Below, one piece after another: positions 1 through 64,000 of a stretch of DNA of 64,000 nt. Position numbers and translations under genes: made by a program. Origin of the DNA: Branchiostoma floridae (taxonomy: Eukaryota > Chordata > Leptocardii > Amphioxiformes > Branchiostomatidae); NCBI RefSeq assembly GCF_000003815.2, contig NC_049989.1:20617448-20681447 (forward strand), read 5' to 3'. Under the pieces are notes generated by a model, which saw only the letters and a list, made by a program, of their open reading frames with translations, was not told where the DNA came from and did no database searches. Position 1 is the stretch's first letter; every line of letters begins with the position of its first letter.

Positions 1-361
1 AGAGTGATATATAGAAATATGACTAGTATGTATTGACACGATGAAAGCGCAAAGTTTTTCAAAAGGTCTGGTACAATACTCACAAATGCCAAAGAATTGT
101 TTTCAGTCAACGAAGAAGATAATGATTGAGAACTAGCTTAACACATTGCTGTAAAGGCGCGCATAATCTATATACTACAAACAGTTACAGGCAGAATTAC
201 ATGTGAAACCTTAGTTGGGTGAATACAGTGAATGGAATAGCCGACTTATGTAAGCTATTACATAGGACCGTCTTTAGAAAAAAACATGCTTCCTTGAACG
301 TCTGACTTTTAAATATTTCGAAAAAAAAGGGGCTCCAGGCACACATGTGCATGCCAACGAC
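1..361. other. AT-rich flank without a recognised gene
   Basis: I see no coding signal, RNA gene or clear repeat structure. The sequence is AT-rich like the intergenic DNA of the rest of the cluster. Confidence 0.4.
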
Positions 362-529
362 AACGCTAGTTCATCTTTATCCGCGGGGTGACCCATATGC
401 ATTGTTTTTAAAAACAGCGTATTTAGTCGTATTTATGAAGTCGACGAACGATGCAGTAGTTAACTGCAATATTTTGAATATGTATGCATAACATACGTTA
501 CAAAGTGGATAAAGGTGAACAAGCGTTAC
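362..529. repeat. MITE family 1, copy a
   Basis: The ends are inverted repeats. The left end reads aacgctagttcatctttatc and the reverse complement of the right end reads aacgcttgttcacctttatc. A second copy with the same ends lies at 37135-37353. There is no coding capacity, so it is a non-autonomous element. Superfamily unknown. Confidence 0.6.
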
Positions 530-959
530 CAATGATTATTGTATATTTGTGAACAGATTTACGTTGAAGTCAACGAAGGTTAGACATCCTGGTAGAACGT
601 TACAATGTATGTAGTAAAATGATGAATCAAGCAACTAGATTGGGATTAGTAAGAATTCTGCTAAGAATCTATTCAATTAAACCTATTTGGTTCTCCCAAA
701 GAACTAATGGTATAAGCCGAGTAGGTGATTAGGGTATGCATGCTCAGGTGTATGCAAATTATTTTTCTGCGAAGAACAGGTTACTGTGAATTAGAAGGTA
801 AACATGCTCATTAAATTTTGAAACTGCACACCCTTAAACGTTATGCTTGGTAAAAAAAACGATGAAGAGATCATTGATTTTTTTTGCAAATGCCTTCACA
901 TTAAAGTTTTAAAACGTGCTGCATACTATGAAGTAAAACAAGCCCTGGAGTAAACAACA

Positions 960-1193
960 TACCTGATTATTAATATTCAAAAATCTACCTTCAGACAATT
1001 AAGGTAGCCTTATAACAACTGTTATATAAACCTGTTTGTCACACCTTGTGACTGCTCACCTGTTGAAGCACGTACCTTACAAGCACAGCGGCAACTAGAG
1101 GACCTGAAATCCTTCACGACTTCCTCGTACAGAAAGTGCCAACCAAAGACGTCCCTGAGCAGACTGAAGGACAGGTTTGTACAAATTCCAAAG
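960..1193 (+). promoter_or_regulatory. Y cassette of gene A: promoter-like block plus 5' UTR exon
   Basis: It contains the block cagacaattaagg followed by an AT-rich stretch and a 'cacacc' box, then about 150 bp ending in ...ccaaag|gtaag, a good splice donor at 1194. The same arrangement recurs before every LRR gene, ending at 11134, 13091, 23524, 31519 and 41656. I infer that it is a promoter with a non-coding first exon spliced to the acceptor at 4517. There is no transcript evidence. Confidence 0.5.
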
Positions 1194-1876
1194 GTAAGCT
1201 TCTTCTGTGGACATAAATGGCACATAGTTATCTGAGGTGAATGCGAACTGAATCACACGATTTGGATTTTGGCACCGACTCCTTTCAAATAAGATAAAAT
1301 GATTTCTTTATCCCCTATTTGGATGGTCCCGACTACAATAGGAATAAGCATTATTGCAATTTATCCCTGGGATTGAAATACTACATGGATATTCACATTA
1401 GGCTCGTAAAAGTGTCGCACATTACCCTTTCTTGAAAACGGTCTATTTCCCTAGACTTCTGATTATCAAATATTTATTAAACGCTTGAGAAACACATTTG
1501 CACAGCTGTAACGTTACATGGGGTATTGCTGTACTCTAGAGAAAAATTCCATTTACTTCTGATTTTCTTGAAAAGCACAATTGATATGGTAATGATAAGG
1601 AGGGAATTATTAGACTCAAAATTTACGTCAGGTCTATAAAGGTAAGAAATCCATTAAGAACATTATATGATACAAAATAAATTGGATTAGGTCTACGTTG
1701 TCTTCTGCCAACTATTAGTTCTACAACGTAACCTCGTTGTTTCTTCCAAGTTTCAACACTAGTAGATTAGAGTATACATGACGAAGTTTATGTTTATGCA
1801 TTTTTTTCTGCGAAAACATCTTTATTGTACTCTCAAAGCAGAGGTTCAGCTCCGGTTGTTTTTGCCGGTATTTAGT

Positions 1877-1966
1877 CGTTTTTTTCGAGCTTTCTATTCT
1901 TTACCGTTTTCGTGATTAGGCCGCGAGACATAAAGAAAACGGTACAACATAGAAAGCCAGATAAAA
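1877..1966. repeat. Short foldback element
   Basis: Inverted repeat with arms gctttctattctttaccgtt and, read as reverse complement, gctttctatgttgtaccgtt, separated by about 35 bp. Probably a small MITE. Confidence 0.45.
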
Positions 1967-2388
1967 TACAAGTGATAATGGATCATTGAATTGCCTTCAA
2001 TAATCTCACCATACCAAATGTTTGAAAGGTATTACATACTCTGTAGTAATACATGTCAGGAGTAAACAATATGCTTATAAGAATAAATATTCAGATATGT
2101 TGGCTCAGACAATTAAATAATGCTGATCTACGCTAAAGCTGTTACCACTGTTACCAACCGTTTGTCACTAGTACTAGGGGTGGGCACCGGTACAGATATT
2201 TCAGGTACAGGTACAATCCATGTCCAGAGAATCAGTTCTAGGTCCGGAATAGAAAATAGATAAATACAACAGTGCGGGATGGTTGGAAGCGTTATGGCGA
2301 GTTTACCGTGGATGTCGCTCAAGTGTAGGTCAGTGGTCACTTTCTTCAGTGTAATTCTCTATGATTGTCCTTCACATGCAGGTTCATG

Positions 2389-3923
2389 TAAACGTAATAT
2401 CGTGGAAAAAACTAAACTTTACTTAACCAACACTAAGATTAATTGGGACTTACCCCAAATTTTCAGCCGACTCCGTTAGCCTTGTTCACGGAATGGACCC
2501 GTCTGCTGTAACTTCCGGACGTGACGTCAGGGACACACGACTGCAGCAGAGGGTCGTAGATGCCAGATAACCTGTGTCGCCCCCCGTCTCTGTTTAATGA
2601 TGGACGGTGGGCACGAATGTACACAGCCTCCTTTATTCCTCTTGCAAAGAACTCCGGCTCTGAGTCAAGGATTTTGACTTTTGCAAGAGAAACTGAGTGT
2701 CCTGGCGACTCAATGTGTATATGTTTGGACACCTCCGAGCCCACAGAACTTGGTCGCTGGTGTTCCAGGAATCTCGTTTTTAATGCGTGCTCTGTTTCTC
2801 ATATATACCATTATGGTGGTATAGATATGTGGATGACACTCATACTAAACTTAAGAAAGCGTACGCTGAGGAATTCACTGACCATTTGAACAGCCTAGAT
2901 CCGGACATTAAGTTCACTTTTGAACAACAGCAGAACAACTCCTTAGCTTTTTTGGACACTCTTACAGTTATAAAAGAGGACGGCTCGCTTCAGATTAGAA
3001 TTTACAGAAAGAAAACCCACACTGATCAGTACTTGAACTTTTCTTCCAACCACCCGTTAGACCTCAAACTAGGGGTCATTCGCACCCTGTTCCATCGGGC
3101 AGAGACCATTATCACTGATCCTCAGGACAAAGAGGAGGAGAAGGATCACGTGATCCAGTCCACGGTGTGGTTACCCCGATTGGGCCAACAAAAAGGCAAC
3201 TACACCTAAGCCACCCCAGTCAGTACAAACTACGAAAACCACCTCTTCCAAACCTAACAAGGGGTTAGTGGTCTTGCCGTATTCTAAGGGTATTTCTGAA
3301 GCACTACGTAGGACCGTCGGGAAATATGGAATAAAGACCTGCTTCAAACCGACCCAGACTTTAAGAAAGGTACTTGTATCACCGAAAGACAAAATACCTA
3401 GGGAGAGCAAATGTGGAGTAGTCTACCATATACGTTGCCGAGGTAATACAAAGGTCAGTGCAAGGAATCGTATATCGGAGAAACAGAGCGCGCATTAAAA
3501 ACGAGATTCCTGGAACACCAGCGACCAAGTTCTGTGGGCTCGGAGGTGTCCAAACATATACACATTGAGTCGCCAGGACACTCAGTTTCTCTTGCAAAAG
3601 TCAAAATCCTTGACTCAGAGCCGGAGTTCTTTGCAAGAGGAATAAAGGAGGCTGTGTACATTCGTGCCCACCGTCCACCAATAAACAGAGACGGGGGGCG
3701 ACACAGGTTATCTGGCATCTACGACCCTCTGCTGCAGTCGTGTGTCCCTGACGTCACGTCCGGAAGTTACAGCAGACGGGTCCATTCCGTGAACAAGGCT
3801 GACGGAGTCGGCTGAAAATTTGGGGTAAGTCCCAATTAATCTTAGTGTTGGTTAAGTAAAATTTAGTTTTTTCCACAATGTCATTTACCAACACAGATGA
3901 ACTTTCATGCTAAACGTAATATC
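2389..3923 (+). mobile_element. Penelope-like retroelement fragment (RT plus GIY-YIG) with inverted 5' arm
   Basis: The centre encodes the C-terminal part of a reverse transcriptase with a YVDD catalytic box at 2826-2837. Downstream is a GIY-YIG-type endonuclease region (GVVY near 3415, YIGE near 3470), broken by frameshifts. An RT linked to a GIY-YIG nuclease is the hallmark of Penelope-like elements. The left arm (about 2402-2806) is the reverse complement of the right end (about 3468-3877), so both arms encode the same nuclease C-terminus in opposite directions. A 13-bp direct repeat, taaacgtaatatc, sits at 2389-2401 and 3911-3923 and is a candidate target-site duplication. The 5' RT part is missing, so the copy is dead. 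Confidence 0.8.
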
Positions 3924-4523
3924 AATGACATGGTTGCATCTGCACAATCTAACGAATTCTTCTTCCAACGGTATTTGAACTGACTTCTCTTCATATTTTG
4001 TGGGCAGAAAAATTTGTAAAGAAACAAAGAAGAACGCATGCTATTTGTGGTTGTTAAAAAGCATTTTAACATGCTTGTTGTGGGCATAAAATTACTCTTC
4101 AAATAATAGACTTGTAGCCATGGTTATGACTGTTCAATGTTCTTTTACGGACTTGACGCCACAGAAAAACAGTTCCCTTTGTTTGCGGGCATAAAGGAAA
4201 ATTAAGCAAGATAAGTCACATTTAATGTCAACATCTAATTTCCTTACGACTTCCGCTCGGACAATCTTGAAATTCCAGTTTCTGATCATTTATAATTCTG
4301 CTTAATCAAATAGCCAAGAATGGACGTGACATAAGCATAGAAAATGATGCACTGGACTCTTTTAAGCATTGTTACATGGATACATATCAAAGTAAAACTT
4401 CATTCAGCTACTAAACAGCCATTGCCATATAACTACCTGAAATTTTGTAAAGCTGAATGGGTAAAATTTCAGGCGCTGCTACTTACGTTACTCACACGTA
4501 GTGTATTTTGTTGACAGGACAAC

Positions 4524-6365
4524 ATGGGAAGAAAGCTGCGACACATGCTGGTTTTCCTTCTCATCATCCTGAAGGAACCCAACCTGCTAGAAGCTGATTG
4601 CAGGAGTACGTGTGAAACATCTGCATCCTGCAAATGCACTCGGATGCACCTCACCAGCATCCCGCAGAACCTACCAATAACCATCTCGGATTTGAATTTG
4701 TCAAGAAATCGATTTACATTCCTAAATCAATCAGGACTTGAAAAGTATAGGCACCTGAAAATATTGGACCTTTCTTTAAATTACATAGCTGAAATCCAGC
4801 CCGGGACATTTTCACATCTACCAAATCTTTCGGATTTGTCCCTATACATCAACAAAATAACTAACATTCAGTCTGGTGTATTTTCAAATGTAACCAATCT
4901 CTCCAAGTTGAACCTACGTGGCACGGAAACTACTAATATTCAGCCAGGTGCATTCGAAAATCTACCAAAGCTTTATGATTTAGCCTTAAGCGATAACCAA
5001 ATAACTGACATTCCGCCTGGCGTATTTTCAAACCTACCAAATCTCAAAAGGTTACACCTATGCCGCAACACAATAGCTAGCATCCAGCCAGGTGTATTTT
5101 CAAACTTACCAAAACTTGAAAAGTTGTCCCTGGAATCCAACCGTATAACTAACGTTCAGCTTGAGGTATTTTCAAATCTGCCAAAGCTTAGAGAAGTGTC
5201 CCTTAACTCCAATCAAATAACTAACATTCAGCCAGCTTCAGTTTTAAATCCACCCCAGCTCGTCATCTTGCGCCTGGACGAAAACAACATAACTGAGATT
5301 CAGTCTAACACACTCTCAAGTCTACCCAAGCTTAAATATCTGTACTTAAACTCAAACAAAATAACTTTCATTCATCCAAGAGCATTTTCAGGTCTCACAA
5401 AGTTGGAACTACAGTCAAACCAAATATCTACCCTTCCTCTGTCAGGATATAGTACTTTGGCATCTATTCCTTTCTTGCATATTGAGCAGAACCCCTGGCT
5501 GTGTGACTGTAGAATGAGTCCCTTCAGTAAAGAGAATAATGGGTTTCTATATCTTATAGTATGCTCCCAACCTGCTATACTTTCTGGAAAACGGTTTAAA
5601 CAAATTGACCCTAAAGATCTGATCTGCAACGTGTCTACAACAACAGCAGCTGCTCCTATTGATGGCATGAAAAATGCCGGTTCAACAGCACACCCTGTAG
5701 ACACCACAGTCACAACACTGCCTGTTAATCCAATTAAGATATCAGCGGTGGCTGTTGATGGCCAATTGGACAGTGGAAACAACTCATGCAATCACACACC
5801 TAACCACACACTTCATGATCAACAAAATTCGAGCTCAACAGTGCGTCCTCTTGGAACCATATTCACCCAACGGCCTGTCCATACAAGTAAACTAGACGAC
5901 GGTAGTTCTTATGAATCTGCTCCTAGTTCCCCCCTACCTGTGCTCATTGCCTCTCTCTTTGGTTTAGCGGGTGGCATTGCCCTGACTGGTGGCATACTTC
6001 TCACAATCTGGTGCAAGAGGAGGGCCAAGAATCCTCCTTCACGCCAAAACCCCACAACTGTTTTGGATGATAGAGTTACTCAAATTAGGATTCCTCTAGA
6101 TGCCTTGCAGCAAAATAGCCTCTATGGAGATGCTGAAACATTAAAGAACCGTCACGGAAATTCTGAAGGTGTAGGTTCTGCCCAAAGTGTTCAAGATCCA
6201 AATTCTGGTTTGACTGAAAGTGTGAGAAACGCAAATACTACAGCTGCTGTAGTGACCGATGGTCATGATCATTACTATGAAGATATAGACACCCAACATA
6301 ATCAGACAGATCAGGGCATTCTCAGACGACCACTAAACCCAACACAAACACCACAGTTGCTTTAG
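4524..6365 (+). CDS. LRR gene A: single-pass leucine-rich-repeat receptor with truncated tail (613 aa)
   Basis: Start chosen at the ATG six bases after the acceptor ttgacag; the leader MGRKL...VFLLIILKEPN is shared by all five paralogs. Domains: signal peptide (about 1-25), cysteine-rich LRRNT (about 26-50), about eleven 24-residue LRRs with the recurring core NxITxIQPGxFSNLPKL, LRRCT from about 323 (NPWLCDC and later cysteines), a Ser/Thr/Asn-rich stalk, a TM helix at about 472-495 followed by CKRRAKNPP, and a cytoplasmic tail with LDALQQNSLY and HYYEDID (Tyr585). Domain order suggests a cell-surface receptor, perhaps in recognition or adhesion. Relative to its paralogs the tail has lost one base near 6318. 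It therefore ends in about 15 out-of-frame residues at TAG 6363-6365, without the repeats that follow. Ligand unknown. Confidence 0.85.
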   Translation: MGRKLRHMLVFLLIILKEPNLLEADCRSTCETSASCKCTRMHLTSIPQNLPITISDLNLSRNRFTFLNQSGLEKYRHLKILDLSLNYIAEIQPGTFSHLPNLSDLSLYINKITNIQSGVFSNVTNLSKLNLRGTETTNIQPGAFENLPKLYDLALSDNQITDIPPGVFSNLPNLKRLHLCRNTIASIQPGVFSNLPKLEKLSLESNRITNVQLEVFSNLPKLREVSLNSNQITNIQPASVLNPPQLVILRLDENNITEIQSNTLSSLPKLKYLYLNSNKITFIHPRAFSGLTKLELQSNQISTLPLSGYSTLASIPFLHIEQNPWLCDCRMSPFSKENNGFLYLIVCSQPAILSGKRFKQIDPKDLICNVSTTTAAAPIDGMKNAGSTAHPVDTTVTTLPVNPIKISAVAVDGQLDSGNNSCNHTPNHTLHDQQNSSSTVRPLGTIFTQRPVHTSKLDDGSSYESAPSSPLPVLIASLFGLAGGIALTGGILLTIWCKRRAKNPPSRQNPTTVLDDRVTQIRIPLDALQQNSLYGDAETLKNRHGNSEGVGSAQSVQDPNSGLTESVRNANTTAAVVTDGHDHYYEDIDTQHNQTDQGILRRPLNPTQTPQLL

Positions 6366-7152
6366 TGAGCAGGAGTCATGATCAGACAGGACAGGGCCAG
6401 TCTCAGGCCATAACTGAATCCAATGCACACACTTAACAGCTGCCGTGAACGTAATGATCAGTGGCAATGGCCAGACGGGACAGGGTCAGGATCAGGCGAC
6501 CACTCAACCTTTGGGTATACGGAATCTATCGCATGATTTACTGCTAGCTGCCTTACAGCCAAATTCTATGTATGTGAAAACATCGCTAACGGACCAAACA
6601 TCTACAGAAATTTCGGGTAGTCAAGATCAAACAGAGCAGGGCATTACTCATGCCATTAATTTGCCCAATATTCATGATCCCCAGACAAGGCAGGGCCAGC
6701 CTCAGACCCCCACTGAGGATTTGACGGATGGTAACAATGTGATATACAACACAGAGTCGGCAGCCGAAGAGCCTAATTCCATGTATAAAAGTAGAAATGA
6801 TCAGACAGGGCAGGGCCGGTCTCAGGCTACCGCCGATGAATCTTTGGATGGTAGAAATATAATATACAACACAGACACAGGTGAATTACAGCCTAATACT
6901 CTTTACAAATGTAGAAATGATCTGACAGGGCAATGCCAGTCTCAGGCTACCACCGGTGAATCGTTGGATGGTAGAAATCTAATATATAACACAGACACAG
7001 GTGAACTACAGCCTAATTCTCTGTACAAATGTAGAAATGATCTGACAGGGCAGGGCCAGTCTCAGCGTACCACTGATGAATCGTCGGATGGTAGAAATGT
7101 AATATATAACACTGAGCCAGCAGTGGAAGAGCCTAATCCCGTGTACAAATGA
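6366..7152 (+). pseudogene. Disconnected tyrosine-repeat tail of LRR gene A
   Basis: An open frame (6445-7152, 235 codons) continues the cytoplasmic tail found intact in gene B but lies out of frame with gene A. Two frame changes separate them: one near 6318, and one near 6437 where the intermediate frame stops at TAA. It contains at least three near-perfect 120-bp repeats (starts near 6793, 6913 and 7033). Each encodes about 40 residues with a QTGQGQSQ part, an IYNT tyrosine and a second tyrosine in PNxxYK. It could still be translated if an unseen splice or another start is used, but I favour decay. Confidence 0.65.
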
Positions 7153-9455
7153 TAAACAATGCAGTAAACTCAGTAAATGACTGCTATAATGAGAGGTATA
7201 TTGAGGTCATGATCAGTCAGGACAGGCCCAACTCACAATCGGGTGGAAGAGAAAAATAGCAAAAACACAAAAAAATGTCTTGAGTGAAATGATAATCAGA
7301 AGTCAATTGTTTTCAAATGGATTTCATAGTAGTACTATTCTTATGAACATGTCTTTGTTTTTGAGACTATTTACCTATTACCAAGATCTTGCATTGTTGA
7401 AATGTTAGTACCTGTGTATTAGAAAAAATGTTATTTTCTCATAATGACCACCAAAGAACAACATTCTGCCAAAAAAAGTTAACACCTAACATATTACTTT
7501 TTTTTAAACGATTATATGTTATGGCACCTTACATTACAATATTCTTTTATATATAGAGAACTAAAGAAAATGATTGAAGTTGCTGATACGACTTGCTTTG
7601 GATGCTAGAAGCAGCTAGTAAATTGTCAAGTGTCATAGTTCTACCTTGTGGGTAGGGTGTTCGCTTTACATTCAGGCTGCCACGTTTGAAACAAAGAGTC
7701 ATGATAGAGACTTAACAAATGACATATCTAAGTATGCTTAACACCGGGCAACTTTTCATGATAAATCCCTATCAAAGAAAACGGGTATTCACGCAGTGAA
7801 ACGTAAATTCCGTCCACTGTAGTAATTTGTATAATAGGTGTACAAAAGGTTCACAAAAGAAGTCATCCCAATGATATCGAATATTGACTTACCGTGTTCA
7901 CTGGCAAACCTACAACTCTCTAACACGAATTAAGCTAATTTTATAAATAGCCCTACATTTGGTTTATACTTCATTGTTTACTACTGGGCTTTTAATTCAT
8001 TTCCATACATTATTAACTAAGTTGTGGTTAATTCTTCATTGTAATGTGTTTTTATTATATTGTTTCCTTTATTCATTATCCATACTTTTAAAATTCTTTT
8101 ATTAATTCATAGAAATTAAGTTAGTAAAGGGAGGCCTTAATATCAGCAGAAGCTTTCAGCCTCCCTTGCACTGTTATGTCTCTTTCATATTTCACTGCCA
8201 TGTATCTATTGTTTTTATGTGCGAAATAGTAAACAAATGATAAAGGAGGCCTTAAAAGTAAATGACAAAGTTGTCTCGAGTGACATAATCATCACATTTT
8301 TTCAAATGTATATGTTATAGTAGTACTATTTCTTTCCTCGGCACTTTAATTTGAGAATATTCACCAAAGATTGGCATTGACGAAATGTTACTACCAGTAT
8401 ATTAGAAAAATATCATAGTCATCACAAAAAAGCTTTCTCCTAACATATCATTTTAAAGACGATTACATGTTATGACGCTTCACTTTTCAGTACATTTCAG
8501 TTTCAAAAGAGTAATTTGTATATAGAAAATGACTTAAGTTTCCGATGCTGCTTGCAGTGGATGCTAAAAGCTGCGTGTAAATTGTACATTGCAAAACTAC
8601 AGGTGCTATATCTCTAACTAGTAGGCAGTATGTGTGCTTTGCATTCAGAACCTACATACAGGCACTTATGAGAAAGAGCATGCTATACGCTGAAAGGTGT
8701 GTGAAGGATTTTAACTTTTTGAATAGTAAACAAAAAAACAAATCTATTAATCTGTACGTGGTAACAAAAACAGTATATAGAGTGAAAAAGAAAGACTACT
8801 AGCTGCTTGATATTTGTACCACTCGCTGTGACTGATTGAAGTCATAAGGATTTTCCTATTTTCATGTTATCCTCTTATTCAAGCTTCAAACCAGGCGTTT
8901 TGCCGTAAAAACTTGTGTGTTAGCATTTGTGAAAATATCTTTATCAATTATATGAATCATGTTTTGCTTTGGATACTTTTACAAATGTTTAAGTGTACAT
9001 ATCCATGACGCCTAAACATGTGTGGCGTCTTTCGGGCAAATTTGACAATTTAACAACTTTATATACTTAAGGAAAATGTTTGACTTTTCTCTAACACAAG
9101 TGAATAGATTCACCAAAACTTTTGTCCAAATTAGAATGAAGGTCACTTCTGTGTAGCCTGAATGTCATCCCGGCTAGTTTACCGGAGCTCCCCACATAGT
9201 AGTGATTGGAGAGTAGGAGAGCCCATACACTATCCAATATGGCACAGGCTCAATTTTAGTGCGCCGGCTTAAAACATTGCAGCAGTTGTGATGAACTGCA
9301 TAATTCAATTGAAAAGTGTTCTGCTTCGCAGCAATAGATGACGAGTGCATAACTCCTTTATGTAACTCAACAGTAATAGCCTGCTAATTTTACTGCTCAC
9401 CCATCAATATTGTAAAAGTTATGAACACTATGATAATGCGAAATAATCAAATAAA
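7153..9455 (+). other. Predicted 3' UTR/flank of gene A ending in a poly(A) signal
   Basis: AT-rich non-coding sequence with two partial copies of the 3' module found after every paralog (around 7260-7700 and 8260-8660), each with old SINE-like pieces (ggtagggtgttcgctttaca near 7650). AATAAA at 9450-9455 is followed by a GT-rich stretch ending tgacac, the counterpart of the conserved poly(A) module of the other paralogs. Confidence 0.45.
9450..9455 (+). terminator. Poly(A) signal of gene A (AATAAA)
   Basis: AATAAA then attgttgcatgacac, aligned with the conserved AATAAAAGTGTTGTATGGCAC module at 20371, 30086, 37982 and 46608. Confidence 0.45.
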
Positions 9456-10304
9456 ATTGTTGCATGACACCTACGACTCTTTGATTGTATCATATTATTC
9501 AGATTGTATTGTACTTTTCTTGCTACTTATCATCCAGTCCTCTTGGCTCTCTGATTGGTAGTTTTTATCCTATGGAAGACATCAGGAAGTCTTATAGTAA
9601 AATAGAACTTTTGTCCCAACCCCGTCAGTGATGTAAGAGACTGTTCAGCGATGTTCAGCGCTGTTTCTACTAAAAGACAAAAAGACAAAAGTGGCGGTCG
9701 TCATCTTCTCTATAACGTCTAAATAAAGAGATTACTTAGTGACAACTAGTTATTTCATACAGTTTGGTACCCATGCATGCGCATATGAAGATCAATGCTT
9801 TATGCTAAAAATTACCCAACTACGCATTTACTGGCATAACTAGCCTCTAAACAACTAAAGGAGTCAGTAGAAAGATAAACAATGCCTGGCTTCACAGGTC
9901 GCTGGACGAATAGTAGACATATGACAGAAAACACACCAGAGGAGTTAGATAGTTGAGGAGTACAGTTTGCGACCTAAGGCCGGCCAACACTCCTAGTCGA
10001 CTCCTACTAGGCTTTTATTCCTAACTTGGCCAAAGTCCCCTTTTACTATTCGCCCAGGCGGAAGTCTGGTAGAGACTAGGCATAACATTGTGGTCCTGGA
10101 TGTACATTTTTATGATAGAATAGTCAACTAGAATCGTATAACATCATCTCGAAAACAGACATAATATTAGGTAACACTATTTTCCTGAAGTTTGTTGATT
10201 CAAATCTCCTATTCAGAAACCTACCAACTGCCCAATCAAAGGCAACAACGTGCTCAGTGTGAATATCTAAGACGAAGCGTTCACCCAATCAACATGACTT
10301 AAGC
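9456..10304. other. Intergenic sequence between genes A and B
   Basis: No gene seen. It contains segments similar to the far-upstream regions of C, D and E (for example the stretch before 10200 with ttttcctgaagtttgttgattc), so it belongs to the duplicated unit. Confidence 0.35.
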
Positions 10305-10456
10305 CAGACTAATTCCAAGATGTTATTCGCACTCCACTTCGGCACGACTATACAGACGTGTCCTGCAAGCACACCTGCAACGTGGCGAAACGTCTTGAGC
10401 AACGCCCTGAGCAGACATCGACCATGTGAAGATACTCTTACTAGATTAACAGGTGA
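10305..10456 (+). promoter_or_regulatory. X cassette 1 of gene B
   Basis: Contains the conserved block aagccagactaattc and a cgcactccacttc segment, then a region ending gattaacag|gtgaga, a consensus donor. Homologous cassettes end at 12472, 22884, 30864 and 40914. Probably an alternative promoter with a non-coding exon. Confidence 0.45.
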
Positions 10457-10929
10457 GACTTAAATAACTCTTCTTTTTATTATTACTGTAGAAATCAAGC
10501 GCAATCACACCATGTGCCTCATATATAAAACCACACCCTTCCATGGGGTTTACCTGGCGTCACATTGCCAACGGCCTTATTTGTTGATCGGCAAATGTTG
10601 GCATAATATCAAAATCACCAAAAAATTATGATAGGTTGATAAAGACTAAACATCAAATTGATGAATCAAGTACTTGTTTCTTTGTCATAAGGTTCGATTC
10701 AAAGAACTCAATGATTTAACCCCCAGTAAGTGATTAGGATATGCATGCTGAAATGTGTTTTCCTGAAAAGGTGAGTCAACTGCACATGTTCATGTGGAAA
10801 CTTCCAACCCCCACTGACAATAACCTTTGTGAAAGAAAGTAATGCTTGTTCTAAAACTTAAGGGATTATTAACTCCTCGTTAGGTTAAACTGTATTACAG
10901 ATTCTTATGGAAGTAAAACACCAGTACAA

Positions 10930-11134
10930 ATCATGCTTAAGTGTCAATATTCAAATATCTGCCTTCAGACAATTAAGGTAACCATGTAAACAACTTGTAA
11001 TGTTTGCCACACCCTATGACTCTTCAGCTGCTGAATCACGTATTATACGAACACAGCCGCAACAAGAGGGCCCTGAAAATCCTAACCGAAGACATTCCTG
11101 ATTTGACTGAAGGACAAGTTTGGACAAAAGGCAA
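10930..11134 (+). promoter_or_regulatory. Y cassette 1 of gene B
   Basis: Carries cagacaattaaggtaaccat, a tgccacaccct box, and a 5' exon ending ggcaaag|gtatgt. Gene B has two X-Y pairs; this is the Y of the distal pair. Confidence 0.45.
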
Positions 11135-11357
11135 AGGTATGTTTTCCGATTTCGGTGGACAACATTAGCAAAGAACTTATTCTGAGGTCGTCAGTTCTAA
11201 CGTAACCTCGTTGGTTTTCTCAGGTCTCGACCCAAACAGGTGATTTGGGTATGTACATGCTTTAGTTCATGGAACCACTCAATCTTACAGCCACTGAAAA
11301 TATCCTGATTTGAAAGAAAATGTGCTTAAATTAGGTAGGGAGCATTTGGTTGTCTGC

Positions 11358-11427
11358 ACTCACTCACTCACTCACTCACTCACTCACTCACTCACTCACT
11401 CACTCACTCACTCATTCATTCACTCAC
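11358..11427. repeat. (CACT)n microsatellite
   Basis: About seventy bases of nearly perfect cact units, ending with a few catt variants. Confidence 0.9.
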
Positions 11428-11564
11428 CCACGGCCCATAACCACAGTGCTCATCTTCAAATATTGCATTTTTGAAAGGTATTACAGTTTGTAGAGTAAAA
11501 CATGCCCTGGAGTAAACAACATGCGTATATAAGAATCAACGTTGAAAGCCGCTCGAGGTCCAAT

Positions 11565-11660
11565 AATTTTTGCCGGTGCGTAGCACGGTGGCTATTGGAG
11601 CAGTTTCCTTCTCCAGCCGTAGATCGTGGGTTCGAACCCCACTTGCTAATTTTTTTTCTT
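11565..11660 (+). mobile_element. tRNA-derived SINE head
   Basis: Has a box-A-like tagcacggtggctattggag and a box-B ggttcgaaccc, spaced as in a tRNA. It does not fold into a complete tRNA acceptor stem that I can see, so a SINE head is more likely than a functional tRNA. It has replaced the left half of a MITE whose right end remains near 12025-12075. Confidence 0.5.
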
Positions 11661-12299
11661 TGTTAGACAAATCTCATGTAGTGTTTTTTTAATAGAAGAA
11701 AGACCCATTCAGTAATTCGATGTTTTTTCGTGTGATTTTGTTTAAAATCCAGGCTTTTTCCAAAATACGCACCGGTCAGCTTTTTTCAGAAGCTTTCTTG
11801 TTTACCTTCTTCCATTTGTCAACCTCTACCAAAGTAATAGATATCGTAAAGACGTATCCACGACTTCCCTTGTTATGTCACGTATAAAGATAGTTTCAGA
11901 GATAAAGAACGAATTTTCTTACTTTTTGTGTATTTTGTCGTCTTCAAAGTCATACTTTTACGTATTGCGCAATATCTAAATTATAACAAAATCGGAGAAA
12001 ATGGCAATACAGTGACGCAGTGAACGAACCCCGCAGTGACGCAAGGTTGACGCAAGTGTGGTGAGTGTGCATCCTTGAATTAACGGACTAAACTGACATT
12101 AATGTCACGGCATGTTTAGCATGAAAACAGCCAAACAGAACAAGATAAAATTGTTTCAGAGACAGGTCAGCATCACCAGCATTTATTTTCCTCAAGCTCG
12201 TTGATCCCCCCCCCCCCTTATTTAGAATCCTACCGACACCAGCTAGTAAACAACTTGCTCAATGTGAATGAATATTAAATAGAAGGTTTCGCCCAATCA

Positions 12300-12472
12300 G
12301 CACGACTTAAGCCAGACTAATTGAGAGTTGTTTATCACACTCCACGTCGCCAGACCCACACCCAGGACGTGTCACACCGTAAGCACAATTGTAACGGGAG
12401 GAAATGTATTTCGCAACGTCCTGATAAGACATCGACTAAGTGAAGATATTCTCGCTGGCTGCATTTACAGGT
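12300..12472 (+). promoter_or_regulatory. X cassette 2 of gene B
   Basis: Contains aagccagactaattgagag, gttgtttatc and a 5' exon ending gcatttacag|gtgaga. Second member of the duplicated X-Y pairs of gene B. Confidence 0.45.
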
Positions 12473-12899
12473 GAGACTACAACAACTCAGAGGAAAACCT
12501 CTTTTTTTTTCTTTAGAAGCCAGGGGTATTTACATCATACGCATCGTACTACCTCACCTTTCCACGTACTACCACACCCTTTGGCAGAATTTGATCGCAG
12601 AGAGCTTGCCAAATTCCAAAATCGCCAGAAAATTTTCATCAGGTCGATATAAACTTAACATTACAAATATGATATAACAAATTGATAAAGTAACTGTTTT
12701 AGGGTTTAATTTATGTCTCTCTCAGAAGGTTCAAATCAATGATTAAGCTTCCCCTCCTCAAGAAATGGAGTCACCCGAAGTAAATGATTGATTGAGTGTA
12801 TGCAAATAGCTCATTTCTTGGAAGGTGTATCCACTTTACATTGGGAGGTAGACATATTCAAAAGGTGTCCTGGAGTAAAACTTATGCTTAAGTATCAAT

Positions 12900-13091
12900 A
12901 TTTAAAGATCTGGATTCAGACAATTAAGTTAGCCATATCGTATATTCTGAAATTGTTTGCCACACCCTGTTCCTGCTCAGCCGCTGAAGCACAGCAACAA
13001 CAGGAGGACTATCGAGACATCCTCGCCCAGACAGTAACAACCAAAGACGTTTCTAACTAGACTGAAGGACACTTTTGGACAACTCTCAAAG
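12900..13091 (+). promoter_or_regulatory. Y cassette 2 of gene B (proximal)
   Basis: Contains ttcagacaattaagttagcc, gtttgccacaccctg and an exon ending ctctcaaag|gtaaga (donor at 13092). It is the nearest candidate first exon for gene B, 2.2 kb before the coding exon. Confidence 0.5.
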
Positions 13092-13224
13092 GTAAGACTC
13101 TTCTCTAGACAGTAAAGTTTCATTCTGAGATGAAAGCAAACTGGACGAAACAGTGAGAGTAGAAATTCATTTTAAATAAGATCATAGATCATTACCTTTT
13201 AATTGCCAGAATGACTAAGGTTAT

Positions 13225-14290
13225 GTTTTGGCGTGTTTGTGTGTGTGTCTGTGTGTCAACAGTATAACTCGAGAAGCATGAGAAGGATCCTAATGATATT
13301 TAGTAGGTAGGTAGGGGTCAGGAAAATGAAGGTCAAGATCGAAAATGGCCCCCTACCGGCTTGCTAAGGTACCGCAGCGGAAACTCAATTTTTTATATCT
13401 CGTATTCTGGACAAGCTGTGGTCGTGGTTTCCTTTCAAACTTTGGACGAGAATAACTCTACAATGTGTTGACGGATCATCATGATTTTAGGTACGTAGAT
13501 AGAATGAGTGATGACTTACATAATGAAATACCAATTATGTAAATCAACAGCTAATTTGCATAATTAATGAGGAAAGTTTATAACTCCACTGCATTCCATG
13601 ACAGGACTTTCAAACTTGTCACATATGTAGCTGAGGAGAGAAATGTCGATATTTGCATAATCAATGAGAAAATATGAACATGTCGATGGATCGTCATGTT
13701 TTTGTATGTTGGTAGCGTAAGGGAAGACCTATATAGTGAGATACCAATTATGCAAATCAACAGATAATTTGCATAATTAATGACATTTTATAAATCCACG
13801 ACATTCCATGATAGGCCTTTAAATTTGTCACATATGTAGCTGAGAAAGAGAGAAATATTGATACAAATTAACCATGCAAATGAAGACCTTATTTGCATAA
13901 TTAATGAAAAAATATGAACGTGTTGACGAATCGTCATGATTTTTGGTATGTAGATAGCCGAAGTGAAGACCTATATAATGCGATACTTATCATGCAAATT
14001 AAGTTAATTATATAATTGATTAGGAAAGTTCATTAATCCACTGCATTCCATGATAGAACTTTCAACGTTGCCACATATGTAACTGAGAAAGAGGGCCGAG
14101 ACTAAGAGATGTATTTAAAACTTTGAAAGAGAATAAGTCAAGAATGGATCAAAGGATCACCACGATATTTGGTATGCTGATAGCTGAAGTAATGCTTGAT
14201 ACAATATGATATTAATCAATTTTGAATTGGGATCTAATTTGCATAATTAATGCCGAAATTTTATGAACCAACTCCAAGCATATAATTATA
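13225..14290. repeat. Diverged tandem repeat, units of about 220 bp
   Basis: At least three diverged units share ttgcataattaatga, cactgcattccatgatagg, cacatatgtagctgaga and gttgacgaatcgtcatgatt. A related single copy, with tttcaaactttggacgagaa and a similar following segment, is in a DRG1 intron at about 61436-61610. It lies in the predicted 5' UTR intron of gene B. Confidence 0.6.
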
Positions 14291-15127
14291 TTATTTATAA
14301 GATAAAATGTCATGAGTGACGCATTTGTTTACAGACATCATTCTACATAACAAACCTGGTTTATTTGGTAAAGGTATGTGTTCGTGGAACTCTAGTTCAA
14401 TATAGTATGAGATAGCATGCTATTTCCAATAAGATATTACATCAACAAACTGTAAGGCCCCTAGATGCTTGATAACTAACATATCATGATCAAAAGAAAT
14501 GGAAACATGTAAAACCTATTGTTTTATGCATTAATTTATGTGCTAACATGAACCAATTATTGTCACACTAGGAACTGTCTGTTACCATGTTTGGAGTGAT
14601 GACTGATCTCCATAGTGACAGAGAATTCTGAGATTATTGGACTGATTTTGATAGGCTATAACAAACCATTTCCTGATTTTATGGAAATTTTCAATGAGAA
14701 CTGAAGCTCGCCATATTAGAGAGGTCGACATGATATTAGAGGAGAAGAACCTAACATTCTAGTATCTGTATCTGTATCTATATAGCCGGTATAACCGCCA
14801 TTCAGCGTAACACACCAGCTAGTATGACTTAGTATGACTCTGTTCTTACCCTAAAACAGTGCCTACTAAGGTTTAAATTCAGACTGCCCCTTCAAACTGT
14901 CCTGAAACTCAAGTTCAGCATCACTCCTTTGAATTGAATTCTCCTGTGCCCGAAACATATAAAGACATACAGAGTTTGTTGTGGATGTAGTTGAAGGCAA
15001 CACTGCGTATTCATTAGACTTATTCATCATCTAACTGTATGTTTGAGTTCTAACTCACATGTAATATAGCTCATGAACTGTATTTTACATAATCGTCTGC
15101 AGACGTATCTTTTAAGGGTGTATTGTT
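14291..15127 (+). other. 3' part of the 5' UTR intron of gene B
   Basis: No gene. The stretch from about 14570 is a clear homolog of 41940-42440 before gene E (shared ggactgatttt, ccatttcctg, aacctaacattctagtat), which shows that the E leader region derives from a B-type unit. Confidence 0.5.
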
Positions 15128-15196
15128 TTTGTTAGCAGGAAAAATGGGGAGAAAGCTGCATTACGTTCTTCTTTTCCTTCTCATCATTCTGTGATA
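15128..15196 (+). pseudogene. Duplicated, dead leader exon of gene B
   Basis: Acceptor-like tgttagcag, then ATG at 15144 and a leader nearly identical to the family signal peptide (MGRKLHYVLLFLLIIL), closed at once by TGA. The flanking cgtatcttttaagggtg occurs again before the real leader at 15316, so this is a tandem duplication of about 130-180 bp. If spliced in, it would place a short upstream ORF on the mRNA. Confidence 0.65.
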
Positions 15197-15315
15197 TAGC
15201 TAATTAACTGTACTTTACATATTAACTGTCTGAAGTCGTATCTTTTAAGGGTGAATTGATTAAATTTCATTTCAAGTCCTGTTACATACATGTATTGTTT
15301 TGTTGGCAGGAAGAC

Positions 15316-17619
15316 ATGGGGAGAAAGCTGCGTTACGTGTTGGTTTTCCTTCTCATCATCCTGAAGGAGCCCAACATGCCAGAAGCGGGCTGTAAGAGTA
15401 AGTGTGAATCAGCCTCAGTCTGCGGTTGCGACAAAATGGGCCTAACTAGCATCCCCCAGGACTTGCCAACAAACATCTCCTGCTTGGAGTTATTTTATAA
15501 TAAGATTAAAACTCTCAATGGTTCAGAGCTCACAAGGTATAGAGACCTGACAAAATTGCACCTAAACTACAATCAAATAACTACCATTCAGTTTAGTGCA
15601 GTTTCAAAGGTATCAGAGCTTACAGTACTAAGCATAGGTGGCAACCGACTAACTAACATCCAACCTGGGGTATTTTCAAATGTACCAAAGCTGACATTTT
15701 TGTACCTGTCAGCCAACCTGATAACTAACATTCAGCCTGGTGCATTTTCAAATATACCAAATCTCCTTGAGTTAATCTTATGCCACAACCTAATAGATAA
15801 CATTCAGCCTGGTGCATTTTCAAATTTACCAAATTTCGAACGGTTACAACTCTGCTCCAACAAAATAAATAACATTCAGCCCGGTTTATTTTCAGATTTA
15901 CCAAAACTTAAAGTACTGAATTTGGCATCCAACCGAATAACTAACATCCAGCTCAGCGTATTTTCAAATCTACCAAAGCTATGGGAATTGTCTCTTAACT
16001 CCAATCAAATAGCTAACATTCAACCAGCTACAGTTTCAAATCCACCCCAGCTTGTCATCTTGCGCCTGGACGAAAACAACATCAATGATATTCAGGATAA
16101 CACATTCTTGAATCTACCCAAGCTAAAATATTTGTACCTAAGATCCAACAACATAACTAGTATCCAGCCAAGACAGTTCGCAAATCTCACAGAGTTGAAC
16201 TTGCAGTCAAACCAGATAGCTGTCCTTCCTCTGTCGGCACATAGAATTCTATCATCCATTTCTCTCTTACACATTGGCAACAACCCCTGGCAGTGTGACT
16301 GCAAAATGGCTCCCTTCAGGCTACAAATGAACGGGCATCCGATGCGTTCGTTTGAAGACCAAATAGTATGCCACACGCCTGCCATGTTCGCTGGACAAAA
16401 GCTTAAAGATATTGACCCTACGGCACTGATCTGTAAAGTGGCACCAACTCCTACAATGGCACCACCAACCAAACTAAGTTTCGTATCAAGTAAAATATCA
16501 ATTGTGCCTGTTGATGGCCGATTCGAAATCGGTAACAGCTCCAACAATGGCAAAATTCACCACACTTCTAACTATAAATGGTGCTTCAAACGAAATCCTG
16601 GCTCAAAGGCACGCCCTGTATACGCAGGCAGTACATTCATCCCACTGCCTGTAGATCAAAGGGAACAGGAAAGCAACAGTTCCCATGAATCTGCTCCCAG
16701 TTTCCCCCTACCTGTTCTCATTGCCTCTGTCTCTGGTTTGGTAGCTGGCATTGTCCTGATTGGTGGTATCATCCTCACCATGTGGTACAAGAGGAGGGCC
16801 AAGAATCCTCCTTCAGGCCAAAATCCCACGACCGTTTTGGATGATAGAGTTACTCAAATTAAGATTCCTCTAGCTGCCTTGCAGCCAAATCGCCTTGACA
16901 GAGATGCAGAAACACTAAGGAACCGTCACCAAACATCAGAGGGTGCAGGTTCTACCAAAGGTCTTAACGATGTTGATTTAACTAGTAGTGTTACAAACAC
17001 AAACACAAACACCACCACGTGCACAGCTACTGTAGTGACCATTCATTATCGTGATCACCAGTATGAAGATATAGACACTAGTACTCAGCATACTCAGACA
17101 GATCAGAAGACGACTGAATCTAACATAAACATTCCAGCCACTGTAGTGACCAGTGGTCGAGGACAGACAGGACAGGGTCAGTCTCAGGCCGTCACTGCAA
17201 ATTCTATGTATTTTGGTGTTGAAACTTTGCCAAAGGGTCCCATCACATCAACACAAATGTCTAGCAGTGAAGATCAAACGAGGCAGGGCATTGATCATCC
17301 CATTTATGAATCCAACACAGCACCTAAAGTTACCAGATGTAGTGATCAGACAGTGCAGGGTAAGTCACAGGCTACCACTGATGAATCTTTGGATGGTACA
17401 AATCTGATATACAACACAGAATCAGCTGCCTTGGAGTCTAATTCTCTGTATGAATCTAGAAATGATCAGACAGGGCAGGGCCAGCCTCAGGTTACCAGTG
17501 ATGCATCGTCAGATGGCCGAAATGTAGTATATAACACCGGGCCGGAAGCCTCAGAGCCTAATCCTGTGTATACAGGATCGAACAAGGCAGGGAAAAACTC
17601 AGTATATCATATCTGGTAG
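15316..17619 (+). CDS. LRR gene B: full-length LRR receptor with tyrosine-repeat tail (767 aa)
   Basis: Start taken at the ATG six bases after the acceptor ggcag (15309). The frame stays open for 20 more codons upstream, but those are intron sequence. Signal peptide about 1-25; LRRNT; about eleven LRRs; LRRCT from about 323 (NPWQCDC); stalk; TM about 466-490 with the stop-transfer YKRRAKNPP; then the longest intact cytoplasmic tail of the cluster, nearly 280 residues. The tail holds LAALQPNRL, QYEDID (Tyr583) and repeats rich in QTGQGQSQ with paired tyrosines (NxIYNTE and PNxxY). It is the reference for an undamaged member. No Toll/IL-1 or kinase domain is present, so signalling would need recruited SH2 or SH3 proteins (inference). 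Confidence 0.88.
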   Translation: MGRKLRYVLVFLLIILKEPNMPEAGCKSKCESASVCGCDKMGLTSIPQDLPTNISCLELFYNKIKTLNGSELTRYRDLTKLHLNYNQITTIQFSAVSKVSELTVLSIGGNRLTNIQPGVFSNVPKLTFLYLSANLITNIQPGAFSNIPNLLELILCHNLIDNIQPGAFSNLPNFERLQLCSNKINNIQPGLFSDLPKLKVLNLASNRITNIQLSVFSNLPKLWELSLNSNQIANIQPATVSNPPQLVILRLDENNINDIQDNTFLNLPKLKYLYLRSNNITSIQPRQFANLTELNLQSNQIAVLPLSAHRILSSISLLHIGNNPWQCDCKMAPFRLQMNGHPMRSFEDQIVCHTPAMFAGQKLKDIDPTALICKVAPTPTMAPPTKLSFVSSKISIVPVDGRFEIGNSSNNGKIHHTSNYKWCFKRNPGSKARPVYAGSTFIPLPVDQREQESNSSHESAPSFPLPVLIASVSGLVAGIVLIGGIILTMWYKRRAKNPPSGQNPTTVLDDRVTQIKIPLAALQPNRLDRDAETLRNRHQTSEGAGSTKGLNDVDLTSSVTNTNTNTTTCTATVVTIHYRDHQYEDIDTSTQHTQTDQKTTESNINIPATVVTSGRGQTGQGQSQAVTANSMYFGVETLPKGPITSTQMSSSEDQTRQGIDHPIYESNTAPKVTRCSDQTVQGKSQATTDESLDGTNLIYNTESAALESNSLYESRNDQTGQGQPQVTSDASSDGRNVVYNTGPEASEPNPVYTGSNKAGKNSVYHIW

Positions 17620-17776
17620 AATTAGATGCCTAAGAGTCTAATTCTGACTCTATAAATGAAGAAATGATAAGACAGGACTGGATCCTCAAGCTACCAGTCA
17701 TGCATCGTCGGATAACCGAAATGTAATATACAACACAGAGCCAGTAGCCTCAGAGCCTAATCCTGTGTATACATGA
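17620..17776 (+). pseudogene. Decayed extra tail repeat after the stop of gene B
   Basis: After TAG the DNA still matches the tail repeat (gaaatgtaatatacaacaca, cctcagagcctaatcctgtg) but with indels and stops. The ancestral tail was longer. Confidence 0.65.
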
Positions 17777-18239
17777 TTGAACAAGTCAGGACAAAACTCA
17801 GTATATCATTACTGCAATTACCATTGGCCATGACCAGTCATGGCAGGGCCAGACTAACAATCGGGAGAAAGATCAAGAAATCCTCCTTAGTTGCAGGCCC
17901 TAAACTTGTTTATTTTTGCAGTACGATTAAACTCCTGCACCTCAATAGCCATAATAGCCAGTGCGAAATGCTTCTTTTACCATTTCCAGAATGATAGCAT
18001 GTTCACTGGCAAATCTGCAACCACCGCGCTGAGTTTTCCTAAAATATTGTTGGCAACAATTTCACGAAGTTTGACAAATTTTCCATTTTTTCTTGTTGCC
18101 ATGGCAACCGTTTGTTGACAGGCAGTTTTGCCAAAAATCACTATTTTTGGTTCTAACTATGTACTTTCCACATTTATTTGCTATATTACTGCGATTTTGT
18201 TACATAAATAAAATCTTATATTATTCAGCATATCTTTCA
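17777..18239 (+). other. Start of the 3' UTR/flank of gene B
   Basis: Homologous to 27900-28200 after gene C (shared ccatgatcagtcatgacag-like and aaacttgtttattcttgcag segments). Non-coding. Confidence 0.4.
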
Positions 18240-18770
18240 TAATAATATATATGCATAAATTATGCTAATTTGATGACGTCATCAGCCCAAAATCCAAGAT
18301 GGCGGGCCGAATGGCCAGATCAAGAATAACAAGCTAATTATCCCTCAAAATTTGTAACTACCTGGTATTTTTTCATCAAAAACCATCTAAATGAATGAAT
18401 TTAGTCTATTTCCATTGCCCTTTGTGATTATTTGTTGCAAAAAAAGTATTTTTAAAAATTCAAGGTGGTGGATATAATATGGCGGAGCCCAACTCGTATT
18501 AGATGTGCATGACGTCATTTTATGACGTCATATTGACATCATTGATGTTGCTATTGGCAACGCAAGTCGTAATAAACATTATTATTCTGTTATCTGCACT
18601 TGTTGTTACATTTTTGTAGCATAACTTGAAGTTTTTTGAGAATACCCATTTTTCATGGGTTTGGCCAATGTAATCAAATTGATGACGTCATAATTACGTC
18701 ATCTTACGTCAACGTAACGTCAAACGTCACATACTTGTCAGATATTATGTCGAAATTATGTCCTGAAAAT
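18240..18770. repeat. Repeat with a cluster of TGACGTCA palindromes
   Basis: Four perfect CRE palindromes (TGACGTCA) at 18274-18281, 18510-18517, 18523-18530 and 18683-18690, plus several acgtcat/acgtcaa half-sites. It also has ccaagatggcggg, a YY1-like box. It looks like a dispersed repeat inserted in the 3' flank of gene B. Confidence 0.5.
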
Positions 18771-18880
18771 TTGGTGGCCCTAAAGCACGTCGTTTTAGAG
18801 TTATAGGACTTAGAAGTGGAGGGCATCAAAAGCCCCCCCCGGTCCAGGGATGACCAAAAAAGCCCGGTCTGAATAGGGTT

Positions 18881-18970
18881 AATGCCTTGATGAATGTATT
18901 AAAACTGAAACCACGAAAAACACGCTTTAATGCCTTGATGAATGTATTAAAACTGAAACCACGAAAAACC
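18881..18970. repeat. Two-copy 48-bp tandem repeat
   Basis: aatgccttgatgaatgtatt... begins at 18881 and again at 18929, identical over at least 40 bp. Confidence 0.9.
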
Positions 18971-19239
18971 AAGGACCCCCCCCCCCAGGCATGTGGAGGA
19001 ATTGTTTTTATTTAAAAAGTTTTTTAAAAAAGTTAAGAATGACATCTCATTGACGGATTTCAGTCATTTCTAGCAGGCTTAACTTTAAAAACCGATAAAC
19101 TTTGCACTCTTAGACTCTAGAAATTCTAGACTTGTTCCCCAATTAACGTCTATTCTATCTGGAGCCATCGTTTATGCCCATGTGTAAATGAATTGATACT
19201 TTACAGGTAATTGCACATCTTTTACAAAAGAAGGCAATG

Positions 19240-19401
19240 CAGTAGAAGCCGCTTAATTGCACATCCTATTTTCCAGTATTTCGTGCAATAATCCGGATGG
19301 TGCAATAATGCGAAGTTATCCAGCTGGACCGCACCGGTTTGGGATTTGGGGATTCCCTGCAAATAACAGAAGTGCGTAGTGCAATTAACTGGCTTCTACT
19401 G
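19240..19401. mobile_element. Pogo-like MITE, copy 1
   Basis: Ends cagtagaagccgcttaattg and, as reverse complement, cagtagaagccagttaattg. The length is 162 bp without an ORF. The CAGTA...GCTTAA.TGCA terminus resembles pogo/Tigger TIRs. The right flank is TA; the left flank has mutated. Confidence 0.65.
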
Positions 19402-19795
19402 TACAATCAACTGCCTACTACATTGTTCTGAAGCATTTGTTTTAAGTCAGAGCATCAAGTATTGTCTGTGACAATTGTCCTAATCATTTCATGATGTAAA
19501 CAAGAACAAAAGAATGTTGTCTTATGATATTGATCCAAGATCTTGCATTGACGAAATGTCACTACCAGTATGTTAGAAAAGAAATTCATACTTTTCATAA
19601 TGATGACAAAAAAATATGAGAAATAAAAGGCAACTGTTGACAATTATAGTTTCTTTAAAGGCGGTCAGATGTTATTGCGCCGCCTCACATTACTTAGATT
19701 TTGATGTCACAAAGTCAATTATGTATAGAAAATGATTGAATTTGCATATACGACTTACAATGAATGCTAAAAGCTGCGTGTAAATCGCAAAATTA

Positions 19796-20066
19796 CAAGT
19801 GTAATCGTTGTACCTGGTGGGTAGTGTTCGCTTTGCATTTAGCGGTCACGGGCTCAACCCAAATTAAAGCTATACCAGAGGCTTTAGAAATGGTATATAC
19901 TAATTATTCCTCAATTTGCACCGATGTGAAAGAGTATGGAAGTTACACAAACATCACTACCAATGGACTAGGCTCTTGCTGTAGTGCTATTTCCATGTAT
20001 CACGAGAGCTACTAGAGCTGGGTACCGCCCTACCCCTGAAAATTGTCTGAAGGATTTAACCCATGT
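19796..20066 (+). mobile_element. Old tRNA-derived SINE in the 3' module of gene B
   Basis: It contains ggtgggtagtgttcgctttg, cggtcacgggctcaaccc, gagtatggaagttacacaaa and ctcttgctgtagtg. These align block by block with the better preserved SINE at 59328-59640. The same old insert sits after C (29066-29350) and D (36545-36800), so it predates the tandem duplications. Confidence 0.6.
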
Positions 20067-20370
20067 GCATAAAAAGATATTACGTAAGCAACAGTTTATC
20101 AAGTGAAAGAGTTGCGAAATACTAGTAGTAGATGCTTTGTTTACCCTCACATTCATGCATGAATAGGAAAGTTACAAGGGTGTTCTCATCTTGTAGTCCT
20201 CTTGTTCAGGTTTCAAACTAGGTGTTTTACAGTGTTAACAGTGCCTACAATACTGGCAAAAGGGATTGAGTGATAAGATCGTTTACATGATCTGGATCTG
20301 GTGTCGCTCTAGATCAGGACTGTCTCCACAATGTAAATGCAGTATACACACTGTGATTATGAACTAATGG

Positions 20371-20376
20371 AATAAA
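20371..20376 (+). terminator. Poly(A) signal of gene B (AATAAA)
   Basis: Part of the conserved gattatgaac...aataaaagtgttgta module found after all five paralogs. Confidence 0.5.
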
Positions 20377-21189
20377 AGTGTTGTATATTGCACTAGTGTA
20401 TCGCATAATCATCTCTACATTTTTTAGATATTAGTATCACCCAGATCGCAAGGCTCTCTGATTTGCTGTTTTGTTAATTAGGTCGTATTGCAGTAAAATA
20501 TAAATTTTCCCCCCACCTTGGTCAATTATGTAAGATTATGCTTAGCAGGTCAGAGCAACATATATCGTGCTGTTTCTAGAATAAGATTAAAAGATCAATC
20601 TGTGTTCGAAACTAACTGGAAGTCGTCCTATCGAAAACCTCCAAATAAGAAGATAAATTGGTGAAAATGATAGTCATTGCATACAGGTTGGTACACATGC
20701 AGATCATTGCCTTTCTTTGCTAAAATAAGCCGCCTACGTGTTTTAGTGGCGCTGCACTGGTGCTCAGGACATACCTTTTAGCATAAGATTAGTAATAAAG
20801 AACTCCATGATGATGATGAAATTATTCAAATAACGGACACACATAACATTATTTTACAACAGCTCATTGATTCAAAACAGAGAGTAAACAACTTAAGCCA
20901 TCCATGAGCACTGCGACTTTCTCAATGTAAATATTCAAAACGCAGTGTATAACAAATGAATATGATTTATGCCAGACTAATGCAGAGCTGTTTATCGCAC
21001 ATTAGGAGGTAAACATGTTGATGTGGAAGCCTCCAACCTCCACTGACAATAATCTATGTGAAAGAAAGTAATAATTTTTCTAAAAATTAAGGGATTATTT
21101 GGCTAATCTCCCCCGTTAGGTCAGAAATGTATTAGAGATTCTGAAGGTAAAACCATAAAAACCATGCTGAAGTTTCAATATTCAAATAT

Positions 21190-21396
21190 CTACCTTCAGA
21201 CAATTAAGGCAACAATATAAACAACTTGTAATACTTGCCACACCCTATGAACTGTTCAGCTGCTGAATCACGTATTATACCGAAGCACAGCAGCAACAAG
21301 AAGGCCCCAAATCCTTCACGGCTTCACTCGCCCTGAAAGTCCCAACAGAAGACGTTCCTAATTTAACTGAAGGACAAGTCTGGGCAAAAGGCAAAG
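21190..21396 (+). promoter_or_regulatory. Defective Y cassette upstream of C
   Basis: Has the cagacaattaaggcaacaat and tgccacaccctat boxes, but the exon end reads aaaggcaaagcatgat. The GT of the donor is lost. The copy upstream of E (38800-39022) has the same loss. Confidence 0.5.
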
Positions 21397-21722
21397 CATG
21401 ATTTTCGATTTCTGTGGACACATTGGCACATGACATAAATCTGAGGTTCTAATGTAACCTCGTTGGTTTTCTCCGGTACCCATCCAAGCAGGCGATTAGG
21501 ATATTAATGCTTTAGTTCATGGTCATGGAACAACCCAATCTTAGAGCCACTGAAAATATTTAGATTTAAAAGAAAGTGTGTAAAGACAGATATACTAAAA
21601 ACATAGTATACTTGGTGAAGGTACATACTCATGAATATTCATTCGCATATCAATACCGGTTCTTTGCTGAATGGAGCCAACTACGTAGTTAGTGGGTGTT
21701 AATGTAAAAGGGAATCGATGTT

Positions 21723-21973
21723 AAGGGCACTTTCACTGCACTTGCGTCACGCTTGCGTCAGGGCGGGGTTCGAAGGATACTCAACGAATTTCAGAGATAA
21801 AGAACGAATTTTCTTATTTTTTGTGTATTTTGTTGTCTTCTTAGTCATACTTTAACATATTGCGCAATATCTAGATTATAAAAAAAAACGGAGAAAATAA
21901 CAAAACAGTGAAGCAGTGAACGAATCCCGCAGTGACGCAAGCTTGACGCAAGTGCGGTGAGAGTGCACCTTCA
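21723..21973. repeat. MITE family 2, copy 1
   Basis: Inverted ends of about 50 bp: left aagggcactttcactgcact, right (reverse complement) aaggtgcactctcaccgcac, both continuing with cttgcgtca repeats. The copy upstream of E is at 39348-39592, and a right-half remnant is near 12025-12075. Confidence 0.65.
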
Positions 21974-22734
21974 AATTAACGGACAGAACTGACATATTAA
22001 CGGCACTGTAAAAATATATGTTTAGTATGAAAACAGCCAAACAGAACAAGATAAAATTGTTTCAGTGACAGGTCAGCATCACCAGCATTTATTTTCCTCA
22101 AGCTCGTTGATTTATCCCCCCCCCCATTCAGAATCCTCCCAACACCAGAGAGTAAACAACTTGCTCAATGTGATTGAACATTAAAAAGAAGGTTTCACCC
22201 AATCAGAATGACTTAAGCCAGACTAATTGAGAGTTGTTTGTCGCCACGTCGCCAGACCCACACCCAGGACGTGTCATACAATATTTGGTCAGAGCAGCAT
22301 ATATTTTGCAGTTTCTAGATAAAAGTGTCAATCTGTGTTCGTAACTAACTGGAAGTCGTCCCATCGAAAACCTCCAAATAACAAGATAAATTGGTGAAAA
22401 TAATAGTCATTGCATTCAGCATTCAAAAAAAGTTTAGTACACATCCAAATCCATACTAAAATAAGCTACCAACGCGTTTAATGGCACTGAACCGGGGCTC
22501 AGAATATACCTTTCAGCATAAGATTAGTAATTAGTAAAGAACTGTTTGAAATTATTTTAAAAAAACGGACATATATAACATTATTTTCCTGCAGCTCGTT
22601 TATTCAATTCTCAAGGTCAATAAAGAAACAGGGTGTAAACAACTTTAGTTCTTCATGAGCATCAGCACTGAGACTCGCTCAATTTGAATATCAAAAAGTG
22701 TTCACGCACTAAATATGGATTAAGCCAGACTAAT

Positions 22735-22884
22735 TCAGTGTTGTTTATCGCACTCCCCTCCACTCCACTTCGTCGTACAAAAACAACAGCGGAACAAAAC
22801 GTCTTTCGCAACGTCCTGACAAAATATTGACAAAGTGAAGATAATCTGACTAGATTTACAAGAGAGACTAAAACGGCTCAAAGG
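22735..22884 (+). promoter_or_regulatory. X cassette of gene C
   Basis: Contains aagccagactaattcagtgt, gtttatcgcactcc and a 5' exon ending cggctcaaag|gtaaaa. The older donor position ttacaag|agagact has lost its GT, so the exon is extended relative to gene B. Confidence 0.45.
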
Positions 22885-23364
22885 TAAAACTCTTCTTGTT
22901 TTCTGCAGAAATCAGGCGTATTTACTCCATGTGCCTCGTGCAACCCCCGTGACACAATGCCAACGAACTTTGTTGATCGAAAAAAGTTCGCCGAATTTCA
23001 AAATTGCAGGAGACTTTACATTGGGTCGATAACAACTAGACATTATACATAGGATGCAGCTTAGAAATCAAGCCCCCACCCCCAAGAAGGCATGGTATCA
23101 CCCCAAGTAAATAATTGCTGAAGTGTATGCACATAGCTCTTTTCTGTGAACGTGTACACACTGTACATTGGGAGGCAGACATTTTCATGTGAAACCACCT
23201 ACCCCAACAGCCTGTGAACAGGCACTTTATCCTTAAAAGAAAATATGCCATTAGCTAATTAATTTTTCGTGCAATCCCTCTCCCATATGAAAGGTTTGAT
23301 CGACATTACAGATTTTAAGATAAAGGTGGCCCTAGAGTAAATAATGTGCTTAAGCATGAATATC

Positions 23365-23524
23365 AAAAGTTCTGGAACCAGACATTTAAGTTAACCATAT
23401 AGACTGAAACTGTTTGCCACACCCTTTTACTGCGCAGCAGCAACAAGAGGACCAGACGTCCTTCACCAACTGCCTGACCAAAGACGTTCCTGACTGGACC
23501 GGAGGACACGTTCAGACCTCAAAG
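23365..23524 (+). promoter_or_regulatory. Y cassette of gene C
   Basis: Contains cagacatttaagttaaccat, gtttgccacaccctt and an exon ending cagacctcaaag|gtaagt, a consensus donor. Confidence 0.5.
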
Positions 23525-24419
23525 GTAAGTGTCTTCTGTGGACTGGAAAAGTCTCATTCTGAGTGAACTGGACGATGCAATGAAAAACAATTGAATACAA
23601 AATTAGTTTTAAATGAGATAGTTGATAATAGATTGTCAAGAATAGTATATGTTAGCATCTTATTTCAAAGAAGATGATAAATTGATTTTAGATCCGCCAT
23701 CTATAATGTTCATGTTAATCGGCGACACTAGTTACTAAAAGAATAAACGTCAACTGATATTCATTCTTCAATTGCACTGGAATTAGGATAGGTTACTGGC
23801 CTGTACCTGCACCAGGGTTATATTTTGGGTTCGTGAAGCTAGGAAAGAAGAAAACAAGAGGTACATGTAAAATTCGCTTGTGAAGTATCGTGAATAAGTC
23901 TTTGAGCCCAGAATTCATGGTTTCTCCACGCCGGCATTGGTCTCAAATTGTCCTCATGTATGATGTCTATAAAACTGATAAACAATGCGGAAAATGACTT
24001 AAGGGTCATATTGCACATTCATCCTACTTTGTATAAAAGTCCCTATCAACTTATTATGTTGACATTGTTATATTTTTACTTAATCATATACATTCGTCAT
24101 TCTGATTTTTCTATCAAATAACGCGATTTTTGGTATGCACTATGAACACAGACTCTGTTTTCTTTACATACTGCAGACTGACATATTTAGAAGAAAAAAA
24201 AAGTTAAGTAAACTATTTGACTTTTGTGGGAGTGAAATTGTCCGACTCACAACTGTCTGTTACCATGGACATGGTGACATGGGACGAGGCTGTGATGATG
24301 CCTGGTTTCCATAGTGACAGATAATTCTGAACTCCTCTTGATCTGATTTTCGTAGTGATTAATATTCCTGAGCTCCTATTGGTGACTCAAAGGAAAGGGA
24401 AGAGTCCCCTGACTTGCAT

Positions 24420-24610
24420 GATAGTGGCGTAACTGGTACTACGGAGCGTGCGGCTCGGAACCAAGAGGCCCCGGGTTCGATATCGATACTCGCCATGCCC
24501 CTGGGAAAGGCACTTTACACAACATTCCTACATGCGTAAACGTGGGTACCTGACTTCTGTTGGGGAGGTAAAAGGCGATGAAGGAGGGGGATGGGCTCCG
24601 CCTCCAAATA
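24420..24610 (+). mobile_element. tRNA-derived SINE, copy in unit C
   Basis: Box A gtggcgtaactggta (with a small insertion before gagcgtg) and box B gggttcgatatcgatact (with a small insertion), followed by a non-tRNA tail. The copy in unit D (32404-32605) has cleaner boxes. Confidence 0.6.
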
Positions 24611-25135
24611 CCGTAGCCTAGACATATTGGAGAACAACCCACTGTTCCTATGGTATCAAAAGGCAATGTGATTACCTTTATCTTTTTTTTTTTATAGGAA
24701 AGAACTATTGCTGCAAGCTCTCGGGGAAGAGGTCCAATATGCCCCCATAGCGAGATATTATGTAACAGAGCCCACAACAAACTATTTCTTTTTTCGTTGA
24801 CATTTGTAAGGAAACTGAAGGAAGTTACACTAGAGAGGTCAGCATGATATCAGAAGAAAAAGACTCTGTCCAATCCCGCAAAGAGTGTCTACCTGAAGTT
24901 TTACATTGACTCGGACATTCCCTTTAGATTCCCCTGAAATTCGAGTTCAGCTATATTCCTAGAATTAAATTGTTGTGACCAAAGTATACAAATAAATGCA
25001 GTGTTTGTTACAAATGTAGGTGGAGGCAACATTCAACATATTATTCCTTTATTCTGACTCACATGGTACCTAACTTCCTGCATGCAATAATTTCATCACA
25101 AATCCTGTTACTTACATTTTTGCTGGCAGGAAAAC

Positions 25136-26650
25136 ATGGGGAGAAAGCTGCATTACGTGTTGATTTTCCTTGTCATCATCCTGAAGGCGCCCAACACGGA
25201 AGAGGCTGGCTGCAGGTGTGAATCATCATTCTGCAGATGCTATAGCATGGGCCTCACCTGCATCCCTCAGGACCTACCAACTTCCATATTTCGCTTAAAT
25301 TTGTATTCTAATAAGATTACAACTCTCAATGGGTCAGAGCTCGCAAGGTATAGAGACCTGACAAAATTGGAACTAAACCTGAATCAAATAAACACCATTC
25401 AGTCGAATGCACTGATAAATGTAACAAAGCTTAAACAATTATCTCTAAGCTCCAACCAAATAAGTAAAATTCAACCTGGTGCATTTCTAAATCTACCAAA
25501 GCTCGAGTTTTTGGACCTAAGTGACAATCAGATAACCGAAATTCCGCCTGGTACATTCTCAAAGCTGCCAAAGCTCACACAGTTGCTTCTACACTCAAAC
25601 AATATAACTGTCCTTCCCCTGTCCGCTTATTGCATGCTGGCTTCTTTTCCTTGCATAGAGGTTGCCAAAAACCCCTGGCAGTGTGACTGTAGGATGGCTT
25701 CCTCCAGAAAAAAGATGAATGGGTCTCATTCGTTTGAAAACCAGTTCATATGTTCCAAGCCTGTCTTGTTCTCTGGACAATGGCTTGAAAATATCGACCC
25801 TAAAAATTTAGTCTGTGTAAAGTCAACTGTATCAACGCTGCCTGGCCAATTAGAAAGTGGAAACAACTCCTACAATGGCACCACTTACCAAACTTCTCAC
25901 TATCAGTGGAGCTTCATACAAAATGCTGACTCAACAGCACGCCCTGTACACATCGTAGGCACCACATTCACCACACTACCTGACGATCCAAGTAAACCAG
26001 ATGAAGAAATCAACAGTTCCCATGAATCTGTTCCGATCTTCCCCCTACCTGTTCTCATTGCCTCTGTCTGTGGTCCAATAGCTGGTATCGCCCTGATAGG
26101 TGCGACCATTCTCGCCATCTGGTGCAAGAGGAGGACCAAGAATCCTCTTTCAGGCCCAAATTCCAACATTGCTTTGCATAACGCTAACAGTAAAGCAAGT
26201 GTAATGACTAGCGGCCATGGTCAGACAGGGCAAGGCCAGTCTCAGGCTATCACTAAGCCTAAAACACACACCACAGCTGTCTCGCAGCCTCATTACTATG
26301 TAGATGCAGACACATTTCAAAACCCTCCCCAACATAGTGCAGATCAAGGGATACCTCCTAAAGGAAAGTCCCCTGTTCCACCCAGAAAAACACTTCCTGT
26401 CCCTAACACCCTTCTCTCTCCCCATGATGTTGATGATTGTGTGTATGTTGAGCCAGACGGTGCCATATATATGCAGCCAGAAGATGTCCTGTATGAGATC
26501 CCAGCAAATAGTGACTGCAAGAAGCCAGTAGATGCCCATGAAAGCTTGCACTCCTGGCAACCTCCAACGAAGACCACAGATTTACCCACTGATAATCATG
26601 GCTACATCAGATTACCTCAAAGTCCCAGGGTTGGACATATAGTCCACTAG
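25136..26650 (+). CDS. LRR gene C: short LRR receptor with proline-rich, triple-YxxP tail (504 aa)
   Basis: Acceptor ggcag at 25129, ATG at 25136, C/D-type leader MGRKLHYVLIFLVIILKAPN. The ectodomain is short: LRRNT (CRCESSFCRC), about five or six LRRs, and LRRCT from about 179 (NPWQCDC). TM about 305-330. Its tail begins like the others (GHGQTGQGQSQAIT, YYVDAD at Tyr388) but then diverges completely. It has a proline-rich segment with PVPPRK (413-418), three tyrosine motifs YVEP, YMQP and YEIP at Tyr437, Tyr445 and Tyr453, and GYIRLP near the end. PxxPxR/K is an SH3-ligand form and pYxxP is the ligand of Crk-family SH2 domains (established for those domains; inferred here). The family tail repeat survives only as a remnant at 27745-27893, beyond a foldback insertion. 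Confidence 0.86.
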   Translation: MGRKLHYVLIFLVIILKAPNTEEAGCRCESSFCRCYSMGLTCIPQDLPTSIFRLNLYSNKITTLNGSELARYRDLTKLELNLNQINTIQSNALINVTKLKQLSLSSNQISKIQPGAFLNLPKLEFLDLSDNQITEIPPGTFSKLPKLTQLLLHSNNITVLPLSAYCMLASFPCIEVAKNPWQCDCRMASSRKKMNGSHSFENQFICSKPVLFSGQWLENIDPKNLVCVKSTVSTLPGQLESGNNSYNGTTYQTSHYQWSFIQNADSTARPVHIVGTTFTTLPDDPSKPDEEINSSHESVPIFPLPVLIASVCGPIAGIALIGATILAIWCKRRTKNPLSGPNSNIALHNANSKASVMTSGHGQTGQGQSQAITKPKTHTTAVSQPHYYVDADTFQNPPQHSADQGIPPKGKSPVPPRKTLPVPNTLLSPHDVDDCVYVEPDGAIYMQPEDVLYEIPANSDCKKPVDAHESLHSWQPPTKTTDLPTDNHGYIRLPQSPRVGHIVH

Positions 26651-26661
26651 CCCCATTTTCC

Positions 26662-27673
26662 CGGGCAAGTGAAAGTGCCCATATGGCAAGTGGGTTTACG
26701 GAAAAGGCTGGGCTGGCTACCTGGGCTGGCTACCTGGGCTGTCTACCTGGGCTGGCTATCACGTCAGGCTACTCGGACCTACGAAAGCCCATTGGGACAA
26801 AAGCTGTTTTAGAAGTAGGGGTTGTGCTCAGCGAAGAAGCTGTGTCTGAAGGATCTGTGTGTTATCATGTGAATGAGCTGTGTGAAGTGGCAGTGTGTAA
26901 ATGAGCTGTTTGTGAAGCATTTGTGTTTGAAGGAGCTGTGTATGTTACATAACCCAGACGTTCTGGGTTTGAATCAGTTGATATGCCACCAATCTTGTGC
27001 AATTGGGAAGGGCTCTTAACACGACTACTAGGGTAGAGAAAAGAGTACCTAGCTTTGGTAAGGGCCCTCCCTCAGATAGGGCAAAGAACCCACCACACTT
27101 ACGGAAAAGACTAGGGGCCCTTCCTTCCGAGTGTACGTGGTTCAAAACCTTAAGTCCTATGGCCACACCTGGAGTAATTGCTGTCGTATTGAGGTCACCT
27201 GAGTTAGCACCGAATGGCAGCAGTTCCAGACCCTTGCACTTTAATTCAGCAACGTTTATTCTAAGCTCCTCACAATTCAATTGTCGATCCTAATGTATGG
27301 CGCAGAAGCCTGGACCCTGACAGCACCAAAGAACGGCTCCTGGATGCCTTTGACCAACTAGCCACCAGTCTTAACCAATCAGCCCGTGTCGTGTTAATAG
27401 CCCTTCCCAAGGGTACAAGATCGGTGGCATATCAACTAATTTGAACCCAGGACCTCTGGGTTATTCAACACACACAATAGCTTCACACATAGCTTCTTCA
27501 TTGAGCACAAACTGCTACCCCTACTGCCAAAACAGCTCTACTGCTAAAACAGCTTTTGTCCCAATGGGCTTTCGTAGGTCCAAGTAGCCTGACGTGATAG
27601 CCAGCCCAAGTAGACAGCCCAGCCTTTTCCGTAAACCCATGGCAAGTGCATGTCCCACCCCCACTTGCCCGAT
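26662..27673. mobile_element. Long foldback element with captured LINE fragment
   Basis: The arms are inverted copies: gggtttacggaaaaggctgg near 26691 and its complement near 27625; cccattgggacaaaagctg near 26786 and its complement near 27555; and cttgtgcaattgggaagggc near 26993 opposite the related segment near 27405. The centre has YGAEAWTLT codons near 27296-27325, a motif typical of the end of LINE reverse transcriptases. It starts about a dozen bases after the stop codon of gene C. Confidence 0.65.
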
Positions 27674-27744
27674 CGGCTACGTAAGATTTTTACCAGCATG
27701 AAAAAATGCAGGTATTGTTTTTGGTAGCAATCATGTTTTTGAGT

Positions 27745-27893
27745 TTGTTGCCTTAGAGTCTAATTCTCTGTATAAATGTAGAAATGATCAGACAGGGCAG
27801 GGCCAGACTCAGGTTACCAGTGATGCATCGTCAGATGGCTGAAATGTAATATATAACACTGGGCCGGTAGCCTCAGAGCCTAATCCGGTGTAT
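27745..27893 (+). pseudogene. Remnant of the ancestral tail repeat downstream of gene C
   Basis: Matches the gene B tail (cagacagggcagggccagac, gtgatgcatcgtcagatgg) but has an in-frame stop after the DG codons. It shows that gene C once had the family-type tail DNA in cis. Confidence 0.7.
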
Positions 27894-29065
27894 ACATTAT
27901 TGAACAAAGTAGAGCAAAACTCGGTAAATCATTACTGTAAATACCGTCGGCCATGATCAGTCATGACAGCGCCTGACTCACAATCGGGTGTGAGAAAATC
28001 AAGAAACCCCGCCTTAGTTGCATGCCTTAAACTTGTTTATTCTTGCAGTACAATTAAACACCACACCCACCTCAATAGCCAGTGCAAAATGTTTCTTTTA
28101 CCATTTCCAGAATGATATGACGTATCATGTGCACTGGCAAACCTACAACTACCACGCCCTTCTAACAATTAAAGAATGTACATTTTGTTTGAAAATGTTA
28201 AGATAATTAAGTAACCAAACAGTGGCCTTATGGATAGCATTGTTGACCTGGAATCTTAATGTTGTGGGTTAGAATCCCTAGATGATCTCCTCGGCGAGCC
28301 ATTGGGAAATTAGAATTTCCCCTCTCGAAGTACTTAGCTTTTATTTGGGACATCTACGATCTATCAGATGGGATGTAAACTCATGGTTTAATTGATGTAC
28401 ATATCAAGGTGGTTTAACAATTATGAGATAAGATATGGAGTTTGAATCAAAACAGCATGTTCTTACAAAAGAGAACGTGCTTTTCAAAATGTTAGACTTA
28501 GTGTGTTACTTACTACAAAAAGGTGTTAGTCCATCGTGCAAAGAAAGAAACCAACACAACATTTATTGGCACTCAGAAGTACATGTGTAGCCTGCATAGT
28601 TTTCTCCAAATTACATTTTTTAATTTGTCAGACAGAGCACCGTGTGTTGTCTGTAACAGATCTTCTAATCATTGACGTAAATAGAACAAAAGACTGTTGT
28701 GTTGAGTAAAATTATCACAATGTTATAATTTAGTAGTCTTGTTTTCTCAGATGTATCTTGTAATAGTATTGTTTTCAAACACATTTGTTTTTTTAATGAT
28801 ATTGAACCAATAGATTGTACTGATAAAACGTTACTACCAGTATATAAAAAAATATTATCATTTTTCTTAATGATGACAAAAACATTCTGTCAAGAAAAGG
28901 GTAACTCTTGTCAATTAGAGTTTCTTTAAAGGCGGTGACATGTTATTGCGACTCACATTACATTATACTTTAATGCCAAAAAGTCAAGTATGTATAGAAA
29001 ATTATTGAATTTTTTATTTTACTTGTAGTGAATGATAAAAGCTGTGTGTAAATCGTAAAACTACA
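27894..29065 (+). other. 3' flank of gene C, first part
   Basis: Homologous to the flank after B. Near 28205-28330 a tRNA-like piece (cagtggccttatggatagc, gttgtgggttagaatccc) suggests another SINE. Otherwise nothing recognised. Confidence 0.35.
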
Positions 29066-29350
29066 GGTTTTATAGTTGTACCTGATGGGTAGAGTGTTCG
29101 CTTTGCATTCCGGCGGTCGCGGGATCAAACCAAACCAAAGCCATAGACTTTAGAAATGGTAAATACTAATCATTCCTCAATTTGCACCGATGTGAAAGAG
29201 TATGGAAGTTACACAAACAACCATCACTACCAATGGACCAGGCTCTTGCTGTATTGCTATTACTATGTATCCCGGAAGCTACAAGAGTTGGGTAATGCCT
29301 TACCCTCGTCATCTCTGGCGTGTGAAAGAATTCAACCCTTGTGCATGAAA
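29066..29350 (+). mobile_element. Old tRNA-derived SINE in the 3' module of gene C
   Basis: Same insert as at 19796-20066: gatgggtagagtgttcgctt, ggcggtcgcgggatcaaacc, gagtatggaagttacacaaa. Confidence 0.6.
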
Positions 29351-30085
29351 AATATATTACGTAAGCAACAGTTTATCATGTGAAATAGTTGCAAAATACT
29401 ACTAGATGCTTTGTTTACCATCACATTGATGCATTCGTAGTACAAGTTACAACATTTTGTTGTCCTCCTGTTCAGGCTTCACACTTTGTGTTTTACCGTG
29501 TAAACAGTGCCAACCATACTGGCAAAAGGATGAAGTGTTGATAAGATCTTTCACATGTTCTGGATCTGGTGTCGGTCTAGATCAGGGTTGTCTCTGGCAA
29601 CATACTATTTGCTCGAATGGAAAACAATGTAAACTTCTTCTAAATGTAAGCTTTGAAAATACCAGTAAGATTAACAACGAAAATCAACGACATCGGCTCC
29701 CAAACAATATCAAAGTGGAAATAAAAAAGGCATCCCTGCTCTGTATATACCAATCCATGATGTTTCGTTTCTGGGAACTCAGAAATATTTTGTAACAGCG
29801 AAACACGTTAATTTTTTTAACACAAGAGATGATGGATTCATCAAAAGTTTGACCATCTTTAAGCGGGGGCCGCAGCTTTGGAATACGCCAGCCCAGACCA
29901 TAATACCCGTCATAGCAACCTGCAGTGCACTATATATAAATGGATGTTATGCTTCACAACAAGAACTGTGCCTCGGAGTGCTTTAAAGGTCACCTTTGTG
30001 TAAACCAATAGCCATAGGCAGCTGATTTTAACCAGCCACCTGTATTGTAAATACAGTATATACACTGTGATTATGAACAAAATAG

Positions 30086-30091
30086 AATAAA
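30086..30091 (+). terminator. Poly(A) signal of gene C (AATAAA)
   Basis: gattatgaac then aataaaagtgttgtatggcac; conserved with B, D and E. Confidence 0.5.
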
Positions 30092-30714
30092 AGTGTTGTA
30101 TGGCACTAGTGCATGTCATAATTATTTGGACATTTCTTGCTACTGATATATTAGTATCACGCCGTTTTCTAGGCTCTCTGATTTGTAGTTTTCATTCTGT
30201 GAATCAGGTGGTATCGTAGTATCAGTTGTGTAAGATTATTTGGTCAGAGCAGCATATATTTTGCAGTTTCTAGATAAAAGTGTCAATCTGTGAGACTGTG
30301 TTCGTAACTAACTGGAAGTCGTCCTGAGGAAAACCTCCAAATAACAAAATAAATAGGTGAAAATAAAAGTCATTGCATACAAAAAAAGTTTGATACACAT
30401 GCAGATCCATGCTTAAATAAGCCACCTACGCGTTTAATGGCACTGAGCTGGGGCTCAGGATATACCTTTCAGCATACGATTAGTAATTAGTAAAGAACTG
30501 TTTAAAATTATTTTAAAAAACGGACATAACGTTACATAACATTATTTTCCTGCAGCTCGTTTATTCAAATCTCCAGTTAAGAAACTTCCAAAGGTCAATA
30601 AAGAAAACAGGGTGTAAACAACTTTACTTCTTCATGAGCATCAGCACTGAGACTCGCGCAATTTGAATATCAAAAAGTGTTCACGCACTAAATATGGATT
30701 AAGCCAGACTAATT

Positions 30715-30864
30715 CAGTGTTGTTTATCGCACTCCCCTCCACTCCACTTCGTCGTACAAAAACAACAGCGGAACAAAACGTCTTTCGCAACGTCCTGACA
30801 AAATATTGGCTAAGTGAAGATAGTCTGACTAGATTTACAAGAGAGACTAAAACGGCTCAAAGGT
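30715..30864 (+). promoter_or_regulatory. X cassette of gene D
   Basis: Almost identical to the gene C X cassette; donor ...ctcaaag|gtaaaa at 30865. Confidence 0.45.
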
Positions 30865-31364
30865 AAAACTCTTCTTGTTTTCTGTAGAAATCAGGCGTAT
30901 TCACTCAATATGCCTCGTGCAGCCACACCCTTCCACGGGGTTTAGCTGTCGACACAATGCCAACGAACTTTGTTGATCGAAAAAAGTTCGCCGAATTTCA
31001 AAATTGCAGGAGAATTTACATTGAGTCGATAACAACTAGACATTATACATAGGATGCAGCTTAGAAATCAAGCCTCCATCCCCAAGAAGGCATGGTGTCA
31101 CCCCAAGTAAATAATTGCTGAAGTGTATGCACATAGCTCTTTTCTGTGAACGTGTATACACTGTACATTGGGAGGCAGACATTTTCATGTGAAACCATCT
31201 ACCCAAACAGCCTGTGAACAGGCATCCTTAAAAGAAAATATGCCATTAGCTAATGAATTTTTCGTGCAATCCCTCTCCCATGTGAAAGGTTTGAAAGGCA
31301 TTACAGATTTTAAGATAAGGGTGGCCCTAGAGTAAATAATGTGCTTAAGCATGAATATTAAAAG

Positions 31365-31519
31365 TTCTGGAACCAGACAATTAAGTTAACCATGTAGACT
31401 GAAACTGTTTGCCACACCCTTTTACTGCGCAGCAGCAACAAGAGGACCAGACGTCCTTCACCAAGTGCCTGACCAAAGACGTTCCTGACTGGACCGGAGG
31501 ACACGTTCAGACCTCAAAG
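31365..31519 (+). promoter_or_regulatory. Y cassette of gene D
   Basis: cagacaattaagttaaccat, gtttgccacaccctt, exon end cagacctcaaag|gtaagt at 31519/31520. Confidence 0.5.
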
Positions 31520-32403
31520 GTAAGTGTCTTCTGTGGACTGGAAAGGTCTCATTCTGAGTGAACTGGACGATGCAATGAGAAAAAACAATTGAGTACAAAA
31601 TTAGTTTTAAATGAGATAGTTGATAATAGATTGTCATGAATAGTATATGTTAGCATCTTATTTCAAAGAAGATGATAAATTGATTTTAGATCCGCCATCT
31701 ATAATGTTCATGTTAATCGGCGACACTAGTAGAGAATAAACGTCAACTGTTATTCATTCTTCAATTGCACTGGAATTAGAATAGGTTAGTGGCCTCTACC
31801 TGCACCAGGGTTATATTTTGGGTTCGTGAAGCTAAGGAAGAAGAAAACAAGAGGTACATGTAAAATTCGCTTGTGAAGTAACGTGAATAAGTCTTTGAGC
31901 CCGGAATTCATGGTTTCTCCACGACGGCATTGGTCTCAAATTGTCCTCATGTATGATGTCTATAAAACTGGTAAACAATGCGAAAAATGGCTTAAGGGTC
32001 ATTTTTCACATTCATTCTACTTTGTATAAAAGTCCCTATCAACTTAATATGTTGACATTGTTATATTTTTAATTAATCATATACATTCTTCATTCTGATT
32101 TTTCTATCAAATAACGCGATTTTTGGTATGCACTATGAACACAGACTCTGTTTTCTTTACATACTGCAGACTGACATATTTAGAAAAAAAAGAAAGTTAA
32201 GTAAACTACTTGACTTTTGTGGGAGTGAAATTGTCCGACTCACAACTGTCTGTTACCATGGACATGGTGACATGGGACGGGCTGTGATGTTGAATGGTTT
32301 CCATAGTGACAGAGAATTCTGAGCTCCTCTTGATCTGATTTTCGTAGTGATTAATATTCCTGAGCTCCTATTGGTGATTCGAAGGAAAGGGAAGAGTCCT
32401 CTG

Positions 32404-32605
32404 ACTTGCATGATAGTGGCGTAACTGGTAGAGCGTGCGGCTCGGAACCAAGAGGCCCCGGGTTCGATACTCGCCATGCCCTTGGGAAAGGCACTTTACA
32501 CAACATTCCTACATGCGTAAACGTGGGTACCTGACTTCTGTTGGGGAGGTAAAAGGCGATGAAGGAGAGGGATGGGCTCAGCCTCCAAATACCGTAGCCT
32601 AGACA
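32404..32605 (+). mobile_element. tRNA-derived SINE, copy in unit D
   Basis: Box A tggcgtaactggtagagcg and box B gggttcgatact, about 35 bases apart as in tRNAs, followed by an unrelated body. Confidence 0.65.
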
Positions 32606-32656
32606 TATATTGGAGAACAACCCACTGTTCCTATGGTGTCAAAAGGCAATGTGATT

Positions 32657-32876
32657 ACCTTTATCTTTTTTTTTTCTTTTTATAGGAAAGAACTATTGCT
32701 GCAAGCTCTCGGGGAAGAGGTCCAATATGCCCCCATAGCGAGATATTATGTAACAGAGGCTACAACAAACTTTATCTTTTTTTCTTTTTATAGGAAAGAA
32801 CTATTGCTGCAAGCTCTCGGGGAAGAGGTCCAATATGCCCCCATAGCGAGATATTATGTAACAGAGGCTACAAGTC
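32657..32876 (+). repeat. Tandem duplication of an acceptor-like segment upstream of D
   Basis: Two copies (about 105-110 bp each) of a block with ctttttataggaaagaacta and ccccatagcgagatattatg. Unit C has one copy (24680-24775). Confidence 0.85.
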
Positions 32877-33237
32877 AACAAACTATTTCTTTTTTCTTTG
32901 ACATTTGTAAGGAAACTGAAGGAAGTTACACTAGAGAGGTCAACATGATATCAGAAGAAAAAGACTCTGTCCAATCCCGCAAAGAGTGTCTACCTGAAGT
33001 TTTACATTGACTCGGACATTCCCTTTAGATTCCCCTGAAATTCGAGTTCAGCTATATTCCTATAATTAAATTGTTGTGACCAAAGTATACAAAGAAATGC
33101 AGTGTTTGTTACTAATGTAGGTGGAGGCAACATTCAACATTTTATTCCTTTATTCTGACTCACATGGTACCTAACTTCCTGCATGCAATAATTTCATTAC
33201 AAATCCTGTTACTTACATTTTTTGCTGGCAGGAAAAC

Positions 33238-35157
33238 ATGGGGAGAAAGATGCATTACGTGTTGATTTTCCTTGTCATCATCCTGAAGGCGCCCAACACG
33301 GAAGAGGCTGGCTGCAGGTGTGAATCATCATTCTGCAGATGCAACAAAATGGGCCTCACTAGCATCCCCCAGGACCTGCCAACATCCATATCTCGCTTAA
33401 ATTTATATACTAATAAGATTAAGACGCTCAATGGGTCAGAGCTCACAAGGTATAGCGACCTGACAAAGTTGGAACTAAGCGCCAACCAAATAAACGCCAT
33501 TCAGACTATCGCACTTTCAAATGTACCAAAGCTTACCAAATTATCCATAACCTCCAACCAAATTAGGAACATTCAGCCTGGCGCTTTTTCGAATGTACCA
33601 AAGCTCACAGTGTTGTCCCTAAGCTCCAATCGAATAAGTATCTTGCATCCTGGTGTATTTTCAAATGTACCCAATCTCACGACATTGTTCCTAGACCACA
33701 ACTTTATGAGAGACATTCAACGAGGTACATTATCAAATCTTCCTAAGCTCACACATTTGAGCCTAAGATCCAACCGATTAAGTGATATTCAGGCTGATAT
33801 ATTTTTGAATCTACAAAAGCTTGAGTGGTTGGACCTAAGTTATAATCAGATAACTGTTATTCAGCCTGGTACAATCTCAAACCTGCCAAAGCTCAAACAG
33901 CTGCTCCTACAGTCAAACAGTATATCTGTCCTTCCCCTGTCCGCTTATTGCATGCTGGCATCTATTCCTTGCATAGAGATTGCCAAAAAAGCCTGGCAGT
34001 GTGACTGTAGGATGGCTTCCTCCAGAAAAAAGATGAATGGGTCTCTTCCTTTTGAAAACCATTTTATATGTTCCAAGCCTGACTTTATCTTTGGCCAAAG
34101 GTTTAAAGATATCAACCCTAAAGATCTGAACTGTGTAAAGTCAACCGTATCAATTGTGTCTGGCCAATTAGAAAGTGGAAACAACTCTTACAATGGTACC
34201 ACTTACCAAGCTTCTCATTATCAGTGGTACTTCAAACAAAATTCTGGCTCAACAGCACGCCCTGTACACATCGTAGGCACCACATTCACCACACTACCTG
34301 ACGATCCAAGTAAACCAGATACAGAAATGAACAATTCCCATGAATCTGTTCCAATCCTCCCCCTACCTGTTCTCATTGTCTCTGTCTGTGGTCCAATAGC
34401 TGTTATCGCCCTGATAGGTGCGGTCATTCTCACAATCTGGTATAAGAGGAGGACCAAGAATCCCCCGTCAGGCCAAAACACCACGTGCTCAGCTACGAAC
34501 ACCACCACGTGCTCAGCTACTGTAGTGACCAATGACCATGATCCCCAGTATGAAGATATAGACAGGGAAAATAATCAGGCGACCCCTGAATCTAACACAA
34601 ACACCACAGCTGCAGTGGTGCACGTGACCTGTGATCATGTTAAGACAGGAAACGACCAGTCTCAGGCCATCACTGAACCCACCAAAAACACTGCAGCTAC
34701 AGTTATGACTAGTGGGTACGATCAGACAGGGCAAGGCCAGTCTCAGGCCATCACTGAACCCACCAAAAACACTGCAGCTACAGTTATGACTAGTGGGTAC
34801 GATCAGGCAGGACAGGGCCAGTCTCAGCAAAGCACTGATCATGGCGAATCGTTGGATACTAGAAATCCAATATACACCACAGAGCCAGCTGCCTCAGAGG
34901 GCAATCATGTGTACAACTGTGAAAATGATCAGGCAGGGAAGGATCAGACTCAGGCTAACGCTGATGAATCTGATGGCACAGCCGTAATATACGCCACAGA
35001 GCCAGCTGCCTCAGAGGGCAATCCTGTGTACAACTGTGAGAATAATCAGGCAGGGAAGGATCAGACTCAGGCTAACGCTGATGAAATGGATGGAAAACAC
35101 GTAATCTATGGTACGGAGCCGGCTGTCTTTGAGACTAGTCCTGTATACAAAATGTGA
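33238..35157 (+). CDS. LRR gene D: LRR receptor with expanded tyrosine tail (639 aa)
   Basis: C/D-type leader (MGRKMHYVLIFLVIILKAPN), LRRNT CRCESSFCRC, about ten LRRs, LRRCT with KAWQCDC in place of the usual NPWQCDC, stalk with N-glycosylation sequons, TM about 377-400 and stop-transfer YKRRTKNPPSG. Tail: QYEDID (Tyr438), then an exact 81-bp (27-codon) duplication with SGYDQ tyrosines (copies from about 34668 and 34749), then repeats ending in VIY.TEP and NPVYN. The LRRCT-to-TM DNA is almost identical to gene E, while the 5' flank is almost identical to gene C. The ectodomain is about twice as long as in gene C despite the shared flank, so LRR units were gained here or lost in C. Confidence 0.87.
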   Translation: MGRKMHYVLIFLVIILKAPNTEEAGCRCESSFCRCNKMGLTSIPQDLPTSISRLNLYTNKIKTLNGSELTRYSDLTKLELSANQINAIQTIALSNVPKLTKLSITSNQIRNIQPGAFSNVPKLTVLSLSSNRISILHPGVFSNVPNLTTLFLDHNFMRDIQRGTLSNLPKLTHLSLRSNRLSDIQADIFLNLQKLEWLDLSYNQITVIQPGTISNLPKLKQLLLQSNSISVLPLSAYCMLASIPCIEIAKKAWQCDCRMASSRKKMNGSLPFENHFICSKPDFIFGQRFKDINPKDLNCVKSTVSIVSGQLESGNNSYNGTTYQASHYQWYFKQNSGSTARPVHIVGTTFTTLPDDPSKPDTEMNNSHESVPILPLPVLIVSVCGPIAVIALIGAVILTIWYKRRTKNPPSGQNTTCSATNTTTCSATVVTNDHDPQYEDIDRENNQATPESNTNTTAAVVHVTCDHVKTGNDQSQAITEPTKNTAATVMTSGYDQTGQGQSQAITEPTKNTAATVMTSGYDQAGQGQSQQSTDHGESLDTRNPIYTTEPAASEGNHVYNCENDQAGKDQTQANADESDGTAVIYATEPAASEGNPVYNCENNQAGKDQTQANADEMDGKHVIYGTEPAVFETSPVYKM

Positions 35158-35910
35158 AAATGATCAGACAGGGCAGGGCAATCAATAAAAAAACAGGGCA
35201 TTAGGACAGTTAAACACTATTTTCTGAAAGGGTGTACTAGGTACTTTTCATCAATTTTACCGGCAAGAAATTTCCTCTCAGATGAGATGTAAGGCAGAGA
35301 TCCGTGATTGGAAAGTACCACACCTCAAGACCTTAAAGAAACCAATCACACTTATCAAAAAGACTAGGTCGATCCCGTGCTGTGAGTGGTTTAGGCTGGT
35401 CTTACGCAGTCTGTTTACACACAGTACAAAACTTGTGCATTACGTCACAACGTGGTTTACCAACGAATTCATGAAAACAACCAACTTTGAATCCAAACAA
35501 AATTTCTGAAGGGGGGGGGGGAAATGAAAATGAAAACATTTGTGTGTTACAGCTTGCCAGTAAAACGAAGAAAAACAGACCAGCAGAACAATCTCTAAGG
35601 CATATGAAGAAAGTCTGCATTCTTTTCTCAATAACAATTCATATGGAAATGACGCGTTTGCAAGAACGTCAATATGTTGAAACTAAAAAAAAAGAGAAGG
35701 CAAATATACCCATTGCCTCCTATAAGCACCAAGAGGACAATGTTTAAAATGATGTCTGATCGGTCAAAGCTTGCTTTTTTTACTGTATCGTCCAATTCTT
35801 AAGATTTATAGAATCCAGATGTGCTCCAAAAATCAAAATGCCTTTTGGGCCCGCGCTTCCTCCAAAAAAAAAGTGTAAACGAAAGAATAATGTGCGGAAT
35901 ATTGACTAAG
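35158..35910 (+). other. 3' flank of gene D, first part
   Basis: Homologous to 44700-45480 after gene E (shared caattttacc.gcaag, gatccgtg.ttgg). Contains a short poly-G run near 35510. No gene seen; the small ORFs have no family resemblance. Confidence 0.4.
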
Positions 35911-36125
35911 CTACTGTAAATGCATTTTAAGTTCGCGGGGATTTAATTTCGCGCTAGTGGGGAAATGGAGTGTTCGCGGTGGTTTTAATTTCGCGTTAGC
36001 GCCGTGTACTGTTGTCACACATTGTCATGGAAATATGTTCGCGGTGCTTTTAATTTCGCGTTGAAGCGACCACCGCGAAAACCGCGAACATAGAACCACC
36101 GCGAACATTTCTGCATTTATAGTAT
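35911..36125. repeat. MITE family 3, CpG-rich copy
   Basis: Ends tactgtaaatgca and, as reverse complement, tactataaatgca. The interior carries repeated ttcgcggtg and taatttcgcg segments in both orientations. A CpG-depleted relative lies at 57117-57313. Confidence 0.65.
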
Positions 36126-36544
36126 GTGAGTCTTCGCTGTTCCTTACACATTAAGCAGAGCACATATAGAACTTTGTCTTAATTTTACTTGTCTGGAGAG
36201 AGAATTCTAGTATGGTCTTTTATATCCTGTCATATGTAATACAACATGTACATCTGTATTTCATAAGGCTTAATCATAATCGTGCATATATACAATTGTA
36301 AGTTACGTATTATTGTTGTTATAAGTGAATCGTTCCCGTGGTGTGTTGACGAAAATCTTATTTTGTATAATGGTCGCAGGGAACATAATGTCAAAAAAGG
36401 TAACTTGAGACTTGAGACTCATAACAAAAAACATGACATTACAGTTGATTTCAATGGCAGAAGTTGCATTGGAAGGCATAGAAATTGTTTGAAGATGCTG
36501 TTGTGACTTGCAGTGAATGCCAGAAGCTTCAAAGTCATGTAAAT

Positions 36545-36800
36545 CGCAAAAGAAACGGTTCCATAGCTCTCCATGGAGCATGGAGCATAGTGCTCGCGGG
36601 TTCAAATCATATCATACCAGAGGCTTTGGAAATGTCACATACTGATTCTTCTTCACTAGAAATTATGATAAAAGAGCGTTAACACTACTACCAGTGGACT
36701 AGTCCCTTGCTGTAGTAAAACTGCACAAATATGTATCCCAAGAGCTACGTCTTATACAATGAAAATGATGTTTGAGGTATTTTAACCCTTTGAACATGTA
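36545..36800 (+). mobile_element. Old SINE remnant in the 3' module of gene D
   Basis: Weakly conserved tRNA-like head (gtgctcgcgggttcaaatc) and body (accagaggctttggaaatg, ctaccagtggactag), aligned with 19796-20066. Confidence 0.5.
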
Positions 36801-37134
36801 AAAATATATGTACCTAGAGGACAATAGTTTATTAAGTGAAATAGAAATACTAGTAGATGCGTTGTTTACGCTCAAACTTTAGTTCATACATCAACTATTA
36901 AAATGTATCACTCGCTGTGACTGATTGAAGTTATGATAACTTGACCATCTTCATGTTGTTCCCTTATTCAGGCTTCAAACTAGGTGTAAATAGCGCCTAC
37001 ACAGTACCTGCAATGAGTATTGAGTGTTAGGATCTGTACAAGATCTTTCACATGATCTGGATCAGGGCTGTCTCCAGGAAACGCCTCTCTGTCCCGGGAC
37101 GAGAGCTTCAATCCCGTCCGCGAAAAGCAATCTG

Positions 37135-37353
37135 TAACGTTAGTTCATCTTTATTCGCGGGGGTGACCTATATCCGTTGTTTTGAAAAACTGGATATATA
37201 GGGTTTTCAACTCGACTGCAATGTTTTAATATTTTTCTGATGAATTGAGAATATTGCAAGTTGAAACCACTCCGTCGACTTCATATCCCAAAATACCGTT
37301 TTTAATAACAATGAATATAGGTTACCCCACGGATAAAGGTGAACTAATGTTAC
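37135..37353. repeat. MITE family 1, copy b
   Basis: Left end taacgttagttcatctttat; right end reverse complement taacattagttcacctttat. The arms extend over more than 40 bp with few mismatches. Confidence 0.7.
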
Positions 37354-37981
37354 TTGACATCAAATTGATCAAACTGCATTTTGTTAAGCTAAAAAAACAG
37401 CTTATAAACGAAAATCAACCAATAGCCTCCCAAACAACAAGTGGAACAGAAACAGACAGCCCTGCTCTCTGTATAGACCGATCCGTGGTGCTTTATTTCC
37501 GACTTCTTAAACTTGTTTACTATGAAATACTGTGTAACAACTCTAAAGACCTGAGGAATAGGTTAGATGTTTTCAACACAATAGAATTGATTCCTCAAAT
37601 TCTTGACCATCTTAAAGTAGGGTTCTGCTTTGGGATATGCCAGCCCAGACCTGTGCTTCATAGAAAAAGATGAACATCGGAGTGCTTTTGACTTGATTTA
37701 TTCGACTGTATAGAAAGACATACAGCCAGGGCTACCCTACTAGCTGGGGGCTATTATCACAGGCTAGCCCTACTGCACAATGCACAATATACAATAACAG
37801 CATAACGTTTATCAATACATGAGGTTTGCTTTTCGAACAAAGTCATCGATAAAACGAAGAAAACGCAGAATACGGATAGCTATAGATTGTGTGAACCAAT
37901 ATTCATTGCCAGCTGTTTGTAACTAGCCACCAGTGACATTGCTGTAAATGCCGTATGCACTCTTTGATTATGAACAAATGA

Positions 37982-37987
37982 AATAAA
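37982..37987 (+). terminator. Poly(A) signal of gene D (AATAAA)
   Basis: aataaaagtgttgtatggcac, identical to the module of gene C. Confidence 0.5.
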
Positions 37988-39347
37988 AGTGTTGTATGGC
38001 ACTAGTGCATCACATCATCATTTGTACACTTTGTATATTAGTATCACCCAGGTCTCAAGGCTCTCTGATTTCCTGTTTTCTTAATCAGGTCGTATTGCAG
38101 TAAAATATAAATTTTCCCCCCACCCTCGTCAATTATGTAAGATCTGGTGCTTAGCAGGTCAGAGCAGCATATACATGTATCGTGCTGTTTCTAGATCCAA
38201 AGTTCAAACTGTGTTCGTAACTAACTTGAAGTCGTCCTATCGAAAACCTCCAAATAACAAGATAAATTGGTGAAAATGATAGTCATTGCATGCAGGTTGG
38301 TACACAATCATGCAGATCATTGCCTTTCTTTGCTAAAATAAGCCGCCTACGTGTTTTAGTGGCGCTGCACTGGTGCTCAGGACATACCTTTTAGCATAAG
38401 ATTAGTAATAAAGAACTCCATGATGATGATGAAATTATTCAAATAACGGACACACATAACATTATTTTACAACAGCTCATTGATTCAAAACAGAGAGTAA
38501 ACAACTTAAGCCATCCATGAGCACTACGACTTTCTCAATGTAAATATTCAAAACGCAGTGTATAACAAATGAATATGATTTATGCCAGAATAATGCAGAG
38601 CTGTTTATCGCACATTAGGAGGTAAACATGTTGATGTGGAAGCCTCCAACCTCCACTGACAATAATCTTTGTGAAAGAAAGAAATAATTGTTCTAAAAAT
38701 TAAGGGATTATTTGGCTAATCTCCCCCGTTAGGTCAGAAATGTATTAGAGATTCTGATTAAGGTAAAACCATAAAAACCATGCTGAAGTTTCAATATTCA
38801 TATCTCTACCTCCAGACAATTAAGGCAACAATATAAACAACTTGTAATACCACACCCTATGAACTGTTCAGCTGCCGAATCACGTATTATACCGAAGCAC
38901 AGCAGCAACAAGAAGGCCCCCAAAATCCTTCACGGCTTATATTTACATTACACGCCCTGAAAGTCCCAACAGCAGACGTTCCTAATTTTAATGAAGGACA
39001 AGTCTGGGCAAAAGGCAAAAGCATGATTTTCGATTTCTGTGGACACATTGGCACATGACGTAAATCTGAGGTTCTAATGTAACCTCGTTGGTTTTCTCCG
39101 GTCCCCATCCAAGCAGGCGATTAGGATATTAATGCTTTAGTTCATGGTCATGGAACAACCCAATCTTACAGCCACTTAAAATATTTAGATTTAAAAGAAA
39201 GTGTGTAAAGACAGATATACTAAAAACATAGTATACTTGGTGAAGGTACATACTCATGAATATTCATTCGCATATCAATACCGGTTCTTTGCTGAATGGA
39301 GCCAACTACGTAGTTAGTGGGTGTTAATGTAAAAGGGAATCGATGTT

Positions 39348-39592
39348 AAGGGCACTTTCACTGCACTTGCGTCATGCTTGCGTGGGCGGGGTTCGAAAGA
39401 TACTCAACGAATTTCAGAGATAAAGAACGAATTTTCTTATTTTTTGTGTATTTTGTTGTCTTCTTAGTCATACTTTAACATATTGCGCAATATATAGATT
39501 ATAAAAAAACGGAGAAAATAACAGAACAGTGAAGCAGTGAACGAATCCCGCAGTGACGCAAGCTTGACGCAAGTGCGGTGAGAGTGCACCTT
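39348..39592. repeat. MITE family 2, copy 2
   Basis: Same ends as 21723-21973 with a few indels; duplicated along with segment P. Confidence 0.65.
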
Positions 39593-39880
39593 CAAATTAA
39601 CGGACAGAACTGACATATTAACGGCACTGTAACAATATATGTTAAGTATGAAAACAGCCAAACAGAACAAGATAAAATTGTTTCAGTGACAGGTCAGCAT
39701 CACCAGCATTTATTTTCCTCAAGGTCGTTGATTTATCCCCCCCCCCATTCAGAATCCTCCCAAAACCAGAGAGTAAACAACATGCTCAATGTGATTGAAT
39801 ATTAAAAAGAAGGTTTCACCCAATCAGAATGACTTAAGCCAGACTAATTGAGAGTTGTTTGTCGCCACGTCGCCAGACCC

Positions 39881-40268
39881 CATCCTCACACTCAGGGTTG
39901 ACAATCACGGCAAAGCCTATGATATCAACCCTGACAAATCAGCCACGGTATTCGGTTATTAGGGGTGCCTTGCTTATGAATATTAATGAGCTTACCCTTA
40001 TATGGGCAGTCAGCCGTTGAGGATCGGGCGTCGGCATGGTGAGCAAACAAAGCCATGGTAATACGTAACATGATTGGCTGATAGCTTCCCAGCGGCCATT
40101 GCGGGACAGCTTTAGCCCGTTCAAAGCTCTCTCATCGCCTGTTCTCTGATTGGCTAGCAGCTGGTTTGTGGCGACGCCACCGATACCCATGTATTAACCT
40201 CAGGCAAGCAGAGGCGAAAACAGATGGAGTCCCTCTGACGACTCTGTTTCGCCTTTGCGTAGGAGAAT
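39881..40268. mobile_element. 388-bp insertion with 9-bp target duplication
   Basis: gccagaccc occurs at 39872-39880 and 40269-40277. The paralogous site near 22254 has it once and reads straight through, so that copy is an empty site. The insert has internal hairpins (tcagggttga / tcaaccctga, and gaggcgaaaacaga / tctgtttcgccttt) but no clear terminal inverted repeat. Confidence 0.7.
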
Positions 40269-40759
40269 GCCAGACCCACACCCAGGACGTGTCATATAAT
40301 ATTTGGTCAGAGCAGCATATATTTTGCAGTTTCTAGATAAAAGTGTCAATCTGTGTTCGTAACTAACTGGAAGTCGTCCCATCGAAAACCTCCAAATAAC
40401 AAGATAAATTGGTGAAAATAATAGTCATTGCATTCAAAAAAAGTTTAGTACACATCCAGATCCATGCTAAAATAAGCCACCTACGCGTTTAATGGCACTG
40501 AACCGGGGCTCAGGATATACCATATACAGCATAAGATTAGTAATTAGTAAAGAACTGTTTAAAATCATTTTAAAAAACGGACATACATAACATTATTTTC
40601 CTGCAGCTCGTTTATTCAAATCTCCAGTTAAGAAACTTCCAGAGGTCAATAAAGAAGACAGGGTGTAAACAACTTTAGTTCTTCATGAGCATCAGCACTG
40701 AGACTCGCTCAATTTGAATATTAAAGTGTTCACGCACTAAATATGGATTAAGCCAGACT

Positions 40760-40914
40760 AATTCAGTGTTGTTTATCGCACTCCACCCTACTCCACTTCG
40801 TCGTACAAAAACAACAGCGGAACGAAACGTCCTTCGCAAGGTCCTGACAAATCATTGGCAAAGTGAAGATCTTGGGACTAGATTAACAAGTGAGACTATT
40901 TCAGCTCAAAGGTA
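40760..40914 (+). promoter_or_regulatory. X cassette of gene E
   Basis: aagccagactaattcagtgt, gtttatcgcactcc, exon end cagctcaaag|gtaaaa. Confidence 0.45.
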
Positions 40915-41439
40915 AAACTCCTTCTTTTCTCTGTATATAAATAAGGCGTATTCATTCCATATGACACGTACAACCACACCCTTCCACGGAGTTTAGCTGT
41001 CAACAAAATGGCAACAAACTTCCGCCGAATTTTGTAACCCCAAAATAGTTGCCGAATTTCAAATTCGCCAGAGAATTTACATTACATTACATTCATTATG
41101 AAACTTTAACCAAGCAACTGGTTTGGAGATAAATTCATTTCTCTCTCACAAGGTTCGAATGAATGATTACCTCCATTAAGAAATCATAGTGTCATCCAAA
41201 ATAAATGATTGCTGAAGTGTGTACAGATATCACTTTTCTGCGAAGGTGTATTCACTGTACATTGGGAGGTAAGCATATTCATGCGAAACAATCTCCCCCA
41301 ACAGGAAATTTATCTTTAAAAAAAATATGCCATAAGTTAATAGAACCCCCCTCCCCCATGAAAGGTATTACAGATTGTAACTCAGGTAAAAGGTGTCTTG
41401 GAGTAAACAACATGCTTAAGTATCAATATTCATAGATCT

Positions 41440-41656
41440 GGATTCAGACAATTAAGTTTACCATATGATATGTTCTGAAACTGTTTGCCACACACTGTTA
41501 CTGCTTAGCTGCTAAAGCACGTACCTACAAGCACAGAAGCAACAAGAGGACCAGAAGCACTTCACGACTTCCTCGGAAGAATTCCTCACACGACCGAAGG
41601 GTCAACCGAAGACGTAACTGACTAGACTTGACGAAACGTTTGGACAAAACTCAAAG
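41440..41656 (+). promoter_or_regulatory. Y cassette of gene E
   Basis: ttcagacaattaagtttacc, gtttgccacacactg and exon end aactcaaag|gtaagt. The nearest candidate first exon of gene E. Confidence 0.5.
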
Positions 41657-42443
41657 GTAAGTATCAAAAGCAAGTCTGTTCTATAGACATAAAATGCTCA
41701 TACTAAGATGAATGCGAATTGTGCGGTGCAGTGTTAAAATGTCAGCACCAAATTATTTTGAAGAATATGGTAGATAATTCTATAGGGTATTCGATAGTAT
41801 GAGATATTATGAGATATCATTTAATCCACAAACAATATGGACCCTACATGCTTGAGAGCTAAGTTAAACACATCATGATCAGAAGAAATGGGATCATGCT
41901 AATCCTGTTGATCTATTCATTGATTTATGCACTAACCGCACGTAGCAATTATTGCCAGACTAAGATCTGTCTGTTACCATTGTTTTGGAGGTTGCGAGGG
42001 TTGAGAATTCTGAGATTATCGGACTGATTTTCACAGGGATTGATAGATACTGTGCGACACAGGCTATAATAAACCATTTCCTGGTTTCTTGGACATTTTC
42101 AATGAGACCTCAAGCTTGTCATATTAGGAAGGTCAACATGAAATTGGAGGAGAAAAACCTAACATTCTAGTATGACTCTGTTCTCGCCCTAAAACAGTGC
42201 CTACTAAGTTTACATTTAGACTGTCCCTTCAAACTGTCATGAAACTCAATTTCAACATTACTCCTTTGAATAAACTTCTTGTGGCGGAAATATACAAAGC
42301 CATGCAGAGTTTGTTGTGGGTGTAGGTGGAGGCAACATTGCATATTCATTAGACTTATTCACCATCTAACTTAGAGCTCTAACTCACATATCATATAGTT
42401 CATTAACTGTATTTGACATAATCGTCTGCAGACGTATCTTTTA

Positions 42444-42774
42444 GGCCTTCTTCACACGACAGCACGAATGAGCCGGAATGCCGTCGGAATGAAAATCTTT
42501 TCTATTCCTGGTAATTCGTAGTGTGTTCCAGAAATTGTAACTGAATTCCAGCTATTGATGCCCGTTCTTTTGGCTGGCCCGAAAGTTTTTGACATGTTAA
42601 AAACTGTCGAGGTACATTCGAAGTGGAGAAATATCGAATGGCGTTTGTAGTGGATTCTAAGTGGATTCTAACTGCAGTCTGGCCGCATTCTACGGCATTC
42701 CAACATTATTCGAAACATTCTGATCTCCATGGAGAACCGAAACGGCAAGCCACCTCGAATCCTGCCAGAATGTG
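42444..42774. mobile_element. 331-bp insertion flanked by a 20-bp direct repeat
   Basis: The sequence gtctgcagacgtat[c/g]tttta is present at 42424-42443 and 42775-42794. Gene B has it once at the matching place (15096-15115), so the DNA between is an insertion or a duplication-linked insertion. It leaves an open frame that runs into gene E, adding up to 80 codons before its usual ATG. Confidence 0.6.
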
Positions 42775-42862
42775 GTCTGCAGACGTATGTTTTAAGGGTG
42801 AATTGATTAGAATTCATTTAAAGTCTCGTTACTTACGTGTATTGTTTTGTTGGCAGGAGAAC

Positions 42863-44578
42863 ATGTGGAGAAAGCTGAATTACGTGTTGGTTTTCCTTCT
42901 CATCATCCTGAAGGAACCCAACATGGCAGAGGCCGGCTGTAGGAGTAGGTGTGAGGAATCATCCTCATCCTGTCATTGCTACAAAATGGACCTCACCAAC
43001 ATCCCCCAGGATCTGCCAACATCCATATCTCGCTTGAATTTGTATTCTAATAAGATTACAACTCTCAATGGGTCAGAGCTCGCAAGGTATGGAGACCTGA
43101 CACAGTTGGAAATAAACGCCAACCAAATAAACGTCATTCAGACTAGTGCACTTTCAAATGTACCAAAGCTTACCAAATTATCCATAAGCTCCAACCAAAT
43201 TAGGAACATTCAGCCTGGTGCTTTTTCGAATGTACCAAAGCTCACAGAGTTGTACCTAAAATCCAATCTAATAATTATCTTGCATCCTGGTGTATTTTCA
43301 AATGTACCCAATCTCACGACATTGTTCCTAGGCCGCAACTTAATACGAGACATTCAACGTGGTACATTATCAAATCTACTTAAGCTCACACATTTGAGCC
43401 TAAAATCCAACCGATTAAGCGACATTCAGGCTGATATATTGTTCAATCTACCAAAGCTCGAGTGGTTGGACCTACGTCATAATCAGATAACTGATATTCA
43501 GTCTGGTACATTCTCAAACCTGCCAAAGCTCAAACAGCTGCTCCTACAGTCAAACAGTATATCTGTCCTTCCCCTGTCCGCTTATTGCATGCTGGCATCT
43601 ATTCCTTGCATAGAGATTGCCAAAAAAGCCTGGCAGTGTGACTGTAGGATGGCTTCCTCCAGAAAAAAGATGAATGGGTCTCTTCCTTTTGAAAACCATT
43701 TTATATGTTCCAAGCCTGACTTTCTCTTTGGCCAAAGGTTTAAAGATATCAACCCTAAAGATCTGAACTGTGTAAAGTCAACCGTATCAATTGTGTCTGG
43801 CCAATTAGAAAGTATAAACAACTCCTACAAAGATACAACTTACCAAGCTTCTCACTATCAGTGGTGCTTCAAACAAAATGCTGGCTCAGCAGCACACTCT
43901 GTTGGCAACGCTTTCACCCCACTGCCTGTCGATCCAAGTAATCCAGAAACAGAAATGAACAATTCCCATGAATCTGTTCCCATTCTCCCCCTACCTGTTC
44001 TCATTGTCTCTGTCTGTGGTCCAATAGCTGTTATCGCCCTGATAGGTGCCGTCATTCTCACAATCTGGTATAAGAGGAGGACCAAGAATCCCCCGTCAGG
44101 CCAAAACACCACGTGCTCAGCTACGAACACCACCACGTGCTCAGCTACTGTAGTGACCAATGACCATGATCCCCAGTATAAAGATATAGACAGGGAAAAT
44201 AATCAGGCGACCCCTGAATCTAACACAAACACCACAGCTGCAGTGGTGACCAGTGATCATGTTCAGACAGGGAAAGACCAGTCTCAGGCCATCACTGAAC
44301 CCAACAAAAACACCACAGCAACTGTAGTGACCAGTGGTCATGATCAGACAGAGCAGGATCAATCTCAGGCCATCACTGATCATGGCGAATTGTTGGAAAC
44401 TATAAATGTTATATACTCCACACAGCCAGTTCCCTTTGGGTCCAATCTTGTGTATAAATGTAGCAATCAGACAGGACAGGATCAGTCTCAGGCTAATGCA
44501 GATGAAATTGATGGTACAGCCGTAATATATACCACAGAACCAGCTGCATTAGAGGGTAATTCCTTGTACAAAATGTGA
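42863..44578 (+). CDS. LRR gene E: chimeric LRR receptor (571 aa)
   Basis: ATG six bases after the acceptor ggcag; the frame is open for 80 codons upstream, but those lie in the insertion and intron. The leader (MWRKLNYVLVFLLIILKEPN) is of the A/B type, while LRRs, LRRCT (KAWQCDC), TM (about 378-402) and proximal tail are D-type, nearly identical to D over about 290 bp around the LRRCT. About ten LRRs. The tail has QYKDID at Tyr439 in place of the YEDID of A, B and D, then tyrosines in VIYST, LVYKC, VIYTT and SLYK contexts, ending three residues after the last. Probably membrane-located like the others. Confidence 0.87.
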   Translation: MWRKLNYVLVFLLIILKEPNMAEAGCRSRCEESSSSCHCYKMDLTNIPQDLPTSISRLNLYSNKITTLNGSELARYGDLTQLEINANQINVIQTSALSNVPKLTKLSISSNQIRNIQPGAFSNVPKLTELYLKSNLIIILHPGVFSNVPNLTTLFLGRNLIRDIQRGTLSNLLKLTHLSLKSNRLSDIQADILFNLPKLEWLDLRHNQITDIQSGTFSNLPKLKQLLLQSNSISVLPLSAYCMLASIPCIEIAKKAWQCDCRMASSRKKMNGSLPFENHFICSKPDFLFGQRFKDINPKDLNCVKSTVSIVSGQLESINNSYKDTTYQASHYQWCFKQNAGSAAHSVGNAFTPLPVDPSNPETEMNNSHESVPILPLPVLIVSVCGPIAVIALIGAVILTIWYKRRTKNPPSGQNTTCSATNTTTCSATVVTNDHDPQYKDIDRENNQATPESNTNTTAAVVTSDHVQTGKDQSQAITEPNKNTTATVVTSGHDQTEQDQSQAITDHGELLETINVIYSTQPVPFGSNLVYKCSNQTGQDQSQANADEIDGTAVIYTTEPAALEGNSLYKM

Positions 44579-44720
44579 GAATGATGAGGCAGGAAATGAT
44601 CACACGAGGGCTAATGCTGATTAAATGGATTGTACAGCCATGATGTATGGCACAGAGCTGGCTACCATGGAGTTAAATCCTATATACAGAATGTGAAAAT
44701 GATCAGACAGGGTAGGGCCA
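44579..44720 (+). pseudogene. Decayed tail repeat after gene E
   Basis: Continues with recognisable repeat DNA (ggctaatgctgattaaatgg, cagacagggtagggcc) broken by stops, as after B. Confidence 0.6.
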
Positions 44721-44837
44721 AATTCAGACCTTCACTACATCAACAGCAGAAGCATGAGCCAGTGGTCATGATTAGACAGGACATTGGGATGTCATCTATC
44801 TACTTTGTATCAATTTTACCAGCAAGGGATGTCCTCT

Positions 44838-44948
44838 TAGTCTGGGTACCATCCGTATTCTACCGGGGCTCCTTACACTCGCTACCCCTAAAAAATTAGG
44901 GAAGTGAGTGTAAGGAGCCCCGGTAGAAATAGGATGGTACCCAGGCTA
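44838..44948. mobile_element. 111-bp palindromic MITE with 8-bp target duplication
   Basis: Ends tagtctgggtaccatcc and, as reverse complement, tagcctgggtaccatcc. The arms pair over about 45 bp. Flanks tgtcctct / tgtcctat form an 8-bp duplication. The paralogous 3' flank of gene D (near 35270) has no insert and serves as an empty site. An 8-bp TSD fits the hAT superfamily. Confidence 0.75.
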
Positions 44949-44999
44949 TGTCCTATCAGACGAGACGTTAAATACAGATCCTGCGTTTGGAAACAGCCA

Positions 45000-46390
45000 C
45001 TTTTCAATCTACCATATTTATCGAAACGAGTAGGGCCCATCTCTGTATGCATGAATCATCCCCTACAGTCAGATCTTGTGCTATGCATTATGTGTATACA
45101 TTGTACAAAACTTGTGTGTTACATCACCAATTAATCGACCAAAAGAAACTTCGAATCTATCTTTTGAAAGGGGGGCAAATTTTTGAAAACGTTAGAGTTA
45201 CGTGAAGAAACAAATCAACACAATCTGGTAGGGCAGAGTTTGCAGCACAGTTTCCTCCATCACATAATACAAAGGAAGCTGGTCCATGGATAAGAATTTG
45301 AACATGTTGAAACCAAAACCACAGAAAGGCATAGATGCCCTTTGATAGCTACATGCACAAAGAGGAAAATTTTTACATTGATAGCTGATTGGCCAAAGCC
45401 AGACATATTTTACAGCATCCTGTAAAACTTAAGATGCAGAACATCCAGGTTTTCTAAAAAAAGTCCCTTTTGAGGCCAGCATATTCCTAAAATAAACAAG
45501 GAGTGTAAACAAATCAATAAAATGTACAGATTAGTAGACTATATTCTTCAGACACAACATCCAATATTGCCTCTAACAAGATAGTAGTCGTCATCGACCT
45601 TAGAGCAATTTAATTGTTTTTCTTCATTCACTATGTTGTGCTGACTGAGAATTGATAACATTTTGAACAGGCAATATCTTAAATGTTTTGACTTATCTTT
45701 ATACGTAGTATCTTAAATGTTTTGACATATCTTTATAGGCATGTAGGCCATGCAATAAATGTATACAAATTTTCATTTGAGATTGAGTTAACCAAACTAT
45801 TAATGTTATCATTAGTGTTCCGATGGCATATGAAGGAAAACCTTGTTATTTTGTATAATGGTTGCAGATGTATTCTGCGCAGAAACAAGTGACCCAAAAC
45901 ATATAAACTTTTTATGTGATGTGATTAATTATTACAGTAGAAAATAAGTAAAAAAAAGGAAATTATGCACAAAGGAATGATTAATTCTGCTGCTGCTGTT
46001 AATTGAAATGAATGCTAAAAGCTGCATGTAAATCATAAAAGAAACAGTGCCATAGCTCTCTCTAGCGGGTAGAGTCCTCTCTTTGTATAATTTCCACAAT
46101 GCTTACCTCGAAAGACTTTGTGTTAGCATTTGTAAAAGATCTTATGCATGATCTGGACTGTGATTATGAAGCTTAAACATTTCTGGCCTTTTCAAGGCGT
46201 GTTCAACCTTTTTTTATGTAACATTTCATTTGACCAACTTAGAGTAGGGTTTGTTTAAGTGTGCACCGACCAAAACATTTTAGCAGTCATGGCCAGCTGC
46301 ATTTAAGTCAATAGAAAAATTGTAATATTTCACCTCAACAGATTATCAATGTTTAAGTCTCTTATTTGTAACCCTATGGCTTTAACCAGT
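45000..46390 (+). other. 3' flank of gene E
   Basis: Non-coding. Contains a short tandem duplication (tcttaaatgttttgac at about 45687 and 45711) and a very degraded version of the SINE-bearing 3' module near 46000-46090. Confidence 0.4.
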
Positions 46391-46391
46391 A

Positions 46392-46565
46392 CAGTAGAAG
46401 CCGCTTAACTGCACGGCCTATTTGCCAGTTAATTTCGAGCAATTATCCGGCTGGTGCGATAATGCGAAGTTATCCAGCTGGACCGCACCTGTTTGGGATT
46501 TTTGGATTCCGTGCAGTTAACAGAAGTGTGCGTTAAGTCGTTGTGCAATTAACTGGCTTCTACTG
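46392..46565. mobile_element. Pogo-like MITE, copy 2
   Basis: Flanked by TA on both sides; ends cagtagaagccgcttaactg / cagtagaagccagttaattg; 174 bp. Confidence 0.7.
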
Positions 46566-46607
46566 TATTGTATATGGGTTGTACACATTGTAATTGTGAG
46601 GAAATGA

Positions 46608-46613
46608 AATAAA
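46608..46613 (+). terminator. Poly(A) signal of gene E (AATAAA)
   Basis: gaaatgaaataaaagtgttg, aligned with the modules of B, C and D. Confidence 0.5.
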
Positions 46614-46944
46614 AGTGTTGTGCGACACGAGGGCATGGCTTTTATTGTCATGTATTTGTTTGCAATTTCATTGAACATATTCATTTAGGTGCCATTTTGC
46701 AATGCTTCTTGTTACAGATAGATTTCTTGATGAAAGGAACCCTGTCACTTCCGAAAATAAAGGAAGGATAAGTTGTACTCACGTTGCTTACGTTGTGGTG
46801 TTTTCTCACCACTATATTAAGTTCTTGCCTCAAAAGCACCACCTACATTAGACGCTATGAGGAAGGAGTCTAAGAGACATTGAAGCATACTAGTAAGCAT
46901 AATTTGAACAAATTGGTAGTGTAAATGAATTCTCCTATATCCCT

Positions 46945-47142
46945 GTCAGTCATTTGCGTCAGATGTTCTCAGTTGATCACAAAAGGACATATCTTGCTGG
47001 CAGGTTACTTCAATTTCTCTTGCACTACAATGTATGATACATAGAAGCTATTCTGTTCAAGAATTATTTCAGTCCTCTCTGCAGTTGGATTCTTAGTTTC
47101 TTCATGTTCCTATTGAAGAAATCAGGTAGCCTTGCCATGAAG
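46945..47142 (-). repeat. Tandem copy of the 3' end of RPUSD4 exon 7
   Basis: The segment cacaaaaggacatatcttgc...gttcctattgaagaaatc occurs here and again at about 47143-47315, where it forms the C-terminal codons and 3' UTR of RPUSD4. The extra copy is diverged and lies downstream of the stop codon. Confidence 0.75.
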
Positions 47143-47232
47143 TCATTTGTGTCAGGTGCTCAGTTGATCACAAAAGGACATATCTTGCTGGCAGGTTACT
47201 TCAAGTCTTCTTGCACTGTGATACATAGAAGC

Positions 47233-50200
47233 TTATTTCTGTCCTCTTGGCACTCTGATTCTTAGCTTCTTCACGTTCCTATTGAAGAAATCGGGTAGAC
47301 TCGCAGTGAAGTACAAACTCCTCCCATCCCTGAACCCCGGTAGGACGATCTGCCTGGCATGGAGGTGCATCGGGAGGTACCGGGCTTTCGGCTGCTGGAT
47401 GCCAAACCTCTCCAACATTCCTGTGGGCAGTCGCTGCACAACAGGAGAAAAAGTAACAAAATTCAGTGACTCTCCTAATTTGGAAAGAGGGCCATTTTTT
47501 TAGAAAAGCACTAAGATAAGAGTTACCTAAATGTAGCTTTGGGCTGCTGAATGCCCACAATCCCTGTTGGCATTTAAAGATTCTGGGTTCGAATCCCTAG
47601 CAAGCCACAATGTTGTACCCTATTTCCTCATGATCATTTGACTCTGGTGAAATTGAGTAGTACCTAGCTTTGCTAGATATAGAGATCTCAAATATTTACA
47701 TTTTTTCTTTCTTTATTCATTAAAATCAACCTTACAGAGATTAATTCTTAGCAGAAGCATCTCTGAATGCCGTTGATCTTTACAATGTGACTCAGAGTAA
47801 ATACTTACAACGACTAGACAACATGTACAGTACGCATGACATACACAGTACATAGACAAATAAAACACTTGGGCACCAGTCATTGATTTGTTGTACAGTC
47901 TAATTGTATAGTGTAGGAATGAGTTGCGCAGTCTGGAGGTCCTTGCTTTTGGGACCGAGATACTACATGAGCTTCGAAGTGACCTCCCAGTGACCTCTGA
48001 CCTGACCGGAGGGACCATGTCATGTAGCGGGTGATCCGGGTTCATCATTTGCAAATATATGAGGAGAGCTACACCTGAGCTTTGGTGCACATTAAAGATC
48101 CATACCACATACCGGTATCAAAAAGAGTAAGGGTCCTTTCTGATGTGAGCTTATCAAACTTTATCCAGTTTCAACTTGAATAATGAATTTTTAAGTTAAA
48201 AGCTGATACACAGCTTGCACTTACACAAAGTACTGTATGAAACTTGTGCATTAGGTTGTTAAGTGGTTATGTGTAAGAAACAAACCAACCTGTGGAGCGA
48301 GTTTGCTGTGGTGTGAGTACTTGTGGTCCCCCAGAATGGGACAGCCCAGCCCGTAGGACAGGTGAGACCTGATCTGGTGCTTCACACCTGCGGGGGGAAC
48401 AGGTAACACTCTCAGGTGTGTATTTGTATTTGTATTTAATGAAAATGACAATAAAATCATTACACTGGGTCAGCCTAGGCAGCTACAGACATAAAAAGCT
48501 AATTTACATATATGCACATGTGTCAAGTAATAAGGCATATACATTATACATAACAGAATTGATACAAAATAATTGTAAATGTAAAATAATTGTGAGAATT
48601 AAAGAGCATTCAGTGCAGAGTTGTAGCCAGCCTGAAATCATTTTCAGTCCCCTTGATTTTGAATGGGAATCCTATTGAGCACCGAAGGCATGGCGTGACG
48701 TTGCACGTCATTTCTAGGGGGGTTAAATGGGTTAAATCAAGACCCTCTGAAACACTTTTTCCTGCATTTTGAGGTGCAAATTTTGCTTGTAGACTAAGCT
48801 GTTCAATGGCATCTGTTTTGGTGAGAAGAACACATGGGTTTCAGTTTTTTATATCTTTACATATCAATTTTGTCTGTCCCAGGGGACGGAATGGGGAAAA
48901 ATTTTTTCAGTCCCCAGCTGCAAAATTCCTTCAAAGGACTGAAGGACAGGTGCTGGCTACAGCCCTGGTGGAATAGATGGAAGGTCGTTAGTTATGGATA
49001 GTTATGGATNNNNNNNNNNNNNNNNNNNNNNNNNNNNNNNNNNNNNNNNNNNNNNNNNNNNNNNNNNNNNNNNNNNNNNNNNNNNNNNNNNNNNNNNNNN
49101 NNNNNNNNNGATGGCAGACTTCACTTCCTTACTCATACTGCATAGTTACCCTTAGGCCACACTGACTTAACTTTATGAGACCCCAAAACTTGATAATGCA
49201 GCTTTCTTAAGTACTGTGGTGTAATGTCAGGTTTTGATATCTCGTGGTCATGAGTAGTGAATAGTTCTTGTTTTTACCTTAAAATGTCTGAGAAATGAAT
49301 TTTGCCCCTGAGGTCACCTTAGAATGCACCATTCTAACTTAAAATTCTTGAAAACTCCACACCATGGAAGGTGCATGCCTCCAGACCCCCTACAATACAC
49401 GAGCCTATATCATTTGCCGTGACTCACAAAGAAATTTGGACCCCATATAATAAAATCCTTTACTAAAAGCCTGAGAACTAAGGAAATACTTTGGTAAAGC
49501 CATATACAAACTAAGAATGAAGAGTGAAAAGTGTGATCTTTATTCTGTAGCGTTTTGAACCCTCGTGGGCGACCTCGAAAGAGATGGACAGACAACATAA
49601 GGGAAGACATACACTTCCTAAACCTACACAGTGCCAACGCAAATGACAGAGGACGCTGGCGAGCTGCCATCAAGCCCCCCATCCACATGCAAGCATGTCT
49701 AACCCCCACAAGATGGGGAACAACAGACATTAAAACGGAGAGTGAGTGTGTGTTTGAGTGTTTCTCACCAGTTTCAGGCTGACATTCGACCAGCGCACAG
49801 GAGCCGCAGCTGTCCAGAACGCGGAAGTTAGTGACGGCAATCTGGGCGTCGGTACTCTTCCGTTTCTTCTTAACGATCAGCTTGGTCTCCTCACTGTACT
49901 CTGGAACACAGACCATCCTATGGTGGGGCCTGCCCTGCGCAGTCACTTCCACCTCCTTGATGGGGATGTCTACAACGCCTGGGTAGGGAGAGGAACAAGA
50001 TGTATACGTACATAGTAGTGCATTGGTTATTGACCTTGCCTATGGACAAAGAAGTCTTGAGTCATTTTTAGGGGGTGAAATCCCATCCGCTATGATTTTC
50101 TTCTAAAGTTTTCAACCTATACAATTTTTGTGGTGCATAGAGGGGTTGTCGAAAACTGAAGAGAGCAGTGCTGTTGTCTATAATTTGATCCAAATCAAAT

Positions 50201-53200
50201 TGTAAAGGCAGGCAACAGCATTTTTTTTACATTACAATGAGAATGAACCTAAAATGTTACAAAGCAGAAGAGTCCTACCGGTAGTAGCTCAACTATTCAT
50301 TGAGCAAAACTGGTCTGACTCTGAGATCTCTTTCTCTTTGATCACAAGAAAGTTGCTCAGAAGTCTCCAGTCTTTCTCTCCAACATGTTAAACCACAAAG
50401 TTTATTGTGTGTTGTTGGAAGGATTGCAAAACTTAGACATACATACTTGAACAGTAGTAGCAAAAAGAGAAGGAGACTTACCCTCTTCGTGTGATGGCAC
50501 TCCCATAGTCAGCACCCTGGGCACAACAAAAAACAGCAAAGGTTTCTAACAATGTAGACAACTAGGTTTTATACTAGTTTCAACACCAGCAACTCCAACC
50601 GACTTAAATCTTCATTTTATGTGTTACTTTCATTACCTCAATGAGAAGCAGCCTGAGGGCCGATTTGACCTACTCACGAATAAATGAAGGTTCAAACAAG
50701 AAAAACCCTACCAGTATTTCTTGATGACTTTCCTGAGCCTGAAGAGACTGTGCAGCTGGCGTGCCATGTCGTCAGTCTTGGCCAGCAGCATGACTCCTGT
50801 GGTCTCCTTGTCCAGTCTGTGGACCAGGTACAGTCGGTCAGTCTTCAGCGCCTGTTGCAGTAAGGGGAGGGAGTCGGCTATGCTGACCCCCATTCCTGGA
50901 CCACCTGAACAACAGAAGAGTTTGTTTGTTTGTTTATTTGTCTCCTTGTCCAACATGTGAACCAGGTAAAGTCTGTCAGTCTTCAGGGCCTGCTGTAGGA
51001 TGGGGAGGGAGTCGGCTATGCTGACCCCCATTCCTGGTCCACCTGAACAACAGAAGGTTCATCTTCAAACTTTGTTTTGTTTCATTTTGTTTGTTCTGTA
51101 GTATGAACAATGTGGTACTGTTATAAAAAATTATGGTAAAAATTTGAAATACTTTAGTTGTCCTTTTTGGTTGACACTTATCTGAGTTAACTACACAAAG
51201 TTACTTAGCCAGCTGAGATGTACCATGTGTCAATAAGACATTCATTCATTCAAAACTTGATCATCAGAACTTCTCATGTGTTTCCACTTTCACTTAATTT
51301 GTTTTATTTGGCCAGTTTGGTACTATCTTATGCCATTGTAGGATCTGCTTGGAGATTAAGCATTTCATCAGACTCACCATGAACAGGAACTCCATAGGGC
51401 TTCTCTATGGCCACAATGTCACCTTCATCATACAGAAGGCTTTTCTTCAAGATACTGGCCAGTGTGTATGGAGACACGTGGGTCAGGTCTGCTACCTGGT
51501 GTTTCCATTTGTATAGGAACTTCTCTCTGGACAGGTCCAACTCACGTATGTCCTATAGAAGAGAGATAAAATATAAGATGCATCGTGATTGAGATCTAAG
51601 ACATGTTAAAAAAAGATTTTTCTCTGGATACTAGCCAAATTGTAGGAAGACACATGGGTTAGGTCTGGTAATTCCATCTGTACAGGAACTTCTCTCTGGA
51701 CAGGTCCAACTCCTGTATGTCCTATAGAAGAGAGATAAAAATAAGATGCATCTTTAGTGAGATGAAAGATCTGTTTAAGAATTAAGGCTTTTCTTCAGGA
51801 TACTGGCCAGTGTGTATGGAGACACGTGGGTCAGGTCTGCTACATGGTGTTTTCATTTGTACAGAAACTTCTCTCTGGACAGGTCCAACTCCCGTATGTC
51901 CTGAAAGAGAGTGACGACAAATATCAAGACATCTCTACAGTGAGATTTAGGACACCTTTGCCAAGGAAACTGGCCGTTGCGTAGGGAGACACAAATCAGA
52001 TCTCAGAACTGGTGTTTCTACGTAACATGTATCTGTACATGAACTTCAATCTCTATGGATAACTTCCTTGCTGTGAACAAATGATAACAAATAATATTAC
52101 GACACATCTTAAGTGAGATCAAGGAGCTTTTATCAGGAGGAGAGAGTATGGAGTTACCCGCCCGCTGTTCGCCTTTGTTTGGCCCGTTAAATCCCGCAGC
52201 GCCGGCTTTGTTTACTGCCCTGCGCGGCGCCCGTCTGATCTGATGTTCGTAGCGCCGGTTGGCGCGGTTTCTATGCTAATGAGCCACGCCATTACGTCAT
52301 AGCCCTCGAGCCAGCCCGAAGCCCGATCGGCAAGAGGCGAAGTGGGTCAGGTTTCCGACGATTCCCTTATTTGGAAAACTCGGCAGGCATGTGACTACGT
52401 CATCTTGCGGTAGAGGGCACAATGGCGGACAGTTTGATATGTTTCTCTTCGCCGTACAACAAACATGGGCCAGTTTAGGCCTATTTTCGCGGATCGAGGT
52501 CTGTTTTCTTGCGATAGAATTATGAATTTTCACATGTATTTTCAGATGGCTACTAAAAAAATATGACGTTTTTCTTCATTTAGCTGATATTTTTTCGTAA
52601 CTGTTGATGATGTGCTCGGTAAAATGGCGTGTTCACTGTTGGTCGAACCTTGCTCATTTTTGTCGAACCACCCGTGTTTTTAGAGGATACATCGGGCCTG
52701 GAATAAGGTGAAGGTAAGGCGGGAGAGCATAGTTTTCATGGTTTTCGTTACGATCGGGTTTTCGTATATAATGTCTTGAGTTCTCCAGGCATAATTTTGA
52801 ACTTTGTATTTGTATCGATTTATGAAATATATCTGTTGCATACTTAAAAAAAACTTGTTCCTGTGATCATGAGTCAGGTTTTTCACAGTCATCATTAATT
52901 GTAGGAATATTACCAGTTTTTTTCGTAGACTTTGCCTCAGACAATTTTGCCTTTAGGCTTAGCCCGTACCCGAGCGGCGGCGCTGTACGGTCGCCGTATG
53001 GCTTTGAAATTTCACCCTCAGTCAGAGAGAATATTGCCGCCGCTGTATGTATTCCGAAGTTACTCTTCTGTTCAACATCGTCGACAAAATCGCAAAAATC
53101 AGATCGCTACACACAATGTTTGTATCCCCAGGCCGCCCCACCATGAATATGACCACAAAACAAAGGGAAAACAAAAGCTTGCGTGGGTGAAATGTATGCA

Positions 53201-54232
53201 GATGCGGGTTTTTGACACGTGGGTGTTAATAAAATTTTGTCGCCCGCTACGAACATACGAACAATGGAAACTAATCCGTACTCTCTCCTACTGATAAAAG
53301 CTCCTTGGTGAGATTCATCTTTAAGAAACTTTTTTTTTAAAGTTATTTTACCTGTCCTGGACATAAGCAAAACACATCTGGACAAGCATGGTCTGGACAA
53401 AAGCTGTTTATCTGGCCCTTGCCTTTGACCTTAAGCAGTTCAAACTGTGACAGTGTGAATAGGCTTATTCTTTGTGTCAGTAACAATGACTTACCTTCAA
53501 ACCTCTGCCTGTAGCTATTTCCTCCGCCCACCTCTCCTCACGAAGCCTCCTGGCTATGTCTTTAGCAGTCTCTGGTTTATCTTCCTTTTTCTCCTGGCCT
53601 TTCCTAAATTCTCTCTGTTCTTTTCTCAGCTGTCTCTGTTCCTTTGCCAGTTGTTCTATCCGTGTTTCGAACTGAAGAAGTTCATCATCGCCTGGTTGAA
53701 CCTTTTCGAACTCGCGATACTTCCACCATTTTTCCCGCGGCTCGTCGTACGAGACTTTGACATCGTCGGCACTCACTTTAGTCTGGTGTCCTTTTCGTTC
53801 GTGCTCGTCTAATGTTTCGAAATGAGGTTTCCGTCGCTTCTTTCTAGGTTTATCGAAAATTTGAAGATCGCTCTCGACTGAATACGAAAGATTATCATCG
53901 CTATGTGGTCTGATATCTACTTGAGAGCTGAATCTTTTCTGATGTCTCCCTCTATGCGACTCAACTTCCCTGTCATGGGGAAAATGTCCTCTGACTTCTG
54001 AAAACATGTCATGCTCATATCTGCCCCCCTCCCCCTCAAAATTTTCCATGATATTCTCGTCGTTTTCGATCGATTCTCTTGTTCTTCCACCTCTCCTTGG
54101 AATGAAACAAACGCTTGATCCATGGAATTGTCGTACGCGGTAGTCCAACTGTGACGATACGGCGGGAAAAGGCGCGAAAAGTGACTTTTGGTGTGAAAAC
54201 ATGCGCGACAAAAGTCGCATGGGCGCCGCCAT
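47233..54232 (-). CDS. RPUSD4: RPUSD4: mitochondrial RluA-family RNA pseudouridine synthase (7 exons, about 549 aa)
   Basis: Exons (minus strand): 54232-53495, 51552-51378, 50904-50712, 50516-50482, 49978-49769, 48387-48290, 47433-47233; every junction is GT-AG and in phase. Exon 1 starts [16 protein letters not shown], an arginine-rich, acid-free presequence suited to mitochondrial import, followed by a long charged coiled-coil-like region ([17 protein letters not shown]). Exon 2 has [13 protein letters not shown] and exon 3 the RluA catalytic motif HRLDKETTG with the catalytic Asp at about 336. Exon 6 has [11 protein letters not shown] and [10 protein letters not shown], typical of RPUSD4. 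Family enzymes isomerise uridine in mitochondrial 16S rRNA/tRNA. Vertebrate RPUSD4 is about 377 aa; the excess is the N-terminal region. The intron between exons 5 and 6 contains the assembly gap. Confidence 0.9.
47713..48108 (-). mobile_element. LINE 3'-end remnant in an RPUSD4 intron
   Basis: A minus-strand open stretch encodes [20 protein letters not shown] near its middle, a form typical of the last part of CR1-like/Crack-type LINE ORF2. No catalytic residues remain. Confidence 0.5.
49010..49109. other. Assembly gap of 100 N
   Basis: Exactly 100 N, the usual placeholder for a gap of unknown size, preceded by a short duplication (gttatggata gttatggat). It lies in RPUSD4 intron 5. Confidence 1.
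49553..49740 (+). mobile_element. LINE reverse-transcriptase C-terminal fragment
   Basis: Encodes [16 protein letters not shown] followed by [10 protein letters not shown], the classic last segment of RTE/CR1-type RT proteins. It ends about 28 bases from the exon 5 donor of RPUSD4 and is in opposite orientation to the gene. Confidence 0.75.
50939..51044 (-). repeat. Partial duplicate of RPUSD4 exon 3
   Basis: Keeps the acceptor (gttcag) and the first 105 or so coding bases of exon 3 in frame, but has HMLD in place of HRLD. It breaks off after DKET, before the donor, joining a tttgtttatttgt stretch. If used as an exon it would read into the downstream acceptor region without a donor of its own. 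Confidence 0.85.
51613..52090 (-). repeat. Three diverged duplicates of the 5' part of RPUSD4 exon 2
   Basis: Segments at about 51625-51745, 51786-51905 and 51960-52076 match exon 2 and its acceptor (ctctctggacaggtccaact, tatgtcctatagaagagaga), getting more diverged with distance. They lack the exon's 3' half and donor. Confidence 0.8.
52120..53305. mobile_element. 1186-bp hAT-like TIR element in RPUSD4 intron 1
   Basis: Terminal inverted repeats start caaggagcttttatcag on both ends (17 of 17 identical) and continue as aggagagagta with one mismatch between. Flanks gtgagat (52113-52119) and gtgagat (53306-53312) form a 7-bp, possibly 8-bp, target duplication. CAAGG ends with an 8-bp TSD suit hAT. 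The interior is CpG-rich without a transposase; a 120-codon open frame in it shows no known motif. Confidence 0.8.
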
Positions 54233-54525
54233 GTTGGTATTCCAAGTCTCGCAAAGTCTCGAGTTTGGCAGAAGATCTTAGGTTACAAAGATCGCTCTAA
54301 CTCTGTTTTAGACAAACCAAAGTTTAAAACACGAAAACAGTATTATTCTGAATGGATATATGATTAATGACATCCCGTATATTGTGAGGAAAAGGCGCAG
54401 AAAATGGGTAAAATTGGGCAGTATATTTTGGTCACGTGATGATCTATGACGAGACTTGGCGTGAAGACAGGTTCCGGTGTGGAGGGAAAGTGCCGACGTC
54501 GTGAAGAAGTTCCTCACAAGAAATC
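54233..54525. promoter_or_regulatory. Bidirectional promoter of RPUSD4 and DRG1
   Basis: 293 bp separate the two start codons. It contains gtcacgtga (54431-54439), an E-box of the USF/TFE (CLEAR) type, and tctcg repeats, with no TATA box. The RPUSD4 start codon lies in acatggcggcgccc, a YY1-type element overlapping the ATG. ggcgggaaa and ggcgcgaaaa, E2F-like sites, sit just inside RPUSD4 exon 1 (about 54161-54178). Confidence 0.7.
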
Positions 54526-57500
54526 ATGGGCGTCTTGGAGAAAATAGCCGAGATCGAGTCCGAGGTGAGGTACCAACAGTCTTAAGAACATCTAGAATTG
54601 AACGGTTTTACTAAAACCACACACACTGCCAGCAAATATGCTATTTTTACGAAAATGTACGACGAACATATTGCATCACAGATGGAATTGGGGGGGGGGG
54701 GGTTCTAGAGTAGAGCATACATGTAGTAGAGTTCTTCGGTCAGGTAGGAGTGCTAATAACTTTTTTGACAGTACATATGTTTAAAATTGACAAATATAAA
54801 ATAACAATTCAATATGAAATTCAACATTTTTTTCAGGTTTCAAGTGTGTGTGTACATAAGTCAAAGATTGATTGATTGATGGAATCAGATGCTATTATCT
54901 TTTTTTTTCGAATTTCATGAAAATGATAGCTGAACTTGCAATAATTTATGAACTAGTACATTAGTTTAGTCGAAGTGTTTTGCTTTAGCTGTCTGGCCGT
55001 TTCCAAACAAAGCATATGCACAATTATCCGATATGGTGCACAATTATCCGATATGGTCCGAAAGTGCAAAAATTAGGTGCACAGCTCCAATTTTGGATGC
55101 ACAAAAACAAAAGTCCATGTACACCCAATATTTTTTCATGTAATGCTTCATATTAATGATGCTCGTGGTAAAAACCGATGTAGATGGCTCGGACCCAGAA
55201 GAACAAGGCGACCAGCGCCCATTTGGGTCTGCTGAAGGCTCGTCTGGCGAAGCTCCGACGGGAACTCATCGAACCAAAAGGTGGCGGCGGCGGGAAAGCA
55301 GGAGAAGGTAGATATCCCAGCTGAAAAAAAGAACTTGCAACTTAACGTGCTAGAATATTCAAGTCAGTGTTATAAATCACAGACAGTCAAACCTTTACAT
55401 TTCTATTACTGGGCAAACCCCCTTCAGAGGCATCCCCCCCAGGTGTCACGAGGTGCACGGCACTAGTGTGGCCGGTGGTGGTGCTCCAACAAAAATAATA
55501 AGTGCAAGAAAGTAATAACAAAAAGGGTGTGAGTGATGGCCACACTAGTGGTCTTTGAACATGTACATAGATCTACAAATGATCAGCATAAAGACCACTT
55601 GGCCATTGTGACCATTTTTGGATGGTCCCTTTATGTATGATATTTCCCATTGACACTAGTTAGCATAAGGAATCCTGTCTATAGTGTCCATATGGTCCTC
55701 TTGGGCAGGTTTGGATTGAGCCATGAAGCCTACTTGCTGTGGCCTGTAGAAACTCACATTATGAACAATTAAATCAAATGATAAAACAGTTCACAGTTTA
55801 ACAAAACAGACAGCACTCCTCACCTCACCTCACCGCTCCCATAGCCTCACCGGCCGTAGGGGCAGCAATGCCATCAACATAAGTTTTCCATCTTCGTCTA
55901 TCTTCGGCCAAGGTTTCTAGTTTCTAGACAGCACTAGTCAGTGATAATTATAAAGTTTGGCTTGATTGAATTATTCTTGTCTCCATGTAGGTTTTGATGT
56001 TGCCAAGACAGGAGATGCCAGGATTGGGTTTGTTGGTGAGTTCTCTCTTTTCCTGTTGGAAGAAAATTTCTTGTTACAAAAAAATTCTGTGGAAAATTTG
56101 AAATGATGAACTAAAAAAAGTTTTAAGCAAGGCAAAAGCTGTACTAACTTACTACCAAGGCAGGTTTTGTTTTCACATACAATGATTTTTCTTATTTTGA
56201 TCCTGTACTGAAGAAAATAATTCAATCCCTGCAGTGTTCTAGAAAAGTCTGTGTGAATGTTTTAATTCAGGTTTCCCCTCTGTGGGTAAGTCGACCCTCC
56301 TGAGTAACCTGTGTGAATGTTTCAGGTTTCCCCTCCGTGGGTAAGTCGACCCTCCTGAGTAACCTGTGTGAATGTTTCAGGTTTCCCCTCCGTGGGTAAG
56401 TCGACCCTCCTGAGTAACCTGGCTGTGTGAATGTTTCAGGTTTCCCCTCGGTGGGAAAGTCGACCCTCCTGAGTAACCTGGCTGTGTGAATGTTTCAGGT
56501 TTCCCCTCCGTGGGTAAGTCGACCCTCCTGAGTAACCTGGCTGTGTGAATGTTTCAGGTTTCCCCTCCGTGGGTAAGTCGACCCTCCTGAGTAATCTGGC
56601 AGGTGTGTACTCCGAGGTGGCTGCTTATGAGTTCACCACCCTCACTGAGTAACCTGTGTGAATGTTTCAGGTTTCCCCTCCGTGGGTAAGTCGACCCTCC
56701 TGAGTAACCTGGCTGTGTGAATGTTTCAGGTTTCCCCTCCGTGGGTAAGTCGACCCTCCTGAGTAACCTGTGTGAATGTTTCAGGTTTCCCCTCCGTGGG
56801 TAAGTCGACCCTCCTGAGTAACCTGTGTGAATGTTTCAGGTTTCCCCTCCGTGGGTAAGTCGACCCTCCTGAGTAACCTGGCTGTGTGAATGTTTCAGGT
56901 TTCCCCTCCGTGGGTAAGTCGACCCTCCTGAGTAACCTGTGTGAATGTTTCAGGTTTCCCCTCCGTGGGTAAGTCGACCCTCCTGAGTAACCTGGCAGGT
57001 GTGTACTCTGAGGTGGCTGCTTATGAGTTCACCACCCTCACCACCGTACCCGGGGTCATCAAGTACAAGGGTGCAAAAGTTCAGGTAAGGTCATCATAAA
57101 GTTCAGGTTAGGTCACAATACTGTTTATGCAGTTCTCAGAGATTTAATTTCTTGGGGGCAGGAGTGTTCATGGTGGTTTTAAGTAGTGCCATATGCTGAA
57201 GTCACGTACTGTAATGGAAAAATGTTTTGCAGTGGTTTTGAGTTTGCGGTGAAGTGGCCTTTGCCAAAACTGCAAACATAAAACCACTGCAAACATTTCT
57301 TCATTTACAGTTTTAACTTAAAGCTTAAAAGTTCAGGTAAGGACACAAGTTGGTGATCGATGTACATTACGTAGTTTAACATGTAATGTCAGGGCAAGAA
57401 TTGTTTTCTGTTAAATTCAAGTTTAACTTTTAGAACTATTAAATTTTGTTGGCTAAAACTGTACAAACATATGGAAAGGACCGTGGAATTGTTCATGTCA

Positions 57501-60500
57501 ACTGGTTGTTAGGGCCATTGGTTGTTAGGAAATACATGTAGGTGACATCCCACTGTATTTGTTTTTGCACAGTTGCTGGATCTTCCAGGTATTATAGAAG
57601 GAGCAAAGGATGGAAAAGGCAGAGGGAAGCAAGTTATTGCAGGTTTGTCCAGTTTATTTACTGTCATCTTTACTACTATTTGTTGCTGTAAACAGCATTT
57701 GTTATTCTTATTAATTATGTATACTGTAGAATTGAGGGGAAAACTGGTATACAGGCAGGCTTTTAGCAAGGTATGCGTCAACGTGTCATCTGGACGCACT
57801 TTTCTTAGAATAACAAGAAATTTGATGCCCCTGGACGCCCTATACTAGTGAGAAAATCTTCTGACAAGCATGAAATTCTGATTGACCAGGGTTGCAACCA
57901 GGTCATCTGTGGTCAAAGTCTTCTACTGTGACATCTGTAACAGTATTTTTGCCTCTTGGGATACCTTAGAATGCACTGTTTTAACTTAAAACCATGAAAA
58001 ACTCTGCACCATGGAAGGTGGATGCCCCCTACAATAGTCACTTACCGCGACTCACTAATGAGTTTGGACTCCCTATTATAAACTCCTAGCTAAAAGCCTG
58101 TATACAGGCTAACTGTTAAGAGTGCAACACCTATGTTCAAAATTTCCCACTGTTAGTATAAAAAATAAGTTTCAAATGCAATTTTTTCCTGTCATCTGTA
58201 GTTGCCCGTACCTGCAGTCTGATATTCATCGTGTTGGACGTTCTGAAGCCGCTCGGACACAAGAGACTCATCGAGCACGAACTGGAGGGGTTCGGAATCA
58301 GGTAAACTCAGATTTTATGTAACTGGTGTAATATACATGTATATGGCCTTGAGACTAAATGATAGTAGTACGGTCGCCTTGTATTTGTAAGGTGGTGGGT
58401 TTAAATCTTCTGCAAAGTCATACCAAAGACTTGTACAAAAAAATGGTACAAACGGCTTTCTCTGCTTAGCACTGAGCTCTTAAGTTAAAATGAGAAAACG
58501 TATGGGAGTTGAACACACATCACTTCCAGTGTACTAGCCAGGGTTTTACTAGCCCCTGCTGTAGTGGCCTGTTTGTCCCAAGGGTTATGGAAGTAGAGGT
58601 AGGCCCCTCCCTATACACCTGTTTGGGAAGGATTTAACTTACTTAATGTCAACATTTGGTGGAAAGATGGCCTAATTTGTATTGTCTTTAGATATTGCTG
58701 GTAGAGAAGCACCTTTTATGAGGGTTGCCACACATTTTTTTTCCTTCTGAGTGATTGAGACTTTCTTTCTTGGACAGGTTGAACAAAGAGCCCCCAAACA
58801 TTCACTTCCGCAAGAAGGACAAGGGAGGTATCAACTTCCAGCCCTCAGTAAGACAATTTTCCGTTTGCAACTTGTAGACATCATCATTATGTGATTGTGT
58901 AGAAAATTATGCCATTGCTTTATTAATACATTATTGACGGAACAATGGACAGTGAAGTAATCATTGTACACACTTACACACAACAAACACACCCACACAC
59001 ACACTCCTAAAATTGTAATGATACATGTACTATCTGACCCTTACCTCCCCCATGACTTCAATGAAAAGCAGCCTGCAGGCCGATTTGAGCTTCTTATGGA
59101 TAAATAAAGGTTCAAGCAAAGAAACTAGTCTGTAATTAGTAAATGCCCCCTCTCCACAGGTACCACAGTCAGAGCTGGATTCAGACCTGGTGAAACAGAT
59201 CCTGGCAGAGTACAAGATCCACAACGCTGACATCCTGGTCAGGTACGACGCTAGCGCTGATGACTTGATCGACGTCATCGAGGGAAACAGGTGGGACTTT
59301 TTATTTGTTTCTTCATTTATTTGTTTGTTTTGCTGGTGCAATGGCCTAGTGGGTAGAGTGTTCGCCTTGCATTCGGAAGGTCGTGAGTTCGATCCCGGCT
59401 GAGTCATACCAAAGACTATAAAAATGGTACATGCTGCTTTCTCTGCTTAGCACTGAGCATTCGGGAAAGAGTATGGAAGTTGAACACACACCACTACCAG
59501 TGGACTAGCCCCCTGCTGTAGTGATTGCGTTGTGTGTGGCCCAGGGCTAACGAAACAGAGATGGGCACCGCCCTATGCGCCAGAAATGGGCACTGCCCTT
59601 GGCGTGGGAAGGGTTTAACTTTTTTAACTTAACTCATTTATTTGTTTGCTTTATATTGTTTTTAGTACATGTACCGAAAGTCTTTTTGCTCCCTTTGCTG
59701 ATATCTTTGCTGATCTGTATTCTGTGAATAGTTTTATCTGGTTTGAAAATCACTGGCTGAGAAAGTTATTGTATTGATTGCCCATAAAAGGAAGGTCACT
59801 GAATCATTGACTCGACTACAATGTAGCATTTGGTTCTGTACATACATCCATGCAACATTACTTGTATTGTTTGAAAAAAAAAGGAAAAATGTAGCATGCA
59901 TATGTGTGAAAATTTTTCTGTTTTACCTTCTTCTAGGGTCTACATTCCCTGCATTTTTCTGCTCAACAAAATTGACCAGATCTCCATTGAAGTAAGTATT
60001 GTAGACTTACAAATAAAGATTTCTATATTATTCTTTGGTTATAGTAGACAATATATTACTGTGACTGTTGATAGTTGATACCACTACAATTCTAGAGATG
60101 CTGTAAGCTGTACCATGTCATTCAATTAAATGGTTGCTACATGTATGTTGCATGTAGCAGAGGATGTAATATGTCGTACCTTGTACAGTTGTTGTGCAGT
60201 TAAGTTATTGATAAACATCTCAATAACCATTTCCCCATCAGGAGCTGGACATCATCTATAAAATCCCCCACTGTGTGCCCATCTCTGCTCACCACAAGTG
60301 GAACTTTGACGACTTACTGGAGAAAATGTGGGAGTATCTCGACCTGGTCAGAATGTAAGCCACTCAACACCTCTGTTTTATCTTGGCATGTCCCAGACTA
60401 ATAGTTTTTCATAAATTTGAAGAGGGGGAAGTTATATTGTTTTTGGCTTGTCCATTTTTGACTTCAGGTCTGTCTATGTTTCATTATGTGCTTGTGTGGT

Positions 60501-63049
60501 TTGCCATTACTGATTTCAATGCTTTTGGGGCTATTTCTTAAAATAAACGCCTTCAAACTTCATTTCATCTTTACGTCTTAACTTGCTGACTTGCATGTGC
60601 ATGGTGTTTCCAGCAATTCATTTAATCACAGCAGGGAGTAAAGTGCTTACCAACAAGCTTTTGATGAATTTCATTATACTACTCAAATTGAATAAGCCTA
60701 TGTCAGCTTGTGTATAGAAATCAGGGCTATCTCCAGGGTTTTCTTTTTCCTACCCAGCTCATTGTTTGGAAGCCCATTTTCTTCATATGCATGTATAGAC
60801 CTATCATTTCAAGGATACAGTAGAAGCCGTTTAATTGCACGGCCTATTTGCCAGCGTATTTCGTGCAATTATCCAGCTGGTGCAATAATGCAAAGATATT
60901 CAGCTGGACCGCTGCAGTTAACAGAAGTGTGCATTAATCTGTTATGCAATTATGCTTCTACTGTACTAAAATACATTTTTAACATTTCATGTCATGAAGG
61001 TAAAATTTTTGGATGTCAGATTGTAGGTAAAAAGATAAGATTTTTTATATTGTCAATCACAGATAAACTTTCATTCTAATGCTTGGCCATTTGCCTTGAT
61101 TTCCAGTTACACGAAGCCGAAGGGTCAGCTTCCCGACTACGAGGCCCCGGTGGTGCTGGACCACAGGCACTCAGCCATCGAGGACTTCTGCAACAAGCTC
61201 CACAAAAGCCTCATCAAGGAGTTTAAATAGTACGTCTCTCTGTACTGTACTAAATCTCATGACTTAAAAAATCCTTGGAGCATCTTCAACATGGGAAAAA
61301 GGCATCAAATTTTTCAACAAGACTAACAGTGACTGAACTCAGTTAAACAGAGTTGTTTACCTTTGCCAAAATTAGATTTAGGGTGAGTTTGTCTGCATGT
61401 GTCTGTGTCATAGCAGCTTACTAATGGACTGCAGCGAAACTTTGATATCTTGTGTTCTGGACATACTGCCCGCAGCGGTCTTGATTTTTGAGTGGTAGAT
61501 AGCTCTTGTGGCCCTGGCAACTTTTTTTAAACTGCTGGGGCCAATGCTGTTTCAAACTTTGGACGAGAATACATGTAATTCAAGAATCTGTTGATGGATT
61601 ATTAAGATATGTATATTTTTTCTCTGTTACTTAATGGTGTCCTTATAAAGTGTCCTTGTAATGACTTACCTGCTGTGAAATCCTGTCCCTGTTCCCCAGT
61701 GCCCTTGTGTGGGGATCCTCTGTCAAACATCAACCCCAGAAAGTCGGCAAGGAGCATATTCTGCATGACGAGGATGTCGTCCAGATTGTCAAAAGGTAAC
61801 TTTTTTGTTCTTAATCCTCACCTTGACTTTAAGTACACTGTACTTAAGACTTGAACCCTCTCCCTTCGTTCTATAACCCAATTAACAATACACATTTGGT
61901 GCTTAACAGTTACCTTAGCAGGCTTAAGGTTTATTACCTCTATGAAATATTCATGGAGGTTATAATGGCACCGTGGGGGCAGTGGGGGCCGTCGCCCCCA
62001 CAAAAAATAGGTCGTGGGGGCGTTGCCCCCACAATAAAATCAGCTGAAACACCCAAAAATCAAATTGAAACCCTTGTGAAAATTTTCACTGATGAAATTT
62101 TCATCAAATCTTGCTAGTCTACTCACTAACTGGCAAAATTTGCCGCTGAAAATGCAGGAAATGACGTTTCAGAGGGTCCAAAATTTCAAAGGACTCACGC
62201 CTTTGGCACTGGACATGGTGGGGTTGCCGGAGCGTCGTCCCCCACGACCCTTTTTACTAGTAGAAATTTCATTACCAAAGTTAGCTTTGTTTACATGCAA
62301 ATTGTTCCCCTCAAATGCAGGAAATGGCATTTGAAATGTCCTGATTTCAAAATTTCTCCAGAACTCTTTTGTGACGGCTTGCGCCTTTGGGGCTCACGAC
62401 AACGTAGTGCAAAATATGTTGGGGCGTGGGTCGTCTCCCTCAAAAATCGTTTTCACTACTATAGAAGTGTCATTAAATTCAGCTTACTCTGTCAGCAAAA
62501 TCTGTCCCTCAAAATGCAGGAAATGCCGTTTCAGAGGATTTAGATTTAAAAATTTCCCAGAACCTACCTTGCAACGGCTCGTGCCTTAACCGCTCGAATT
62601 GGTGAAAATATGTTGGGGGTGTCGCCCTCAATAAAAAGCTAAAACTATGTGTATTTTTGATGGAAATGCCATTGAAGTTAGCCTAGTCTGGCAGCAAAAT
62701 TTTCCCCTCAAAGGCAGGAAATAGCGTTTCAGAGGGTTTGGATTTTAAAGGGTTTGGACCCTAGAAGGTCACGCCTCCGGCGCGACGCCTCGGGCCTTCG
62801 GCCCTCGATTCAGTGCTATGAAAAAATTTCGCCCCCACAACTAAGAAATGGTGCCGCCGCCTCTGTATATGTTCACTAGCATTTGTGTGTGTGTCTGTCT
62901 GTGTGTGTATCTATCTTTGTGTGTGTGTCTGTTTCTGTATGTGTGCAAGTGTGTGTGTGTGTGCATGTATGTGTGCATGTGTGTCTGGATGTATTGTTTT
63001 CATACTTGGTTGATGACCAACATGTAAACTGCTGTTTTTCAGAGTCTGA
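54526..63049 (+). CDS. DRG1: DRG1: developmentally regulated GTP-binding protein 1 (13 exons, 367 aa)
   Basis: Exons: 54526-54564, 55184-55307, 55991-56035, 56954-57084, 57573-57642, 58202-58301, 58778-58847, 59160-59290, 59937-59991, 60242-60354, 61107-61229, 61700-61795, 63043-63049. They give 1104 bp including TGA with all phases consistent; 367 aa equals the vertebrate protein. N-terminal HTH region ([20 protein letters not shown]), G1 GFPSVGKST (70-78), G3 DLPG (116-119), G4 NKID (247-250), G5 SAH (270-272), and a C-terminal TGS domain. It ends ...VQIVKRV. DRG1 is a cytosolic Obg-class GTPase that associates with ribosomes and is stabilised by DFRP1/ZC3H15 (family knowledge). DRG2 is excluded by residues such as [20 protein letters not shown]. 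The exon 4 region carries an array of decoy copies (56271-56953). Poly(A) signal at 63690. Confidence 0.96.
56264..56953 (+). repeat. 11 extra tandem copies of the DRG1 exon 4 acceptor and P-loop segment
   Basis: Exon-like starts (gtttcccctcc...) lie at 56271, 56326, 56381, 56440, 56499, 56558, 56671, 56730, 56785, 56840 and 56899, with the real exon at 56954. Unit lengths are 55, 59 or once 113 bp. Ten copies have ttcag before the start preceded by tgaatgt; the first has ttaattcag. All but copy 4 (gggaaagt) contain gtgggtaagt, a consensus donor inside the P-loop codons. Copy 6 is long, running to the codons for TTLT. The 55/59 difference is the presence of ggct at the join. Confidence 0.95.
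57117..57313. repeat. MITE family 3, CpG-depleted copy in DRG1 intron 4
   Basis: Ends tactgtttatgca / aactgtaaatgaa with an interior (catggtggttttaa, tgcagtggtttt, ccactgcaaacat) that matches 35911-36125 if CG is read as TG or CA. An old, decayed relative. Confidence 0.6.
58350..58640 (+). mobile_element. SINE family 2, diverged copy in DRG1 intron 6
   Basis: Aligns with 59328-59640: gtcataccaaagact, ctttctctgcttagcactga, gttgaacacaca, ctagcccctgctgtagtg. Confidence 0.65.
59328..59640 (+). mobile_element. SINE family 2, best preserved copy (DRG1 intron 8)
   Basis: tRNA-like head with box A tggcctagtgggtagagtg and box B gagttcgatcccgg about 40 bp later. The body has ctttctctgcttagcactga and ends in a short tttaactta repeat. 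Confidence 0.75.
60818..60963. mobile_element. Pogo-like MITE, copy 3
   Basis: TA on both flanks; 5' end cagtagaagccgtttaattg, 3' end ...gcttctactg; 146 bp, in DRG1 intron 10. Confidence 0.7.
61436..61610. repeat. Dispersed repeat related to 13.38-13.55 kb
   Basis: Shares gtgttctggaca, tttcaaactttggacgagaa and gttgatggattatt with the repeat in the gene B 5' intron. In DRG1 intron 11. Confidence 0.55.
61930..62875. repeat. Four-unit tandem repeat in DRG1 intron 12
   Basis: About four diverged units of 175-200 bp, each with a core tcccctcaaa.tgcaggaaat and t.tcagaggrt, and separated by GC-rich cgtcgcccccaca segments. Outer segments ggcaccgtgggggc and atggtgccgccgcc may be the inverted ends of a larger mobile element. 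Confidence 0.65.
62885..62990. repeat. (TG)n-rich microsatellite before DRG1 exon 13
   Basis: About 100 bp of imperfect gtgtgtgtctgtgtgtgta, 50 bp upstream of the last acceptor. Confidence 0.85.
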
Positions 63050-63689
63050 AGTGCCTGATGCATCCTGAATGTCACAGCAAGAAGGAAAATGTCGCACACC
63101 TGACAACACATGCAGAATGCTTCATTTCTTTATTTAAACCAGCTGCAAGTTGATGAAAATGTCTAAAAAAATGTCAATGTTCCAATAAGAACTAGTTAAC
63201 ACTATTATAACAGGAGAGACAAGCTAGGCTAGCCAAAGCTAGGCTCCACTAGGCCAGGCTAGGTAAAGTGATATCTTTTCTGTTTCAATGATCTGAAATT
63301 TTATGATGCCAATGTGTACAAATGTATGATATCTCTGTTGGTAGCTTGAACTGTGTGAGTTCTTGTTTTATGTTTGGGAAGACAAAAAAGCTGGTCAGTT
63401 GAATGTCTTGCAAGTTAAGAAAATTCTCTGATTGCAAAGTGCAGACATCTTCAGCAACTTGAATACCTTGAATGGAAAAAAAAATACTATGTCTCTCTTA
63501 GAAATGTAAGTAAATAACAGATGTTTTAATTAAAAATACATTAGAACAGGCAAAAGTCTTTATACAATGAAGTTAACACACACACACATACACACACAAA
63601 AGCAATAGAGAAAACGAAAATCAAAAGTTGTTTAAATTTTAGTTTATTTTGCCTGCATGTAAAGGATTGCATGAGCAATGAAACCTGTG

Positions 63690-63695
63690 AATAAA
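63690..63695 (+). terminator. Candidate poly(A) signal of DRG1 (AATAAA)
   Basis: aataaa in ctgtgaataaaccatg, followed by cattgtgtgttgcctctgtt, a GT-rich downstream element. It would give a 3' UTR of about 640 bases. Confidence 0.6.
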
Positions 63696-64000
63696 CCATG
63701 TTTGATATTATATGCCTCATTGTGTGTTGCCTCTGTTGCACTTATTAAGTGTGAATGAGTGAGAAAGAAATGGTTACATGTCATTTAGTTTCAGTTTATT
63801 GTTTGATCTACTGTTAAAGGGGCCCAGGGCAGTTTTTAGAGCATTCATATAATAATAGATTAAAAATATTCTGGATGAGACAATCGGTGCGATATTGACA
63901 TTTACTTTAACATTCTAGCACATTTGTATCATTACTTTGTACTTTCAGTGTTTAAAAGGACGCACAAACATACCGCAAACGGCCCCCGTTGATTTATTGG

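Follow-up and report, generated by a model that had tools for sequence, protein, structure and literature searches.

A high-copy minisatellite, probably of the mirage class, at the intron 3/exon 4 boundary of amphioxus DRG1

The window analysed here, a 64-kb stretch of lancelet DNA, contains the coding part of a DRG1 gene at 54526 to 63049 on the forward strand. Thirteen exons were placed by hand; joined and translated, they give a product of 367 amino acids without internal stop, and all twelve introns are bounded by GT and AG. The top relative of solved structure is yeast Rbg1 (4a9a, E 1.6e-157). Rbg2 is a weaker structural relative, the TGS domain of human DRG1 (2eki) is also matched, and the Pfam domains found are MMR_HSR1, MMR_HSR1_Xtn and TGS. 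These matches and domains bear out the identification of the gene in the first-pass annotation. Exon 4 begins within the first glycine codon of the P-loop GFPSVGKST. It is preceded by intron 3, of 918 nt, and followed by intron 4, of 488 nt.

The sequence AG/GTTTCCCCTC occurs exactly twelve times in tandem between 56270 and 56953, ahead of a single complete exon 4, and has no match on the reverse strand of the window. The acceptor G lies at 56270, 56325, 56380, 56439, 56498, 56557, 56670, 56729, 56784, 56839, 56898 and 56953. The eleven extra units measure, in order, 55, 55, 59, 59, 59, 113, 59, 55, 55, 59 and 55 bp, or 683 nt in total (Table 1). Exon 4 is complete in copy 12 only; copies 1–11 lack the exon end and the true donor. 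The exact sites thus confirm what had been claimed, namely twelve tandem copies of the acceptor and P-loop codons, of which eleven are extra and only one belongs to a complete exon. The description of the array as a minisatellite made from coding DNA was also supported.

Table 1. Positions of the main features (window coordinates, except for the CCT2-like array)
Feature	Position	Strand	Remarks
Exon 3	55991..56035	+	donor TTG/GTGAGT; frame runs on into exon 4, phase 1
Unique part of intron 3 before the array	56036..56270	+	235 nt, preceding copy 1
Array of 11 extra units	56271..56953	+	each unit is exon 4 start plus intron 3 end with AG
Copy 4 (59 bp)	56440..56498	+	2 synonymous changes, one abolishing the GTAAGT donor
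Copy 6 (113 bp)	56558..56670	+	exon 4 sequence as far as position 88/89, then TGAGTAACC of a 55-type unit
Exon 4 (copy 12, sole complete copy)	56954..57084	+	131 nt; donor CAG/GTAAGG
15-nt acceptor-to-donor segment GTTTCCCCTCCGTGG before GTAAGT	56954..56968	+	also in copies 1–3 and 5–11
CCT2-like array	L085 2251–3186, continued in L092 (G000:C19, about 6,926,091–6,927,028)		

The units vary slightly. Between two CTG triplets, the 59-bp form has four bases more than the 55-bp form, a difference expected from slippage. Copy 1 has TGTTTTAATTCAG in place of TGTTTCAG at its acceptor and keeps the longer intron end. Copy 6 carries two synonymous changes ahead of its join and, as it contains so much more of exon 4 than the other units, a longer copy of the exon was presumably once present there. 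Before the copy 6 join, five substitutions distinguish the copies from exon 4, and all five are synonymous.

A chance origin of the array is excluded by its TRF score (1072, 1094 or 1100, depending on the period) and by shuffling: the most frequent 16-mer in 56000–57400 occurs 12 times, whereas the maximum was one occurrence in 299 of 300 dinucleotide shuffles and two in the remaining one. In a search of the assembly (513,431,437 bases) that skips very common words, exon 4 DNA matched this locus only. A dispersed repeat or a second copy of DRG1 was rejected on this basis.

The donor-like GTAAGT stands at exon position +15 in 11 of the 12 copies, copy 4 having GAAAGT, as had been annotated. With a human donor matrix, it scores 4.68, which is higher than nine of the twelve true DRG1 donors. 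The segment between acceptor and GTAAGT, which carries one synonymous change in copy 1, is of such a length that its inclusion would add GFPSV in frame; at the level of sequence geometry, the proposed 15-nt microexon encoding five residues therefore stands for the eleven copies with a donor. The pyrimidine content is the same in all twelve array acceptors and modest (9/17), below that of 10 of the 11 other true DRG1 acceptors. A TAAC core had been reported about 20 bases before each AG. It was found for 11 of the 12 array acceptors, at a distance of 19 or 23 nt upstream, and is missing from copy 1, which is preceded by unique intron; a role of this core as branch point would be a guess. Branch points with the consensus yTnAy lie 15–45 nt upstream of six of the twelve true DRG1 acceptors (exons 2, 3, 10, 11, 12 and 13). 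None was found at this distance from the exon 4 acceptor, and a single array acceptor has one, that of copy 7, which is preceded by the long copy 6.

Read from their acceptors to the true donor, copies 1–11 all run into in-frame stops, and the frame is open from copy 12 only. The expectation that upstream acceptors would 'usually' break the frame was wrong, as stops are also met from copies 3, 6 and 10, whose lengths keep the frame. A translated minisatellite was rejected because 55, 59 and 113 are not multiples of three and because of these eleven stops. Complete alternative or mutually exclusive exons were rejected because the exon end and true donor are absent from the upstream copies. A recursive splicing (ratchet) site consists of an AG directly followed by the donor consensus, AG/GTRAGT; such sites were rejected, since GTTTCC follows every acceptor of the array.

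Minisatellites that span exon–intron boundaries are known in amphioxus under the name of mirages (PMC3087553, PMC3902484). The described loci are Adh3 (Canestro et al. 2002), the globins BflGb6 and BflGb9, PGBD5, troponin C and two further ones (PMC3087553, PMC3902484). Among them are cases in which the 3′ end of an intron and the 5′ part of the exon are duplicated in tandem, with 81–100% identity, and the copy number in a globin mirage differs between two haplotypes (PMC3087553). Somatic instability is described for Adh3 (PMC3087553, PMC3902484). As boundary-spanning minisatellites form a described amphioxus class, the DRG1 array is not a one-off. Its units span the boundary of a real gene, AG is present in 12 of 12 and the array is specific to its locus; as in the mirages, the tandem unit carries a splice signal, lies in an intron beside an intact exon and varies slightly. 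The array is a new, high-copy member of this class. Its eleven extra acceptor copies compare with six or three repeat units, depending on the haplotype, in BflGb6 (PMC3087553), and with 2–7 and 3–6, depending on the assembly, in PGBD5 (PMC3902484). Unlike the published mirages, the DRG1 unit includes the P-loop, and at 15 nt past the acceptor it has a strong donor of its own. Among the literature matches listed, judged by titles and the beginnings of abstracts, there was no report of a boundary-spanning array in DRG1, CCT2 or RPUSD4, of which DRG1 alone was queried by name. The available part of an introns review (PMC3488318) mentions neither amphioxus nor minisatellites.

Other boundary-spanning repeats were sought in the same assembly at exon-centred loci for 81 matches, comprising all 9 globin matches in the genome, 30 of 40 for PF01926, 30 of 47 for PF00270 and 12 of 60 for PF00118. 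Clear cases were found for four of the 81 (two globins, DRG1 and a CCT2-like gene), a rough figure and not a rate; the CCT2-like repeat adjoins an exon neighbouring the one matched, the 60 PF01926 and PF00270 loci were covered only for repeats overlapping the matched exon, many of these loci consist of one large frame with no intron close by, and weak self-matches in L020, L033, L054 and L016 as well as repeats in L012, L081, L086 and L090 were left out of the count. In three further GTPase genes (L034, L040 and L047), the P-loop exon that was matched is free of overlapping repeats.

The two globin cases fit published mirages by unit length and type of boundary only. At L017, a 158-bp repeat present 4.2 times over a globin exon acceptor fits BflGb6 (150–160 bp, acceptor side), and at L013 the 3′ end of a globin exon has a copy of 157 bp, which fits BflGb9 (157 bp, exon 3′ boundary). 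By these fits, the window most likely comes from Branchiostoma floridae. A further globin exon, at L016 1751–1947, has a donor region GGTAAGTCC followed about 116 bp downstream by what seems to be a diverged second copy. A search with PF00107 gave 25 matches, and two small loci, L078 and L079, were examined for the published Adh3 mirage. Both were rejected, their translations reading as other zinc dehydrogenases. A 40-bp array is present at L079, and none at L078.

The CCT2-like gene, whose exons lie at L085 and have T-complex subunit beta as best match, contains the last 51 nt of an exon with its donor in 14 copies spaced by 67 bp. As the first of these copies is the true exon end, the array, on the donor side, mirrors that of DRG1. 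Another CCT2-like locus, L086, lies on this contig as well (C19, about 12.48 Mb); it is array-free, and its donor is present once. Its corresponding exon encodes the same peptide as the neighbouring exon at L085, with 8 differences in 186 nt, and L086 may be a paralogue or a misplaced haplotype of L085. Within the window, an exon of an RPUSD4-like pseudouridine synthase (50802–51056, reverse strand) holds a two-copy duplicate of the acceptor and exon start, 138 bp or 46 codons long and in frame. Since the frame stays open across the two copies, it would be possible to read the longer exon. Elsewhere in the window, a direct repeat of 108 bp at 32669–32873 (1.9 copies, 100% identical) shows an acceptor-like TTTTTATAG and an open frame through both copies, and has no Pfam match above the curated cut-off.

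The changes that distinguish the exon parts of five of these arrays from the authentic exons are mostly synonymous. In a test conceived after the DRG1 array had been seen, with five arrays, which are few, and with changes that need not be independent within one array, 37 of 47 distinct changes were synonymous where about 27% would be expected with a transition weight of 2 (P 2e-13). The ratios of synonymous to non-synonymous changes were 5:0 for DRG1, 5:2 for CCT2, 9:2 for the BflGb6-like, 9:3 for the BflGb9-like and 9:3 for the RPUSD4-like array. Without the two published globin arrays, 19 of 24 changes were synonymous (P 3e-7). When the exon side was allowed synonymous changes only and the copy side was neutral, the expectation rose to about 43% and the pooled P to 4e-7; for the single arrays it was 0.02 (DRG1), 0.11 (CCT2), 0.004 (BflGb6), 0.03 (BflGb9) and 0.03 (RPUSD4). 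A stronger transition bias gave 48% expected and P 2e-5, and with a null of 60% P was only 0.005. Restricted to intronic copies, the count was 17 of 21 (P 2e-7), or 8 of 10 (P 0.0009) without BflGb6.

Three of the five synonymous variants of the CCT2 array (positions 9, 24 and 39), and neither of the two non-synonymous ones, correspond to the base of the array-free L086. Since all 13 extra copies differ at position 39, this change probably occurred on the exon side. The agreement of these bases is consistent with the copies exchanging with functional exons or descending from them. An explanation of the synonymous changes as recent alleles only is weakened by pS values of 0.37–0.41 in the two-copy cases, and also by the two non-synonymous changes among the seven of the CCT2 array. 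Between the first and second units of the BflGb6-like repeat (L017 954–1601), which are the most different, there are nine synonymous changes; the intron parts differ at 7 of 84 positions, relatively less, which is a limit of the test. As a whole, the copies look as if filtered by selection on live exons, via exchange, descent or occasional use.

With good confidence, the DRG1 array is regarded as an amphioxus mirage that grew by tandem duplication and is spliced out as intron, its copies exchanging with or descending from live exons. Its anatomy would be accounted for by minisatellite growth from the intron 3/exon 4 boundary: a first junction would have joined the intron segment CTGTGTGAATG to exon position about 41–43, slippage by 4 bp between the CTG triplets would have turned 59-bp into 55-bp units, and one exchange from a longer exon 4 copy may have produced the 113-bp unit. 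Unequal crossing-over or conversion would repeatedly renew the copies from live exons and, judging from the synonymous excess, keep their coding part nearly free of amino-acid changes.

At the RNA level, the 683-nt array is most likely removed within intron 3, whose ends would be the exon 3 donor and the twelfth acceptor. This acceptor is probably the one used because it alone is followed by a whole exon with the true donor at the normal, and shortest, exon distance (131 nt); in copies 1–11 the exon is cut short and intron-like sequence follows. The GTAAGT at +15 would probably be ignored, a 15-nt exon being too short for ordinary exon definition. Slips of splicing would give RNA with stops, which is probably degraded, or, rarely, an isoform lengthened in frame by GFPSV. 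Removal as an ordinary intron would also be the default expectation from the published mirages, as the available accounts of Adh3, the globins and troponin C give no sign of disturbed splicing (PMC3087553, PMC3902484). Against use of the twelfth acceptor, copies 9–11 (exons of 186–300 nt) would be acceptable by exon length alone, and copy 1, at 235 nt from the exon 3 donor, is close enough (below about 250 nt) for intron definition to favour it. Constructs with duplicated 3′ splice sites were reportedly made by Reed and Maniatis in 1986. Such constructs resemble DRG1 in that nearly identical 3′ sites follow one another and those upstream adjoin part of the exon (PMC5389562); they are laboratory constructs with two sites, and DRG1 is a natural series of twelve. 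In support of the twelfth acceptor, two-site pre-mRNAs with a duplicated 3′ site were spliced to the distal site only, whether the proximal exon piece was 14, 55 or 205 nt long, and very inefficiently, so that truncation is not established as the cause of a copy losing the competition (PMC5389562). By the account of these authors, splicing is slowed or inhibited when two 3′ sites are occupied concurrently; the DRG1 array may therefore not be harmless, and a cost rising with copy number is possible. It also counts against the twelfth acceptor that competing human 3′ sites favour the upstream site, a lean described as reduced rather than reversed when both introns are long (PMC9225289).

Use of the array in RNA is considered unlikely. 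It would take the form of 15-nt phase 1-1 microexons, AG/GTTTCCCCTCCGTGG/GTAAGT, adding GFPSV repeats before the P-loop, or of a nonsense-decay switch lowering DRG1 output. A very short exon of 15 nt is unfavourable for exon definition, and by structural inference the insert would separate the first beta strand from the P-loop in a G domain that is very conserved. Such use would draw on the donor of 11 of 12 copies, strong by the human matrix, on introns of 95–668 nt that are possible between non-neighbouring units with an in-frame product, and on the five synonymous changes out of five before the copy 6 join. It has been suggested that mirage sites could act as cryptic splice sites (PMC3087553); against this stands the undisturbed splicing reported for published mirages (PMC3087553, PMC3902484).

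The lancelet genome is very polymorphic, and the copy number or the entire array could have arisen in assembly, through collapse, expansion or mixing of haplotypes. One mirage of the draft genome was aberrantly assembled (PMC3087553), and copy numbers of the PGBD5 arrays disagree between two assemblies, 2 versus 7 and 3 versus 6 (PMC3902484). An artefact is nevertheless judged quite improbable for DRG1: the units fall into three length classes and carry five substitutions, the gene model around the array is intact and its contig 23.5 Mb long, the same assembly contains loci that fit published mirages, and re-examined Sanger and new Illumina data upheld the original sequence in PMC3902484.

Intron gain by tandem duplication is said to have occurred in the potato RdRp gene. 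In the corresponding Rogers model, proposed for mirages in globin genes, duplication provides a donor and an acceptor inside coding DNA, as it does in DRG1 (PMC3087553). That the array is a step of this kind, in which exon 4 would be split by a new intron running from the donor of one unit to the acceptor of a later one, is highly improbable: all signals are present (GTAAGT in 11 copies, acceptors downstream), but the array extends an existing intron, no new one is needed to read the gene, and the P-loop region would be lengthened by five residues at each gain.

Beyond the reading of the DRG1 array as a mirage removed with its intron, a tentative extension can be put forward, which is less likely than not to hold. 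Mirage copies may be under purifying selection at the protein level without being routine parts of the mRNA, being exposed to it by frequent exchange with the live exon or by occasional use as acceptor, donor or microexon. On this view, the DRG1 array would act as a reservoir under selection, exchanging sequence with an essential exon, and conserved lancelet genes (DRG1, CCT2, RPUSD4 and the globins) would commonly carry mirages.

The number of competing acceptors, the mirror case of CCT2 and the synonymous excess set DRG1 apart from ordinary mirages. Models of how a 3′ site is chosen among equals differ, invoking proximity across the intron, proximity across the exon, or exon sequence. In the conserved gene DRG1, twelve acceptors that are nearly identical occur naturally in a row; any upstream choice, when read to the true donor, carries a stop and can be recognised by its sequence. 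The CCT2-like gene offers the converse, with fourteen donors and an array-free homologous locus in the same assembly. If the synonymous excess, seen in copies for which neutrality as intron DNA would be expected, were upheld in a larger set, it would mean that selection on an exon reaches non-coding repeats through exchange.

Other tandem repeats occur in the window. Arrays with units of 72, 81 and 117–120 bp lie at 5.0–7.2, 15.7–15.9, 33.5–35.2 and 43.1–44.7 kb and, going by their TRF consensus, appear to belong to a row of leucine-rich-repeat genes.
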